Source: Alphaproteobacteria bacterium (GTDB taxonomy: Bacteria; Pseudomonadota; Alphaproteobacteria; Micropepsales; Micropepsaceae). Taken from it: a DNA stretch of 64,000 nucleotides. The stretch spans positions 1 to 64,000 of the forward strand of contig JAJPIX010000040.1 in assembly GCA_021324545.1 (NCBI GenBank), written 5' to 3'. Each line of letters opens with the position of its first letter. The first letter of the stretch is position 1. Shown here piece after piece: positions 1 through 64,000 of this stretch. A program made the position numbers and the translations under genes. The notes below the pieces were generated by a model that made no database searches, was not told where the DNA came from, and was given only the letters and a program-made list of their open reading frames with translations.

Positions 1-83
1 AGTCATTGGCATGAGTAACGACTCCTCTGCATTGTTCGGGTCGTGCGACTCGCACCCCCCAAAACGCAAAGAATATGAGTGTC

Positions 84-100
84 TTGCGTCAATGACGCAA
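84..100. promoter_or_regulatory. Perfect 17-bp palindrome TTGCGTCA-A-TGACGCAA, operator-like
   Basis: Read directly: 8-bp arms with a 1-nt centre, in the non-coding region left of gatB. Confidence 0.45.
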
Positions 101-246
101 TAGCCCGCCCTTCTGTCATGGGCATTTTGCGGAACACAAATTCATTTGATGCAGATTTTTCCGAATGAATTCGCAATTCGCGCGATGGTGGTGAAAATTC
201 AGAAAAATGCGCGCTCGTCACGCCGCCACATTGAAATCTGTACGAA

Positions 247-1716
247 TCACACGTCGTCGGGCAAATTGAGTCGGGATTTGAGAATGGCATTGACGGCCGA
301 GGGGTTCGCCTTTCCCCCGGTTGCTTTCATCACCTGACCGGTGAACCAGCCCGCAAGTTTCGGCTTCTTCTTCACCTCTTCCACCTTGTCGGGATTGGCG
401 GCAATCACCGCGTCAACCGCCTTCTCGATGGCGGACATATCGGTGACCTGCCTGAGGCCGCGCTTCTCGACAATATCCCGCGGATCGCCGCCTTCACTCC
501 ACAGGATGTCCAGCAAATCCTTGGCGATTTTGCCGGAAATCGTTCCATCGGCGATCATCGCCAGAATGCTTGCGTTTGCGCTGGCGGAAACCGGCACCTG
601 CGCGATGGTCAGGCCATCGCGGTTGAGGCGTCCCAGCACTTCATTGTTCAGCCAGTTGGCGGCCACTTTCGGATCGGCGGCGCGCGCCATTTCCTCGAAG
701 TAATCGGCCAGCTCGCGCTCGGCCACCAGCACGCCCGCATCGTAAGCGGAGATGCCGAAATCCCTCATGAAGCGGGCCTTCTTTTCGTCCGGCAGCTCGG
801 GCAGCGATCTGGCGATCCGGTCAATCCAGTCCTGTCCGATTTCCAGCGGCAGCAGGTCGGGATCGGGGAAATAGCGGTAATCATGCGCTTCTTCCTTGGA
901 GCGCATGGAGCGCGTTTCGCCGTTGCGGCTGTCGAACAGGCGGGTTTCCTGTTTGACGGCACCTCCGCCCTCGATGATGTCCACCTGGCGGCGGGCCTCA
1001 TATTCCACGGCCTGCGCCACGAAGCGCATGGAGTTCACATTCTTGATCTCGCAGCGCGTGCCATAGGGCGCGCCAGGCTTGCGCACCGAGACGTTCACAT
1101 CGGCCCGCATGGAGCCTTCGTCCATATTGCCGTCGCAGGTTCCCAGATAGCGCACGATGGCCCGCAGCTTGCGCAGGAAGGCGGCGGCTTCCTCGGCCGA
1201 ACGCATGTCGGGCTTCGTCACGATTTCCATGAGGGCGACGCCCGCGCGGTTCAGATCCACAAAGGTGTAGTCGGCGTGCTGGTCGTGCAGGCTTTTGCCC
1301 GCGTCCTGCTCCAGATGCAGACGCTCGATGCCGACCTCGCGCGTTTCCCCGCCCGGAAGGTCAATGGTGACGATGCCCTCGCCTACGATGGGCTGCTTGT
1401 ACTGGGAAATCTGATAGCCCGGCGGCAGATCGGGGTAGAAATAGTTCTTCCGGTCGAAGACCGAGACGCGGTTGATCTTCGCCTTCAGGCCAAGCCCGGT
1501 CTTGATCGCCTGCTCCACGCAGAAGCGGTTGATGACGGGCAGCATGCCGGGCATGGCCGCATCCACGAAGCTCACATGCTGGTTGGGCTCGGCGCCGAAG
1601 GCGGCCGAGGCGCCGGAGAAGAGCTTGGCGTTGGAGAGCACCTGGCAATGCACCTCCATGCCGATGACGATTTCCCAATCGCCTGTCTGGCCCCTGATGG
1701 TTTTGGCGCTGCTCAT
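247..1716 (-). CDS. gatB: Asp-tRNA(Asn)/Glu-tRNA(Gln) amidotransferase subunit B
   Basis: ORF 247..1731; [25 protein letters not shown] start, GatB motifs ([43 protein letters not shown]); in a gatCAB operon. Confidence 0.97.
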
Positions 1717-3200
1717 ACGGCCCTCCACCACGGCGAGGGCTTTGCAGCAAAGCCGGCAGCCTCTTCGATGGCGCGGCCCGCGCGCAGGACGGTCGCTTCG
1801 TCAAACGCCTTGCCGATGATCTGCAGGCCCAGCGGGAGACCTTCCGCCGTGAGCCCGGCCGGTACCGAAATGCCGGGAAGGCCGGCAAGGTTCACCGTCA
1901 CCGTGAACACGTCATTCAGATACATGGAAACAGGATCGTCGGACTTGGAGCCCACGGCAAAGGCGGGCCCGGGCGTGGCCGGCGTCAGGAGCACGTCGCA
2001 CGTCTCATAGGCCTGCACGAAATCCCGCAGGATGAGGGCGCGAACTTTCTGGGCGCGTGTGTAATAGGCATCGTAATAGCCGGCGGAAAGAACATAGGTG
2101 CCGATCAGCACGCGACGCTTCACCTCCGCGCCGAAGCCTTCCGCGCGCGTCTTTTCGTAGAGATCGATCAGGTCGTCCGCGCCTTTCGCGCGCAGGCCAT
2201 AGCGCACGCCGTCATAGCGCGCGAGATTGGATGAGGCTTCGGCAGGCGCCACGATGTAGTAGGCCGGCAGCGCATATCTGGTGTGCGGCAGGCTGACATC
2301 CACGATCTCGGCGCCCTGCGCCTTCAGCCATTCGGCCCCCTTGCGCCAGATGGCCTCGATTTCTTCGGGCATGCCGTCAAGCCGGTATTCCTTCGGGATG
2401 CCGACGCGCAGCCCCCTGATCGGCTTGTCCAGCGCCGCCTCGTAATCGGGCACGGGAACATCCACGCTGGTGGAATCCCGGGGGTCCACGCTCGCCATGT
2501 GCCGCAGCAGGATCGCCGCATCGCGAACGGTGCGCGTCATGGGGCCCGCCTGATCGAGCGACGAGGCGAACGCCACGATGCCGAAGCGCGAACAGCGGCC
2601 ATAGGTCGGCTTCAGGCCCACGATGCCGCTGACGGCGGCGGGCTGGCGAATGGAACCGCCGGTGTCGGTGCCGGTGGCGCCCAAGGCAAGACAGGCCGCC
2701 ACGGCCGCCGCGGATCCGCCGGAAGAACCGCCGGGCACGAGATTCTGGTTCGAATTCCGCGCGCGCCAGGGATTGAACACCGGGCCGAAGGCGCTGGTTT
2801 CATTCGACGAGCCCATGGCGAATTCGTCCATGTTCGTCTTGCCCAGCATCACCGCGCCGGCATCCCACAGATTCTGCGAGACGGTGGATTCGTAGGGCGG
2901 CACGAAATTGTTCAGGATGTTCGAGCCGGCGGTCGTGCGCACGCCTTTGGTGCAGAACAGATCCTTGATGGCGAGCGGCAGCCCTTCCAGCGGGCGCGCC
3001 TGGCCGCTGGCGATGCGCGCGTCGGACTCTTTGGCCATCGCCAGCGCGCGCTCCGGCGTTTCGGTGACGAAGGCGTTCAGCGAGCGCGACTTTTCGATCG
3101 CGGTGATGTGCGCCTTCGCAAGCTCGGTGGCCGAGACCTTTTTGCCGCGCAACGCCTCGCGCGCCTCGGCCAGCGTGAAATCGGTGAGCGCGCCGCTCAT
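1713..3200 (-). CDS. gatA: Asp-tRNA(Asn)/Glu-tRNA(Gln) amidotransferase subunit A (amidase)
   Basis: Within ORF 1713..3824; start at [17 protein letters not shown]; amidase signature [32 protein letters not shown]. Confidence 0.97.
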
Positions 3201-3484
3201 TCCACCACCTTGGGCACGAGAAAGAAATTGTCTTCGGACTGCGGCGCGTTGGCGACGACGGCCTCGGCCTGATCGCCTTCGGTCACTACGTCGTCGCGCA
3301 TCTTGAGCTTCTGGGCGACCACGCTCGTCATGGGCTGAACGCCCTCGACATTCACTTCCTGCAGCTGTTCCACCCAGCGCAGGATTCCGTTCAGCTCCTT
3401 TTCCATCGCCCCGACACGCTCTTCCGGCAGCGCGATGCGCGCCAGCCGGGCGATGCGGCGAACGGTGTCCCTGTCCACGGACAT
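3197..3484 (-). CDS. gatC: Asp-tRNA(Asn)/Glu-tRNA(Gln) amidotransferase subunit C
   Basis: 95 aa, [22 protein letters not shown]...; overlaps the gatA start. Confidence 0.95.
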
Positions 3485-3568
3485 GAGGTTTCCTTTGGGC
3501 GAATGTGCTAGACAGGCGCCTAGCTACCAACCAGCCGGAAGCCTTGCAAGCGAGGGATTGCATAGCCG

Positions 3569-3943
3569 ATGTCCTTTGGAATCTACGCCGTAGATCACGT
3601 GCAAATCGCCGTGCCCCGGGCGCTGGAGAAGGAATCCATCGCCTTCTACCGCGACGTGCTGGGCCTGGCCGAAATCGAAAAACCGGCCGACATGAAGGGC
3701 CGCGGCGGCGCCTGGTTTGCGGCCGGCAACGTGCAGCTTCACATCGGGCTGGACCCGGAGGGCTCCCCGCCCTCCAAACGGCATGTCTGTTTCCTGGTGG
3801 CCGATCTGGACGAGGCGCGCGCAAAGGCGCAGGCGGCCGGCCTGGCCATCGAGAAAGACGGGCCGGCCGAAGGGCTGATCCGCATTTTCATCCGCGATCC
3901 CGCCGGCAACCGCGTCGAGATCGGGCAGCGGACGGATGGGTAA
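3569..3943 (+). CDS. VOC/glyoxalase-family protein
   Basis: 124 aa; [27 protein letters not shown] and GNRVEIGQ pattern typical of VOC proteins. Confidence 0.85.
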
Positions 3944-3950
3944 AAACATC

Positions 3951-4081
3951 TCAGCCTCTTCCCCCTTTATGGGGGAAGGTGGCCACCGCAGCGAAGCGAA
4001 GGCGGACGGAAGGGGGCTGTGCGGTTGCATCCCCCCATCTGTCGCTTCGCGACATCTTCCCCCACAAGGGGGGAAGAGGCT
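3951..4081. repeat. Imperfect inverted-repeat intergenic element (CCTCTTCCCCC...GGGGGGAAGAGG)
   Basis: Opposed arms cctcttccccctttatgggggaagg / cttcccccacaaggggggaagagg flank purine- and pyrimidine-rich internal arms. Confidence 0.7.
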
Positions 4082-4087
4082 CGCTGA

Positions 4088-4561
4088 ATGAGCATCGTCT
4101 CGCTCGGGCAGCTTCATGCCCTTCTTGAGCCCGGCGCGCGGTTGCTCGGCCTTGATCTTGGCGAGAAGACCATCGGGATGGCGCTGTCGGATACGCTGCG
4201 CTTTGTCGCTTCGCCGATGGACACAATGAGGCGCGGAAAATTCACCGCCGATGCCAACGCCATTCTGACCCTGATCGAAGAACACGGCATCGGCGGGATC
4301 ATCATCGGCCTGCCGCTGAACATGGACGGCACCTCCGGCGCCGCCGCGCAATCGGCGCGCGCCTTCGCCAGCAACCTTGCGAAGCTCAGCGATGTTCCCA
4401 TCGTGCTGGTGGACGAGCGGCTTTCTACCGCCGCCGTAACGCGCACGCTTCTGGAAGCCGACGCCTCGCGCAAGCGCCGCGGACAGGTGGTGGACAAGAT
4501 GGCGGCCGCCTACATCCTGCAAGGCGCGCTGGACCAGTTGCGCACAATGAGGAATGCGTAG
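4088..4561 (+). CDS. ruvX: Putative pre-16S rRNA nuclease / Holliday junction resolvase YqgF family
   Basis: 157 aa; LLGLDLGEKTIGMALSD and VDERLSTAAVTRTL motifs. Confidence 0.92.
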   Translation: MSIVSLGQLHALLEPGARLLGLDLGEKTIGMALSDTLRFVASPMDTMRRGKFTADANAILTLIEEHGIGGIIIGLPLNMDGTSGAAAQSARAFASNLAKLSDVPIVLVDERLSTAAVTRTLLEADASRKRRGQVVDKMAAAYILQGALDQLRTMRNA

Positions 4562-4592
4562 AGCGGTCCAGGTTTTGAGGGAAACCATACAC

Positions 4593-4672
4593 CGTCATGG
4601 GCCGGCCTGTCCGGGCAACCCATTTTCTTTCAAAAAAGAAATTGGGTCGCCCGCATGGAGCGGGCGATGACG
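4593..4672. repeat. Dispersed inverted-repeat element, copy 1
   Basis: cgtcatgggccggcctgtccgggcaacccattttct...aaattgggtcgcccgcatggagcgggcgatgacg; related sequence at about 15367-15446. Confidence 0.7.
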
Positions 4673-4757
4673 ATGGCGGAGACCGCGATTCGATCCAGGA
4701 CAACGCCGCCCCAGTCGCTTGCCGCACTTCGGGCGCAGCCCTATAAACCGTACTCCC

Positions 4758-6116
4758 ATGGGCAAAGCGGCGCGGCCGGCCGCCAGACGGCGGCACATCA
4801 CCTCGATCAACGATCTCGAGCTGTCCGAGATCGGCAAGATCTTTTCCCAGGCCGAAAGCTTCCTCAGAACGCTGGGCGATCCGTCGCGCAAATGGCGCGT
4901 GGGCAAAAGCACGGAAACGGCCAAAGGAGCGATCCTCGCCACGCTGTTCTATGAGCCCTCCACCCGCACGCGGCTGTCGTTCGAAAGCGCGATGCTGAGG
5001 CTCGGTGGCAAGGTCATTTCCAGCGCCGATCCCACCACAAGCTCCGCCGCAAAGGGCGAAAGCCTCGCCGATACCGTGCGCATCGTGGAGAATTATGCCG
5101 ACCTTCTGGTCATTCGCCATCCGCGCGACGGAGCGGCGCGGCTTGCCGCGGAATACGCGCACGTGCCGGTGATCAATGCCGGCGACGGGGCGCATGAGCA
5201 TCCGACGCAAACGCTGTGCGATCTTTTCACGCTCCGGCGCGCGCACAAGACGATCAGGAACCTCAATGTGGCGCTGACCGGCGACCTGAAAACCAGCCGC
5301 ACGATCCATTCCTTCGTCTATGCGCTGGCCCGCCACGGCGCGAACATTCTCACCATGCCGGCCAAGGGCATGGAGCTGCCGGAGCATGTGGCCTGGCGGC
5401 TGGAACATGAATTCCGCTCGCGGCTTTTGCCCAAGGCCGAGCAGGGCGAAGGCTTCGATGCGGTGTACGTCACCGCGAACAGGCCGCACCAGCTTGCGCT
5501 CATTCCCACCGGAAAGAACATTGACGTGATGTATGTCACCCGCTTCCAGAAGGAACGCTGGGCGGAAGCCAGGGGCGACTATCCGACGATCGATGCGGAT
5601 TTCCTGAAGGCGGAAAAATATTCGCACACCAGCGTGCTGCATCCGCTTCCGCGGGTGGGCGAACTCGACACCGCGCTCGACAGCGACCGCCGCGCGCTTT
5701 ACTTCCAGCAGGCCGCGTACGGAATCCCCGTGCGCATGGCGCTGATTGCCGCGCTTCTGGGCCGCGCCCGAAAGAACAGCCTGGAAAAATTCCCGGGCGG
5801 CTTCCGCGCCGAGCGGACGCCGCTTTACGACCAGCCGACGGAAACCGGCATCCGCTGCGCCAACCCCAACTGCATCGTGCACGACGCCATGGAACGCAAA
5901 TATACGCGCAACAAGTTTCATGTGATCGGCGGCGCGCGCCTGCGCTGCTTCTATTGCGAGACGGATATCCTGGAATTCGTCGCCGCCAACCGCACCAGCG
6001 GCGAATTCACCGAGCAGGCGCCGAAGAGCCTGAAAGACACGCTGTTCTTCGCAAGCGCCGCCGATGCCCAGGCCGCGGGCTTCCGGCCGGCGCGCAAACT
6101 GGCCGCGCACGCCTGA
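4758..6116 (+). CDS. pyrB: Aspartate carbamoyltransferase with C-terminal PyrI-like zinc module and Ada-like tail
   Basis: ORF 4719..6116; ATCase motifs FYEPSTRTRLSFESA, HPTQTLCDLFT, HPLPRVGEL; C-terminal CANPNCIV...LRCFYCETDI. Confidence 0.9.
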   Translation: MGKAARPAARRRHITSINDLELSEIGKIFSQAESFLRTLGDPSRKWRVGKSTETAKGAILATLFYEPSTRTRLSFESAMLRLGGKVISSADPTTSSAAKGESLADTVRIVENYADLLVIRHPRDGAARLAAEYAHVPVINAGDGAHEHPTQTLCDLFTLRRAHKTIRNLNVALTGDLKTSRTIHSFVYALARHGANILTMPAKGMELPEHVAWRLEHEFRSRLLPKAEQGEGFDAVYVTANRPHQLALIPTGKNIDVMYVTRFQKERWAEARGDYPTIDADFLKAEKYSHTSVLHPLPRVGELDTALDSDRRALYFQQAAYGIPVRMALIAALLGRARKNSLEKFPGGFRAERTPLYDQPTETGIRCANPNCIVHDAMERKYTRNKFHVIGGARLRCFYCETDILEFVAANRTSGEFTEQAPKSLKDTLFFASAADAQAAGFRPARKLAAHA

Positions 6117-6736
6117 TGTTCGCCCTGCCCCATCCGGCCGACTGGACGACCGTCGCGATTGCGATCGTGCTGGCGTATCTGCTGGGCTCCGTTCCGTTCG
6201 GATACCTGTTCTCGGTGGCGGCGGGCGCAGGCGATGTGCGCAAGATCGGGTCCGGCAGCACCGGCGCCACCAACGTGCTGCGGACGGGCAAGATCTGGGC
6301 GGCCGTGGCAACGCTCATTTGCGATGCGGCCAAGGGGGCTGCGGCCGTGCTGGCGGCGCGGCGGTTCGGCGGCGATGAGCTTGCGTTCTTTGCCGCGCTG
6401 GCCGCCCTCATCGGGCATCTCTATCCCGTGTGGCTCAGATTCAAGGGCGGCAAGGGCGTGGCGACCGCGGGCGGAATTCTGCTGGCGGTCTATTGGCCCG
6501 TGGGGCTGGCGCTGATCGCCACATGGGCCGCCATGCTGGCCATCTTCCGCATCTCCTCGCTGTCGGCGCTGGCGGCCTGCGCGGCCGCGCCGGTTTACAT
6601 GATCCTCTTCCATCAGCCGCTGTACGCCACGCTCGCGCTCATCATGGCGATCGTCATCATCCTGGCGCACGGCAAGAACATCGCGCGGATTCTGGACGGC
6701 ACCGAGCCGCGTGTGGGGCAGAAGAATACCGCCTAG
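6116..6736 (+). CDS. plsY: Acyl-phosphate:glycerol-3-phosphate acyltransferase
   Basis: ATG overlaps the pyrB stop; LLGSVPFGYL, GSGSTGATNVLR, RFKGGKGVAT motifs. Confidence 0.95.
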   Translation: MFALPHPADWTTVAIAIVLAYLLGSVPFGYLFSVAAGAGDVRKIGSGSTGATNVLRTGKIWAAVATLICDAAKGAAAVLAARRFGGDELAFFAALAALIGHLYPVWLRFKGGKGVATAGGILLAVYWPVGLALIATWAAMLAIFRISSLSALAACAAAPVYMILFHQPLYATLALIMAIVIILAHGKNIARILDGTEPRVGQKNTA

Positions 6737-6738
6737 CC

Positions 6739-7845
6739 ATGACGTCCCTCTCCGACAGCGAACGCCGCGCCTGGTGGCGGCTGGCCCGCACGCAGAATGT
6801 GGGGCCGGTGACATTCGCCAACCTGATCGCCCATTGCGGATCGGCGAGCGCCGCGCTCGAAGCCGTGCCACGGCTGGCGCGCCGCGGCGGCAAGGCGGAA
6901 TTGCGCATCCCCACCGATGCCGACGCAAAGCGCGAATTCGATGCGCTCGCGAAAATGGGCGCACGCATGATCGCGGCCTGCGAGCCCGATTTTCCGGCAG
7001 GCCTGGCGGCGCTCGATCCGCCGCCGCCGCTGATCAACGCGTGCGGCAATCTGCATCTGCTCAAGCGCGACATGGTGGCGATCGTGGGCGCACGCAACGC
7101 CTCGGCGCTTTCGCGCAAGCTCGCGCAGACGCTTGCCGCCGATCTTGCGGCGGCGGAGCTTGTGGTCGTGTCGGGCCTCGCGCGGGGGATCGACACCGCC
7201 GCCCACGAAGGCGCGCTCAGGGGCGGCACCTGCGCCGTGCTGGCCGGCGGGATTGACGTCATCTATCCGCCGGAGAACGAAGCGCTCTACGAACGCATCC
7301 GCGCCGAGGGCGCGATCGTTTCGGAGATGCCGCTGGGACAGGCGCCGCAGGCGCGCCACTTCCCCCGGCGCAACCGCATCATCGCGGGGCTTTCGCGGGG
7401 CGTGGTGGTGGCGGAAGCCGCCGAAGGATCCGGCTCGCTCATCACCGCCAGTTACGCGCTGGAACAGGGCCGCGAAGTTTTCGCGGTGCCCGGATCGCCG
7501 CTCGACCCGCGGGCCAGGGGCGCCAACCGGCTCCTCCGCGAAGGCGCAACGCTGACGGAATCCGCCGAAGACGTGCTGGCCGTGCTGAAGCCGATGCTGG
7601 GCCAGACCTTCCGCGAGCCCGAACGGCCGTCCGCCGGCGGCAAGCCCGATCTTCCCGAGCTGGAAACCGAGGCGGAGCGCATTCGCGCGCGCGTGGAGGA
7701 ATGTCTGGGGCCTGCGCCGGTCGAGGTGGACGAGATCGTGCGGCAATGCGGAGCATCCGCCGGCGCGGTGCTGATCGTGCTGCTGGAACTGGAGTTGGCC
7801 GGCCGCCTCGCCCGCCATCCCGGCAACAAGGTGAGCTGGGCGTAG
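6739..7845 (+). CDS. dprA: DNA-processing protein DprA
   Basis: VAIVGARNAS, VVSGLARGIDTAAHEGAL, FPRRNRIIAGLS, EGSGSLITA motifs; C-terminal winged-helix-like region. Confidence 0.95.
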   Translation: MTSLSDSERRAWWRLARTQNVGPVTFANLIAHCGSASAALEAVPRLARRGGKAELRIPTDADAKREFDALAKMGARMIAACEPDFPAGLAALDPPPPLINACGNLHLLKRDMVAIVGARNASALSRKLAQTLAADLAAAELVVVSGLARGIDTAAHEGALRGGTCAVLAGGIDVIYPPENEALYERIRAEGAIVSEMPLGQAPQARHFPRRNRIIAGLSRGVVVAEAAEGSGSLITASYALEQGREVFAVPGSPLDPRARGANRLLREGATLTESAEDVLAVLKPMLGQTFREPERPSAGGKPDLPELETEAERIRARVEECLGPAPVEVDEIVRQCGASAGAVLIVLLELELAGRLARHPGNKVSWA

Positions 7846-7899
7846 GCCGGCCATCGCAAACTTGCCGCCACCCGCCCCGAACGCGGGCGATGACATGGA

Positions 7900-8106
7900 A
7901 AGGCAACCGGGCAATTGAACGCTGCGCCTGAGTTGCATCTCCACCAGCCGCAGCCGGCGAACCTGCGCGCGCACGCGGGCGCGCAACGCGCGCATCTGTG
8001 CCGTACGCGTTCCGGATTTCACGGCGTTCCTGTTGCCGGGCTGGCCGCCGCGCCTGCGTTTTGGGGGTGCGCTCAAGATGTTGTGCCCGCCTGCCTGGCC
8101 AGACAT
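7900..8106 (-). pseudogene. Remnant of phage-associated small protein (RRRGGQPGNRNAVKSG family); 5' part only
   Basis: Minus strand from ATG at 8106: MSGQAGGHNILSAPPKRRRGGQPGNRNAVKSGTRTAQMRALRARVRAQVRRLRLVEMQLRR; the frame then runs antisense into dprA with no stop until 6733. Confidence 0.45.
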
Positions 8107-8450
8107 TCGTTTGTCGATTTTTCGCGTTCGGCATGAATGCGCGCGCTGGCCAGCTGCTGGCGCGTGCCGGAATCGGCGATACGCGCAATGGCCGACGCCG
8201 TTTGTGCCGACGCCGCGATGAGCCGCGCCGCGGCCATGGCGGCCTGGGATCGCGATTCCGGCGTCAGACGGTGATCGCCCGCGATGTCGAGGCACGCCGC
8301 GACCAGCTCGCTGCTGTCCGCCAGCGCGACCCGCAGCGCCTTGAGAGACGGAATCCCCGCCTCTTCCATCACGTCCACGCCAAAGGCCGGCCCATCCGGC
8401 AAGCCGGCGCCGCCGGATGTTTCGTTGTCTTCCGACTCTTCTTCTGACAC
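8073..8450 (-). CDS. Hypothetical protein, possibly phage-associated
   Basis: 125 aa MSEEESEDNETSGGAGLPDGPAF...; overlaps the start of the GGQPGNRNA reading frame. Confidence 0.55.
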   Translation of the reverse strand: MSEEESEDNETSGGAGLPDGPAFGVDVMEEAGIPSLKALRVALADSSELVAACLDIAGDHRLTPESRSQAAMAAARLIAASAQTASAIARIADSGTRQQLASARIHAEREKSTNECLARQAGTTS

Positions 8451-8550
8451 GGATCAAACTCCCGATTTTTCATGTTCATCCTTCGTTCTCAATATCAGGT
8501 ATAAAAGCCGCTTTGTCAAGCAAAAAAAGGAACTAAGAGATATAATAGGC

Positions 8551-8742
8551 TTATCGGGCGCGGCGGGCCTGATTGCGGGCCTCGAGCGCGGCCGCCGCCA
8601 GAAGATGGGAGAGCAGCTCCAGCCCCTGCTCGTCCGTCAATTTCTTCAGGGATTCAAGCATTTCCTCGGCGTAGGCCGCGATCTCCACGGGGGTGATGCC
8701 GCCCGCCTCGTTCGTTCTCAACTTTGCATTGGCCTTCTGCAT
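8551..8742 (-). CDS. Small conserved-type hypothetical protein
   Basis: 63 aa MQKANAKLRTNEAGGITPVEIAAYAEEMLESLKKLTDEQGLELLSHLLAAAALEARNQARRAR; coherent helical composition. Confidence 0.5.
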   Translation of the reverse strand: MQKANAKLRTNEAGGITPVEIAAYAEEMLESLKKLTDEQGLELLSHLLAAAALEARNQARRAR

Positions 8743-8790
8743 GGTCTTGGCCGTTACCGGGACCTGGCTCCGCCCCTTTGGCGCGCCATA

Positions 8791-8844
8791 TACAACTTGT
8801 AGTTATGTTTGTGGCCAAATCTAGCCATAATACAACTAGAAGTA
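8791..8844. promoter_or_regulatory. Operator-like pair TACAACTnnnAGTwA spaced 40 bp, upstream of divergent small ORF and topA
   Basis: TACAACT at 8791-8797 and 8831-8837; each followed by N3 and AGTT/AGTA; TGGC...GCCA palindrome between them. Confidence 0.4.
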
Positions 8845-8983
8845 AATGCTTTTCGGCGCCTGGCGGCGTTGACACTTCTTGGTTCTTTCCATCAGTGTCC
8901 GCGCCCTTGGCCCAAAGGCCTCGAATCACCCGGGGTTCGCCCCCATATGTCCGCGCTCAGCGCCCCACGAGTCCTAGACCCGC

Positions 8984-11602
8984 ATGAATGTTCTCGTTGT
9001 CGAATCGCCAGCCAAAGCCAAGACGATCAACAAGTATCTGGGCTCGGGCTACAAGGTGCTGGCCAGTTTCGGCCATATCCGGGATTTGCCGCCCAAGGAC
9101 GGCTCGGTCAGGCCCGACGACGACTTCGCCATGAGCTGGGAAGTTGATGCCAAGGCCCAGAAGCACATCCGCGAAATCGCCGAGGCCGTGAAAAGCGCCG
9201 ACAAGCTGATTCTGGCCACCGACCCCGACCGCGAGGGCGAGGCCATCTCCTGGCATGTGCTCGAGGTGCTGAAACAGAGGAAGGCCCTGAACGGCAAGCC
9301 GGTGGAGCGGGTGGTGTTCAATGCCATCACCAAATCGGCCGTGCAGGAGGCCATCGCCAATCCGCGCGCCATAGACCAGGAACTGGTGGACGCCTATCTG
9401 GCCCGCCGGGCGCTCGATTATCTGGTGGGCTTCACTTTATCTCCTGTGCTGTGGCGCAAGCTGCCCGGCGCGCGCTCGGCCGGCCGGGTGCAGTCGGTGG
9501 CGCTGCGGCTGATCGTGGAGCGCGAGGCGGAGATCGAGGCCTTCCGCCCGCAGGAATACTGGACCGTCGCCGCGAGCTTGCGCGTGCCGAACGGAACATT
9601 CGGCGCCCATCTGACCCATCTGGACGGCAAGAAGCTCGACAAGCTTTCGCTGAAGAGCGAAGCCGACGCGAAAGCCGCGGTGAGCGCCATAAACGCGCAG
9701 CGCTTTTCGATCGGCAATGTCGAGTCGAAGCCGGTCAAGCGCCACCCCGCCCCGCCCTTCATCACTTCCACCCTGCAGCAGGAAGCCGCGCGCAAGCTGG
9801 GCTTTGCAGCCAAGCGCACCATGCAGATCGCCCAGCATCTGTATGAAGGCGTGGATATCGGCGGCGAGACGGTGGGCCTGATCACCTATATGCGCACCGA
9901 CGGCGTGACCATGGCCGGCGAGGCCGTGGCCGAGGCGCGCAAGATGATCGGCGAACATTACGGGCAGAAATACCTGCCGGCGGCGCCGCGCGCCTATTCG
10001 AGCAAGGTCAAGAACGCGCAGGAAGCGCATGAAGCCATCCGGCCCACGAGCTTCGCGCGCCGGCCGGAGACGCTGCATCTGCGCGATCCCGACATGGTGC
10101 GGCTTTACGAGCTGATCTGGAAGCGCGCGGTCGCAAGCCAGATGGAAAGCGCCGAGCTGGAGCGCACGACCGTGGATGCGGTGTCCGCCGACAGCAAAAT
10201 CACGCTGCGCGCCACCGGCACCGTGACGCTGTTCGACGGATTCCTCACGCTCTATCAGGAAGGCCGGGACGATGAGGCCGACGAAGACGGCGCGAAGCTG
10301 CCGCAGGTCGCCATCGGCGATGCCGCGGCCGTCGAGAACATAACACCGGAGCAGCATTTCACCGAGCCGCCGCCGCGCTACACCGAGGCCAGCCTGGTGC
10401 GCAAGCTGGAAGAGCTCGGCATCGGGCGGCCTTCGACCTATGCCTCGATCCTTTCCACGTTGCGCGACCGCGCCTATGTGCGCATGGACCGCAACCGGTT
10501 CATTCCCGAAGACAAGGGCCGCATCGTCACCACCTTCCTCGCCAATTTCTTCGGCCGCTATGTCGAATACGGCTTCACCGCCGATCTGGAAGAAAAGCTG
10601 GACGAGATTTCGGCCGGCGAACTGGACTGGAAAGTCCTGCTGCGGGATTTCTGGCGCGATTTTTCCGCCGCCATCGGCGAGACGAAGGATCTGAAAATCT
10701 CGCAGGTGATCGACGCGCTGAACGATGTTCTGGCGCCGCATCTTTTCCCGCCCACCGCGGACGGCGGCGATCCGCGCAAATGCCCCACCTGCGGAACCGG
10801 CGCGTTGAGCCTGAAACTCGGGCGTTTCGGCGCGTTCATCGGCTGCTCGAACTATCCGGAATGCCGCTACACGCGCCAGCTCGGCGCAAAGGCGGGCGAA
10901 AGCAGCGAGCCCAAGGTGCTGGGCACGCATCCCCGGACGGGCGAAGAGATTTCGCTCCGCTATGGCCGCTTTGGGCCCTATGTGCAGCTTGGCGAAGGCG
11001 AGAAGCCGAAGCGCGCGAGCATTCCCAAGGGCAGCGATGCTTCGGCCCTCGACCTTGAGACCGCGATCCGGCTTCTTTCGCTGCCGCGCGAGATCGGGCT
11101 GCATCCGGAAACGCATTTGCCGGTAGTGGCGAATTTCGGCCGCTATGGGCCCTATGTTACGAGCGACGGCCAGTATGCGTCGCTCGATTCCCCGGAAGAG
11201 GTGTTCACCGTGGGGTTGAACCGCGCGGTGACGCTGCTCGCCGAGAAGAAGGCGAAGGGCCGCGCGCGCAGGGGCCCCGAGCCGCTGAAGGACCTGGGAC
11301 CGCACCCGGTGAGCGGGGCCACGATCAAGGTGATGAAAGGCCGCTATGGGCCTTATGTCACCGACGGCAACGTCAATGCCACGCTGCCCGCCGACATGGA
11401 CCCGATGGCGGTTTCGCTTGACCGCGCGGCGGCCCTGATTGACGAGCGCGCAGCCCGCGGCGGCGGGAAGAAAAAAAGACCCGCGAAGGCGAAAAGCCCA
11501 AAGCCGGAAAAGGCGAAATCCGAAAAAGCCCCGAAGGCGAAGGCTTCAAAGGCGAAAACCAAGAAGAAGCCGGCCGCCAAGATTCCCGAACCGACGGAAT
11601 GA
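8984..11602 (+). CDS. topA: DNA topoisomerase I
   Basis: 872 aa; MNVLVVESPAKAKTINKYLG, LATDPDREGEAISWH, YMRTDGV, zinc-finger CPTCGTG...GCSNYPEC, Lys-rich tail. Confidence 0.97.
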   Translation: MNVLVVESPAKAKTINKYLGSGYKVLASFGHIRDLPPKDGSVRPDDDFAMSWEVDAKAQKHIREIAEAVKSADKLILATDPDREGEAISWHVLEVLKQRKALNGKPVERVVFNAITKSAVQEAIANPRAIDQELVDAYLARRALDYLVGFTLSPVLWRKLPGARSAGRVQSVALRLIVEREAEIEAFRPQEYWTVAASLRVPNGTFGAHLTHLDGKKLDKLSLKSEADAKAAVSAINAQRFSIGNVESKPVKRHPAPPFITSTLQQEAARKLGFAAKRTMQIAQHLYEGVDIGGETVGLITYMRTDGVTMAGEAVAEARKMIGEHYGQKYLPAAPRAYSSKVKNAQEAHEAIRPTSFARRPETLHLRDPDMVRLYELIWKRAVASQMESAELERTTVDAVSADSKITLRATGTVTLFDGFLTLYQEGRDDEADEDGAKLPQVAIGDAAAVENITPEQHFTEPPPRYTEASLVRKLEELGIGRPSTYASILSTLRDRAYVRMDRNRFIPEDKGRIVTTFLANFFGRYVEYGFTADLEEKLDEISAGELDWKVLLRDFWRDFSAAIGETKDLKISQVIDALNDVLAPHLFPPTADGGDPRKCPTCGTGALSLKLGRFGAFIGCSNYPECRYTRQLGAKAGESSEPKVLGTHPRTGEEISLRYGRFGPYVQLGEGEKPKRASIPKGSDASALDLETAIRLLSLPREIGLHPETHLPVVANFGRYGPYVTSDGQYASLDSPEEVFTVGLNRAVTLLAEKKAKGRARRGPEPLKDLGPHPVSGATIKVMKGRYGPYVTDGNVNATLPADMDPMAVSLDRAAALIDERAARGGGKKKRPAKAKSPKPEKAKSEKAPKAKASKAKTKKKPAAKIPEPTE

Positions 11603-11745
11603 TCTCCCTCGCCCCCGCGCAGCCGGGGAGAGGATCGGAGTGAGGGGGCAACATCACAAAGCCTCTTCCCACCCGGTTTATTCAACTCCCCCTCACCCTG
11701 CCTCTCCCCCACATGCGTGGGCGAGAGGTGATAGCGTTGTGCTAT
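11601..11745. repeat. Palindromic intergenic repeat between topA and rnr
   Basis: Opposed arms GGAGAGG...GTGAGGGGG / CCCCCTCAC...CCTCTCCCCC, ending gtgggcgagagg. Confidence 0.65.
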
Positions 11746-11774
11746 TGCTCTGCTGAACCCAGGACAGCTCCCGT

Positions 11775-13991
11775 TTGAACAAAGCCAAAACCCGCAAATC
11801 CGAGCTCCTCACCAAGGACCGCGTGCTGGAAGCGCTCGCCAGGCTGCCAAGCGCCAGCAAGCGCGACATCGCGCGCGCGCTGGGCGTACATGGCGCTGAG
11901 CGCATTGCGCTGAAACGCATCCTGAAGGAGCTTGAGTCCGAAGGCGCCATCGCGCGCGGGCGCAAGCGCGCCTATTCGAAGCCCGGCGCGCTGCCCGAGG
12001 TTCTGCCGCTGGAAATCATCGGCCAGGACCCGGACGGCGATCTTCTGGCGCGGCCGCTGCATTGGGATCTGGACGAGGAGCCGCCGAAGATCGTGGTGCT
12101 GCCGGGGCGCGAAGGCGAAACCCCGCCCGGCACCGGCGACCACGTTCTGGCGCGGCTTTCGCGCGCGCATGACGGATACGAAGCGCGCGTCATCAAGCAT
12201 CTGGGCGCAAGCGTGCATCGCGTGCTGGGCGTGTTCCGCATGGGCACGGGCCGCGAGGGCCGCATCGAACCCATCGACCGCAAGAGCCGCATCGCTTTCG
12301 TGGTCGCCGAGCGCGACCAGGCCGGCGCGGATTCCAACGAGCTGGTGCTGGCCGAACCCCTGCCGCGCCGCGGCGCGGGCGGCCCGCGCGCGCGCATTGT
12401 GGAAAGGCTTGGCAGCCTGAATGCGCCGCGGGCTGTGAGCCTGATCGCCATTCATGCGCACGGCATTCCGACCGAATTTCCGAAAGAGGCGCTGGACGAG
12501 GCTGAGCGCGCGCAACCCGCCGCGCTCAACGGCCGCACCGACATGCGCGAGATACCGCTAGTCACGATCGACCCGGAAGATGCGCGCGATCATGACGACG
12601 CCGTGTGGGCCGCCCCCGACACCGATCCGAAAAACAGGGGCGGGCATATTGTCGTGGTGGCGATTGCCGATGTGGCCGCATATGTCACGCCCGGATCGGC
12701 GCTGGACCGCGAGGCGTTGAAGCGCGGCAACTCCGCCTATTTTCCCGACCGCGTGGTGCCGATGCTGCCGGAGCGGTTGTCGGCGGATTTGTGCTCGCTG
12801 CGCGAGGAGGAAAACCGCCCCTGCCTTGCCGTGCGGATGGTGTTCGACGCGGACGGAAAAAAGCGCCGCCACGAATTCATGCGCGGGCTGATGCGCTCTG
12901 CCGCCAAGCTCACCTATGCCGAGGCGCAGGCCATGTTCGACGGGCGCATTACGCGCGACCGGCAGGCGCTGGCCGACAATGTGATGAAGCCGTTGTGGAA
13001 CGCCTACCGGACCATGGCGAAGGCCCGCGATGCGCGCGAGCCGCTTGATCTGGATTTGCCGGAACGGCGCATCGTGATCGGCGAGGACGGCAAGATCGCT
13101 TCCATCGCCTTCCGCGAGCGGCTGGAATCCATGCGCCTGATCGAGGAATTCATGATCCAGGCCAATGTGGCCGCGGCAGAATCGCTGCAGAAGGCGCGGT
13201 TGCCGCTGATCTTCCGCATTCACGAGACCCCGTCGCAGGAAAAGCTGGCGGCGTTTGCCGATTATCTGCGCACGATCGGTCTTTCCTTCGCCAAGGGACA
13301 GGTGATCAGGCCGTCCAGCTTCAACCGAATCCTGAAACAGGCGAAAGGCGGGCCGAACGCCGAGGTCATCAACGATGTGGTCCTGCGCACGCAGGCCCAG
13401 GCCGTCTATGCGCCGGAGAACATCGGCCATTTCGGGCTGAACCTTTCGCATTATGCGCATTTCACCTCGCCCATCCGGCGCTATGCCGACCTCGTGGTGC
13501 ATCGCGCGCTGATCCGGGCGCTGAGATTGGGCAAGGACGGATTGACCGACGGCGAACTGGCGAAGCTTGGCGAGATCGCGGACCACATTTCGATGACCGA
13601 GCGGCGCGCGATGGCGGCCGAACGCGATTCCACCGACCGCTACGTGGCGGCCTTCATGGCCGACCGCGTGGGCGCCATCTTCGATGCCCGCATCACCGGC
13701 GTGACGCGCTTTGGACTTTTCGTGCGGCTGAAGGACACCGGCGCGGAAGGACTGTTGCCCGCCCGCTCGCTCGGCTTCGAATTTTTCCGCCACGACGAGC
13801 GCCGCCACGCGATGATCGGCGACCGGAGCGGCAAGAAATATTCGCTGGGCGATATCGTGCGCGTGCGGCTGGCGGAGGCGGCGCCGCTGACGGGGGGCCT
13901 GCGATTCGAACTGGCCGAAGCCGGCGCGCCCGCGCGCCGCCCGCACATTACGAAAACAGATAACAAACGCCGCCGCCGCGCGCGGTCCTGA
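11775..13991 (+). CDS. rnr: Ribonuclease R
   Basis: 738 aa, TTG start; DPEDARDHDDAVWA, LNLSHYAHFTSPIRRYADLVVHRAL, S1-domain and basic tail. Confidence 0.95.
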   Translation: MNKAKTRKSELLTKDRVLEALARLPSASKRDIARALGVHGAERIALKRILKELESEGAIARGRKRAYSKPGALPEVLPLEIIGQDPDGDLLARPLHWDLDEEPPKIVVLPGREGETPPGTGDHVLARLSRAHDGYEARVIKHLGASVHRVLGVFRMGTGREGRIEPIDRKSRIAFVVAERDQAGADSNELVLAEPLPRRGAGGPRARIVERLGSLNAPRAVSLIAIHAHGIPTEFPKEALDEAERAQPAALNGRTDMREIPLVTIDPEDARDHDDAVWAAPDTDPKNRGGHIVVVAIADVAAYVTPGSALDREALKRGNSAYFPDRVVPMLPERLSADLCSLREEENRPCLAVRMVFDADGKKRRHEFMRGLMRSAAKLTYAEAQAMFDGRITRDRQALADNVMKPLWNAYRTMAKARDAREPLDLDLPERRIVIGEDGKIASIAFRERLESMRLIEEFMIQANVAAAESLQKARLPLIFRIHETPSQEKLAAFADYLRTIGLSFAKGQVIRPSSFNRILKQAKGGPNAEVINDVVLRTQAQAVYAPENIGHFGLNLSHYAHFTSPIRRYADLVVHRALIRALRLGKDGLTDGELAKLGEIADHISMTERRAMAAERDSTDRYVAAFMADRVGAIFDARITGVTRFGLFVRLKDTGAEGLLPARSLGFEFFRHDERRHAMIGDRSGKKYSLGDIVRVRLAEAAPLTGGLRFELAEAGAPARRPHITKTDNKRRRRARS

Positions 13992-14070
13992 CTCGCACGC
14001 GCAGGCCCGGTACGCTAGGCTCGCCGCGAACCGGCTGGAAACATCCGACTCGCCACGAGAGAGCAAACCC

Positions 14071-14649
14071 ATGCCCTCCCTCGACCAGGCCGTCGTTCTG
14101 ATTCGCGAATATGGCTATCTGATCCTCTTTCTGCTGACGGTCGTGGAAGGCCCGATTGCGACCGTGCTTGGCGCGTTTCTGGCGGCGCAGAGCTATTTCA
14201 ATATTTTCATTGTGTATGTCGTGGTTGTCACTGGCGACCTTGTGGGCGACATTCTCTATTATGCGGCGGGGCGGTTCGGGAGGACCCACCTGTTGGAGCG
14301 CTTTTCGGGGTTGACCGGACTGACGCCGGACCGTCTGACGTGGCTTGAACGCTGGTTCGAAAGCCACGGCGCCAAGGCCATTCTCGTCGCCAAATACACC
14401 CAGACCGGATTCATCGCGCTGCCGGGCGCCGGCGCGGCGCGCATGCCCATTCCATCCTTCCTGTTCTTCAATCTGGTGGGGACGATCCCCAAGGCGTTCA
14501 TTCTGTGCGCGGTGGGATTCCTGTTCGGCGCGGCCTATCACCAGATCGATTCCTGGATTGACCGCATCTCGCTTCTTCTGGCGCTGGCGGCATGCCTGTT
14601 CGGCGCCTGGGCGATCGTGCGTTCCCGGCGCAAGACCGCGGAGCGATAG
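14071..14649 (+). CDS. DedA-family membrane protein
   Basis: 192 aa; multiple TM segments, GDLVGDILYYAAGRFGR, KYTQTGFIALPGAGAARMP pattern. Confidence 0.8.
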   Translation: MPSLDQAVVLIREYGYLILFLLTVVEGPIATVLGAFLAAQSYFNIFIVYVVVVTGDLVGDILYYAAGRFGRTHLLERFSGLTGLTPDRLTWLERWFESHGAKAILVAKYTQTGFIALPGAGAARMPIPSFLFFNLVGTIPKAFILCAVGFLFGAAYHQIDSWIDRISLLLALAACLFGAWAIVRSRRKTAER

Positions 14650-14652
14650 CGC

Positions 14653-15327
14653 ATGACACAACTGAGCTGCATTGTCCCCGCCTACAACGAAGGCGCGCGC
14701 ATTTCGAGCGTGCTGCGCGCGCTGAGGCATCCGCTTATCGGCGAGGTGGTGGTCGTGGACGACGGTTCCGCCGACGATACGCGCGCACGCGCGCTTTCGT
14801 TTGCGGGCGTGCGGGTGATTTCGCATGCGGCGAACATGGGCAAGAGCCGCGCCGTCTGCACGGGAATCCGCGCCTGCCGGGGCGAATATCTGCTGTTCAT
14901 GGATGCCGACCTGATTGGCCTGAAGCCGCACAACCTGACCGACCTGATTGCGCCGGTGCTGAAGGGCCAGGCCGACGTTTCCATTTCGCTGCGCGGCAAT
15001 GCGCTTCTGCCCTGGAAATGGATCGGGCTCGATTACGTGTCGGGCGAACGGGTGCTGAGGCGTGATCTCATTCTGCCGCATCTGGACGAGATTGAATCGC
15101 TGCCCGCTTGGGGACTGGAAGTGTTCCTGAACAACCTCTTCATCGAGCGCGGCTGCCGCATCAAGGTGGTGCGCTGGGACAATGTGATGAGCCCGCTGAA
15201 GCACCGCAAGCACGGCAAGCGCAAGGGGCTGGCGGCGGAAATGCGCATGCTGAACGACATCGTGGAAACCATTTCGCTTTCCGGAACGCCGCTGCAGATC
15301 AGCGCCATGATCCGCGCGCGGGTGTGA
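14653..15327 (+). CDS. Family 2 glycosyltransferase
   Basis: 224 aa; CIVPAYNEGARISSVLRAL, VVVDDGSADDT, FMDADLIG. Confidence 0.88.
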   Translation: MTQLSCIVPAYNEGARISSVLRALRHPLIGEVVVVDDGSADDTRARALSFAGVRVISHAANMGKSRAVCTGIRACRGEYLLFMDADLIGLKPHNLTDLIAPVLKGQADVSISLRGNALLPWKWIGLDYVSGERVLRRDLILPHLDEIESLPAWGLEVFLNNLFIERGCRIKVVRWDNVMSPLKHRKHGKRKGLAAEMRMLNDIVETISLSGTPLQISAMIRARV

Positions 15328-15366
15328 GAGTAAAGACGGCCCGCGCAGCACCTATTGCCACAGCCG

Positions 15367-15446
15367 TCATCGCCCGCTTTATGCGGGCGGCCCAATTTTT
15401 GAGAACAACAAAATGGGTTGCCCGGACAAGCCGGGCAATGACGGCG
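15367..15446. repeat. Dispersed inverted-repeat element, copy 2
   Basis: cgtcatcgcccgctttatgcgggcggcccaatttt...aaaatgggttgcccggacaagccgggcaatgacgg, inverted relative to copy 1 at 4593. Confidence 0.7.
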
Positions 15447-15476
15447 TTAAGATATTTGCGTCCGGGGAAATCGCGC

Positions 15477-15947
15477 TTATCGCCCCTTGCCCAGCACGGC
15501 CGCGCGGCGGGCGAGGCTTTTCGTCGGCCATTCCTTCTTCATGTCGTAATAGACCCTGAAGGCGCGCGCGCCCTTGGGCAACGGCAGCCACGGCACGCGG
15601 GAGCGCGTGAAGATGTGCACATCGGGCTTGATGTTGTGCGGGCGCTTCAGCGTGGCAACGCGCACGAAGAGCATGACCTTGCGACGGCCGTAATCGCTCC
15701 AGAGCGCCGTCTGGCATTTGGGGCAGCGGTAGATGTCGTGCGGGCGGCCGGAATCGGTTTTCACGGTCACGCGCCTGGGCTTGCCCCTGGTGAGGCGCAC
15801 GTTCTTCGCCTCGATGATGGCGTTGATGGCAAACGCCCCGCCTGTCTGCGTCTGGCAATCGGTGCAGTGGCAGCAATGCACGAACATGGGCTTTGCCGTG
15901 AGCTCGAACGCAACGGCGCCGCAGAAGCAGGAAGCGGGATAGCGCAT
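15477..15947 (-). CDS. GFA (glutathione-dependent formaldehyde-activating-like) family protein
   Basis: 156 aa; SCFCGAVAFELT, HCCHCTDCQTQTGGAFA, CPKCQTALWS. Confidence 0.88.
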   Translation of the reverse strand: MRYPASCFCGAVAFELTAKPMFVHCCHCTDCQTQTGGAFAINAIIEAKNVRLTRGKPRRVTVKTDSGRPHDIYRCPKCQTALWSDYGRRKVMLFVRVATLKRPHNIKPDVHIFTRSRVPWLPLPKGARAFRVYYDMKKEWPTKSLARRAAVLGKGR

Positions 15948-16033
15948 GACGGATTCCCCTCAGGATCGGCCGGCCGCCTTTCGCCGGCAACGCTTGACGG
16001 GACCATTATCTGCGGAGCACGCGCATTCGCAAA

Positions 16034-17245
16034 TCACTCCGGCGTGCGCGCGGCGATGCGCGTGCCGTCCGCGATCCGGTCGCTGGGATGCAGCACCACG
16101 CGGTCGCCGGCGGTCAGGCCCGACAGCACTTCCGCCACATCGTCATTGCTGTGGCCGACAACGATGCGCGCAAGGCGCGCGCGCCCGTCTCTTTCGGCGA
16201 ACACGGCCCATCCCCTGCCCTCGCGGAACATCGCGGCCACGGGCACGCGCAGCACATTTTTGGATCGCCAGATCGTAATGTGGACGATCACGCGGTAGCC
16301 ATCGGCGATCGGGGCCCTTTGCGCCCGGGGGCCGGTGAAATCGAGCAGCACGTTGACGCGCTGCTCTTCCACGCCGAGCGCGGAGATTTTCGTGAAACCG
16401 GATGGTTCCACGCGGCGGACGCGCGCGGCAAGCGGGCGGGCGCCGCCCCAGTCGGTGATCGTGGCGGCATCGCCCGCGTGCACCTTGACGGCGTCTTCCG
16501 AAATCAGGTCGGCGACGATTTCGAGCCCGGCGGGATCGCCGACTTCGAGAATGGGCGCGCCCGCCACAAGCACCGCTTCGCTTTCGTGCGGAACGCGCAA
16601 TACCCGGCCCGACACCGGCGCAATGATGGGAATGCCCGCCTGCGATGCCTGGCCCGGCTTTGCGCCGGGATCGATCAGAAGGGCACGCGCGGCTTCGAGA
16701 TCGGAATTCTTCACGCGCAAGGCCGCTTGGGCGGTCGCAAGCTGCGCCGTGGCGGTGTTGAAGGCGAGCTGCGCGCGCTCCAGATTGGCGGTGGAGATGG
16801 CGCCCGATGCGCTCAGGCTTCTCGCGCGCCTGAGGTCCGACGTTGCAAAAGCCAGCTCGGCTTTCACGCGGTTCACATCGGCGGCCGCGAGGCTGCGCGC
16901 CGCTTCCGCGGCGCTGACGGCCGCTTCGGCCTGTGTGCGCGTGCGCACATCCAGAAAGGACGGCGCGATGGGAAGCAGATCGGCGACTTTCGTTTTCCCG
17001 CCGATGACGGAGTCGCCCGGATGCACTTCCACGCGAAGCAGCCGGCCGTTCACCGGCGCGGAAATCTGGTAGATCTCGCGCACACGTGTGCGTCCTTCGT
17101 CGGACACGTCCACCTGCATCGGCCCGCGCGTAACCGTGGCGAGCTCCACCGCAACCGGCCGCGGCCAGAAGGTCCAGACGAACGCGCCCAATACGAGCGC
17201 GCCTACGGCGATCATGAGTGCGGCGCGGCGCTGCCCCGGCGACAT
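16034..17245 (-). CDS. HlyD/RND-type periplasmic adaptor of ABC exporter
   Basis: 403 aa; N-terminal TM, adaptor repeats, PVSGRVLRVPHESEAVLVAG; next to permease and ATPase. Confidence 0.88.
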   Translation of the reverse strand: MSPGQRRAALMIAVGALVLGAFVWTFWPRPVAVELATVTRGPMQVDVSDEGRTRVREIYQISAPVNGRLLRVEVHPGDSVIGGKTKVADLLPIAPSFLDVRTRTQAEAAVSAAEAARSLAAADVNRVKAELAFATSDLRRARSLSASGAISTANLERAQLAFNTATAQLATAQAALRVKNSDLEAARALLIDPGAKPGQASQAGIPIIAPVSGRVLRVPHESEAVLVAGAPILEVGDPAGLEIVADLISEDAVKVHAGDAATITDWGGARPLAARVRRVEPSGFTKISALGVEEQRVNVLLDFTGPRAQRAPIADGYRVIVHITIWRSKNVLRVPVAAMFREGRGWAVFAERDGRARLARIVVGHSNDDVAEVLSGLTAGDRVVLHPSDRIADGTRIAARTPE

Positions 17246-17248
17246 GAG

Positions 17249-19609
17249 CTACTCCCGTGTCTTCAGCACGGCGATCAGGTCAAGGCGGCTGATCCGCCGG
17301 CCAACCACCAGCGCTGACGCCGCAGCCGAGATCAGCACGATGCCCATCGCGATGCCATAGGTGGCGGGCAGGATAATGAAGGGCACGCGAAAAAGCTTCG
17401 TCTCCATCGCCGACGCCATCAGCCAGGCAAGGCCGTATCCCAGCGCGCAACCGATGGGCAGCGCGGCGAGCACGAGCAGGGCAAGCTCTCCGAGCAGGAT
17501 GTATGTCACCTCGCCGCCCGTGAACCCCAGGACGCGAAGGCTGGCAAGCTCCCGCCCCCGCTCGGACAGCGAGATTCGCGCGGCATTGTAGATCACGCCG
17601 AAGGCGATAATTGCACCCAGCCCGATGTAGAAATCGATGACGATGGTCATGCTTTTGGCCATCGTTTCGCGCAGCGCCGAAATGGCCTGCTGGCGCGTGG
17701 AAACGGTCGCGACTGCGGGAATATCCTTGAGCCGTTTGAGCAACCGCTCCTGTACCGCGCGGTCGAGCAACGCCTGGATTGCAGTGATTGCGTGCGGCTC
17801 GCCGGTCAGCCGCCAAAGCGCGCGCTGATCCATATAGGCCGAAAGCCCGACGTGCTCCATGGCAATCGCCGAGACCCTCAGGCGTGCGTGGCGGCGCGCG
17901 CCTTCGAGCACATCCACGTCAACCGCATCGCCGCCTTGGACCTGGAGAAGACCGGCAAGCTTGTTCGAAAGCACGATCCCTTCCTGCGGCAGGGTGAAGG
18001 CGCGGCCCGCCAAATCGTAGAAGGCGCGGTAGCGCGTGCCGGACCTGAGGCCCGAAATGCCAAGCCGCTGCGAGACATGCCCGTGAGACAGGCGCGCGGG
18101 CACCTCCAGAACCGGTTCGGCGCCACGCACGCCGGACAGATGGGCGATATCGAAGCGCGCGCGCTCGCCGCGCCGGTCCACAAGCCCGATCACCACATCC
18201 TGGCGGTTGGCGCGGAAATAGAAGCTGTCCACCAGCTCGTCGATGGCATCGAAGAAGAAAAACAGGCCCACCAGCAGCATGACCGCCATCGCCGACCCGC
18301 AAATCGTCAGCGCGGCCCTGAGCGGCCAGCGTTCGATATGCCTGAGGATCATCTGCGTGGGCATCGAGGCGATGCGATCAAGCCCCATGCGATCCAGCAG
18401 CGTGCGCCGGTAGATGGCGGGCGCGGGAGGCTGCATCGCCGTCGCCGGTGCAAGGCGCACGGCCCGCAACACGGCCGTCCAGGTGCCCAGCGCGGCGGCG
18501 AGAAGCGAGAGCAGCACGGCCATCGAAAAGACCGCCGGATCCATCCGGTATTCCAAAAACGGGAAACGGAAATAGTCCTGATACATGCCCGTCATCCAGC
18601 GGCCGAGCCACAATCCGGCCGCGATGCCGGCCACAACGCCGGCCGCCGTGATGACGAGCGAGAACTTCAGATAGTGACGGCCGACCTCGCCGTTCGAATA
18701 GCCGAAAGACTTCAGGAGCCCGATCGATTCCCGTTCCGTATCGATCAGGCGCGAAAGAACCATGTTGATCAGAAAGGCGGCCACCGCCAGAAAAACCGGC
18801 GGAATGACGAGCGCCACGGTCCTGAGCTGATCGAGCTCCTGATCCACATAGGCATTGCTCATCTGATCGGCGCGGCCGTAAGCGGCCGTTCCGCCGTAGC
18901 GCGCCAGCAGATTGTCGAGGCGGCGGATCACCTCCGGCTCCGACGCGCCGGGGGAAAGCGAAAGGCTGATGTCGTTGAACGCGCCGTCGAGATCGTAGGC
19001 GGCTTCCAGGATTCTGCGCGGCATCCAGAGAACGCCGAAGGCCTTGTCGTCGGCCATGAGCTGGCCGGGCGGCAGCGTGTAAATGAACTCCGGCGAAAGC
19101 GCGATTCCCACGACCGTAAAATCGCGCTTGCGGCCGTTCAGCAGGACCGAAAGATGCGCGCCCGTGTGGTCGCCGAGCGCCTGCGCCATATTCTCGCTCA
19201 TGACGAGCTCATCGCGGCCGCGCATGGGCATCCGGCCCTCGCGCAGCGCAAGCCGGTTGAGGCGCGGCTCGCCCTCGTCCGGCAGAGACACCAGCAACGC
19301 CGACGCCGGCCGGTCGAGCGAAGGAATGTCGAGCGCGGCGTAATAGGTGATGCGCGCCGCGGCCGCGGCCACGCCGGGAATTTCGGAAACCTGCGCGGCC
19401 ACGCGCAGCGGCGCGCGGCGCAACTGCGAAAACACATCCGCAAAGCGGTAGCGCTCGTAATAGGCATCGCGCGTCTCCCGCAACGAAATCATGGCGCCGT
19501 AGGTCATCACCACAATGGCCACGCCGCAGGCGATGACGGCCGCAATGGCGAGCGCCTGGCCCTTCACATGCCAGAGGTCGCGCAGAAGTTTCCGGTCGAG
19601 CGCGCGCAT
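17249..19609 (-). CDS. FtsX-like ABC transporter permease (two FtsX domains)
   Basis: Within ORF 17249..19831; start MRALDRKLLRDLWHVKGQALA; LLKSFGYSNGEVG and LRVLGFTGGEVTYILLGE repeats. Confidence 0.88.
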   Translation of the reverse strand: MRALDRKLLRDLWHVKGQALAIAAVIACGVAIVVMTYGAMISLRETRDAYYERYRFADVFSQLRRAPLRVAAQVSEIPGVAAAAARITYYAALDIPSLDRPASALLVSLPDEGEPRLNRLALREGRMPMRGRDELVMSENMAQALGDHTGAHLSVLLNGRKRDFTVVGIALSPEFIYTLPPGQLMADDKAFGVLWMPRRILEAAYDLDGAFNDISLSLSPGASEPEVIRRLDNLLARYGGTAAYGRADQMSNAYVDQELDQLRTVALVIPPVFLAVAAFLINMVLSRLIDTERESIGLLKSFGYSNGEVGRHYLKFSLVITAAGVVAGIAAGLWLGRWMTGMYQDYFRFPFLEYRMDPAVFSMAVLLSLLAAALGTWTAVLRAVRLAPATAMQPPAPAIYRRTLLDRMGLDRIASMPTQMILRHIERWPLRAALTICGSAMAVMLLVGLFFFFDAIDELVDSFYFRANRQDVVIGLVDRRGERARFDIAHLSGVRGAEPVLEVPARLSHGHVSQRLGISGLRSGTRYRAFYDLAGRAFTLPQEGIVLSNKLAGLLQVQGGDAVDVDVLEGARRHARLRVSAIAMEHVGLSAYMDQRALWRLTGEPHAITAIQALLDRAVQERLLKRLKDIPAVATVSTRQQAISALRETMAKSMTIVIDFYIGLGAIIAFGVIYNAARISLSERGRELASLRVLGFTGGEVTYILLGELALLVLAALPIGCALGYGLAWLMASAMETKLFRVPFIILPATYGIAMGIVLISAAASALVVGRRISRLDLIAVLKTRE

Positions 19610-19611
19610 GG

Positions 19612-20400
19612 TCACCACTTGAGGGATTTCGCCGGCTGCCGCGCGGCATTTTTCACGACGCCGGCGATGCGCCCGTTGGCAAAGGAGGCCACACGGTCGC
19701 CCATGTCCGCGATCGCGACGTTGTGGGTGATGATGACCGACGTCGTGCCCAGCTCCGCGTTGATGCGTTCGATGGCCTGAAGGACGATGACGCCGGTGGG
19801 CGAATCCAGCGCGCCGGTGGGTTCGTCGCACAGGAGGATTTCGGGGCGCTTGGCAATGGCCCGCGCGATCGCCACGCGCTGCTGCTCGCCGCCCGACAGT
19901 TGCGCGGGAAAATGATTCTGGCGGTCCTCCAGGCCGACGATGGCCAGCGCGTCGGACGGCGTCATGGGACGGGATGCAATTTCGGTGACAAGGGCGACGT
20001 TTTCCTTCGCCGTCAGGCTGGGGATCAGATTGTAGAACTGGAAGACGAAGCCGACATGATCGCGGCGATAACGCGTGAGCTCGCGCTCCGACATCGTTGT
20101 CAGATGATGATCCCTGAAGAGAACGTCGCCCGCGCTCGGCCGGTCGAGCCCGCCCAGAATGTTGAGGAAGGTGGATTTGCCCGAACCGGACGGTCCGAGC
20201 AGCACGAGCACTTCGGATTCGAAAATGTCGAGCTCCACGCCGCGCAGCGCCGCGACATCCACTTCGCCGGAACGGTAGATTTTCGTCAGCCCGTGCACAT
20301 GAAACGCCACGGCCCCGCGCGCAAGATCCGTCGGTGCGGACCGGATGTCAGTTGCCCGTGCCATGATGGCTGTCCGCCAGTTCCGCTTGCGCAAGTTCAC
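19612..20400 (-). CDS. ABC transporter ATP-binding protein (MacB/LolD/DevA type)
   Basis: Walker [15 protein letters not shown], signature [16 protein letters not shown], Walker [14 protein letters not shown]. Actual start may be internal ([12 protein letters not shown], 20362). Confidence 0.93.
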
Positions 20401-20700
20401 GCATCATAAGCACAGCCGGCCGCAAAAAGGGCCGGCAACCGCCACGTTCGGCGCGCCGGTCAACGGTCCCGATTTTCTATATTCCGGCGCCATGGACCGC
20501 CTTGATCGACCTCAAAAAAACGGCCCGCGCGCCCGCATTTTGCAGGCGATTTGCCCTGCGAATGAGTTGCGGCGCGCCCGGCGCCACATAGCTTGCAGAA
20601 CCGTCAGCCAATCCTGATTGAGGACTGCGCCGGCTCACCCCACATTCCCTTGCGTGACCGAGAGCCCCCTTCAACGTCACGGCAACGAGGAGACTGACCA

Positions 20701-20886
20701 ATGTTGAAACTTCGGAAGTTGGCGCTTCCAGCCGCTGTGCTGTTTGCGCTTGGTACTACGGCAGCGATTGCCTCCGACAATTCGGCGGATCGCGGCGGCG
20801 TGGAGCGCAACAGCCCGGACAAGCCGGAGAAGCCCGAAAAGCCGCACAAGGATCGGCCTGACCGTCCGGAACGCAATCACCGCTGA
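20701..20886 (+). CDS. Small secreted Pro/Lys/Asp-rich protein
   Basis: 61 aa with signal-peptide-like N-terminus MLKLRKLALPAAVLFALGTTAAIAS and tail PDKPEKPEKPHKDRPDRPERNHR; good GAGGAG RBS; terminator follows. Confidence 0.65.
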   Translation: MLKLRKLALPAAVLFALGTTAAIASDNSADRGGVERNSPDKPEKPEKPHKDRPDRPERNHR

Positions 20887-20910
20887 TTGACCGCGAAGGA
20901 CTGCACACAG

Positions 20911-20946
20911 AACCTCCGTCCGCACCCGCGGGCGGAGGTTTTGTTC
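20911..20946 (+). terminator. Rho-independent terminator
   Basis: AACCTCCGTCCG-cacccg-CGGGCGGAGGTT followed by ttgttct. Confidence 0.75.
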
Positions 20947-21017
20947 TCAGGGAAGTTACGTATATCGCGCGCGCGCCACACTCCTAGATTCGCGTGGAAC
21001 GAGCATCGAAGGCGCCG

Positions 21018-21791
21018 ATGGCCCACCAGATCATCCGCTTTGCCGCCGCGGTCTGGCTTGCGGCCGGCGTCCCCGCGGACGCACAAACGCTCACGCTGAG
21101 CGGGGCCGCAGATTACAGCAGCGGCCATTACGGCCAGGCCATCCCGACCGAGATTCTCTTCGAGTCCGTTTCCGGCAAGCTCGAATATCAGGATACCGCC
21201 GTGACGCTGACGGTGCCCTACTTGCGCATCACGGGCCCCGCCGATTTCGTGCCCGATACCGGCGTCGTGCGGCCGTCGAACGGCCCTGCCAGAAGCACCC
21301 GCGAGGGCCTTGGCGACATCACGATCGCGGTGGATCAGGATGTGACGCCCGACGCCTTCGACACGACGTCCATAGACCTGATCGGCAAGGTGAAGCTTGG
21401 AACGGCAGACGAAAAGACGGCCCTCGGCACGGGCGAAAACGATTACTATGCCGAAATCGATCTTGCGCAGACCGTGTGGACCGACGGTTCGCTGTTCGCC
21501 GCATTCGGGCGCCGCTTCACAACCGACACGCAGGAAACGCTGCTGCATGACGTGTGGTACGCATCGGCGGGCGGAAGCTGGAAAGTCACGCCGGAGCGCA
21601 GCCTGGGCGCGATGCTCGATTTCCGCCAGCATGCCGCAACCGGCGCCGGCAACGTTCTGGAAGCGACCGTTTACGGCACGCAAAAGCTCAATGCCGACTG
21701 GAAGCTGATGCTATATGTCGTAAAGGGGTTCGCACCCGGCAGTCCCGCGCTCGGCGGCGGACTGGTGCTGAGCCGCGCCGTTTCCCTCTAG
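21018..21791 (+). CDS. Putative secreted/outer-membrane beta-barrel protein
   Basis: Signal-like MAHQIIRFAAAVWLAAGVPADAQT; alternating strand pattern, ends ALGGGLVLSRAVSL. Confidence 0.6.
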   Translation: MAHQIIRFAAAVWLAAGVPADAQTLTLSGAADYSSGHYGQAIPTEILFESVSGKLEYQDTAVTLTVPYLRITGPADFVPDTGVVRPSNGPARSTREGLGDITIAVDQDVTPDAFDTTSIDLIGKVKLGTADEKTALGTGENDYYAEIDLAQTVWTDGSLFAAFGRRFTTDTQETLLHDVWYASAGGSWKVTPERSLGAMLDFRQHAATGAGNVLEATVYGTQKLNADWKLMLYVVKGFAPGSPALGGGLVLSRAVSL

Positions 21792-23084
21792 CCTCGGAAA
21801 TTCGATTCGGAAGATGCTGCCGTGCGGGCTGTTGGCGCGCACCGAAACCTGCGCGCCGTGAAGCTCCGCCATTTCGCGCACGATGGCCAGGCCGACGCCC
21901 GCACCCTTGCTCCTGGGGTTGCGCCAGAACGGCTCGAAGATGGCGCGCGCATGTTCGGGCGGGACGCCGGGGCCTTCGTCGCAGACTTCCACCGTGGGCG
22001 GATCGGCAAAGCCGCGCGTGATCACGCGGCCGCCGCGCGGGGAATGACGAACGGCATTGTCCAGGAGATTGCGCAGCGCCACTTCGATCGCGGGCGCGTA
22101 GCCGCGGATGCTGACATGCCCACAATCGGCATCGAGCTCCATTTTCACGCCCTGGGCCAGCGCGCGGGGCACTTCGCGCGCCACCGCCTCGCGCGCGACG
22201 GCGCAGAGATCCACCACCGCGTCAGCCCGGGCGCGGCGGGAGGCAAGCTCTGTGACGATCAGAAGCTGATCGATCAGGCGCGCCAGCCTCAGGATTTCGG
22301 CACGCGCGTCGGCCAGCGGCGCCCCTTCGCGGGCCAGCCGCTCGGCCAGCACCGCGAGCGGCGTACGCAATTCATGGGCGACGGTGGCGGAAAACTGGCG
22401 CTGCGCGGAAAAGCCCCGATCAATGCGGTCGAGGCTTTCATTTACCGCCTGCACAAGGGGCAGAAGCTCCGCAGGCGTTTTGGCTTCGCTCAGACGCGCG
22501 CCATTGCGGCCCGGCTCGATGTGCCGGGCTTCGCCGGCCAGCTGCTTGACCGGGCGCAGACCGCGGCGCAGCGCGAATGTGGCCAGCGGAATGGTGACGA
22601 TCATCAGCGCAAGAAGAAACGGAAGGATTTCATCCCGCAGCTCATCGCCCAGCCAGCCGAACCAGGTTGCCGCGTTGTACGTCACGGGAAAAAAGACGAT
22701 ACGCACCAGACCATCGGGCCCCATGCGCTCGGCCTGATAGGAGAAATTGAGATCCCAGCTTTCGATGGCGCTGCGGCGCGGCCAAAGGATGGCCGGCTTG
22801 CCGGAGCGGCCGTCATAGACCGCAAAGCGCAACGCAGAGAGGATGGGGCTCGCCGCGACCGCCTTCTCGTCAATGGAGATGCGGCCGGTTGCGTCAACGC
22901 CAATGAGCGGCACGATGGCGTCGGCGCTCTGTTCCAGCGTCCTGTCAATCGCCGGCTTGAAGCCTTCCTCGTCGGTGTAAAGCGTTACGGCAATGCCGAT
23001 GGCCGGCGCCAGCGCAAAGATGGCCGCAAGCTGCACGATCAGCCCGCGCGCAAGCGAACGCGGCCGCTTCAGGGCGACGTGCAC
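21711..23084 (-). CDS. Two-component sensor histidine kinase
   Basis: HAMP-like region, H-box FSATVAHELRTPLAVL, N-box LRNLLDNAVRHSP, G1 EVCDEGPGVPPE. Confidence 0.92.
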   Translation of the reverse strand: MHVALKRPRSLARGLIVQLAAIFALAPAIGIAVTLYTDEEGFKPAIDRTLEQSADAIVPLIGVDATGRISIDEKAVAASPILSALRFAVYDGRSGKPAILWPRRSAIESWDLNFSYQAERMGPDGLVRIVFFPVTYNAATWFGWLGDELRDEILPFLLALMIVTIPLATFALRRGLRPVKQLAGEARHIEPGRNGARLSEAKTPAELLPLVQAVNESLDRIDRGFSAQRQFSATVAHELRTPLAVLAERLAREGAPLADARAEILRLARLIDQLLIVTELASRRARADAVVDLCAVAREAVAREVPRALAQGVKMELDADCGHVSIRGYAPAIEVALRNLLDNAVRHSPRGGRVITRGFADPPTVEVCDEGPGVPPEHARAIFEPFWRNPRSKGAGVGLAIVREMAELHGAQVSVRANSPHGSIFRIEFPRLEGNGAAQHQSAAERGTAGCEPLYDI

Positions 23085-23824
23085 AGCATGTATCCCACGC
23101 CGCGGATGGCGTGAACCTCCGCGGCGGCGTGATGTTCCATGAGCTTGCGGCGCAGGCGCGAGACATTCACTTCCACGACGTTGGAGCTGACATGCTCATC
23201 GGGCGCATAGGCCGCGCGCATCACGGCATCGCGGTCCACCACCGTCTCGGCCCGCCGCATGAGCAATTCCAGAATCGCAAGCTCGCGGCGCGGCATGTTG
23301 AGCCTGCGCCCGCCGATGCGAAGCTGGCGGCGGACGGTATCGAGCTCGATGTTCACATAGGTCAGATTCTTGCCCAGGGCGCCGCCCGGCCTTCGCAGAA
23401 GGGCGCGCACCCGCGCCAGCAGTTCGTCGGGCTCGAACGGCTTCGACAGATAATCGTCGGCGCCGGCATCCAGGCCGCGCACTTTGTCGTCCAGCCCGCC
23501 GCGGGCCGTGACTGCAATGACCGGCAGCGAACGCTGCGCGCGGCGCCAGCGCTTCAGAAGATCAACGGCGTCGCCGTCGGGCAGATTGAGGTCGAGAAGC
23601 ACAAGATCGTAGCGCGTCTTTTCCACCGCGGCGGCGGCGCGGGCAATTGTGGACACGCAATCGACGGCATGGCCGTCTTCCCGCAGGCGCCCGGAAATGG
23701 CTTGCGACAGGCGCGGATCGTCTTCAACCACGAGCAGCCGCGTGGCGGGCCGTTCGGCCGCACCCCTGGGCGAATGCTCCGCGTCGGTTTCAATCTGCGC
23801 CACGGCCATGATCCGTTTGGCCAC
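23069..23824 (-). CDS. OmpR-family response regulator
   Basis: REC domain (LLVVEDDPRLSQ, DLVLLDLNLPDGDAVDLL, AVTARGG) plus winged-helix C-terminus (LNMPRRELAILELLM, VEVNVSRLRRKL, IRGVGYML). Confidence 0.92.
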   Translation of the reverse strand: MAKRIMAVAQIETDAEHSPRGAAERPATRLLVVEDDPRLSQAISGRLREDGHAVDCVSTIARAAAAVEKTRYDLVLLDLNLPDGDAVDLLKRWRRAQRSLPVIAVTARGGLDDKVRGLDAGADDYLSKPFEPDELLARVRALLRRPGGALGKNLTYVNIELDTVRRQLRIGGRRLNMPRRELAILELLMRRAETVVDRDAVMRAAYAPDEHVSSNVVEVNVSRLRRKLMEHHAAAEVHAIRGVGYMLCTSP

Positions 23825-23927
23825 AGACTAGACGCGGCGGGCAGCCGACGGGTTGATCTGAATCAAGCGCGATTTTCGCGGGAAGAACGGCAAGCCGCGC
23901 GCCACATGGCGCCGCGGGCCGAGACGG

Positions 23928-25364
23928 TCAGAGGGCAATGTCCAGCGTGCAGGTGACGCCGGCCGGGGCGAAATCGAATTGGGCGCGGCCGAGATCGGAG
24001 AGCACCCGCTCGATGAGCATGGAGCCAAACCCCTTTTTCTCCGGCGGCAAGACCTGGGGCCCGCCGGATTCGCTCCAGTGCAACAGGAGCCTTGGCGGCG
24101 CGCCCGGCGCCAAATGCCAGCCCAGTTCCACCCTGCCCTTCTCGTTGGACAAGGCGCCGTATTTGACGGCGTTGGTGGCCAGCTCATGCAGCGTGAGCGT
24201 AAGGAGCATGGCCTTGTTGGCGTCGAGAGACATGCCCGCCCCGCCTTCCATCGCGATGCGCGCGCGGAAATTCTCGCGGAACGGCAGAAGCGCCTGCTGC
24301 ACGACATCGGCCAGGTCCGCACTGTTCCAGTTTTCCGCCGTCAGAAGATCATGGGCCCGCGCCAGGGACATGAGCCGGCTGGAAAATGCCTCGCGGTCGG
24401 CGGCGGGGCTGTTGCGCAACGTCTGCGCCGCCATGGCCTGAACCGTGGACAGCGTGTTCTTGATGCGGTGGCGCATTTCGCTCATCAGCAGCTTTTGCCG
24501 CTCGGCCTGGCGCTTGCGCGCGGAGATGTCGCGCGCAATCTTCGAGGCGCCCACGATACGGCCGCGGCTGTCTTTCACGGGCGAAATGCTGACCTCGACA
24601 TCCACCAGGCTTCCGTCCTTGCGCCGCCGCACGGTTTCGTAATGCTCGGTGCGCTCGCCGCGCCGGATGCGTGCGATGATCTCCGGTTCTTCATTTTCAT
24701 GTCCGGGCGGGATGAGCATTGTGATGGGCCGGCCGATCGCTTCATCCGCCCGATAGCCGAACAGCCGCTCGGCCGCCGCATTCCAGCTGCGGATCACCCC
24801 GTCCAGGTCCTTGCTGATGATCGCATCGTCGGAGAATTCCACGATGGCCTTGAGCATGGGCGCCTGGACATCGGCGGCGACGCGTTCGGACATTCTCGTG
24901 AGCAGGTTGAGCGCGCCCGTGAATGCGCCAGCCTCATCGAACAGCGGCCGCGAACTGGCGCGGAAGGGCACGCGCGTGCCGTCGGGCCGCTCGGCAATCG
25001 CTTCGCCGGTGGCCGCGCGCCGCTCGCGAATGCAAACGGCCATCGCACATTCGTCGTGCCGCATCGGTCTGCCGCCGGCGGTGTAGAGCTTCCATGATCC
25101 GCACCATCTGGTTTCGCCGATCTCGGGACGCACGCCCCAAAGCTCTGCGGCGGCCGGGTTGAAATAGGTGATCCGGCCCAGCGCATCGGCCGCGCAAACG
25201 GCGGCCGGCAATTGATCGAGCATGTCGCGGAACGCGGAATCCGCCAGCGGAGCGCGCGGCAACGCTGTCTGCCTGATGCAGCGCCCTGTCTTTTCGCCGT
25301 CGGAACGGTTTATCATCATTGCCACGAGAGCTGGTTCAAAGAGACCCCCGATACCGACCAACAC
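23928..25364 (-). CDS. PAS-domain HWE/HisKA_2-type sensor kinase
   Basis: Two PAS regions; MRHRIKNTLSTVQAMAAQTLR, HELATNAVKYGALS, FGSMLIERVLSDL. Start may be about 25319. Confidence 0.87.
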   Translation of the reverse strand: MLVGIGGLFEPALVAMMINRSDGEKTGRCIRQTALPRAPLADSAFRDMLDQLPAAVCAADALGRITYFNPAAAELWGVRPEIGETRWCGSWKLYTAGGRPMRHDECAMAVCIRERRAATGEAIAERPDGTRVPFRASSRPLFDEAGAFTGALNLLTRMSERVAADVQAPMLKAIVEFSDDAIISKDLDGVIRSWNAAAERLFGYRADEAIGRPITMLIPPGHENEEPEIIARIRRGERTEHYETVRRRKDGSLVDVEVSISPVKDSRGRIVGASKIARDISARKRQAERQKLLMSEMRHRIKNTLSTVQAMAAQTLRNSPAADREAFSSRLMSLARAHDLLTAENWNSADLADVVQQALLPFRENFRARIAMEGGAGMSLDANKAMLLTLTLHELATNAVKYGALSNEKGRVELGWHLAPGAPPRLLLHWSESGGPQVLPPEKKGFGSMLIERVLSDLGRAQFDFAPAGVTCTLDIAL

Positions 25365-25501
25365 ATCAGCCGGCCGTTCCGTTCCGGGCCGTGACGGCGG
25401 CCGGACAGCAAATCCTTGGCGGTTGCATCGGCCTCCCCGCGATGAATTTCAGCCAAGCCCATGTTGCAAATGCACGATCGCGAAAGCCTTTGTTCCGGTT
25501 G

Positions 25502-25522
25502 CGGGCCAGATGGCCCGTTTTT
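25502..25522 (+). terminator. Orphan Rho-independent terminator on + strand
   Basis: CGGGCC-AGAT-GGCCCG-TTTTT, with no annotated + strand gene immediately upstream. Confidence 0.6.
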
Positions 25523-25595
25523 CGCACTCGGGCATGGCGAGTGCCGGACGCGGGGGCGGCGTGGTAAGCTACGATGAACTGAAGGGGAAATTTCC

Positions 25596-25781
25596 ATGAA
25601 ATTCTTCACCACGCTTGCAGGGATTCTGTTTCTGGCCGGTGCCGCCGTTCACGCCTATCGCCTGTATGCGGGCTTCGCCATCACGGTGAACGGTTTTTCG
25701 GTGCCTGTCACCTGGAGCTGGGCAGCGGCCGGCATCGCGCTGGTGATGGGCCTTGGCCTCCTTGCCGAAGCGCGGCGCTGA
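25596..25781 (+). CDS. Small membrane protein
   Basis: 61 aa with two predicted TM helices; RBS gaaggggaaatttccATG. Confidence 0.65.
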   Translation: MKFFTTLAGILFLAGAAVHAYRLYAGFAITVNGFSVPVTWSWAAAGIALVMGLGLLAEARR

Positions 25782-25799
25782 ACGGCGCTTTGCGCCGCC

Positions 25800-26606
25800 T
25801 CACACGTGCTGGCCGCCGTTGATGTGAAGCTCCGCGCCGGTGACGTAGGACGACTGATCCGTGCACAGATACCAGATGGCCTTGGCCACTTCTTCGGGCA
25901 GGCCAAGCCGGCGCAACGGAATGTTCTTCACCAGATCGGCGGTGCCGGGCGACAGTATCGCCGTGTCGATTTCGCCCGGCGCAATCGCATTCACGCGCAC
26001 GCCCAACGGCCCGAAATCGGCCGCCATTTCGCGGGTGAGCGCAGCCAGCGCCGCCTTGGACGTGGCATAGGCGCTGCCCGCGAAAGGATGCACGCGGCTG
26101 CCCGCGATGGAGGTGACATTGACAATCGCCCCATGCGCTGCGGCCAGCTCTTCCATCAGCCCGCGCGCGAGCCAGATGGTGGAAAAGAAGTTCACCTCGA
26201 ACACCTGGCGCCAGAGCGCCATGGGCGTGTTCAGCGTGTTAAGCCGGATGCCGCCGCCCGCGGGTACGGCATCGTTTCCCGCATCGCCGCGCGCCGTGGA
26301 ACCCGCACCGCCCTTCGGGCTGATGCCGGCGTTGTTGACGAGCGCATGCAGCTTGCCATCCGCAAGGCGGGCGCGCATCTCGGCGATGGCGCGCAGCGTA
26401 TCGTCCGGATCGGAGAGGTCCACCTGGATGTGGTCTTCCGGCCCGGCCGCCCAGGGGCAGTTTTCCGGAAAGGCGTGGCGCGAACAGGTGATCACCCGCC
26501 AGCCGGCGGAGGCAAAGCGCTTCACCGTCGCATGGCCGATGCCCCGGCTTGCGCCGGTGAGGATCAGCGTCTTGCGCTCTTCGGTGTCGCGCCTGGTTTC
26601 GGCCAT
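25800..26606 (-). CDS. SDR-family oxidoreductase
   Basis: TGASRGIGHATV, NNAGIS, SxxxY region SAYATSKAAL; start MAETRRDTEERKT. Confidence 0.92.
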   Translation of the reverse strand: MAETRRDTEERKTLILTGASRGIGHATVKRFASAGWRVITCSRHAFPENCPWAAGPEDHIQVDLSDPDDTLRAIAEMRARLADGKLHALVNNAGISPKGGAGSTARGDAGNDAVPAGGGIRLNTLNTPMALWRQVFEVNFFSTIWLARGLMEELAAAHGAIVNVTSIAGSRVHPFAGSAYATSKAALAALTREMAADFGPLGVRVNAIAPGEIDTAILSPGTADLVKNIPLRRLGLPEEVAKAIWYLCTDQSSYVTGAELHINGGQHV

Positions 26607-26655
26607 GGGCCAAGTGTAGCCCAATTTCCCCGGCCGGGCCTATGATCCGGCGGGC

Positions 26656-27639
26656 CTATGAATCCTTTGCCAGTTTCCGCAATTCGGCCCGCACCAGCGC
26701 CTCGAGCCGTGGGCCTGTCAGGGATGAAAGCGACGCCAGCGATTGCGTGCGCGCGGCATCGGCCACGATTTCATAGCCGATGAAATAGCCGCTGCGCGCC
26801 GGCAGGCCCTTGTGAAGCCGCGCAGCATCGGCCGGATCGCCCGAGAGGAATTCGGCATAGAGCGTGCCATCCGCCGAATCCATGTCGCCCAGAAGCTTCC
26901 GCGTGAGATGCGGCATGTGAGGGGCAAGCGCGCTGCGCAAGTCAACCGGCGACAACAGGATCTGCTGCTCGCTGAGCCCCGGGTTCAGCACGCGCTCGGC
27001 ATAGGTCGCAAAGCCTTCGGCCCAGATCCAGAACCACAGCGGCATGCCATCACCGGCCGCCACCGTGCGGAACGGATCAATCTTCCGGAAGTGGTAGAGA
27101 TGAAACAGCTCGTGTTCCACGAGCGGCGCGAGGTGGGCGCTGTCGAGCGGCACATCCGAGGCCGCGATGCTGTCGAGCCCCAGAAGCAGCGTGAACGTGC
27201 CGTTCACGGGCCGCTGCTCGCCGGTGAAGCTGTCGAGCGAGAGCGTGAGATAGACCGGAACGGACGCGCCGAGATCGGGAAACTTCGCGCGGAAGGCCGC
27301 CAGATATTCCGGCAGGCTTGCGAGCAATATGTCGTGCGCCTTCTGCATGCGCGCTGCGCGCCTGGGCAGGTCTGCCAGAATTTCGGCGATGCGCCGGTTC
27401 AGCGCGGCGTCATAATCGGCGCCGGAGAGCGGAACGATCTGCGGCTGAAACACCTCCGGATGCCGCGCCACGATCATCTGGCGGAAAAGGGCAACCTGCG
27501 CCTCCGCCGGCAGGCCCTTTGACTTCTGTTCGAACGCCTGGACATCCGGCATGAGGTCGGTGACGCGCATGGCGGTTTGCGCCTGCGCGGGCGCCGCGAG
27601 CATTGCGGCCAGGACAGCGGCAATCGCAATCGTCTTCAT
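26656..27639 (-). CDS. Secreted putative Zn-metallopeptidase-like protein
   Basis: 327 aa; signal peptide MKTIAIAAVLAAMLAAPAQAQT; HExxH motif in LVEHELFHLYHF. Confidence 0.6.
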   Translation of the reverse strand: MKTIAIAAVLAAMLAAPAQAQTAMRVTDLMPDVQAFEQKSKGLPAEAQVALFRQMIVARHPEVFQPQIVPLSGADYDAALNRRIAEILADLPRRAARMQKAHDILLASLPEYLAAFRAKFPDLGASVPVYLTLSLDSFTGEQRPVNGTFTLLLGLDSIAASDVPLDSAHLAPLVEHELFHLYHFRKIDPFRTVAAGDGMPLWFWIWAEGFATYAERVLNPGLSEQQILLSPVDLRSALAPHMPHLTRKLLGDMDSADGTLYAEFLSGDPADAARLHKGLPARSGYFIGYEIVADAARTQSLASLSSLTGPRLEALVRAELRKLAKDS

Positions 27640-27735
27640 GCGCGGCAGGCTAACCCGTTTCCCCTAGCGCGCAGAAATGCTTTTGCGCGGACGCCGGTTT
27701 TGCATCCGCCGCATGGGCAAAAAACTGGTTGGAAT

Positions 27736-28653
27736 TCAGCCGCGTGCGAAAACCGGCGGCTGTTCCAGCCCCGCCGGATCCTGGTGGATGATCACCTGCG
27801 CATGGGGGAACGCCGCGCAAACGTCGGCTTCGACCTGATCGCTCACCTCATGCGCGCGCAAGAGGCTGATCGTGGGATCAAGCTCGATGTGGAACTGGAT
27901 GAAGGTGTTGATGCCGGCCGCGCGCGTGCGCAGATCGTGGATGTTCCTCACTTCGGCATGGCGCAGCACCACGGATTTGATCCGGTCGCGCTGATCGTCG
28001 GGCAGCTCGCGGTCCATGAGCTGATTGTAGCTCTGAACGAACACTGTCCAGGCGCTCCACGCCAGAATGACCGATATGGCGATGCCGATGACGGGATCGG
28101 CCTCCAGCCAGCCGAACTGCGACGACAGGAAAATGCCCACGATCACCCCGCCGTTGACCAGAAGATCGCCCACGTAATGCATGCGGTCGGCGCCGACGGC
28201 TACCGAATTCGTGCGCCGCACGGTCAGCTGCTGGAACGCCACCAGCGCCAGCGTGACCGCGATCGCGGCCACCATCACCGCGATGCCGACAACCGGCTGC
28301 TCCACCTTGTGCGGGGCGATCAGGCGGCTTGCCGATTCAATCAGCAGGAACGCCACCGATCCCGAAATGAACGCCGCCTGGAAAAGGCCGGCCAGCGGCT
28401 CGGCCTTGCCATGGCCGAAACGATGCTCGCGATCGGCCGGCATGAGCGCATGGCGGATCGCCAAAAGATTGATCGACGAGGTGAAAACATCCAGCGCGGA
28501 ATCCGCCAGCGACGACATCATGGCGATGGAGTCGGTTACGATATAGGCGACGGCCTTGACGACGACGAGAAGCGAGGCGACCGCCACCGCCGCCCATGCC
28601 GCCCGCTGCATCATGCGGGCCTGAGACCTGGCCATGTCGGCGGCGGAACTCAC
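27736..28653 (-). CDS. Cation diffusion facilitator family transporter
   Basis: 305 aa; GTG start; [43 protein letters not shown]. Confidence 0.93.
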
Positions 28654-29276
28654 GGGAAGAGCCGCTCCGTGCGCCAGGGCGCGGCCGCGGTGTCGCGGCG
28701 ATAGACCAGCCGGTCGTGCAGGCGGAACGGCCGATCGCGCCAGAATTCGATCTCGAGCGGCGCGACGCGATAGCCCGACCAGTAGGGCGGCCGGGGAACT
28801 TTCGCGAGGGCGTATTTCGCGGCGTATCTGGCGATCTCTTTCTCGAACACGAAGCGGCCTTCCATCGGGCGGGACTGCGCAGACGCCCAGGCGCCGATCT
28901 GGCTGTCCTTGGGGCGCGTGGCGAAATAGGCGTCCGCCTCTTCGGGCGCGACCGGCGAGACCGGCCCGCGCACGCGCACCTGTTTTCTGATCGTCTTCCA
29001 GTGCAGCACGAGCGCCGCGTTGGGGTTGGCCGAAAGTTCCCGTCCCTTGGCGCTTTCGGTGTTAGTGTAGAAGACAAAGCCCCGCGCGTCGGCGGCCTTG
29101 AGCAGCACCATGCGCACATTGGGGTGCCCCTGCGCGTCGGCGGTGGCGAGCGCCATGGCGTTGGGTTCGTTGGGCTCGGACTTCCCGGCCTCATCCATCC
29201 ATTCGGCGAAGAGGGCGAACGGATCAAGGCCCTCCCTGATCCCGCCATCGTCCATGGGTCCGCCAATCTGGCTCAT
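28650..29276 (-). CDS. pdxH: Pyridoxamine 5'-phosphate oxidase
   Basis: Start [65 protein letters not shown]. Confidence 0.95.
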
Positions 29277-29351
29277 GGGGCGGAAATAGCACCTTGGCGG
29301 CCCACTTCCTATATTGTGCCCCGGTCCCGATTCCGGGCCCGTGGAGAGGCC

Positions 29352-30305
29352 ATGCGAGATCCCTACGAAGTTCTCGGCGTATCGAAAGGCGCCAGCGACG
29401 CCGAGATCAAGAAGGCATTCCGGGCGCTCGCCAAGAAATACCATCCCGACACCAAGGGCGGCGACGAAAGCGCCAAGAAGCGCTTCCAGGAAATCAGCGC
29501 GGCCTACGACATCCTGGGCGACAAGGACAAGCGCAGGAAATTCGATGCCGGCGAAATCGACGCCAACGGCAATCCGCGCGGGTTCGATGCCGGCGCGGGC
29601 GGCTTCCGCGGCGGCCCGTTCGGAGGGGGCGGCCCCGGCGGCGCGCGCGAATACCGCTACACCTGGACGAACGCCGAACCGGGCGCTGAAACGGAAGGCT
29701 TCAGCGCCGAAGACCTTTTCTCCGACCTGCTCGGCGGGCTTGGCCGCGGCAGCGGCCGGCGGCGCAACACGCCCCAGCGCGGCCAGGACTTCATCATGAG
29801 CATGACGGTGGGCTTCGAGGAGGCCGCGCGCGGCGCAACCCGGCGCATCGAGCTGCCAAACGGCGAACAGATCGACGTGAAAATTCCGGCCGGGCTCAAG
29901 GACGGCCAGCAGATCCGCCTGCGCGGGCGGGGCGGCGCAGGCCGCAATGGCGGGCCCAACGGCGATGTGCTGATCGAAGTGTCGGTGGCGCCCCACCCCA
30001 CCATGACGCGCGAAGGCCGCAACATCAAAATCGATCTTCCGGTCACGCTGAAGGAAGCCGTTCTCGGCGGAAAGGTGCCCGTCCACACGCTGACCGGCGA
30101 AGTTTTCCTGACGGTGCCCGCCGGCTCCAACACCGGCACGGTGCTCAGGCTCAAGGGCAAGGGCATCCCCGCTTCGGGCGGAGAACCCGCCGGCGACTTA
30201 TATGTACGGCTACTGGTGGTCCTGCCCGACCGGCCGGACGCCGAACTGAAGAAATTCGCCGAAAACTGGAGCACGGGCTACGATCCAAGGGCCAAAAGCC
30301 GGTGA
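29352..30305 (+). CDS. DnaJ-family (CbpA-like) chaperone
   Basis: J-domain [15 protein letters not shown]...KYHPDTKGG; Gly/Phe-rich region; DnaJ C-terminal domain without the Cys-rich zinc finger. Confidence 0.92.
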
Positions 30306-30376
30306 ATGCAGGACAATTTGTCTCCGGACGGGGTTAGGACATAAACTCCGCGCACCATAAGCCAAGGTTTTCCGAA

Positions 30377-32236
30377 TTGCCGCGCAAGCTGACCGCCATC
30401 CTGTCCGCCGACGTTGTGGGCTACAGCCGCATGATGGAGGCCGATGAGCCGGGCACGCTGGCGCGCCTGAAGGCCAACCGCGCCACGATCTTCGAGCCCC
30501 AGGTCGCCGCCCATGGCGGGCGCATCGTCAAGCTGATCGGCGACGGGACGCTGGCCGAATTCGCGAGCGTCGTATCCGCGGTGCAGTGCGCGCTGGCGAT
30601 CCAGGCCGAAACCATCGAAGCGGAAGCACAGGCACCGGAGTCACGGCGCATCCATTACCGCATCGGCGTCAACCTGGGCGATGTGATCGTCGAAGGCGAC
30701 GACATCTATGGCGACGGCGTGAACGTGGCCGCCCGCATCCAGGCGCTGGCCGAGCCGGACGGCGTGACCATTTCGGCAAGCGTGCGCGACCACATGGACG
30801 GCAAGGTCGAAGCCGAATTCAGGGACATGGGCGAACACACGGTGAAGAACATCGAGCGGCCCATCCGCGTCTTCGCCGTGAAGGCGAAAACAAAGGCTGC
30901 CCGGACGTCGCGGCTTTCGATCTGCGTTCTGCCTTTCGCCAACATCAGCGACGACCCGCAGCAGGAATATTTCAGCGACGGAATCAGCGAAGACATCATC
31001 ACCGACCTTTCCAAGGTGTCGGCGCTGGGCATCATCGCGCGCAATACCGCCTTCCAGTTCAAGGGCAAGAGTGTGGACATTCCGCAGATCGCCCGCCAGC
31101 TGAAGGTGAGCCACATCCTGGAAGGAAGCGTGCGCAAGGCCGGCGCAAGGCTGCGCATCACCGCCCAGCTGATCGACGGCGGCAGCGGCGAGCATGTGTG
31201 GGCCGAGCGTTACGACCGCAATCTCGACGACATTTTCGCGCTGCAAGACGAGATTTCCGAAGCCATCGTGAAGGCGCTGAAGCTGAAGCTGCTGCCGGAA
31301 GAAAAGAAGGCCATCGAGAAGCGCGGCACCAGCAATGCCGAAGCCTACAATCTCTATCTGATGGCGCGGCAGAATTACGTGATCGGCAACGAAGGCTATT
31401 CCAACCGCGCCGAAGCCATCGTGCGGCTGTGCAAGCGCGCCACGGAGATAGACCCCAATTACGCGCAGGCCTGGGCGCTGATGGCGCTGGGGCAGATGAT
31501 TCTGCGTTTCACGCACGGCATCAAGACCGACGACGGCCTGAAGGCGGTGGAGCACGCGCTTTCGCTTGATCCCAATCTGGCGGAAGCACACGCGATCAAG
31601 GCGCGCATCCTGTCGGATCTCGGGCGCACGGAAGAGGCCAACGCCGAAATCGCAAGCGCGCTCAAACTCGACCCCGAATCCTACGAGGTGAACAAATCGG
31701 CGGCGCGGCTGAGCTTCCGCCAGAGCCAGATGAAAGCCGCCGCGCATTATTTCGAAAAGGCCACTGCGCTGATGGAGACCGATTTCAGCTCGCCGCTCAT
31801 GCTGATGACCTGTTACGGCGCGACCAAGGACCGCGACGCGCTCCTGCGGGCGGCGCGCATCACCCTGGAACGGTCGGAAAAGACGCTGGCGCAGGATCAG
31901 AACAATGGCGCGGCGATTGCCGCCGGCACCAATGCGCTGGCGGTGCTGGGCGAACCGGACCGCGCCAGGGACTGGATGAACCGGGCGTTGCTGATCGATC
32001 CCGACAACATGAACATGCGCTACAACTTCGCGTGCACGCTTCTGACGCAGCTGCGCGACAACGACACGGCGCTGGAGATGCTGGGGCCGGTTTTCGCCAA
32101 ATGGAACAGCGGATTCCTGAAGCACGCCAAGGCCGATCCCGACCTTGATTCGATCCGCGACGATCCGCGATTCAAGGCCATGCTGGCTTCGGCGGAAGCG
32201 CGCGTGGCCCAGGAAGCCCAATCGGGCGAAAGCTGA
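30377..32236 (+). CDS. Class III adenylate/guanylate cyclase with TolB-like and TPR domains (copy 1)
   Basis: TTG start; RKLTAILSADVVGYSRMM, KLIGDGTLAEF, DIYGDGVNVAARI; RLSICVLPFANISDDPQQEYFSDG; TPRs. Confidence 0.9.
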   Translation: MPRKLTAILSADVVGYSRMMEADEPGTLARLKANRATIFEPQVAAHGGRIVKLIGDGTLAEFASVVSAVQCALAIQAETIEAEAQAPESRRIHYRIGVNLGDVIVEGDDIYGDGVNVAARIQALAEPDGVTISASVRDHMDGKVEAEFRDMGEHTVKNIERPIRVFAVKAKTKAARTSRLSICVLPFANISDDPQQEYFSDGISEDIITDLSKVSALGIIARNTAFQFKGKSVDIPQIARQLKVSHILEGSVRKAGARLRITAQLIDGGSGEHVWAERYDRNLDDIFALQDEISEAIVKALKLKLLPEEKKAIEKRGTSNAEAYNLYLMARQNYVIGNEGYSNRAEAIVRLCKRATEIDPNYAQAWALMALGQMILRFTHGIKTDDGLKAVEHALSLDPNLAEAHAIKARILSDLGRTEEANAEIASALKLDPESYEVNKSAARLSFRQSQMKAAAHYFEKATALMETDFSSPLMLMTCYGATKDRDALLRAARITLERSEKTLAQDQNNGAAIAAGTNALAVLGEPDRARDWMNRALLIDPDNMNMRYNFACTLLTQLRDNDTALEMLGPVFAKWNSGFLKHAKADPDLDSIRDDPRFKAMLASAEARVAQEAQSGES

Positions 32237-34098
32237 TGCAGCGCAAGCTGACGGCGATCCTTTCGGCCGACGTCGTTGGCTACAGCGGCCTGATGGAGGC
32301 CGACGAGGCCGGCACGCTGCAGAAGCTGAAAGACAATCGCGCCCGGATTTTCGATCCGGCCGTCGCGGCCAACGGCGGGCGCGTGTTCAAGCTCATGGGC
32401 GACGGCGCGCTGGCGGAATTCGGCAGCGTGATGGCGGCGGTGAATTGTGCCATGGCGATCCAGACGGAAACCGAGAAGAGCGACGCCTATGCCGGAGATC
32501 GCATCCGCTATCGCATCGGAATCAATCTGGGGGAAGTGATCGTCGAAGGCGACGATATCTACGGCGAAGGGGTGAACGTGGCCGCGCGCATCCAGGCGCT
32601 GGCGCCGGTGGGGGGCGTTGCGATTTCCAAGGCCGTCCGCGACCAGATCGACGGAAAGGTGCCCCATGCCTTCGAGGACATGGGCGAACATTCGGTGAAG
32701 AACATCGAGCGCCCGATTCATGTATTCTCCGTCCACGCGTCCACCCCGGCCAAGGCTGAAGGTTCCAGAATGAGCTCACCCGGCAGGCTTTCCATCTGCG
32801 TTCTGCCGTTCGTGAACATGAGCGGCGATGTGGAACAGGAGTATTTCAGCGACGGCATCAGCGAAGACATCATCACCGATCTTTCCAAGGTGTCGGCGCT
32901 GTCGGTGACTGCGCGCAACACCGCTTTCACCTACAAGGGCAAGAGCCTGAAAATCCCGCAGGTTGCGCGCGAGCTGGGCGTGAGCCACGTGCTGGAAGGC
33001 AGCGTGCGCAAATCCGGCGGGCGCGTGCGCATCACGGCCCAGCTGATTGACGGGGCCGCCGGCGACCACATCTGGGCGGAACGTTACGACCGAGACCTCA
33101 ACGACATTTTCGCGCTGCAGGACGAAATCTCCGAAGCCATCGTGAAGGCGCTGAAACTGAAGCTGCTGCCGGAAGAGAAAAAGGCCATCGAGAAGCGCGG
33201 CACCGACAATGTGGAGGCCTACAATCTTTACCTGATGGCGCGGCAATACAGCGTGACCGCTAGCCTTGGCGATCCGCGCATGGCCGACGCCATCCTGCGG
33301 CTGTGCCGGGGAGCCCTCGCGCTCGATCCCAACTATGCGCGCGCCTGGGCCCTGATCGCGGTGACGCAGGTCAACCGGCGCTTCTATATGGGGCTTGCCG
33401 GCGAGGACGGGCTTGCGGCCGCCGAACGCGCCATCGCGCTCGATCCCAACCTCGCGGAAGCCCATGCCGCGAAAGGCGTCGTGCTGACGTTCAGCAACAA
33501 CCCCGCCGCGGCAAAGGCCGAGATCGAAAAGGCGCTGGCGCTCGATCCGGAATCCTACGAGGCGACCAAGGCGGCCGGGCGGCTGGCCTACACCGTGCGC
33601 GACTATGACACCGCGGTCCGCAATTTCGAGAAGGCGGCCGAGATCATGGACACGGATTACTGGTCATGCGGCATGCTGCTCAGCACCTACCGGGTGAAGG
33701 GTAACAAGGAGCTGGCCCGGCGCAACGCCGAGCGAACGCTCGCCCGCACCGAACGGATCCTGGCGCAGGACCCCAACAACGGATCGGCGATGAGCTTCGC
33801 GATCGACGCGCTGGCCACGCTCGGCCAGGCCGACCGGGCCAAGGAAATGATGAAGCGCGCGCTGCTGCTCGACCCCGACAATGTGAACATGCGCTACAAT
33901 CTGGCCTGCTCGACCCTGATGCAGCTGCACGATGTCGATGCCTGTCTCGATCTTCTGGAGCCGCTGTACAAGGTGATCTCCCGCGCGCTTCTGAACTGGA
34001 CGAAGAGCGATGCGGACCTCGATTCCATCCGCGACCATCCCCGGCTGAAAGCCATGGTCGCCGAGGCCGAACAGCGGCTGGCCGAAAGCGGCAGCTAG
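32236..34098 (+). CDS. Class III adenylate/guanylate cyclase with TolB-like and TPR domains (copy 2)
   Basis: ATG overlaps the upstream TGA (TGATG); same architecture and near-identical mid region. Confidence 0.9.
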   Translation: MQRKLTAILSADVVGYSGLMEADEAGTLQKLKDNRARIFDPAVAANGGRVFKLMGDGALAEFGSVMAAVNCAMAIQTETEKSDAYAGDRIRYRIGINLGEVIVEGDDIYGEGVNVAARIQALAPVGGVAISKAVRDQIDGKVPHAFEDMGEHSVKNIERPIHVFSVHASTPAKAEGSRMSSPGRLSICVLPFVNMSGDVEQEYFSDGISEDIITDLSKVSALSVTARNTAFTYKGKSLKIPQVARELGVSHVLEGSVRKSGGRVRITAQLIDGAAGDHIWAERYDRDLNDIFALQDEISEAIVKALKLKLLPEEKKAIEKRGTDNVEAYNLYLMARQYSVTASLGDPRMADAILRLCRGALALDPNYARAWALIAVTQVNRRFYMGLAGEDGLAAAERAIALDPNLAEAHAAKGVVLTFSNNPAAAKAEIEKALALDPESYEATKAAGRLAYTVRDYDTAVRNFEKAAEIMDTDYWSCGMLLSTYRVKGNKELARRNAERTLARTERILAQDPNNGSAMSFAIDALATLGQADRAKEMMKRALLLDPDNVNMRYNLACSTLMQLHDVDACLDLLEPLYKVISRALLNWTKSDADLDSIRDHPRLKAMVAEAEQRLAESGS

Positions 34099-34164
34099 GG
34101 CCGCTGGAAACCTGCCCCGCCCCTCGGCTATAGGGGTGCCCCACAGCAAAAGGGATCAGACGGC

Positions 34165-34986
34165 ATGTCCATAAACGGCCTGATGGCGGGCAAGCGCGGC
34201 CTCATCATGGGGGTCGCCAACGACCGCTCCATCGCCTGGGGCATCGCCGAGGTGCTGCACAAGGCGGGGGCGGAGCTGGCCTTCACCTACCAGGGCGAGA
34301 CGTTCCGCAAACGCGTGGTGCCGCTGGTGGAACCGCTGAAACCCGCCGCTGTGCTCGACTGCGACGTGACAAGCCAGGGCTCGATGGACGCGGTGTTCGC
34401 GGAGCTGGGGAAAAAATGGCCGTCGCTCGACTTCGTGGTGCACGCCATCGCGTTTTCCGACAAGAGCGAGCTGACCGGACGCTATGTGGACACCTCGCCC
34501 GACAATTTCGCGATGACCATGAACATCTCCTGCTATTCCTTCACCGCGGTCGCACAGCGCGCCGAACGGATGATGCCGCATGGCGGGAGCCTGCTCACCC
34601 TCTCCTACTACGGCGCAGAGCGCGTCATCCCGCATTACAATGTGATGGGCGTGGCGAAGGCCGCGCTGGAAGCGAGCGTGCGGTATCTCGCCGAAGACCT
34701 GGGAAAGAAAAACATCCGCGTAAATGCGGTGTCGGCCGGGCCGATCAAGACGCTGGCGGCGAGCGGAATCGGCGATTTCCGCTACATCCTGAAGTGGAAC
34801 GAATACAACTCGCCCTTGCGCCGCACGGTGACGACAGAAGAAGTGGGCAACGCTTCGCTGTTTCTTCTGTCCGACCTCGGCAAGGCGGTGACGGGTGAGT
34901 GCCTTTTCGTGGATGCGGGCTATCACATCGTGGGCATGAAGGCGGAAGACGCGCCCGACCTGTCCGTTCCCAAGCCTGAAGGCTGA
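34165..34986 (+). CDS. fabI: Enoyl-[acyl-carrier-protein] reductase (NADH)
   Basis: GLIMGVANDRSIAWGIA, TLSYYGAERVIPHYNVMGVAKAALEASVRYLA, VNAVSAGPIKTLAASGI. Confidence 0.95.
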   Translation: MSINGLMAGKRGLIMGVANDRSIAWGIAEVLHKAGAELAFTYQGETFRKRVVPLVEPLKPAAVLDCDVTSQGSMDAVFAELGKKWPSLDFVVHAIAFSDKSELTGRYVDTSPDNFAMTMNISCYSFTAVAQRAERMMPHGGSLLTLSYYGAERVIPHYNVMGVAKAALEASVRYLAEDLGKKNIRVNAVSAGPIKTLAASGIGDFRYILKWNEYNSPLRRTVTTEEVGNASLFLLSDLGKAVTGECLFVDAGYHIVGMKAEDAPDLSVPKPEG

Positions 34987-35064
34987 AGCGGAAGCCGCGA
35001 ACATGACTGCTGCCGAGCCGGATGATTTGATTGCCGATGTCCGGGTTATGACGGCCGGGCTCCG

Positions 35065-36168
35065 ATGAGTCATAACACCTTCGGCCATCTGTTCCGCGTG
35101 ACGACCTTCGGCGAAAGCCACGGTCCCGCCATGGGCTGCGTGGTGGATGGCTGCCCGCCGGGCATCCCGCTGGTGGAGGCCGACATCCAGCGCGATCTGG
35201 ACCGGCGACGGCCGGGTCAAAGCAAATTCGTCAGCCAGCGGCGCGAGCCGGACACGGTGAAAATATTATCCGGCGTTTTTCAGGACGAGCGGATGAAGAA
35301 GCAGGTGACGACCGGCTCACCCATCGCGCTGCTGATCGAGAATGTGGATGCGCGCGGAAAAGACTATGCGGAGATCCGCGACAAGTTCCGTCCCGGCCAT
35401 GCCGACTACACCTACTGGGCGAAGTATGACGGCATTCGCGACTATCGCGGCGGCGGCCGCCAGAGCGCGCGCGAAACCGCCGCCCGCGTGGCCGCCGGCG
35501 CCATCGCGCGCAAGGTTCTCGACACTTTATACAGGCGCGTGGCGGTGCGCGGCGCGCTGGTGCAGATCGGCAATCGCGCAATTGATCGCAAGCGCTGGGA
35601 CTGGAAGGAAATCCCGCGCAACCCCTTTTTCTGCCCCGATGCGAAGATGGCGGCGGAATGGGCGGTTTATCTCGACGCCATCCGCAAGCGCGGCTCCTCC
35701 ATCGGCGCGATCGTGGAAGTGGTGGCCGAAGGAATTCCGGCCGGGCTGGGCGCGCCGGTTTACGGCAAACTCGATGCCGATATCGCCGCCGCCATGATGA
35801 GCATCAATGCGGTCAAGGGCGTGGAGATCGGCGCGGGCATGCGCGCGGCCGAGCTTTCCGGCGAAGAGAATGCCGACGAAATGCGCAAGGGCGCGCGCGG
35901 CCGCCCGCGCTTTCTCTCCAATCAGGCCGGCGGAATTCTGGGCGGCATTTCCAGCGGCCAGCCCATCGTCGTGCGCTTTGCGGTGAAGCCCACTTCTTCG
36001 ATCCTGACTCCGCGGCGGACGATTGATGTGAAGGGCAACAACACCACGATTTCCACCAAAGGGCGGCACGATCCCTGCGTCGGCATCCGGGCCGTGCCCG
36101 TGGGCGAAGCGATGCTTGCCTGCGTCTTGGCCGACCACGCGCTTCGCCACCGTGCGCAGATGGGATGA
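35065..36168 (+). CDS. aroC: Chorismate synthase
   Basis: [68 protein letters not shown]. Confidence 0.97.
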
Positions 36169-36175
36169 ATGACCG

Positions 36176-37006
36176 TCAGCCCGTCACGACATGAAGCACG
36201 ATATCGCAGGCGAAATGGCTGCCCATCGCCCATTCCAGCCCGAAGCGGCGGTAGAGCCAACCGAACACAAGCCCGCCCAGTGCATTGAGCGCAACGACGC
36301 GCAGGGTGAGCGCGGCGGTCAACGGCGCGATGGCGGCCGCAGCCGGCAAATGCCCCGCGCCGAACAGCAGCGCCGTCACGATATTCGCCGTCCAGAACAC
36401 GCCGCCCGGCAACAGCGCACGCCCGTCCGCGCGCCCTCCGGCGATCATGCGCAGAAAGAGACCGAGCAACGACAGCAATCCCAGGCGCATCAGGATTTCC
36501 TCATCAAGCCCCCCATAGAAAGAGGCCAGAAAGCCTTGCCACGGAGAGGGTTGAGCGCCGGCGTGCCGCGCCTGGGCGATGAACGCCGCCACCGATGGCA
36601 TCGGCATGAACACATAACGGTCCAGCGCAATGAGCGCGCCGCCGGTCACTAGGCCGGCGGCAATGGCGAACGTCAGCGTCGCCGCAGTGCGTTGCGGCAA
36701 CGGTGAGCGCGAATAGAGCGCGGCAAGAATTGGCGCGCCCAACCCCAGCTTGCGCGCGGCCCACAAACCGGCGAACACCGCAATGGCCAGAAGCAGCGCC
36801 GATTGCGCGAACGAAACGGCCAGCAAGATACCGATGGCAAGATGGCTGCGCGCGGCGGCAGCGGCCAACGCGCCGCGCTCAAGCGCGAGAACATAGGGAA
36901 GCACAAGCGCAGCGCCGAGCAGCGCCAGCGCATAAAGCGTGAGGCCGACCTTCCAGAACACCCCGCGCGGCAGTTTCTCCCCGGCCATGCCTGCCGTTCC
37001 GCTCAC
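36176..37006 (-). CDS. CPBP-family intramembrane protease-like protein
   Basis: Multi-TM, GGLDEEILMRLGLL (EExxxR), FGAGHLPAA, GSHFACDIVLH. Confidence 0.8.
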   Translation of the reverse strand: MSGTAGMAGEKLPRGVFWKVGLTLYALALLGAALVLPYVLALERGALAAAAARSHLAIGILLAVSFAQSALLLAIAVFAGLWAARKLGLGAPILAALYSRSPLPQRTAATLTFAIAAGLVTGGALIALDRYVFMPMPSVAAFIAQARHAGAQPSPWQGFLASFYGGLDEEILMRLGLLSLLGLFLRMIAGGRADGRALLPGGVFWTANIVTALLFGAGHLPAAAAIAPLTAALTLRVVALNALGGLVFGWLYRRFGLEWAMGSHFACDIVLHVVTG

Positions 37007-38046
37007 CTCGCGCGCCGGCGCGCGCGCGGTTTTCTGAACACGGCGATTTTGGTCAGATACGCGACGTCGCTCTTCTCGCGTTTCAGGCCCACATCGCCAA
37101 ACAGTTTGGCGAAATCGGTTTTCGCGTAGCTCGAGAAATAAGGTTCATGGAGAAGGTGGGGGAAGACATCAATCATGCCGTCGAAGGCCGGCGCATCGCC
37201 ATACTGAATCGAATCCGCCAGCACGAACATGCCGCCCGGCTTCAGCACGCGCGCGATTTCCTTCGCCACGGCCGCGCGCACCTTGGGCGGCAGCTCGTGG
37301 AACAGGTAGATGCTGACGGCGCAATCCACGCTTCGGTTCTTGAGCGGCATTTTCTCCGCCGGCGCATGGACGTAGCGGATGTGCCTCTCGCGCGAAAGAT
37401 TGCGCCCGGCTTCTTCGAGATAGGGCTCCGAGAGATCGAGCGCGATCGCCTGCAGCTCCGGCTCGACATGCTTCACGAAGGACAGAAAGCGGCCGGTGCC
37501 CGCGCCGATATCGAGCAGCGTCGTTTTCGCCGGATCGCGGGTTTCCAGAAACTTCGCGATGGGCACGAAAGCCTGGCGCCGCATGGCATCGGCGGTGCCG
37601 GCAAACAGCGCTTCCACCTGGAAATCGTAGAGCTTGGCGGAGTCGCGGCTTAAGTAGCCGCCGGTCTGAAAGTGGAAATTCTGGCGGAAATAGCGGGGCA
37701 GATCGCCCTCGCCTTTCACTTCGCTGTGGCCGCGCCTGCGCCTGCGCCTTGCCACGCGCGGAATATCGGCCAGGAACCGCGCGCTCTTCATCGCCTCGCG
37801 CATTTCGCCGGCCAGATCGATGGGCGCCGGATAGAGCCCGGCTTCCACATTGCGCCAGTCCTGCACGAAGAGATCGCGCATGGCCGCAAACGTGGTCGCA
37901 AGCGATGGAATCGGATGTTCGGGCACCGGAATTTCGGCGAATGCGTCGCGCGCCACGATCCGCGCCGCCAGATAGTGCATGCCGTAAAATGCCACGCGCG
38001 CGGTCTGCGCCGCCGCGTAAGCCAGGGACTTCGACCTTTCGTTCAT
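37003..38046 (-). CDS. Class I SAM-dependent methyltransferase
   Basis: LLDIGAGTGRFLSFVKHVEPELQAIALDLS; CAVSIYLFHELPP. Confidence 0.88.
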   Translation of the reverse strand: MNERSKSLAYAAAQTARVAFYGMHYLAARIVARDAFAEIPVPEHPIPSLATTFAAMRDLFVQDWRNVEAGLYPAPIDLAGEMREAMKSARFLADIPRVARRRRRRGHSEVKGEGDLPRYFRQNFHFQTGGYLSRDSAKLYDFQVEALFAGTADAMRRQAFVPIAKFLETRDPAKTTLLDIGAGTGRFLSFVKHVEPELQAIALDLSEPYLEEAGRNLSRERHIRYVHAPAEKMPLKNRSVDCAVSIYLFHELPPKVRAAVAKEIARVLKPGGMFVLADSIQYGDAPAFDGMIDVFPHLLHEPYFSSYAKTDFAKLFGDVGLKREKSDVAYLTKIAVFRKPRARRRAR

Positions 38047-38050
38047 TCCG

Positions 38051-38788
38051 TCACCAGCTGGGAAGTTCGGCCGCGATCTGGGTTCCGACCGAAACCTGCG
38101 GATCGGACGGCGGGGACATGCCGGTGTCCTTTTCCTCCTTGGCCACGCATGTCTTCGCGGCCACGCCCAGATCGGGGAAATCGTGCGAGGCGGAAAATAC
38201 CGAGAGCACGCAGTTGTCGAAATATGTGTATTTCGCCTTCGCAGAGCAGCCGAAGGATGTCCGGTCGGGCCGGGCCGCGGTGATGACCAGACGGTCGGGC
38301 GCGGAAATCGCCGGCACGAAAATCCCCGAGAAGCAGGCCGAAACGATCACCACAGCCGGATTGTGGCCGCAGGCATTATTGACCATGATCGCCAGGTCGG
38401 TCGGCGAAACGATGTCATCCCCCACGCGCACGCCATCGGGCGATCCATGCGACGTGATGTAAAGCAGGCAGCCGCCCGGCGCAGACTGCGACAGGTCCCA
38501 AAGCGCCGTCGCCATGCCGTGCGCGCTCGATTTTCGCAGCGACGGATCCCCCAGGCGATCGGCCTGCGCGGACAACTGCGCGATGTTCTGCGGCCTGAAC
38601 CCAATTCCTTCAAGATCGGTAACAAGATCGCGCCGGGCATCGTCGAACACCGGGCTTTGGCTTCCGTCGTGCGCGCGCCAGTCGCCCGCCACCACGACGG
38701 CCGCCCAGTTTCCAAAACCGTTCGCCATTGCCGGAGCGGCGGCGAAAACGGCCGCCCCGATCGCTCCCAGAAATGCGCTCAGCCGCAT
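38051..38788 (-). CDS. Secreted C13/caspase-like cysteine peptidase
   Basis: Start MRLSAFLGAIGAAVFAAAPAMANGFGNW; LLYITSHGSPDG (His) and VVIVSACFSGIFVPAI (Cys) motifs. Confidence 0.75.
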   Translation of the reverse strand: MRLSAFLGAIGAAVFAAAPAMANGFGNWAAVVVAGDWRAHDGSQSPVFDDARRDLVTDLEGIGFRPQNIAQLSAQADRLGDPSLRKSSAHGMATALWDLSQSAPGGCLLYITSHGSPDGVRVGDDIVSPTDLAIMVNNACGHNPAVVIVSACFSGIFVPAISAPDRLVITAARPDRTSFGCSAKAKYTYFDNCVLSVFSASHDFPDLGVAAKTCVAKEEKDTGMSPPSDPQVSVGTQIAAELPSW

Positions 38789-38795
38789 GCGTCGT

Positions 38796-39863
38796 TCACC
38801 TGCGCGTAAAGACCGCCACCAATTCAATATGCTCCGACCAGAGAAATTGGTCCACCGGCCGCACGGTCCCCATGCGAAACCCTCCGTCCGACAGAATCCG
38901 CGCATCGCGCCCGAAGCTTTCGGAATTGCAGGATACATAGGCCACGCGCGGGACATCGGATTGCGCAAGCGCCCGCACCTGCGCCAGCGCGCCGGCCCGC
39001 GGCGGATCGAGCACGACGCCATCGAAGGCGCCGAGTTCGCCCGCCGTGAGCGGCTGCCGGAAAAGATCGCGCCTTTCGGTCGTGACGGGCTTGAGCCCCG
39101 CCGTCTTGCGCGCCGCTGCGCCAAGCGCATCCAGCATGGCCGGATCGGCATCGACCGCATGCACGCGCGCGCGTTCGGCGAGCGGAAAGGCGAATGTGCC
39201 GGCGCCGCAGAAAAGATCGGCCAGGTACTTCGCACCTGCCAGCGCATCGCGCACGAAAGCCTGGAGCATGTGTTCGCCTTCGCGGGTCGGCTGCAGAAAG
39301 CAATCCGGCGGAATCGCGACTTCGGCCCGGCCGAGGCGGACCAAGGGTCTCGCGGCTTCGGCCAGAAGCTCGCCATTTGCCGTCATCCGCGCAAGATCGA
39401 GCCGCGACATCCAGCGCGCGATTTCCGCGGCAATGTTTGGGTCGAATTTGCGTTTCCAGCGCAGCGCAACATCCAGGCCGTTGTCGGACCGGGTGACATG
39501 GGCTTCCGCCCCTTCGCCTTCGCGCAGGATCGCAGCCATCATGCGGCGCAGGCCGCCCGCAAGAGCGAAGACTTCCGGCGTCAGCACCAGACATTCGCGC
39601 ATGTCCACGATGGCGTGCGATCTTGCGGCATGAAACCCGATCAGGACGCCGCCGCCGCGCTTTGCGAGCTTGAACACCGCCCGCCGCCGCGTGGCCGGCG
39701 CAACGGCTGCGACCTCGGCCACATCCGCATTTCCCAATCCGTGGCGCTCAAGCGCGCGGACGACAGTGTGGCGCTTCAGCGCGCGATAGTCCGCCGGCGC
39801 AAGGTTTTGAAAGGTACATCCGCCGCAGGTGCCAAAATGGATGCAGACGTGCGGTTCAGGCAC
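38796..39863 (-). CDS. RNA (uracil-C5)-methyltransferase, RlmD/RumA family
   Basis: [15 protein letters not shown] Fe-S motif, [35 protein letters not shown]; probable GTG start at 39863. Confidence 0.85.
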
Positions 39864-41778
39864 GGAGCGCGGCGGCCTCGCGCTCGCGGCCAAGCGCCGA
39901 CAGCGCCGTGGCAACGATGGCCTTGGCGTCAAGACCGGCCGCTTCGTACATTTTTTCCGGCGTGTCCTGATCGATGAAGCGGTCGGGCAAGGTCATCGGC
40001 CGGAATTTGAGGCCCTTGTCGAAGGCGCCTTCCAGCGCCAGGAACTGCATGACGTGCGCCGCAAAGCCTCCGATCGAGCCTTCCTCGATCGTGATGAGCA
40101 CTTCGTGTTCGCGCGCCAGGCGGCGAATGAGATCGTGATCGAGCGGCTTGGCGAAGCGGGCGTCGGCGACAGTGGCGGGCAGTCCGCAGCCCGACAGTTT
40201 CTCCGCCGCGATCAGGCATTCCGCCATCCGCGTGCCGAGATTGAGAATGGCGATGGACGTTCCTTCGCGCACGATGCGGCCTTTGCCGATCTCAAGCGGC
40301 GTGCCCTTTTTCGGACGCTCAAGCCCGATTCCTTCGCCGCGCGGATAGCGAACGGCGCTGGGCCTGTCGTCAATGGCGGCCGCCGTCGCGACCATATTGG
40401 TGAGCTCAACCTCATCGGAGGCCGCCATCACCACGAAGCCGGGGAGCGTGGCGAGATAGGTGATATCGAACGAGCCGGCATGCGTCGGCCCGTCAGCGCC
40501 GACAAGACCGGCGCGGTCCATAGCGAAGCGCACCGGCAGGCGCTGAATCGCCACATCGTGCACCACCTGATCGTAGGCGCGCTGCAGGAAGGTGGAATAG
40601 ATCGTGGCGAACGGCTTCATGCCTTCCGCCGCGAGCCCCGCCGCAAATGTCACGCCGTGCTGCTCGGCGATGCCGACATCAAAGCAGCGGTCGGGAAAGC
40701 GTTTGGCGAAAAGATCGAGGCCGGTGCCCGACGGCATGGCGGCGGTGATGGCGACAATGCGCTCATCCTTTTCCGCTTCGGCGATCAGCGCCTCCGCATA
40801 GACCTTGGTGTAGCTTGGCGCCTTGGAGACCGATTTCTTCTGCTCGCCGGTGATGACATCGAACTTCACCACGCCGTGATATTTGTCGGCGCTGGCTTCG
40901 GCCGGCGGATAGCCCTTGCCCTTCTGCGTCACTACATGAATGAGAATGGGCTTGTTCTGCCTGGCGTCGCGGGCGTTTTCGAGAATGGGAATCAGGTGAT
41001 CGAGGTTGTGGCCGTCGATCGGCCCCACGTAATAAAAGCCCAGCTCCTCGAAGAGGGTGCCGCCGGTGAAAAGACCCCGCGTGTATTCCTCCCAGCGCTT
41101 GGCGAGCTTTTCAAAACCGCGCGGAAAGCGGTGCGCGATCGTCTTGGCGAAGCGGCGAAAGCCGCGGTAGGGCCGGCTGGAAATCAGCCGCGCCAGGTAA
41201 TTGCTCATCGCGCCCACAGGCGGCGCGATGGACATGTCATTGTCGTTCAGGATCACGATCAGCCGCTCGTTGCGGCCGCCGGCGTTGTTCATCGCCTCAT
41301 AGGCCATGCCCGCGCTCATCGCGCCATCGCCGATGACGCAGATGACGTTGAAATCCTCTTTCTTCAGATCGCGCGCGACGGCAAAGCCCATGCCCGCCGA
41401 AATCGACGTCGAAGAGTGCGCCGCGCCGAAGGGATCGTATTCGCTTTCGGCCCGCTTGGTGAAGCCGGACAATCCTCCGCCCTGCCTGAGCGTGCGCATG
41501 CGGCTTCTGCGGCCGGTGAGAATCTTGTGCGGATAGGCCTGATGGCCGACATCCCAGATGAGCTTGTCGCGCGGCGTATCGAACACGTAATGCAGCGCTA
41601 CGGTGAGTTCGACCACGCCGAGGCCGGCGCCCAGATGCCCGCCGGTCACCGAAACCGCGCTGATCGTTTCCTGGCGCAGCTCGTCGGCAAGCTGGCGCAA
41701 CGCCCTGCGCGGGAGGGCGCGCAGGTCGCGCGGATAATTCACCTGGTCGAGAAGCGGTGTCGAACCGGCCGGACTCAT
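39856..41778 (-). CDS. dxs: 1-deoxy-D-xylulose-5-phosphate synthase
   Basis: Start [77 protein letters not shown]. Confidence 0.97.
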
Positions 41779-41941
41779 CGAATTCCCAAACTGCCAACCG
41801 GTGCTTCGGGTTTCACCATGAAGGGCGCGCGAAGACACCGCCCGAAGAAGGTCGGCTTTTTCGTCAAACAAATCAAGGTGACACTGCGCATGACGGAACG
41901 CGAATTGGCCCCGGCGCCGGCTGCCCCGCGGCGGACGGGCC

Positions 41942-42205
41942 TCAGCCCAGATCCACCGGTTCGCTCCCCTGCGGACCCTTGGCGCCGTGAACGATTTTTT
42001 CCAGGCGGCTCTCCGCGGCCTTCAGTTTTCTTTCGCAATGCGCCTTGAGCGCCTGGCCCCTTTCGTAGAGGGCAATCGAGTCTTCGAGATCGACCTCGCC
42101 CTGCTCCAGGCGGCCCACGATTTCCTCAAGCTCCTGCAGCGCCGCCTCGAAGCTCAGATCGGCGACGGCAGTGTCAGGTTTCGTGTCCGGGTCTGTTCCG
42201 GCCAT
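41942..42205 (-). CDS. xseB: Exodeoxyribonuclease VII small subunit
   Basis: 87 aa; [38 protein letters not shown]. Confidence 0.95.
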
Positions 42206-42403
42206 GGCGTCTCCAGAAGCGCGCGCCAGCGGCCGCGCGCAAGCCTCATAACGCGGCGGCCAGCCTCAGACAACGTGGGGAAAACTGGACCCAGGCGCGA
42301 GGTCGGGACGCCTGAGATAAAAATCCTGATCGGGCCTTCGCGCCGTGAAATGCGCCCGAGATGAGGCGGCCAGTCAGCTGACCGCGGCCGGATCCGATGG
42401 AAA

Positions 42404-43351
42404 TCATCTGTCTTCCCGCATGAGCGCGCGGACATGGGCCTGGGCCGACCGGCCCAGCGCCGGCAGGTCATAGCCGCCCTCAAGAGTCGAAACCACACGG
42501 CCATCGCACAGGCGGTTGGCGACGGCGCACAGCGCGCGCGTGACCCAGAAGAAATCGCCTTCCTGCAGGTTCATCTGCGCCAGCGGATCGGCAGCATGCG
42601 CATCGAACCCCGCCGAAATGAAAATGAATTCCGGCGAAAATTTTTCGAGCGCCGGGAAAATCGCGGTTTCACAGGCTTCGCGAAACGCATCGCCGCCGGA
42701 AAACGGCTCGAGCGGCGCGTTGACGATGTTGCAGGAAATGCCCGTCTCGCTTGCGTTTCCCGTACCCGGATAAAGCGGCGCCTGATGCGTGGATGCGTAG
42801 AAAAGATTTGCGTCGTTCCAGAAGATGTCCTGCGTTCCATTGCCGTGGTGAACATCAAAATCCACGACCGCGACGCGATTTAATCCGTATGCGGATCGTA
42901 CATGCAGCGCGCCGATCGCAACATTGTTGAACAGGCAAAACCCCATCGCGCGGCCGCGCGGGGCGTGATGCCCGGGGGGCCGCACGGCGCAAAACGCAGA
43001 GCGGCATTTATTCTGCATCACGAGATCGGCCGCATCGGCGACCGCGCCCGCGGCATACAGGGCCGCCTCTGCCGAGCCGGCCGAAACAACCGTGTCGGGA
43101 TCGATCTGCACGAAGCCGCCGCCCGATGAGGCAGCCTTCGCGGCGCGAAAGATGGCCTCTACATGGGATTCGTCATGCGCCCGCAGCAGGCTTTCCCGGC
43201 TGGCCTTGTTGGCGGCAATCCAATTAAGTGACTGAAATTCCTCTGTTTTCAAGCTTGCCAGAATCGCCTCAAGCCGCGCCGGGCGCTCTGGATGGCCAGC
43301 CGGTACCACATGGCCGAGACACGCAGGGTGTGTGATCAGGGCAACAGACAT
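42404..43351 (-). CDS. Histone deacetylase-family protein
   Basis: HPERPARLEAILASL, RPPGHHAPRGRAMGFCLFNNVAI, VVDFDVHHGNGTQDIF, SAGFDAHAADPLA. Confidence 0.93.
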   Translation of the reverse strand: MSVALITHPACLGHVVPAGHPERPARLEAILASLKTEEFQSLNWIAANKASRESLLRAHDESHVEAIFRAAKAASSGGGFVQIDPDTVVSAGSAEAALYAAGAVADAADLVMQNKCRSAFCAVRPPGHHAPRGRAMGFCLFNNVAIGALHVRSAYGLNRVAVVDFDVHHGNGTQDIFWNDANLFYASTHQAPLYPGTGNASETGISCNIVNAPLEPFSGGDAFREACETAIFPALEKFSPEFIFISAGFDAHAADPLAQMNLQEGDFFWVTRALCAVANRLCDGRVVSTLEGGYDLPALGRSAQAHVRALMREDR

Positions 43352-43621
43352 CGGGATCGCACATCACGAAATGCCCCAAGTTATTGCGCCGCGGCGCGAC
43401 AAATGGCCAGCCGATACGGGATCTCAAAATCTTGCTTGAAGACTCAATGGCTTATTGGAGAGACGGCCAGCGATTCCCATGCGTCACAGCGTTGATGCAC
43501 AAATGCCACAACGCCTTCGGGAATCTGCATAAACGGCCAAATCCATTTTGACCCGTCAAAGGGACTCTCTTAGCCTGCGGCCAAACGGGCAAATCCGTGC
43601 GACCGTTACCGGGGGCGCGGG

Positions 43622-43666
43622 GACAGCTGCCATATGAGGGCAAGCGTGTCCGTTGTGGCAGTTGTC
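43622..43666 (+). promoter_or_regulatory. Leader hairpin upstream of TonB-dependent receptor
   Basis: GACAGCTGCCA / TGGCAGTTGTC arms (11 bp as RNA with one G-U), 23-nt loop, ending 28 nt before the GTG start. Confidence 0.5.
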
Positions 43667-43693
43667 GTTACGACCGAACCAAGGGGGTTCCAA

Positions 43694-46600
43694 GTGTATA
43701 AGACCAATCTTAATCAGCGCAGCCTGCGCTCCGCTCTGTTGCTTGGCGCGTCGGCCGCCGCCGCCGTCAGCCTTGCAGCGCCCGCAATGGCGCAAGAGCA
43801 AGTCGAAACCGTGGTGGTCACGGGTTCGCGCATTCCGCAAACCGGCCTCTACAGCACCAGCCCGGTGACGGCGGTTGGCCAGCAGGAAATGAAACTTGAG
43901 GGCACGACCAACGTCGAAACCCTCATCAACAACCTGCCGGAGGCCTTCGCAGACTTCAACGACACGTCGTCGAACGGCGCAACCGGCACGGCTTCGGTCA
44001 ATCTCCGCGGCCTCGGCGCGGCACGCACCCTCGTGCTGATCGACAACAAGCGCATGGCGCCTGGCGATCCGGGCTTCCCTGTGGCCGACTTGAACCAGAT
44101 CCCGGCAGCCCTCGTGGACCACGTTGAAGTCCTGACCGGCGGCGCCTCGGCCGTGTATGGTTCGGACGCTATCGCCGGCGTCGTGAACTTCATCATGCGT
44201 CACGACTTCGAGGGCGTGGAAATCGACGGCCAGTACAGCGTTGACCAGGCCGGAAACGACAGCGAGCCGTTCTCGAAATGGAATGCGGCAACCGGCTTCA
44301 AGGCTGCGCCCAAGAACTGGTGGGGCGGCGCGACAGCTGACGCAACCATCATGCTGGGCGTGAACACGGACAACGGCAAGGGCAACATCACGGCCTATCT
44401 CGGCTACCGCGACACGCAGGCGGTGCTGGAAAAGAACCGCGATTTCTCGGCCTGTTCGTTGACGGCGAAGGGCATCCTGTCGTTCGGCGAACCCGCCGAT
44501 GGCGGCCTTGCCTGCGCCGGCTCGTCGAACTTCAACCGGTGGATTTCGCTGGACGACTATTATGCCAGCCAGAACTACGATTTCTTTGAGCGTGGCACCG
44601 GCGCCCCCGGCAGTGGCTTCTTTGAGACCTATGCCGGAACGCCGGACGAGAAGTTCAACTATGGACCGCTGAACTATCTGCAGCGTCCTGACGTTCGCTA
44701 CACCGGCGGTTACTTCGCGCACTATCAGATCAACCCCGCCGTGGACGTCTATTCGAGCTTCATGTTCACGGACAACCACACGGTTGCGCAGATCGCGCCG
44801 GGCGGCTTCTTCCTGGGCACGTATTTCAACGTGAACTGCGACAACCCGCTGATGACGGCGCAGGAAAACGCCGCCCTCTGCGGTGAAGCAGGCGCGGGCA
44901 AGTACACGACCGGGCCGATGGCCGGGCGCTTCAACGGCAGCGGCAACATCACGCCGGGTCAGGCGCTGATTGCCGTCGGCCGTCGCGACATCGAAGGCGG
45001 CAACCGCATCGACGACCTGCGCCACACGTCCTACCGCATCGACCTCGGTGCAAAGGGCGATCTGGGCAACGGCTGGAGCTACGACGTTTACGGCCAGTAC
45101 GGCATCGCCCTGTTCGACACGCGCAGCTTCAACGACTTCTCGAAGACGCGCGCGGCCAATGCGATGCAGGTCGATCCGGTGACCGGCCAATGCTTCAATG
45201 ACGTGGCGAACGGCTGCTCGCCGATCGACATCTTCAACGGCATTGGTTCGATCAACAACACGCCGCAGGGCCTCAACTATGTTCAGATCACGAACATGGA
45301 AACGGGCTACACCGAGGAACAGATCCTCAGCGGTTCGTTGACGGGCGATCTGGGCCAATACGGCATCCAGTCGCCGTGGGCGAAGAACGGCGTCGGTATC
45401 GCGCTTGGTTCGGAGTGGCGCGCCGAGTATCTGCAGCTGAATCCCGACTACGAGTCGCAGATCGGCGACTCCTACGGCGGCGGCGGCAAGATCCTCCCCG
45501 TGCCAAAGTCCGGCTTCAACGTGACGGAACTCTTCGGCGAAGTGCGGGTGCCTGTGGTTCAGGGCCAGCCCTTCTTCGAAGACCTGACGCTGAACGGCGG
45601 CTACCGCTATTCGTCGTACAACACGGCCGGCCACGTCGCGTCGTACAAGTATGGCGCGGAATGGCAGCCGATCGACGACTTCCGTCTGCGCGCCAGCTTC
45701 CAGCGTGCGGTGCGCGCACCGAACGTCCTGGAACTGTTCTTCCCGAACAACGTCGTTCTGTTCGGCGGACAGGACCCGTGCGCAGCCGGCGCTGATCCGG
45801 CTCAGATCGCGCGGTGCCAAGGGGCTCCGGGTGCGGCAGCCGTGCCAAATGCAGGCTCCGGCATCCTTACCTGCCCGGCCTCGCAGTGTAACCAGCAGAC
45901 CGGCGGTAACGTGAACCTCCGGCCGGAAACCTCGGACACGCGGTCCTTCGGCATCGTGTTGACGCCCACCTTCTTCCAGGGCTTCACCGCGACGATCGAC
46001 TACTTCGACATCAAGGTGGACGGGTTCATCTCCGGCATTTCGCCGACACTGACACTGGCAGAATGCTATGGCGCATCGGCGACAGCCGCGAGCCAGGCCT
46101 TCTTCTGCCCGTTCGTGCACCGCGATCCGGGAACGCACTCGATCCACACGCCCAACGGCTTCGTGGCGGCGACCAACGCCAACACGGGCTTCCTGAGCAC
46201 CAAGGGCGTCGATTTCGAGGTGAACTACCAGGCGGATCTGGACGATTGGGGCATGACCGGCGACGGTTCGTTGTCGTTCAGCTTGCTGGGCACGTTGCTC
46301 AACTCCCTGGTCACCGAGCCGCTTCCGGGCCTCGGCACCTACGACTGCGTCACCCTCTACGGCACGGTCTGCGGCACGCCGAATCCCAGGTGGCGTCACA
46401 AGTTCCGCGTCACATGGTCTTCGCCGTGGGACATCGACTTCTCGGTTGCCTGGCGCCACATGTCGAGCGTGGACTTCGACCAGAACCAGACCAACCCGCT
46501 GCTTGGCGGTGGTCCGGCTGTCTGGCCGGGCTGCCCCGCCGGCACGTTGCATGGCGTTGGCGATTGCACGGACGCCCACATCCCGTCGTACGACTGGTTC

Positions 46601-46801
46601 GACATTTCGGCGAACTGGACGGTGCGCGACGGCGTGGAAATCCGGGCCGGCGTCAACAACGTCTTCGACAAGGAGCCGCCGGTCATGGACAGCAATACGC
46701 TGGCCGTCTCGTCGCCTCCGTTCGGCAACGGCAACACCTATCCGAACGTCTACGACGCTCTGGGCCGCACGATCTTCGTCGGCGCGACCCTCAAGTACTA
46801 A
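43694..46801 (+). CDS. TonB-dependent outer-membrane receptor, Cys-pair rich
   Basis: GTG start with AGGGGG RBS; signal peptide ending PAMAQ; plug motif VETVVVTGSRIPQ, LIDNKRMAPG, GGASAVYGSDAIAGVVNFI; C-terminal GATLKY. Confidence 0.95.
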   Translation: MYKTNLNQRSLRSALLLGASAAAAVSLAAPAMAQEQVETVVVTGSRIPQTGLYSTSPVTAVGQQEMKLEGTTNVETLINNLPEAFADFNDTSSNGATGTASVNLRGLGAARTLVLIDNKRMAPGDPGFPVADLNQIPAALVDHVEVLTGGASAVYGSDAIAGVVNFIMRHDFEGVEIDGQYSVDQAGNDSEPFSKWNAATGFKAAPKNWWGGATADATIMLGVNTDNGKGNITAYLGYRDTQAVLEKNRDFSACSLTAKGILSFGEPADGGLACAGSSNFNRWISLDDYYASQNYDFFERGTGAPGSGFFETYAGTPDEKFNYGPLNYLQRPDVRYTGGYFAHYQINPAVDVYSSFMFTDNHTVAQIAPGGFFLGTYFNVNCDNPLMTAQENAALCGEAGAGKYTTGPMAGRFNGSGNITPGQALIAVGRRDIEGGNRIDDLRHTSYRIDLGAKGDLGNGWSYDVYGQYGIALFDTRSFNDFSKTRAANAMQVDPVTGQCFNDVANGCSPIDIFNGIGSINNTPQGLNYVQITNMETGYTEEQILSGSLTGDLGQYGIQSPWAKNGVGIALGSEWRAEYLQLNPDYESQIGDSYGGGGKILPVPKSGFNVTELFGEVRVPVVQGQPFFEDLTLNGGYRYSSYNTAGHVASYKYGAEWQPIDDFRLRASFQRAVRAPNVLELFFPNNVVLFGGQDPCAAGADPAQIARCQGAPGAAAVPNAGSGILTCPASQCNQQTGGNVNLRPETSDTRSFGIVLTPTFFQGFTATIDYFDIKVDGFISGISPTLTLAECYGASATAASQAFFCPFVHRDPGTHSIHTPNGFVAATNANTGFLSTKGVDFEVNYQADLDDWGMTGDGSLSFSLLGTLLNSLVTEPLPGLGTYDCVTLYGTVCGTPNPRWRHKFRVTWSSPWDIDFSVAWRHMSSVDFDQNQTNPLLGGGPAVWPGCPAGTLHGVGDCTDAHIPSYDWFDISANWTVRDGVEIRAGVNNVFDKEPPVMDSNTLAVSSPPFGNGNTYPNVYDALGRTIFVGATLKY

Positions 46802-46824
46802 GACGGACGGTATCGACTTTCAGC

Positions 46825-46857
46825 AGCGGCGGCCCAAAAGGCCGCCGCTCTTTTTTT
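46825..46857 (+). terminator. Strong Rho-independent terminator after TonB-dependent receptor
   Basis: AGCGGCGGCC-caaaa-GGCCGCCGCT-CTTTTTTTG. Confidence 0.88.
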
Positions 46858-46885
46858 GCGCCGCCGGGCCGCATAGGTTGGCCCG

Positions 46886-48508
46886 ATGAATGGGCCTCAA
46901 CTGCCTGCGGTGCCTGACGCCATAACCACGGCGCTTGACGCCCGCGACATTCCCCGCGCGACCGCGCTGGCGTGCGAGGCGCTGGAGAAGGGCGTGGAGC
47001 ACCCTCTCCTTCTGAACCTGCGTGCCTATTGGCACGAGGCGAACGGCCGCGAGGCCGAGGCCTTCGCCGACCTCAGGCGCGCCAGCGAGCTTGCGCCCGA
47101 TGATGTCTCCATCCTCAACGCGCTGGGGCTTTCGCATGCGCGCGCCGGGCGGCTTGCCGAGGCGCTTGGCGCCTTTGACGCGGCCCTTCGGCTTCAGCCC
47201 GATTTCGGCCCGGCGCACTTCAACAGGGGCTGGGTTAGCGAGGATCTGGGCGAGCTTGATGCCGCCCGGAATGCCTTCGCGCGGGCAGCAGCCCTGAAGC
47301 CCGAGGCGGCAGAACCGTGGGCGCGGATTGCGGCGCTCGCCGCGCGGGCGGGCGAATGGGCCGCGGCGAAGGAAAACGCCGAGCGGGCCCTGCGCCTTGA
47401 TTCGGGCAACGCCACCGCCGCTCAGGCAATGGCGAGCCTTGAGATTGCCGCCGGCGAGGCAGCCGCAGCCGAGGCGCGGCTTCGGGCGCTTCTTGCGCGC
47501 GACGATCTTGGCCCGCTCGATCGGGCGGCCGCAGAAGGGCTGCTGGGCGATGCCCTGGACGGGCAGGATCGCATCGAAGACGCCTTTGCCGCCTATGGGC
47601 GGCGCAACGCGATCGTGCGCGAGCAGTATGCCGGGCGGTTTTCCGGCCCCGGTGTTCAAACCGTTCCCCAATATCTTGCCTGGCTGACGGAATGGTTTTC
47701 CCGACTTGCCGACGGCCAGTGGCTGGCGGCGGATGCCGAGCCGGACAGCACGGCACATGTCTTCCTGATCGGCTTTCCCCGATCGGGCACGACCCTTCTC
47801 GAAGAGATTCTGTGCGTCAATCCCGGCGTCGCGGCGACCCAGGAACGGGACGGGCTTACGGATGCGGTGCGCGACCTGATGGCCAAGCCGGCCGACCTGG
47901 AACGGCTGGCAGCGCTGCGCGGCGGCGCGCTCGCGCGCTACCGGCGGAGCTACCGCGCAAACCTCGCCGCGGCCGGCGTCAACGTCAACGCGCCTGTTTT
48001 GCTGGACAAGCAGCCCTACAACACGATCAAGCTGCCCGTCATCGTCAAGCTGTTTCCACGCGCGCGCATTGTTTTCTCCATCCGCGATCCGCGCGATGTG
48101 GTGCTTTCCTGTTACCGCCGCAGGTTCCGCATGAACCCGTCGAACTATGAGCTCCTGACGCTGGACGGCGCCGCGCGATTCTATGACGCGGTGATGCGGC
48201 TGGCCGGGCTTTACCGCAGCAAGCTGGCGCCCGGCATATTCGACTTCCGCCACGAGGCGCTGATCGCAGATTTCGAGGGCCGGATGAACGACGTTTGCGC
48301 CTTCACCGGGATCGGCTGGACCCCGTCCATGCGCGCGTTCGCCCAAAGGCCCAGGGCGCGCGCCATCGCCACGCCAAGCGCCCAGCAGGTGGCCGCGGGG
48401 TTGAGCGGACAGGGTATCGGTCAGTGGCGCCGCTACCGGCGGCAACTGGCGCCCATCCTGCCGATCCTGGCGCCCTGGGTGGAGGCGTTCGGATATCCGG
48501 CCGATTAA
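46886..48508 (+). CDS. TPR-containing sulfotransferase family protein 1
   Basis: N-terminal TPRs; PAPS-binding GFPRSGTTLLEEIL and FPRARIVFSIRDPRDVVLSCYRR. Confidence 0.9.
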   Translation: MNGPQLPAVPDAITTALDARDIPRATALACEALEKGVEHPLLLNLRAYWHEANGREAEAFADLRRASELAPDDVSILNALGLSHARAGRLAEALGAFDAALRLQPDFGPAHFNRGWVSEDLGELDAARNAFARAAALKPEAAEPWARIAALAARAGEWAAAKENAERALRLDSGNATAAQAMASLEIAAGEAAAAEARLRALLARDDLGPLDRAAAEGLLGDALDGQDRIEDAFAAYGRRNAIVREQYAGRFSGPGVQTVPQYLAWLTEWFSRLADGQWLAADAEPDSTAHVFLIGFPRSGTTLLEEILCVNPGVAATQERDGLTDAVRDLMAKPADLERLAALRGGALARYRRSYRANLAAAGVNVNAPVLLDKQPYNTIKLPVIVKLFPRARIVFSIRDPRDVVLSCYRRRFRMNPSNYELLTLDGAARFYDAVMRLAGLYRSKLAPGIFDFRHEALIADFEGRMNDVCAFTGIGWTPSMRAFAQRPRARAIATPSAQQVAAGLSGQGIGQWRRYRRQLAPILPILAPWVEAFGYPAD

Positions 48509-48586
48509 GCACGACGTTTGACGCAAGGAGTGCTAAACGGCCCCGAGGTGCTAGCATTGTGGAACGGGGTTCCGGAAACAGGACAA

Positions 48587-50236
48587 ATGGCGACCATCGA
48601 AACACGGCCCAGCGCGGAACAATGGGCTGCGGCCATCATCGGCGACATTTCCCAGGCCGTCGCGGCGGGCGACCTTGCCCGGGCGCAGCAGCTTGCGGGC
48701 GCCGCCATCATGCACGGCGTGCGGCATCCGACCTGCTTCAATGCCCGCGGGCTATGGATGCAGCAGACCGGGCGGCATGATCTGGCGCTGGAGGATTTTC
48801 AGCGGGCGCTGGCGCTGAAACCGAACGACCCCATCATTCTCAACGCCATCGCCATGTCGCTGCTGAAGCTGAACCGCGTTCCCGAAGCGGCCAAGGCGAT
48901 CGATGCGGCGATTGCGGCCGATCCGAACAACGCCCAGAGCCATTACCGCAAGGGGATCGTGGCGGCGACAGCCGGCAATCATGACGTGGCGCAGGCGGCT
49001 TACGAACGCGCCGTTGAAATCGACCCCAATCATGCCGAGGCCACAGCAAGCCTTGCCTCCATCGCGGCGCGCAAGGGCGAAGGCGACAAATCCCGCGCGC
49101 TCGCAAAGCGCGCCCTCGAACTGAAGCCACACCAGCCGACGGCGCTTCTGGCCGAAGCGATCGTGGACCTCGGCGAGAAGAAGTATGCCGACGCCGAGGC
49201 CCGCCTGAACCGGATTCTGAACGAGGGCTATCTCTACAACGAGGCGCGCTCGGCCGTGCTGGGCCTTCTGGGCGATGCCTATGACGGGCAAAAGCGTTAT
49301 GCGGAAGCCTTTGCCACTTATTGCAAGGAAAACGAAGAGCTGCGGCGCGAACACGGCCACCGCTTCGCCAACAGCCGCGGGGCCGACGCCGCCAGGAATC
49401 TGATCGCCTATTTCGAATCGACGCCGAAGGACATCTGGGGACCGCCCGATGACGGCGGTTCGCTTCCCGGCGCGCCGACCGAACATGTGTTCCTGCTGGG
49501 ATTCATGCGGTCGGGCACCACGCTGCTCGAACAGGTGCTGGCCAGTAATCCGCGGATCGTGGCGCTGGAGGAAAAGGGCCTGCTTCACGGCCTGGGCGAC
49601 GTGTTCATGACCAGCAATCTGGGGCTGGACGCCCTGGCCGCCATTCATGGCGAAGAACTGCGCCGCAATCGCGAGACCTATTGGCAGCGCGTGCGCAATC
49701 ACGGCGTGGACGTTGCGGGAAAAATCTTCGTCGACAAGCAGCCGCTCAACACCATCAAGCTGCCGCTCATCGCCAAATTCTTTCCGAAGGCCAAGATTCT
49801 TTTCGCGCTGCGCGATCCGCGCGACGTGGTCTTCAGCTGTTTCAGGCGGCATTTCCGCATCAATGTCACAATGTTCGAATTTCTGGATCTCGCCGATTCC
49901 GCACGCTTCTACGCTTCAACCATGCGGCTGGCCGAGCTTTATCGCGAAAAACTGCAGCTGGATCTGTTCGAGACGCGCTACGAGGAGATCGTGTCGAATT
50001 TCGAGGAACATGTGCGCGCGCTTTGCCGGTTCATCGGCGTGGAGTGGTCCGACAAGATGCGCGAGTTCAACAAGATCGCGCCCAATGTGGACATCCGCTC
50101 GCCCAGCGCCACACAGGTGCGCCGGCCGCTCTACAACGAGGGCATGGCGCAATGGCGGAAATACGAGAAGGAGCTCGCGCCCATTCTGCCCATCCTGCAG
50201 CCCTGGGTGGAGAAGTTCGGCTATCCGCCGGCCTGA
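48587..50236 (+). CDS. TPR-containing sulfotransferase family protein 2
   Basis: ATG start MATIETRPSAEQW; TPRs; GFMRSGTTLLEQVLASNPRI and FPKAKILFALRDPRDVVFSCFRR. Confidence 0.9.
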   Translation: MATIETRPSAEQWAAAIIGDISQAVAAGDLARAQQLAGAAIMHGVRHPTCFNARGLWMQQTGRHDLALEDFQRALALKPNDPIILNAIAMSLLKLNRVPEAAKAIDAAIAADPNNAQSHYRKGIVAATAGNHDVAQAAYERAVEIDPNHAEATASLASIAARKGEGDKSRALAKRALELKPHQPTALLAEAIVDLGEKKYADAEARLNRILNEGYLYNEARSAVLGLLGDAYDGQKRYAEAFATYCKENEELRREHGHRFANSRGADAARNLIAYFESTPKDIWGPPDDGGSLPGAPTEHVFLLGFMRSGTTLLEQVLASNPRIVALEEKGLLHGLGDVFMTSNLGLDALAAIHGEELRRNRETYWQRVRNHGVDVAGKIFVDKQPLNTIKLPLIAKFFPKAKILFALRDPRDVVFSCFRRHFRINVTMFEFLDLADSARFYASTMRLAELYREKLQLDLFETRYEEIVSNFEEHVRALCRFIGVEWSDKMREFNKIAPNVDIRSPSATQVRRPLYNEGMAQWRKYEKELAPILPILQPWVEKFGYPPA

Positions 50237-51531
50237 GGCCTTGCGGCGTTTTGCCGGTAATAGTCGAGCATGCCGTTCAGAAGCACGCGAATCAGATCGT
50301 GCTCGGCCGCGGTCAGATACGGATTCCAGATGTCCAGCATCAGGATCACGCGCAGCTGATCGCTGTCGTTCCAGGCTTCATGTTCGATCGTGTCATCGAA
50401 CACCCAGGCCTTGCCAACCTGCCATTCGCGCGTTTCATTGCCGACGCGGAAATAACATTTGCCCGGCACGATCAGCGGCAGGTGCGTGATCAGCCGCGCA
50501 TTGGTCGAGCCGGTATGGGGCGGAATGCGGGTGTGCGGCGCCAGAAGCGAGAAATTGACGGTCGGGCCGAGGTTCGGGATGTCCACCAGCGGCAGCTTCT
50601 CCAGCACCGCGGCCGTCTTTGGACAGCGCGCGCAATGTTCATCGATGCGCTTGCCGTCTTCATAAAGAAAATAGACGCTCCATTTGGGCGAGCGGTTGAG
50701 TTCCAGCCACTGGTTGACGGGCACATCATCCGGGCGGTTGATGTAGGGCCGGATGTCCCTGTCCTCTTCGTAGATCTTCAGAAATTCTTCGCGGATATCA
50801 TCGGTCGCGGCTTCGAGTTCCTTCAGCCACGGAAACTGCTTTTCATCATAGTACTGGATGGCAGGAACGGCGGGAACGTGCAGCAGCAGGGGCTGCTGGA
50901 CATACACTTTCTTCGCGCCGGTCGTCGCATCCTTGCATTGCTCGAAGCGGGAAAGGTCTTCGTCCTTGTGGCGGGCCCGGACGTCCCGCAGGCGGCTTTC
51001 GAGAAACTCTTCCAGCGCCGCGGCGTTCTCGCGCACGACGTCCCGCGCGTGCGTCAGCGGGCCCTTCAGGCCCTGCGGCGCATCCTCCAGCGAAGGGGCG
51101 ATGACAAGCACATCCTTGTAAACCTTCGCCGCCTGCCGTTTGTCCCCCAGCCGCTCCAAAAGCATCGCCTTCGACAGCAGGGCCGGATAGTAATAGGGGT
51201 CGATCGCGAGCGCGGCGCGGATAGCCGCCATCTCGGCCGCGGAATCGCCGAGCGCGCGATGGGCGAATGCGATATTGAGCGGGATAACGGAATTGTCGCG
51301 GGAAATCGTCGCCGCGCGTTCCAGCAGTGCAAGGGCCTTGCGCGGCTCCTTGCGGTAGAGAGCATGCTGTCCCAGATGCAAGAGCGCCGCAGGGTGATCG
51401 GGCGATGACTCCAGGACGCGCTGCCAGAGGGCGGCCGCCTCTTCCAGCCGGCCCGCGGCCATGGCGGCCGTAGCCTGCTGGCCCAACGCTTCGATGCTTG
51501 TCCCCTGGACGGCGCTCACCGCTTGCGACAC
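50221..51531 (-). CDS. TPR-containing aspartyl/asparaginyl beta-hydroxylase family protein
   Basis: GTG start; TPR N-terminus; NFSLLAPHTRIPPHTGSTNARLITHLPLIVPG...VGKAWVFDDTIEHEAWN. Confidence 0.9.
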   Translation of the reverse strand: MSQAVSAVQGTSIEALGQQATAAMAAGRLEEAAALWQRVLESSPDHPAALLHLGQHALYRKEPRKALALLERAATISRDNSVIPLNIAFAHRALGDSAAEMAAIRAALAIDPYYYPALLSKAMLLERLGDKRQAAKVYKDVLVIAPSLEDAPQGLKGPLTHARDVVRENAAALEEFLESRLRDVRARHKDEDLSRFEQCKDATTGAKKVYVQQPLLLHVPAVPAIQYYDEKQFPWLKELEAATDDIREEFLKIYEEDRDIRPYINRPDDVPVNQWLELNRSPKWSVYFLYEDGKRIDEHCARCPKTAAVLEKLPLVDIPNLGPTVNFSLLAPHTRIPPHTGSTNARLITHLPLIVPGKCYFRVGNETREWQVGKAWVFDDTIEHEAWNDSDQLRVILMLDIWNPYLTAAEHDLIRVLLNGMLDYYRQNAARPQAGG

Positions 51532-51618
51532 CCGTTAGCCACCAAAAGTATGACGAAGGGGAAAACCCCCGCAAGCGCTAAGGCCATGAAATCGCGGCCG
51601 AAATGCCGCGGGGGCACG

Positions 51619-53403
51619 TCAATAGGCCTGGCCCGGCAGGTTTACGGCCCGCATCTCCACTCCACCGCGCGGCGTTTCGTTCAAAGCCCTGATCGCGATC
51701 CGGGCGGGCGGCGACGACATGATCGTCACCAGCCCCTGCATGGCGCGCATGGTGGCCGCAGACTGGCCAAACATGTTGCTGAAGGCCTGGAAAAAGCCCT
51801 TGGGCTGCGGATAGCGCTTGAAGACAGCCTGTTCGTTGGGGCCGATGCCGGCCAGTTTCTTGGCCTCGTCCACGGCCGTCCAGAAACCACCGAGCCGGTC
51901 CACAAGGCCGCGCGCTTTGGCATCGGCGCCCGTCCAGACGCGTCCCTTCGCGATGGCCTGCACCTGCGCCAGAGGAAGCTTCCGGCCCGCGGCCACCTTC
52001 TGCGTGAAGTCGGCATAAATCGCGTCGGCCTGGGCATTGAGATTGGCAAGCTGCTCGGGTGTGTAAGGCTCAATGCCGGAATTGAACAGCGCGTTCTTGC
52101 CCACCCCGATATCCTCGGCGGTCACGCCGATCAGGCCCAGAGTCTTGCCAACGGACACCTTGCCCGTGAGCACGCCGATGGAGCCTGTGAGCGTGCCCGG
52201 CTCCGCCACGATCTTGTTGGCGGACGAGGAGATGTAATAGCCGCCGGATGCCGCAAGCGAGCCCATGCTGATGACCACGGGCTTTCCCTTCGCTTGAGCC
52301 TTTTTCACCGCGTTCAGGATCTGGTCCGACGCGGTGACCGAGCCTCCGGGCGAATCCACGCGCAGCACGATCGCCTTGATGGATTTGTCGTCCGCAGCGG
52401 CGCGGATCGCCTGGGAAAGATTGTCGCCTGCGATGACCGTGTTTTCGCCCCCGAACGGGCTGGTTTCAACCTTGCCGTCCTGGATATCGCCGGCCGCCTC
52501 GATCAGCGCGATGTTTCCGCCCGATACGCCGATGCGCTGCTTCGTGTGCACATAATCGACAATATCGATGGCCTTGGCATCGGCGCCCGCGCGCCGCAGA
52601 GCCGCCCATTGCGCATCGTCGTCATAACCGATGCGATCGATCAGATGCGCCCTCAGGACGCTTCCGGCGAATTGCGGGCTCTGCTCGATGGCGGAAACGA
52701 TCGACTTCTGGTCCAGCCTGCGGTCGGAGGCGGCCTGCGCGGTGGCCACGTTGTACCACGACTGCAGGACTTCCTGTGTCTCTTCGCGGTTGGCGGGGGT
52801 GTAACCCTTCTCCATGAACATGTCGGCCGCACTCTTATACTCCGCGCGCTTGACGATTTGCGGCTCTGCCTGAATCTTGTCGAACAACCCGCGCAGGAAG
52901 ATCGCGCCCCCCGCGGTGCCCGCCGGTTCGAACGGGCTCTTCGGCTCCATCCAGATTTCGTTGGCGGAAGACGCGGCCAGATAGTCGCCCAAGCCTTCGG
53001 AGAAAAATCCCTGCGCGTAGGCGATCACGAATTTTCCGGACGAACGGAACCGCTGGATCGCCGCGCGGATCTCTTCGGCCTGCGCGACCGGCATGTCGGC
53101 GGAGCCGACGCGCATGAATACGCCTTTCACGCGATTGTCACGCTGGGCCGCATCGAGCCCGAGCACGATGTCCATCACGGTCGGACGATGGCTGCCGAAG
53201 CCAAACGGGCTGGGCGCCGATGAGTCCGCCATCGGTTGCCGCAGATCCATGCTCAGGATGATCTTGGGCGGCAGTCCATCGCCCTTGGCGAGCCCGATCA
53301 CGCCCAGCACGACGACGATCAGGACAAGCGCGAGCGCGATTTTGACAAAGCCGTTGAGGGTGCCGACGAGGATGGACCGGCACCAGCGCAGGAAGGCAAC
53401 CAT
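51619..53403 (-). CDS. sppA: Signal peptide peptidase SppA, 67K type
   Basis: Start MVAFLRWCRSILVGTLNGF; VLRVDSPGGSVTASDQI, SMGSLAASGGYYISSSANKIVAEPGTLTGSIGVL. Confidence 0.94.
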   Translation of the reverse strand: MVAFLRWCRSILVGTLNGFVKIALALVLIVVVLGVIGLAKGDGLPPKIILSMDLRQPMADSSAPSPFGFGSHRPTVMDIVLGLDAAQRDNRVKGVFMRVGSADMPVAQAEEIRAAIQRFRSSGKFVIAYAQGFFSEGLGDYLAASSANEIWMEPKSPFEPAGTAGGAIFLRGLFDKIQAEPQIVKRAEYKSAADMFMEKGYTPANREETQEVLQSWYNVATAQAASDRRLDQKSIVSAIEQSPQFAGSVLRAHLIDRIGYDDDAQWAALRRAGADAKAIDIVDYVHTKQRIGVSGGNIALIEAAGDIQDGKVETSPFGGENTVIAGDNLSQAIRAAADDKSIKAIVLRVDSPGGSVTASDQILNAVKKAQAKGKPVVISMGSLAASGGYYISSSANKIVAEPGTLTGSIGVLTGKVSVGKTLGLIGVTAEDIGVGKNALFNSGIEPYTPEQLANLNAQADAIYADFTQKVAAGRKLPLAQVQAIAKGRVWTGADAKARGLVDRLGGFWTAVDEAKKLAGIGPNEQAVFKRYPQPKGFFQAFSNMFGQSAATMRAMQGLVTIMSSPPARIAIRALNETPRGGVEMRAVNLPGQAY

Positions 53404-53513
53404 GGCAGATTCCCTTGCAATATCAACATCTTGATCGAACAGACACGACACCGCATCCGCCCGCCCACGATGTTATATGGGAAGGATGTTAAGGAAGGCC
53501 ACTCCCGCTCCGG

Positions 53514-54734
53514 TCAGGCGGCCCGGCGCGACTGCCCCTCCACGTTCCGGCTCAAATGGGCGGCCAGGCGCGGAGCAGCGAATTCTGCGCCATACATGAA
53601 ACGCAGAAGCGGACCGAAACTGTCCATCGCCGCCAGTCCCATGACATAGAGCCCGGGCACGGCCGTTTCGAAATTGTCCGTCACAAACGGCGGCCTTCCC
53701 GGTTCGGCGACGCGCGTCACAAGAGCGGCATCGAGAAATGGAATTCTGTGCATGTCGGCCTTGTATCCGGTCGCGGCGATCACATGATCGCAAACCAGCG
53801 CCTCTTCATCCCCCGACGGGCCTTCCAATGTGAGAACCGCGCGGCCATTTTTCGATTCGGCCCCGACGATCTTGCGGCCAAGCAGCGTCTGAATCTTGCC
53901 TTCGACCTTTTCGCGCATGAACCATCCGGCGGCCGGATGCATGTGGCTTGAAATGGCGCGCCGTTTCAACGCATCGGGCAGGCGATAGAACAGAAGCGGG
54001 GCCGCCGCGCAGAAATAGGACCGCCAGCCGCGGCCGATGCCGGACGCCGGGCGCTGGATCCTGTAGAGCAGCGTTTCGGCATCGGGGTCCGGAATGCTGT
54101 TGAAATCAAGCACGCGCGTGCGCGCCACGATGCGCGCCTTTGCACCGGAGGTCTGCAACAGCGAGGCGAGATCGATGGCTGACGCCCCACTGCCGATGAC
54201 GACGACATCCTTGCCCCTGAACTGTTCAACGTCGCGGTGCGCATAGCTGTGCGACAGCAGCTCGCCGGGCAGATTGCGCAGCTCGTCGGGAATATGGGCA
54301 AACCATGTAATGCCGACCGCCAGGACGACACGCGCGGCCTGCAGCTGTTCGCCGGTTTCAAGGGTCAATGCGAAACCCTCGCCGCTGCGCCTGAGCGCGG
54401 TGACCTGGACGTCCTCCAGATCGGGCACAAAACGCGCGCGAAACCAGTCGGCATAAGCGATGAAGCGGTCGAGCGGGATCGGCAAGCCTTCGTCCGCATA
54501 GGGAATGTTACGCGCGGCGCACCAGGCCTTCATGGTGGAATCACCGGCCGGCGCCGACAGATTGGACGCAAAGCCGTCGGACTTGAGCATCATGTCCCTG
54601 GGCATGTGGTTGCGCCAGGTGCCGAGCGGCTTGCCGAAAATGCGATGTTCGACGCCGCGGGCCCGCAGATGCGCGGCCAGCGACAAGCCATAAGGTCCTG
54701 CGCCAATGATGGCGACCGGGCAAATGTCGTTCAT
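53514..54734 (-). CDS. FAD/NAD(P)-binding flavoprotein monooxygenase-like
   Basis: VAIIGAGPYGLSLAAHLRARG, VVVIGSGASAIDLASLL, VIAATGYKADM. Confidence 0.85.
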   Translation of the reverse strand: MNDICPVAIIGAGPYGLSLAAHLRARGVEHRIFGKPLGTWRNHMPRDMMLKSDGFASNLSAPAGDSTMKAWCAARNIPYADEGLPIPLDRFIAYADWFRARFVPDLEDVQVTALRRSGEGFALTLETGEQLQAARVVLAVGITWFAHIPDELRNLPGELLSHSYAHRDVEQFRGKDVVVIGSGASAIDLASLLQTSGAKARIVARTRVLDFNSIPDPDAETLLYRIQRPASGIGRGWRSYFCAAAPLLFYRLPDALKRRAISSHMHPAAGWFMREKVEGKIQTLLGRKIVGAESKNGRAVLTLEGPSGDEEALVCDHVIAATGYKADMHRIPFLDAALVTRVAEPGRPPFVTDNFETAVPGLYVMGLAAMDSFGPLLRFMYGAEFAAPRLAAHLSRNVEGQSRRAA

Positions 54735-54881
54735 TTCAGTATCCTCGCGCGTTCCAAATCAGGACAGGGCGTCCCGGAACAGGCCGCATTTCCAGCAAAA
54801 CCGGCCGTCCGCGCGGGTCGGTTCCAGATCCATGCCAGGAACGGATCCTGCAAGCCGGTTCCGCGCGCGGGAGAATTGACG

Positions 54882-56114
54882 ATGACGGGACGGGTTTTGC
54901 TGTACGCCACGCAGGGCTGGCCGTCGGTGGCACGCTATGCGGCGGCGTTTGCGCAGGCCGGCTGTGCCGTGGGCGCCCTGTCGCCAAGGCGCGCGCCGGT
55001 TGCGGCCAGCCGCTATGTGGAATCCCTCCATGCCTACAACGCGCTCCTTCCGCATGCGTCGCTGGACATCGCCATTACGCGGTTCCGTCCCGACCTGATC
55101 GTGCCATGCGACGATCGCGCAACCGCCCATCTGCTTTCGCTTCATGCCAGGGCGCCGCGTCATTCGCCGGCCACGGCGCTGATCGAACGGTCGCTGGGTG
55201 CGCCTGCCAATTACGGGCGCATGATGGCGCGCAACACCTTCATGGCCGAGGCGATGTCCCTGGGCATTCGCGTGCCGAAAACCTTTCCCGTGACCGGCGA
55301 GCGCGATCTTGATTCGGCCCTGGCCGAGACCGGCTTTCCGGCCGTCCTGAAGGCCGACGGAACCTGGGGCGGCGACGGCGTAATCATCGCCCGCACGCGC
55401 GAAGAAGCCCGCGCGGCATTCCGCAAACTGGCGCATCCGGCTTCACGCCTGCGCAGCGTTGCGCGCGCCTTCAGACGCCGGGACGCGCATTTTCTGCTGA
55501 GCGCCTTCGCGCCAAAGCAGAGCGCCGTCAGCGTGCAGAATTTCGTGGCGGGAAAACCGGCCGCCAGCGCTTTCGCCGCGTGGAAGGGAAATGTTGCCGG
55601 CGCGGTGTACTATGACATGGTGAAAACGGACGGGCCGATGGGCCCGCCCAATGTGATCCGCCGCGTGGATTGCCCCGAGATTGCGGAAGTCACGCGAAAA
55701 GTGGCGGCGCATTTCGGGCTTTCGGGACTGCACGGCCTGGACTTCATTCGCGATGCCGAGGGCCATGTGCATCTGCTGGAAATCAATCCGCGCGCCACAC
55801 AGGGCGGAACATTGGGATTCGGACCGGGCCGCGATGCGCCCGCTGCGCTTGCCGGCTGCATCGCGCCGGATGCCAAAGCCCGCGCCGCCATCGAAAACGA
55901 TCTGGTGGCGATCTTCCCGCGGGAATGGCGGCACGATCCTTTGAGCCCGTGGCTCACACGCGCGCACCATGACGTGCCCTGGGACGACCCCGGCGTGCTT
56001 CAGGCCTCGCTCGGCATGAAGCCGCCTCGGCGCAAGGCCCGCCGCGGCCTTACGGCTTCGTCAGTTCGGCCACAAGCGCTGCCTGGCCATACACGTTCCG
56101 AAGCGCTTCCGTAA
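54882..56114 (+). CDS. ATP-grasp domain protein
   Basis: Start MTGRVLLYATQGW; FPAVLKADGTWGGDGVIIA, HVHLLEINPRATQGG. Confidence 0.85.
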   Translation: MTGRVLLYATQGWPSVARYAAAFAQAGCAVGALSPRRAPVAASRYVESLHAYNALLPHASLDIAITRFRPDLIVPCDDRATAHLLSLHARAPRHSPATALIERSLGAPANYGRMMARNTFMAEAMSLGIRVPKTFPVTGERDLDSALAETGFPAVLKADGTWGGDGVIIARTREEARAAFRKLAHPASRLRSVARAFRRRDAHFLLSAFAPKQSAVSVQNFVAGKPAASAFAAWKGNVAGAVYYDMVKTDGPMGPPNVIRRVDCPEIAEVTRKVAAHFGLSGLHGLDFIRDAEGHVHLLEINPRATQGGTLGFGPGRDAPAALAGCIAPDAKARAAIENDLVAIFPREWRHDPLSPWLTRAHHDVPWDDPGVLQASLGMKPPRRKARRGLTASSVRPQALPGHTRSEALP

Positions 56115-58116
56115 TCGCCGCCGTGGATACGGCGACGGCACGGTTCTGCGTGTCATCGAAGCCGAAGGCGCCGCCCAGGCTGTGAATGTTGCCGTCGAAC
56201 ACCGCGCCGATCACCTGCCCCTTCGCATCGATCACCGGCGAACCGGAATTGCCGCCGATAATGTCGTTGTTGGTGGTGAAATCGAACACCGTGTCGGGAT
56301 TGACCTTGTTCTGCGCGTTCACCCATTTCGGCGCCAGCGCAAACGGATCCTGCCCGGTCGCCCGCGCCCAAAGGCCCTTGAAATAGGTGAAGGGCGGAAT
56401 GGGCGTGCCATTCTCGTTCCAGCCTTCGACCTTTCCGTAGGTCAGCCGCAGGGAAAAGGTCGCGTCCGGATAGATGCTGGTGCCATAGATCGCAAAGCGC
56501 GCCCGGGCAATTTTCTCTGACGCCCGGTCGGTCGGGCCCGTCACCCTCGTTTCGTATTCGGTACGGATGGCGCGACTGGCGGCATCGGTGGCCAGCACAA
56601 ACCGGATCATCGGATCGTCGGAGGCCTGAATGGCGGCCAAGCCCCCGTCCCACAACATCTTCCGGTATGCGGCATCCGAAAGCCGCGATTTCGAGAGGGC
56701 GGCCGAAAGTTCCTGCGGCGACTGCTTGCCGAGAAATGTCCGGGTGCCCGGCGCGTCCGCCGTCAGATGTTCACGCAGCTTGGTCAGCCAGAATTCCAGC
56801 ACGAGCTGCTCCAGCTCCGGATAGACCGGCCGGTTGTCGAGCACGCGCTTTTCCAGAAGCGGCAGGCGGCTGTCGGTATACTCGGGCAGCCGGTCGCTGT
56901 TGGGTTTGGTGCGTTCCTCGGCGGCACGAACCAGCGCCCGCGCATAGCCGAACAGGTCGGAAAGCATGCCTGCGCGCGCCTCTTCCATCACATAGGCCTG
57001 ATAGAGCGCCTTCCGGTCGGCCTGGACGCGCGCAATATCGGCCCACGGATCGCCGATTTCCGCCTTGAGCTTGCGGTCTTTCATCACGCGGGCGCGCAAG
57101 TCCGCATCGGCCTTGCGTTTGGCGGCAATCAGCGCGGGGGCGACGAGCGCCCCTTCCTCGCCGTTCAGCGCCTTGAAGCTGTTTTCCACGCCGAACAGGT
57201 CATCGTTGGAAATGCGGGCGTGTTCGGCGCTTTCCTCGCCGAACCGGATCAGGCGGCCGCGCAATTCGGAGAACAGGATCAGCGTATCGGGAAGCGAGAC
57301 ATCGCGCAGGGTTTCCAGCTGCTCCGCCGTGAGAAGGCGTTGCGTTGAGCCCGGATTGCCCGCCATGAACACGGGCTCGCCTGCGGCCGGCGGCTCAGTG
57401 CGCCATTTCAGGTGATTAGGCGTCGAGACCGGCTGGCCGTTCTCATAAAGCCGCACGAAGGAGCAATCGAGGTCGTAGCGCGGGAAATTGAAATTGTCGG
57501 GATCGCCGCCGAAGAACGCCGTCTGCTGTTCCGGCGCGAAGACAAGGCGCACATCGGAATACTTGCGATAGGTATAGAGCTTGTACTGACCGCCTTCATA
57601 AAGCGTGATCACCTGGCAGCGCTCGGTGGCTTCCCGGCCGCCGCAGGATTCCTTTTCGATCGCGGCGATTTCGCCATCGCGCGCCTTGACGAAATCCTGG
57701 CCCGTTTTGCCGGCGGCTGCTTTCGTCACCCGATCGGTGACATCGGAAATGCCGATGAGGATTTCCGCCTGCATGCCGGGACATAGTTTTTCATCCGAGA
57801 GCGCTTCCACGGCGAAACCCTGTTGCACGTAGTCCATCTTGTCGGTGGAGAGATTTTGCGCGCAGTCGCGCACGCAGTGATGATTTGTGAGCACGAGGCC
57901 CCTGTCGCTGACCACCGAGGCCGAACAGCCGGACGACAGCCGCACGGACGAAAGCTGCACGTTGTGAAGCCACGCCGCATCGATATCGACGCCGTATTCC
58001 GCCTTGACCTTGGCGGACGGAAAATTGTCGAAGGTCCACATGCCTTCGTCGGCATATGCCGCACCGGCAAGCGCGGCGCCTGCGGCCAGCACCGCGAGCA
58101 CAGAAACCGTCTTCAT
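56050..58116 (-). CDS. S46-family dipeptidyl-peptidase (DPP7/DPP11-like)
   Basis: DEGMWTFDNFPSAKV, GLVLTNHHCV (His), NDIIGGNSGSPVIDAKGQVIGAVFDGN (Ser). Confidence 0.92.
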   Translation of the reverse strand: MKTVSVLAVLAAGAALAGAAYADEGMWTFDNFPSAKVKAEYGVDIDAAWLHNVQLSSVRLSSGCSASVVSDRGLVLTNHHCVRDCAQNLSTDKMDYVQQGFAVEALSDEKLCPGMQAEILIGISDVTDRVTKAAAGKTGQDFVKARDGEIAAIEKESCGGREATERCQVITLYEGGQYKLYTYRKYSDVRLVFAPEQQTAFFGGDPDNFNFPRYDLDCSFVRLYENGQPVSTPNHLKWRTEPPAAGEPVFMAGNPGSTQRLLTAEQLETLRDVSLPDTLILFSELRGRLIRFGEESAEHARISNDDLFGVENSFKALNGEEGALVAPALIAAKRKADADLRARVMKDRKLKAEIGDPWADIARVQADRKALYQAYVMEEARAGMLSDLFGYARALVRAAEERTKPNSDRLPEYTDSRLPLLEKRVLDNRPVYPELEQLVLEFWLTKLREHLTADAPGTRTFLGKQSPQELSAALSKSRLSDAAYRKMLWDGGLAAIQASDDPMIRFVLATDAASRAIRTEYETRVTGPTDRASEKIARARFAIYGTSIYPDATFSLRLTYGKVEGWNENGTPIPPFTYFKGLWARATGQDPFALAPKWVNAQNKVNPDTVFDFTTNNDIIGGNSGSPVIDAKGQVIGAVFDGNIHSLGGAFGFDDTQNRAVAVSTAAITEALRNVYGQAALVAELTKP

Positions 58117-58216
58117 GGAATTCCCCCTGACGTGACAACGGGAGCACGCGCGGGCTCCGATCCGCCCCGAACCCGCGTTCTTACAGGCTGTCGCCGCGTT
58201 CTGGCAATGCGGCGGG

Positions 58217-58672
58217 CTATTTTCCGGCGTGGCTTACCGTATAGACAAAGTCGTATTCGCTGCCCTTTGCGTCACGCGCATGGATGGTCATCGATCCGCG
58301 CGCGCCTGCGTATTTGCCGGTTCCCCCGGTCACGGCGAGTGTGGAGTCGGAGGCATCATAGAACGGGCCTTCGACGGTGATCTGGCCGTCAGCCAGGAAC
58401 AGGGTCCAGAAACACTCGTAGGACTTTCCGACCGAAATGCGGAAACAGACGCCCTGATCGGTGCCGACCTTGTTCCGGTCGGCACTGTCGTACACCTCGT
58501 TCGCAAAGGTCAGAATGTCGCCGCGATTGTCGGCGCCGCTGCCGACATGTGCGGTCTCCTCGCCCTTTGGATGTTCGATGACATGAATCTGCTCGATCCC
58601 GGCGTTCGCCGCAAAGGTCGGTGTCTGCGCCGCATACAGCGCTGCGGCGGTCGAAAGAAGAATCTTCCACAT
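58217..58672 (-). CDS. Secreted protein with allene-oxide-cyclase/dirigent-like barrel pattern
   Basis: Signal peptide; CFRISVGKSYECFWTLFLADGQITVEGPFYD...LAVTGGTGKYAGARGSMTIHA. Confidence 0.6.
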   Translation of the reverse strand: MWKILLSTAAALYAAQTPTFAANAGIEQIHVIEHPKGEETAHVGSGADNRGDILTFANEVYDSADRNKVGTDQGVCFRISVGKSYECFWTLFLADGQITVEGPFYDASDSTLAVTGGTGKYAGARGSMTIHARDAKGSEYDFVYTVSHAGK

Positions 58673-58683
58673 GTGCTCCCCCT

Positions 58684-60174
58684 CTAGTCCGCGGCTGCCC
58701 GTTTCGGCGCAGCGGCGGCGTTGGCGTTCCAGGCATCGCCTGCAGGCGCGGCGCCGCGGTCATAGGGCCGGGCAATCGCCATGTAGAGAATGCCCGCGCC
58801 CACGATCGCAAGCCATGTGACGCTCATGGAATAGTTAATGTACCAGGGCTGGTCCGGCGTGCGCGGCCAAGCCATGTCGAGGATTGCCGCTATGCCATAG
58901 GCCAAGGCGATGACATTGACCGGCAGCCCGAAGGCGCCCAGCCGAAACCGGCCCGCGGGATTCCAGCCGCGGAGCCGCGCGCCAAGGGCACCCAGCACGA
59001 TCATCTGGAACGCCGCGTAAATTCCGATGATGGCCGAGGCGACGATCGTGGCGATGGCGTTGGCGAAGACAAGGCCAAGACAGACGATCACGCCCGCGAC
59101 AATTCCCGACACGACGAGGGCGCGCACCGGGACGTGGGTGTGCGGCGAGATGATCGAGAAGAAATCGCTCGCCACAATCATCCTGTCGCGCGCATAGGCG
59201 AAAACGAGCCGGCTCGTCGCCGCCTGCAGGCTGAGGATGCAAGACATGAAGGAGACAAGCACGACGGCAATCACAAGCCTGAACCCGACCGGACCGAACG
59301 CGGCGAGGAGAACAGCTTCAACGGGGTCGGCGATCCTGCCGGAAATGGCGCCGGGAATATCCGGCTGCGCCACGATAAGCGCCAGGCACACAAACGCCGC
59401 TGCGGCCATGCCGACATAGATCGTCATGCGCATCGCGCGCGGGATGGCGACGCCGGGATTGGGCGTTTCCTCCGCAACGTCGCCGCAGGCCTCGAACCCA
59501 TAACAGGTGAAAAGGCCGGTCACCGCCGCGGCGAGAAAAGCCGGCCAGTAGTTGCCGCCGCCAATGCCGAAACTCTGGAACACCACGCCGAAGGGTTGAT
59601 GCCGCTGGAACAGGAGGAGATAGGAGCCGACAACGATTGCGCCGATGATTTCGCAGATGAATCCGAACATGGCCACGCGCGCCAGAATCCGTGTGCCCGC
59701 GAGGTTGATGAGCGTCGAAATGACGACTAGCACAAGCGCGATCGCAGTGGTGAGGAGCGGCGTTGGCTGAAAACCGATCAGCGTGGCCACGAACGGGCCG
59801 GCGCCGACTGCAACCGCGGCAATCGTGGTGAAGAGCGCCCAGCCATAGATCCAGCCCGCCATCCATGCCCAGCGCTTGCCGACGAGCCGCCGCGCCCAGG
59901 GATAGAGCCCGCCGGAAATGGGAAACTGGGAGACCACCTCGCAGAAGATGAGGCAGACGAGAAACTGCCCGACGGCCGCGATGAAATAGGACCAGAACAT
60001 GGGCGGGCCGCCCGTGGTCATGCCCACCGTGAAGACCGAATAGACCCCCACGACCGGCGACAGATAGGTGAAGCCGAGGGCAAAATTCTCCCACAGGCTC
60101 ATCTTGCGGTCGAAGCGCGCGGTATAGCCGAGCGCTGCAAGCTGCGCGGCGTCGGCGTCTTTTTCCGTGTCCAT
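58684..60174 (-). CDS. APC-superfamily amino acid/polyamine permease
   Basis: Start MDTEKDADAAQLAALGYTARFDRKMSLWENFALGFTYLSPVVGVYS; 12-TM-like; GFEACGDVAEETPNPGVAIPRAM. Confidence 0.9.
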   Translation of the reverse strand: MDTEKDADAAQLAALGYTARFDRKMSLWENFALGFTYLSPVVGVYSVFTVGMTTGGPPMFWSYFIAAVGQFLVCLIFCEVVSQFPISGGLYPWARRLVGKRWAWMAGWIYGWALFTTIAAVAVGAGPFVATLIGFQPTPLLTTAIALVLVVISTLINLAGTRILARVAMFGFICEIIGAIVVGSYLLLFQRHQPFGVVFQSFGIGGGNYWPAFLAAAVTGLFTCYGFEACGDVAEETPNPGVAIPRAMRMTIYVGMAAAAFVCLALIVAQPDIPGAISGRIADPVEAVLLAAFGPVGFRLVIAVVLVSFMSCILSLQAATSRLVFAYARDRMIVASDFFSIISPHTHVPVRALVVSGIVAGVIVCLGLVFANAIATIVASAIIGIYAAFQMIVLGALGARLRGWNPAGRFRLGAFGLPVNVIALAYGIAAILDMAWPRTPDQPWYINYSMSVTWLAIVGAGILYMAIARPYDRGAAPAGDAWNANAAAAPKRAAAD

Positions 60175-60281
60175 TCCGGGCGGCCCCCCGAAAATGCTCG
60201 CGCATTTTCGCCCCACCCTCAAGAGGAGGGTGGGAATCCGCGCCGGTGTTTGATTAGTCTTGCCTGCCTGCGGAGACACAC

Positions 60282-61709
60282 ATGGACACAATGCTTCTCA
60301 TCGGCGGCACATTCGAAAAAGGCCAGGGTCCGGCCGAACGCGTGCTGAACCCGAAGACCGGCGAACTGATCGTCGAGGTGCCGGAAGCCGGCGCCGCGCA
60401 GATAGACGGCGCGGTGGAAGCGGCTGCGAATGCCTTCGGCGCGTGGTCGCGAACCACGCCCTCCGAACGCAGCGCGATGCTTCTCCGGCTTGCCGACCTG
60501 ATCGAGCGCGAGGCGGAAGGTTTCGCCGATCTGGAAGCGCTGAATTGCGGCAAGCCGCGCCATCTGGTGCTGGCCGACGAGATTCCCGCCATCGTGGATT
60601 GCTTCCGGTTCTTCGCGGGCGCCGCGCGCACGATGACGGCGCCGGCAGCGGGCGAATACATGGCAGGCTACACCTCCATGATCCGGCGCGATCCGGTGGG
60701 CGTGATCGCCTCCATCGCGCCATGGAACTATCCGCTCATGATGGCGGCGTGGAAGCTTGCGCCCGCGCTGGCCGGCAGCAACACGGTGGTGCTCAAGCCT
60801 TCCGAGCAGACGCCGCTTACCACACTGAGGCTGGCACGCCTGCTTGCGGACGTTTTTCCCGAGGGCGTGGTGAACATCGTCACGGGCCGCGGCGAAACCG
60901 TTGGCAGCCGCCTCATCAACGACCCGCACGTCAACATGATTTCGCTCACCGGCGATGTGGGAACCGGCCGCAAGGTGCTGGCGGCGGCGCAGGCCACATT
61001 GAAGCGCACGCATCTTGAATTGGGCGGAAAGGCGCCGGTGATCGTGTTCGACGACGCCGACCTGGATGCCGTGGTGAGCGGGCTTCGCACTTTCGGTTTC
61101 TACAATGCCGGGCAGGATTGCACGGCGGCCTGCCGCGTTTATGCGGCGCCCAAAATCTACGACAACCTGGTGGCCGATCTTGCGTCCGCCGCCGCGTCGC
61201 TGCGCTTCAACCAGCGCGACGACTCGCAGAACGAAATCGGCCCGCTGATCTCCGCCAGACAGCGCGAACGCGTGGCAGGTTTCGTGGAGCGCGCAGGCAC
61301 CCTGCCCCACATTTCGATCGCCGCGGGCGGCAAGCCGGGCGCCGGCACCGGATTCTTCTTTCAGCCCACGGTCGTTGCCGGCGCACGGCAGGATGACGAG
61401 ATCGTGCGCAAGGAGGTGTTCGGACCGGTGGTTTCCGTCACGCGCTTTTCCGATGTCGAGCAGGCGGTGGCGTGGGCCAACGATTCCGACTATGGGCTGG
61501 CCTCGTCTGTCTGGACGAAGGACATTTCGCGCGCCATGGCGACGGCCGCGCGGCTTCGCTACGGCTGCACCTGGATCAACTGCCATTTCGTGCTGGTGAA
61601 CGAGATGCCGCACGGCGGCCTGAAACAGTCGGGCTACGGCAAGGACTTAAGCCTCTACGCGCTGGAGGATTACACCGTGGCGCGGCACATCATGATCAAC
61701 ACGCAATAG
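60282..61709 (+). CDS. Aldehyde dehydrogenase (aminobutyraldehyde dehydrogenase-like)
   Basis: [63 protein letters not shown]. Confidence 0.93.
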
Positions 61710-61728
61710 GCGAAAGAAGGGGCCCGAG

Positions 61729-63678
61729 ATGGATTCAAAAAAGGGCGGCTGCCCGCTGGGCATGGACCGCAAGATCGACCGGCGCGATTTCCTGAACGGC
61801 GTAGCGGTGAGCGCCGCCACGCTGGCCATGATGGCAAAGGCCGAAGCCCAGCAGACGCCCGGCATGCAGGACGACCCGGGCTACTATCCGCCGCTTCAGC
61901 ATGGCCTTCGCGGCAGCCACCCCGGCTCGTTCGAGACCGCCCACAGCCTGCGCGACGGCACCTTCTGGGATCACGCCGAAAAGCCGGAAGACACGCACAC
62001 CGTCTATGATCTTGTGATTGCCGGCGCCGGCATCAGCGGGCTGTCGGCGGCGTATTTCTACCGCGCCGCCAAACCCAACGCGAAAATCCTGATCCTCGAC
62101 AACCACGACGATTTCGGCGGCCACGCCAAGCGCAACGAATACCGGCTGAACGGGCATCTCGAGCTGATGAACGGCGGCACGATGCTGATCGACAGCCCGC
62201 ACCCCTATAGCGCCGTGGCATCCGGACTGATGACGCAACTGGGGATCGATCCGGTCGCGCTGTCCAGGCAGTGCGACAAGCCGGAAATCTACAAAGGGCT
62301 TTTGCCCGCGACCTTCTTCGACAAGGAGACCTTCGGGCAAGACAAGCTCGTGGTCGGCCGCACGCGCGAGGATGACGAAGAGAGCCCCATCCCGTGGAAG
62401 GATTTTCTTGCGAAGACGCCGCTTTCGCCCAAGGCGCGCGAAGACGTCTTGCGCGTGCAGGAAGGCGATATCGACTACATGCCGGGGCTCACCAGCGCCG
62501 AAAAAAAGGACAAGCTCTCGCGCATGAGCTATTACGACTATCTAGCCAAGATCGTGAAGGTCGATCCGATCGTTCTGAAATTCTATCAGACGATCACGCA
62601 TGACGAATACGGCGTGGGCATAGACGCGGAGCCGGCGCTGGATTGCTGGGGCTTCGGCTATCCCGGCTTCAAGGGCCTGAAACTCGATCCCGGCCCGATC
62701 GAACGCATGGGCTATACGGCCGCGGGTTATTGCACGGGCGGTTCGCCGACATTCCACTTTCCGGACGGCAATGCCTCCATCGTGCGGCTCCTGATCCGGA
62801 GCCTCATTCCCGAAGCCATGCCAGGACACACGGTGGAAGATGTCGTTACGGCGCAAGCCAACTACGCCATGCTGAACCGCAAGGGCGCGCCGATCCAGAT
62901 TCGGCTGAGCAGCACGGTTGTGGGCGCGCGCAACATTGGCACGCCCGACAATTCGAAGGGCGTGGAAGTGGCCTATGCGCGCGCGGGCCGGGTGTTCCGC
63001 GTGCACGCGCTGAACTGCATCCTGGCGGGCTACAACATGATGATTCCTTTCATCTGCCCCGAACTGCCGGACGAACAGAAGGCGGCGTTGCATGAGCTGG
63101 TGAAAATCCCGCTGGTCTATACCAGCGTGGCGCTGAAGAACTGGCGCGCGTTCCACAAGCTTGGCGTCGCGGGCATTTCCGCTCCCGGGAGCTATTTCAG
63201 CGGCGTTCGGCTCAACTGGCCGGTGGACATCGGCGATTACAGGAGCGTGCGTTCGCCGGATGACCCGATCCTGGCCTTCATGGTGCGTACGCCCTGCCAA
63301 CCCGGGTTGACGGAAAAGGATCAGCACCGCGCGGGCCGCTATGAGCTTCTGCAGACGCCGTTCGAGACGTTCGAGCGGAATATCCGCGACCAGTTCGCGC
63401 GCATGCTCGCGGGAACCGGATTCGATGCGGCAAGCGACATCACGGCGATCACGGTAAATCGCTGGCCGCATGGCTATGCCTACGAGTTCAATCCGCTCTT
63501 CGACGATTTCAGCATTCCGCCGGACAAGCGGGCGAATGTGATCGGCCGCAAGCGCTTCGGCCGCATCGCCATCGCCAATTCGGACTCCGGCGCGCGCGCC
63601 TACACCGATTCTGCCATCGATCAGGCCCATCGCGCGGTTGGCGAGCTTCTGGCCATCGGAGCCAAAGGGCCGGGTTGA
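61729..63678 (+). CDS. FAD-dependent amine oxidase-like protein (spermidine dehydrogenase-like)
   Basis: N-terminal RRDFLNGVAVSAATLAMMAKAEAQQ export signal; DLVIAGAGISGLSAAYFYRAAKP; LDNHDDFGGHAKRNEY. Confidence 0.8.
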   Translation: MDSKKGGCPLGMDRKIDRRDFLNGVAVSAATLAMMAKAEAQQTPGMQDDPGYYPPLQHGLRGSHPGSFETAHSLRDGTFWDHAEKPEDTHTVYDLVIAGAGISGLSAAYFYRAAKPNAKILILDNHDDFGGHAKRNEYRLNGHLELMNGGTMLIDSPHPYSAVASGLMTQLGIDPVALSRQCDKPEIYKGLLPATFFDKETFGQDKLVVGRTREDDEESPIPWKDFLAKTPLSPKAREDVLRVQEGDIDYMPGLTSAEKKDKLSRMSYYDYLAKIVKVDPIVLKFYQTITHDEYGVGIDAEPALDCWGFGYPGFKGLKLDPGPIERMGYTAAGYCTGGSPTFHFPDGNASIVRLLIRSLIPEAMPGHTVEDVVTAQANYAMLNRKGAPIQIRLSSTVVGARNIGTPDNSKGVEVAYARAGRVFRVHALNCILAGYNMMIPFICPELPDEQKAALHELVKIPLVYTSVALKNWRAFHKLGVAGISAPGSYFSGVRLNWPVDIGDYRSVRSPDDPILAFMVRTPCQPGLTEKDQHRAGRYELLQTPFETFERNIRDQFARMLAGTGFDAASDITAITVNRWPHGYAYEFNPLFDDFSIPPDKRANVIGRKRFGRIAIANSDSGARAYTDSAIDQAHRAVGELLAIGAKGPG

Positions 63679-63733
63679 CGGCCCGTTTTCCCCGTCCCAA
63701 CATGGCTTTGCGGTGCGCCATGGGGGACTTGGG

Positions 63734-64000
63734 ATGGCGAAAAAACCTGCCTGGATCAGCCTTTCCGCTCTTTCGTTCGCGGCCTTCGTGTTTGGCGGCG
63801 GGCCTTCCGCGCTGGCGCAGACGGCGCCCTCCGGCGGCGGAATAGAACAGGTCGTGGTGACCGCAACGCGCCGGGCGGAGGACATCGAGCGCGTGCCCGC
63901 CAGCGTCAGCGCCTTCACGACCGAGCGAATGGACCAGCTGAACATCAAGAATTTCGCCGATCTGGTGAAGTTCACGCCGGGCGTCACCTTCGATACCAGC
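63734..64000 (+). CDS. TonB-dependent receptor, 5' part (truncated by window end)
   Basis: Translated by hand: MAKKPAWISLSALSFAAFVFGGGPSALAQTAPSGGGIEQVVVTATRRAEDIERVPASVSAFTTERMDQLNIKNFADLVKFTPGVTFDTS. Confidence 0.92.
   Translation, partial: MAKKPAWISLSALSFAAFVFGGGPSALAQTAPSGGGIEQVVVTATRRAEDIERVPASVSAFTTERMDQLNIKNFADLVKFTPGVTFDTS

Follow-up and report, generated by a model that had tools for sequence, protein, structure and literature searches.

A TonB-dependent receptor gene linked to TPR-sulfotransferase and AspH-family oxygenase genes in Micropepsaceae, and what these enzymes may modify

The locus considered here raises the question of why a gene for a TonB-dependent receptor (TBDR) lies beside genes for two sulfotransferases and a hydroxylase-family oxygenase, all three fused to TPR domains, and of what these enzymes might modify. 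The block was analysed within a window of 64,000 nucleotides, the whole stretch of DNA under study, which lies in a contig (labelled C34) of a 2.7 Mb draft genome of 64% GC and 97% completeness. RaxX of Xanthomonas is the main known case of bacterial tyrosine sulfation, and the pairing of a TBDR with a cytoplasmic oxygenase, as in CciT-CciO, is an open puzzle. A set comprising a TBDR, sulfotransferases related to tyrosylprotein sulfotransferases (TPSTs) and an AspH-like oxygenase is therefore a testable system and, because it recurs, a concrete test case for both bacterial tyrosine sulfation and such receptor-oxygenase pairing; it would also give a function to the large TPR-sulfotransferase family. 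In the open literature, outside of which most subscription papers lie, no published link between TBDRs and TPR-sulfotransferases was found; each part is known in kind, and searches there did not turn up the combination or its recurrence.

Gene content and layout of the block

The layout proposed in the initial annotation, a TBDR followed by two TPR-sulfotransferases (ST1 and ST2) and a convergent TPR-AspH, was confirmed in order and strands between 43634 and 51531 (Table 1), the motifs GFPRSGTTLLEE/RDPRDVVLS and GFMRSGTTLLEQ/RDPRDVVFS are present in the sulfotransferases, and, as had been stated, the block holds no convincing small gene for a substrate.

Table 1. Features of the block and its flanking genes in the window.
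Feature	Position	Strand	Evidence
Histone-deacetylase-like flanking gene, dxs-xseB-HDAC side	42404..43351	-	Pfam Hist_deacetyl 2.3e-94, synteny
TBDR (TonB-dependent receptor), 1035-1055 aa	43634 (or 43694)..46801	+	Pfam Plug 3.7e-21, barrel 4.6e-38
Intrinsic terminator AGCGGCGGCCCAAAAGGCCGCCGCT + T-run, TBDR/ST1 gap	46825..46849	+	10-bp stem, 9 GC pairs
ST1, TPR + TPST-like PAPS sulfotransferase domain, 540 aa	46886..48508	+	Pfam Sulfotransfer_3 2.8e-28, TPR_2
ST2, TPR + TPST-like PAPS sulfotransferase domain, 549 aa from ATG	48587..50236	+	Pfam Sulfotransfer_3 3.5e-30
TPR-AspH, Asp/Asn beta-hydroxylase-family 2OG/Fe(II) oxygenase, 436 aa	50221..51531	-	PF05118 (Asp_Arg_Hydrox) 2.9e-47
SppA-like S49 peptidase, flanking gene	51619..53451	-	Pfam Peptidase_S49 1e-61, synteny

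Judged from the sequence, the GTG at 43694 is the more likely start of the TBDR, with a better ribosome site and a signal peptide near the start; the ATG at 43634 is the alternative. The receptor has Cys-paired loops and an NCDNP motif, as seen in its sequence and in an alignment of 56 relatives. ST2 could also start at a TTG (48518) upstream of its ATG (48587), and its gene overlaps the 3' end of the convergent TPR-AspH gene by 16 nt. By inspection, neither the sulfotransferases nor AspH carries a signal peptide. The histone-deacetylase-like gene is a neighbour outside the proposed system, and synteny marks the SppA-like peptidase as a conserved TBDR neighbour in many relatives. Elsewhere, the genome encodes a PAPS-forming enzyme (APS kinase), and in all it holds seven full TPR-type sulfotransferases, two PF05118 proteins and nine TBDR plugs. 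Searches of the window for RNA families and tRNAs returned none. Two tandem proteins of ~620 aa with adenylate/guanylate-cyclase-like N-termini (RKLTAILSADVVGYS) were noted by inspection at 30377-34098.

Since a strong terminator parts the TBDR from ST1, the block is not one plain operon. A terminator-like hairpin was present in all 18 TBDR-to-ST gaps shorter than 300 bp in the window and its relatives, at -16 kcal/mol or stronger in 17 of them, and this conservation, together with the convergent AspH gene, led to rejection of a plain operon of all block genes. Such a layout would leave an abundant receptor in excess over the catalytic enzymes, with genes downstream of the terminator being reached by read-through or from a promoter of their own.

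Recurrence of the association among relatives

Recurrence beyond chance, on which the initial annotation had let its proposal depend, was sought in 96 genomes of Micropepsaceae (the whole order in the collection) and a sample of the class, with ~120 neighbourhoods annotated; the association recurs, and it does so through rearrangements. The common order in the window's genus is dxs-xseB-HDAC-TBDR-ST(1-3)-AspH-SppA. Other genera of the family show TBDR< AspH> ST> PKHD>, TBDR> AspH< without a sulfotransferase, and TBDR< AspH>, while loci outside the family show OXY5< AspH< ST> TBDR< (L191), AspH< C23> TBDR< (L186) and AspH> TBDR< (L185). TBDR links extend to at least three other families and ~8 gene orders overall; three further loci outside the family (L184, L187, L188) are linked to distant TBDRs only. 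In the AspH tree, a TBDR lies nearby in 31 of the 37 loci of one supported half and in 1 of the 11 loci of the paralogue half, and TBDR linkage needs 4 label changes as against 13.6 in shuffles. Because the loci were chosen by AspH or sulfotransferase hits, more weight belongs to this difference between the paralogue clades, and to the genome-wide test described next, than to the raw counts.

In five near-complete relatives, a TBDR plug is found no more than 4.5 kb from at least 18 of the 34 full PF13469 domains, on the same strand in at least 17 cases, and these observed counts are lower bounds; random placement gave a mean of 2.2 (maximum 9 in 2000), or 1.1 (maximum 6) for the same strand. 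With full plug counts the expected adjacency rises to 3.6 against the 18 observed, and binomial tests on the single genomes give P values of 0.06, 0.02, 0.003, 0.001 and 0.001, which are conservative in that G066 was counted with 9 sulfotransferases rather than the 8 listed, and which are not independent given the common ancestry of the five genomes. Both orders of adjacency, TBDR-then-ST and ST-then-TBDR, occur. On the adjacency count and the per-genome P values, simple chance or artefact was rejected. According to an unpublished remark cited in a review (PMC9372746), genes for bacterial TPSTs are often neighbours of genes encoding extracytoplasmic proteins, and the present statistic supplies numbers for one receptor class within that remark. 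That the linkage survives changes of gene order suggests an as yet undescribed way of chemically tailoring the receptor, a partner of it or its cargo.

Several related blocks (L084, L088, L089, L092-L095, L097-L099, L101, L107 and L191) add TPR+PF13759 2OG oxygenases (cluster 9) and PKHD/YbiX-type oxygenases (cluster 28), as well as a divergent sulfotransferase-like protein of 330-360 aa (cluster 23). The TPR-2OG (PF13759) proteins were considered as an equally general TBDR partner and rejected, as only 1 of 23 lies near a listed TBDR plug in the five genomes, by eye; they look like a local add-on. In two genomes of one genus, a TBDR-AspH pair without a sulfotransferase at the locus has a TldD/TldE-like protease pair (by inspection) directly 3' of the TBDR (L108:14300-17052, L109).

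Catalytic domains of the sulfotransferases and the oxygenase

The sulfotransferase domains had been assigned to the cytosolic sulfotransferases (SULTs), which was not borne out, as they match TPSTs instead. The best PDB match of ST2 is human TPST1 (2e-9, over the whole domain; next non-TPST 0.0011), and that of ST1 is a tick TPST (7.7e-11; next non-TPST 8.2e-5). The AlphaFold model of ST2 (pLDDT 92.8) matches in Foldseek the TPR domains of OGT and SPINDLY and the TPST catalytic domain, with a TM score of 0.61-0.74 by target for the latter, and TPSTs are the sole sulfotransferases among its best 50 matches. By sequence and by fold, the nearest solved relatives of the ST1 and ST2 domains are therefore TPSTs and not SULT or glycan sulfotransferases; a weak similarity to NoeE was also detected. 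The catalytic residues of TPST1 are R79, which is the 5'-PSB Arg, E100, K159 and S286 (PMC5562738); they align with ST2 R308, E329, K384 and S507, which are conserved in 55/55, 55/55, 55/55 and 53/55 relatives, respectively. TPST1/2, RaxST and the present enzymes have in common their PAPS motifs and a catalytic Arg, Glu, Lys and Ser, whereas here an N-terminal TPR arm is fused, two copies adjoin a TBDR, and Tyr activity is only predicted. RaxST provides a precedent for cytoplasmic tyrosine sulfation in bacteria, acting on RaxX before export (PMC9372746, PMC6637879), but the RaxX-RaxST system has a small peptide substrate gene and a type I exporter, neither of which was found at 42-53 kb of the window.

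When ST2 was used as the query for related loci, mostly TPR cross-matches were returned. A TPR-sulfotransferase of the ST1/ST2 family also lies between infB and rbfA on the genome's own contig C15 (L121:9915-11567) and in ~20 relatives (L124-L143), in an operon nusA-infB-ST-rbfA-truB-rpsO-pnp with no TBDR nearby and with up to 3 copies at this spot (L137, L143).

For TPR-AspH, the match to human AspH (8.5e-32) spans the length of the protein including the TPR part, and the model (pLDDT 93.4) matches the human AspH TPR-Ox structures in Foldseek at 2.5e-18; each domain fits its counterpart, but the two are placed differently relative to each other, with an overall rmsd of ~19 A. The Fe ligands H339 and H384 and the 2OG site S328/R394 (RXS) with H350, identified from the human residues (PMC6817910), are kept in 50/50 relatives. 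Loss of active-site residues, which the initial annotation had named as fatal to its proposal, was thus not seen on the alignments for either the sulfotransferases or the hydroxylase, and this conservation led to rejection of dead enzymes. In human AspH, the carboxylate of the substrate Asp is bound by K666 and R688 (PMC6817910). The equivalents in the window's protein are N326 and I348, and those in relatives are hydrophobic or variable (mostly M/F/L/V and I/V), so Asp/EGF-type activity is not supported; going by these residues, the chemistry is retained, and the substrate side chain is probably something other than an EGF-type Asp. The TPR plus oxygenase architecture, the two-His iron site, the RXS motif and the His690 equivalent are therefore common to both proteins, whereas the bacterial enzyme has no ER anchor, has both K666 and R688 replaced, and has no known EGF-like substrate.

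Candidate substrates and competing explanations

The explanation that we tentatively favour, short of confidence in it, is that the block is a cytoplasmic modification set dedicated to the TBDR or to an exported partner. It starts from the observed gene content, catalytic residues, fold, PAPS-forming kinase, terminator and linkage through rearrangements. ST1 and ST2, with PAPS as donor, and the AspH-like 2OG/Fe(II) oxygenase would act in the cytoplasm on a protein awaiting Sec export, most likely either the nascent receptor or an exported protein working with it. The TPR arms would grip an extended or loop segment, which the catalytic domain would sulfate (probably on Tyr) or hydroxylate, and we infer that both marks would fall on one protein molecule. 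Docking of a shared protein substrate by the TPRs appears reasonable, since the TPR domain of human AspH binds substrate (PMC6817910) and since, among solved structures, the sulfotransferases closest to ST1 and ST2 have protein substrates. A precedent for such dedication is the TBDR CciT, which depends strictly on CciO, a cytoplasmic 2OG dioxygenase of unknown substrate (PMC12004947). Like CciT-CciO, PiuA-PiuC and Fiu-YbiX, the present block keeps a TBDR gene beside a cytoplasmic Fe(II)/2OG oxygenase; theirs is of the PKHD type (PF13640), with no sulfotransferase reported, whereas that of the window is a TPR-AspH (PF05118), PKHD-type oxygenases being found only in some relatives. The wider claim, that a TBDR or dedicated partner is matured in the cytoplasm by tyrosine sulfation and side-chain hydroxylation through TPR-guided TPST/AspH-like enzymes in a general receptor-tailoring pathway, with TBDRs bringing their own TPR-sulfotransferases and 2OG oxygenases, is doubtful at present.

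Several observations weigh against the favoured explanation. In the alignment of relatives, no Tyr or Asp/Asn site of the TBDR clearly tracks the enzymes; the top differing columns are mostly Gly and others, and are confounded by ancestry. An acidic-tyrosine signature as the sulfation site was sought and not found in linked TBDRs, with a mean [DE]Y count of 5.0 in ST-linked versus 5.25 in unlinked receptors. Orthologous TBDRs at the dxs-SppA locus occur without either enzyme (L159, L160, L161, L163), which presumably means that the receptor is able to function without modification, and the enzyme-linked receptors fall in every deep branch of the receptor tree, so that the enzymes have probably been both gained and lost. 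To these are added the replaced substrate-Asp binders of AspH and the same-family TPR-sulfotransferases of the infB-rbfA operon, away from any TBDR. The receptor is thus a plausible substrate, and the proposal in the initial annotation of TPR-guided sulfation and hydroxylation of a shared substrate gains from the intact catalysis and recurrent linkage and loses from the missing tyrosine signature.

Alternatively, the target may be the ligand of the receptor (a siderophore, peptide or other import), which the enzymes would build or break down in the cytoplasm, with the TPRs only holding the enzymes together or binding a carrier protein. Such a role has been suggested for PiuC/YbiX (PMC12004947), and PKHD/YbiX-type oxygenases are also present in some related blocks. 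We consider it rather unlikely, as the sulfotransferase domain is closer to TPSTs than to small-molecule SULTs, long TPR arms occur in the protein modifiers OGT, SPY and AspH, and the block lacks a biosynthetic or catabolic gene.

An improbable alternative is that AspH is a lipid acyl hydroxylase resembling LpxO/OlsC and the sulfotransferases act on polysaccharide or lipid, the TBDR link following from a shared role in the envelope. PF05118 covers both OlsC and LpxO, the NoeE similarity would fit, and the substrate-Asp pair of human AspH is missing here. However, the scores of TPR-AspH against the NCBIfam equivalogs, 106 bits for OlsC (cut-off 450 bits) and 71.7 bits for LpxO (cut-off 500 bits), are far under the curated cut-offs, and the match to human AspH extends through the TPR part. 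The PF05118 fold is in common with these enzymes, while the TPR fusion sets the present one apart. A lipid role is better fitted by the second PF05118 protein of the genome, which is TPR-less, closer to OlsC/LpxO (121 bits for OlsC) and encoded on the genome's own contig C23 (L120:9229-9942), 5 kb from another TBDR. That a conserved dxs-xseB-TBDR-sppA locus gained unrelated TPR enzyme genes once and then passed them on is highly improbable and largely refuted already, because the linkage persists through ~8 gene orders and orientations, extends to other families and holds for other TBDR-ST pairs elsewhere in the genome, despite strong flanking synteny in the genus and several relatives with a TBDR there and no enzymes.

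Four relatives encode, just past AspH, a small secreted-looking protein of 76-116 aa with conserved Cys (cluster 38; L087:6248-6598, L088, L089, L095); absent from the window, it is a possible partner or substrate where it occurs.
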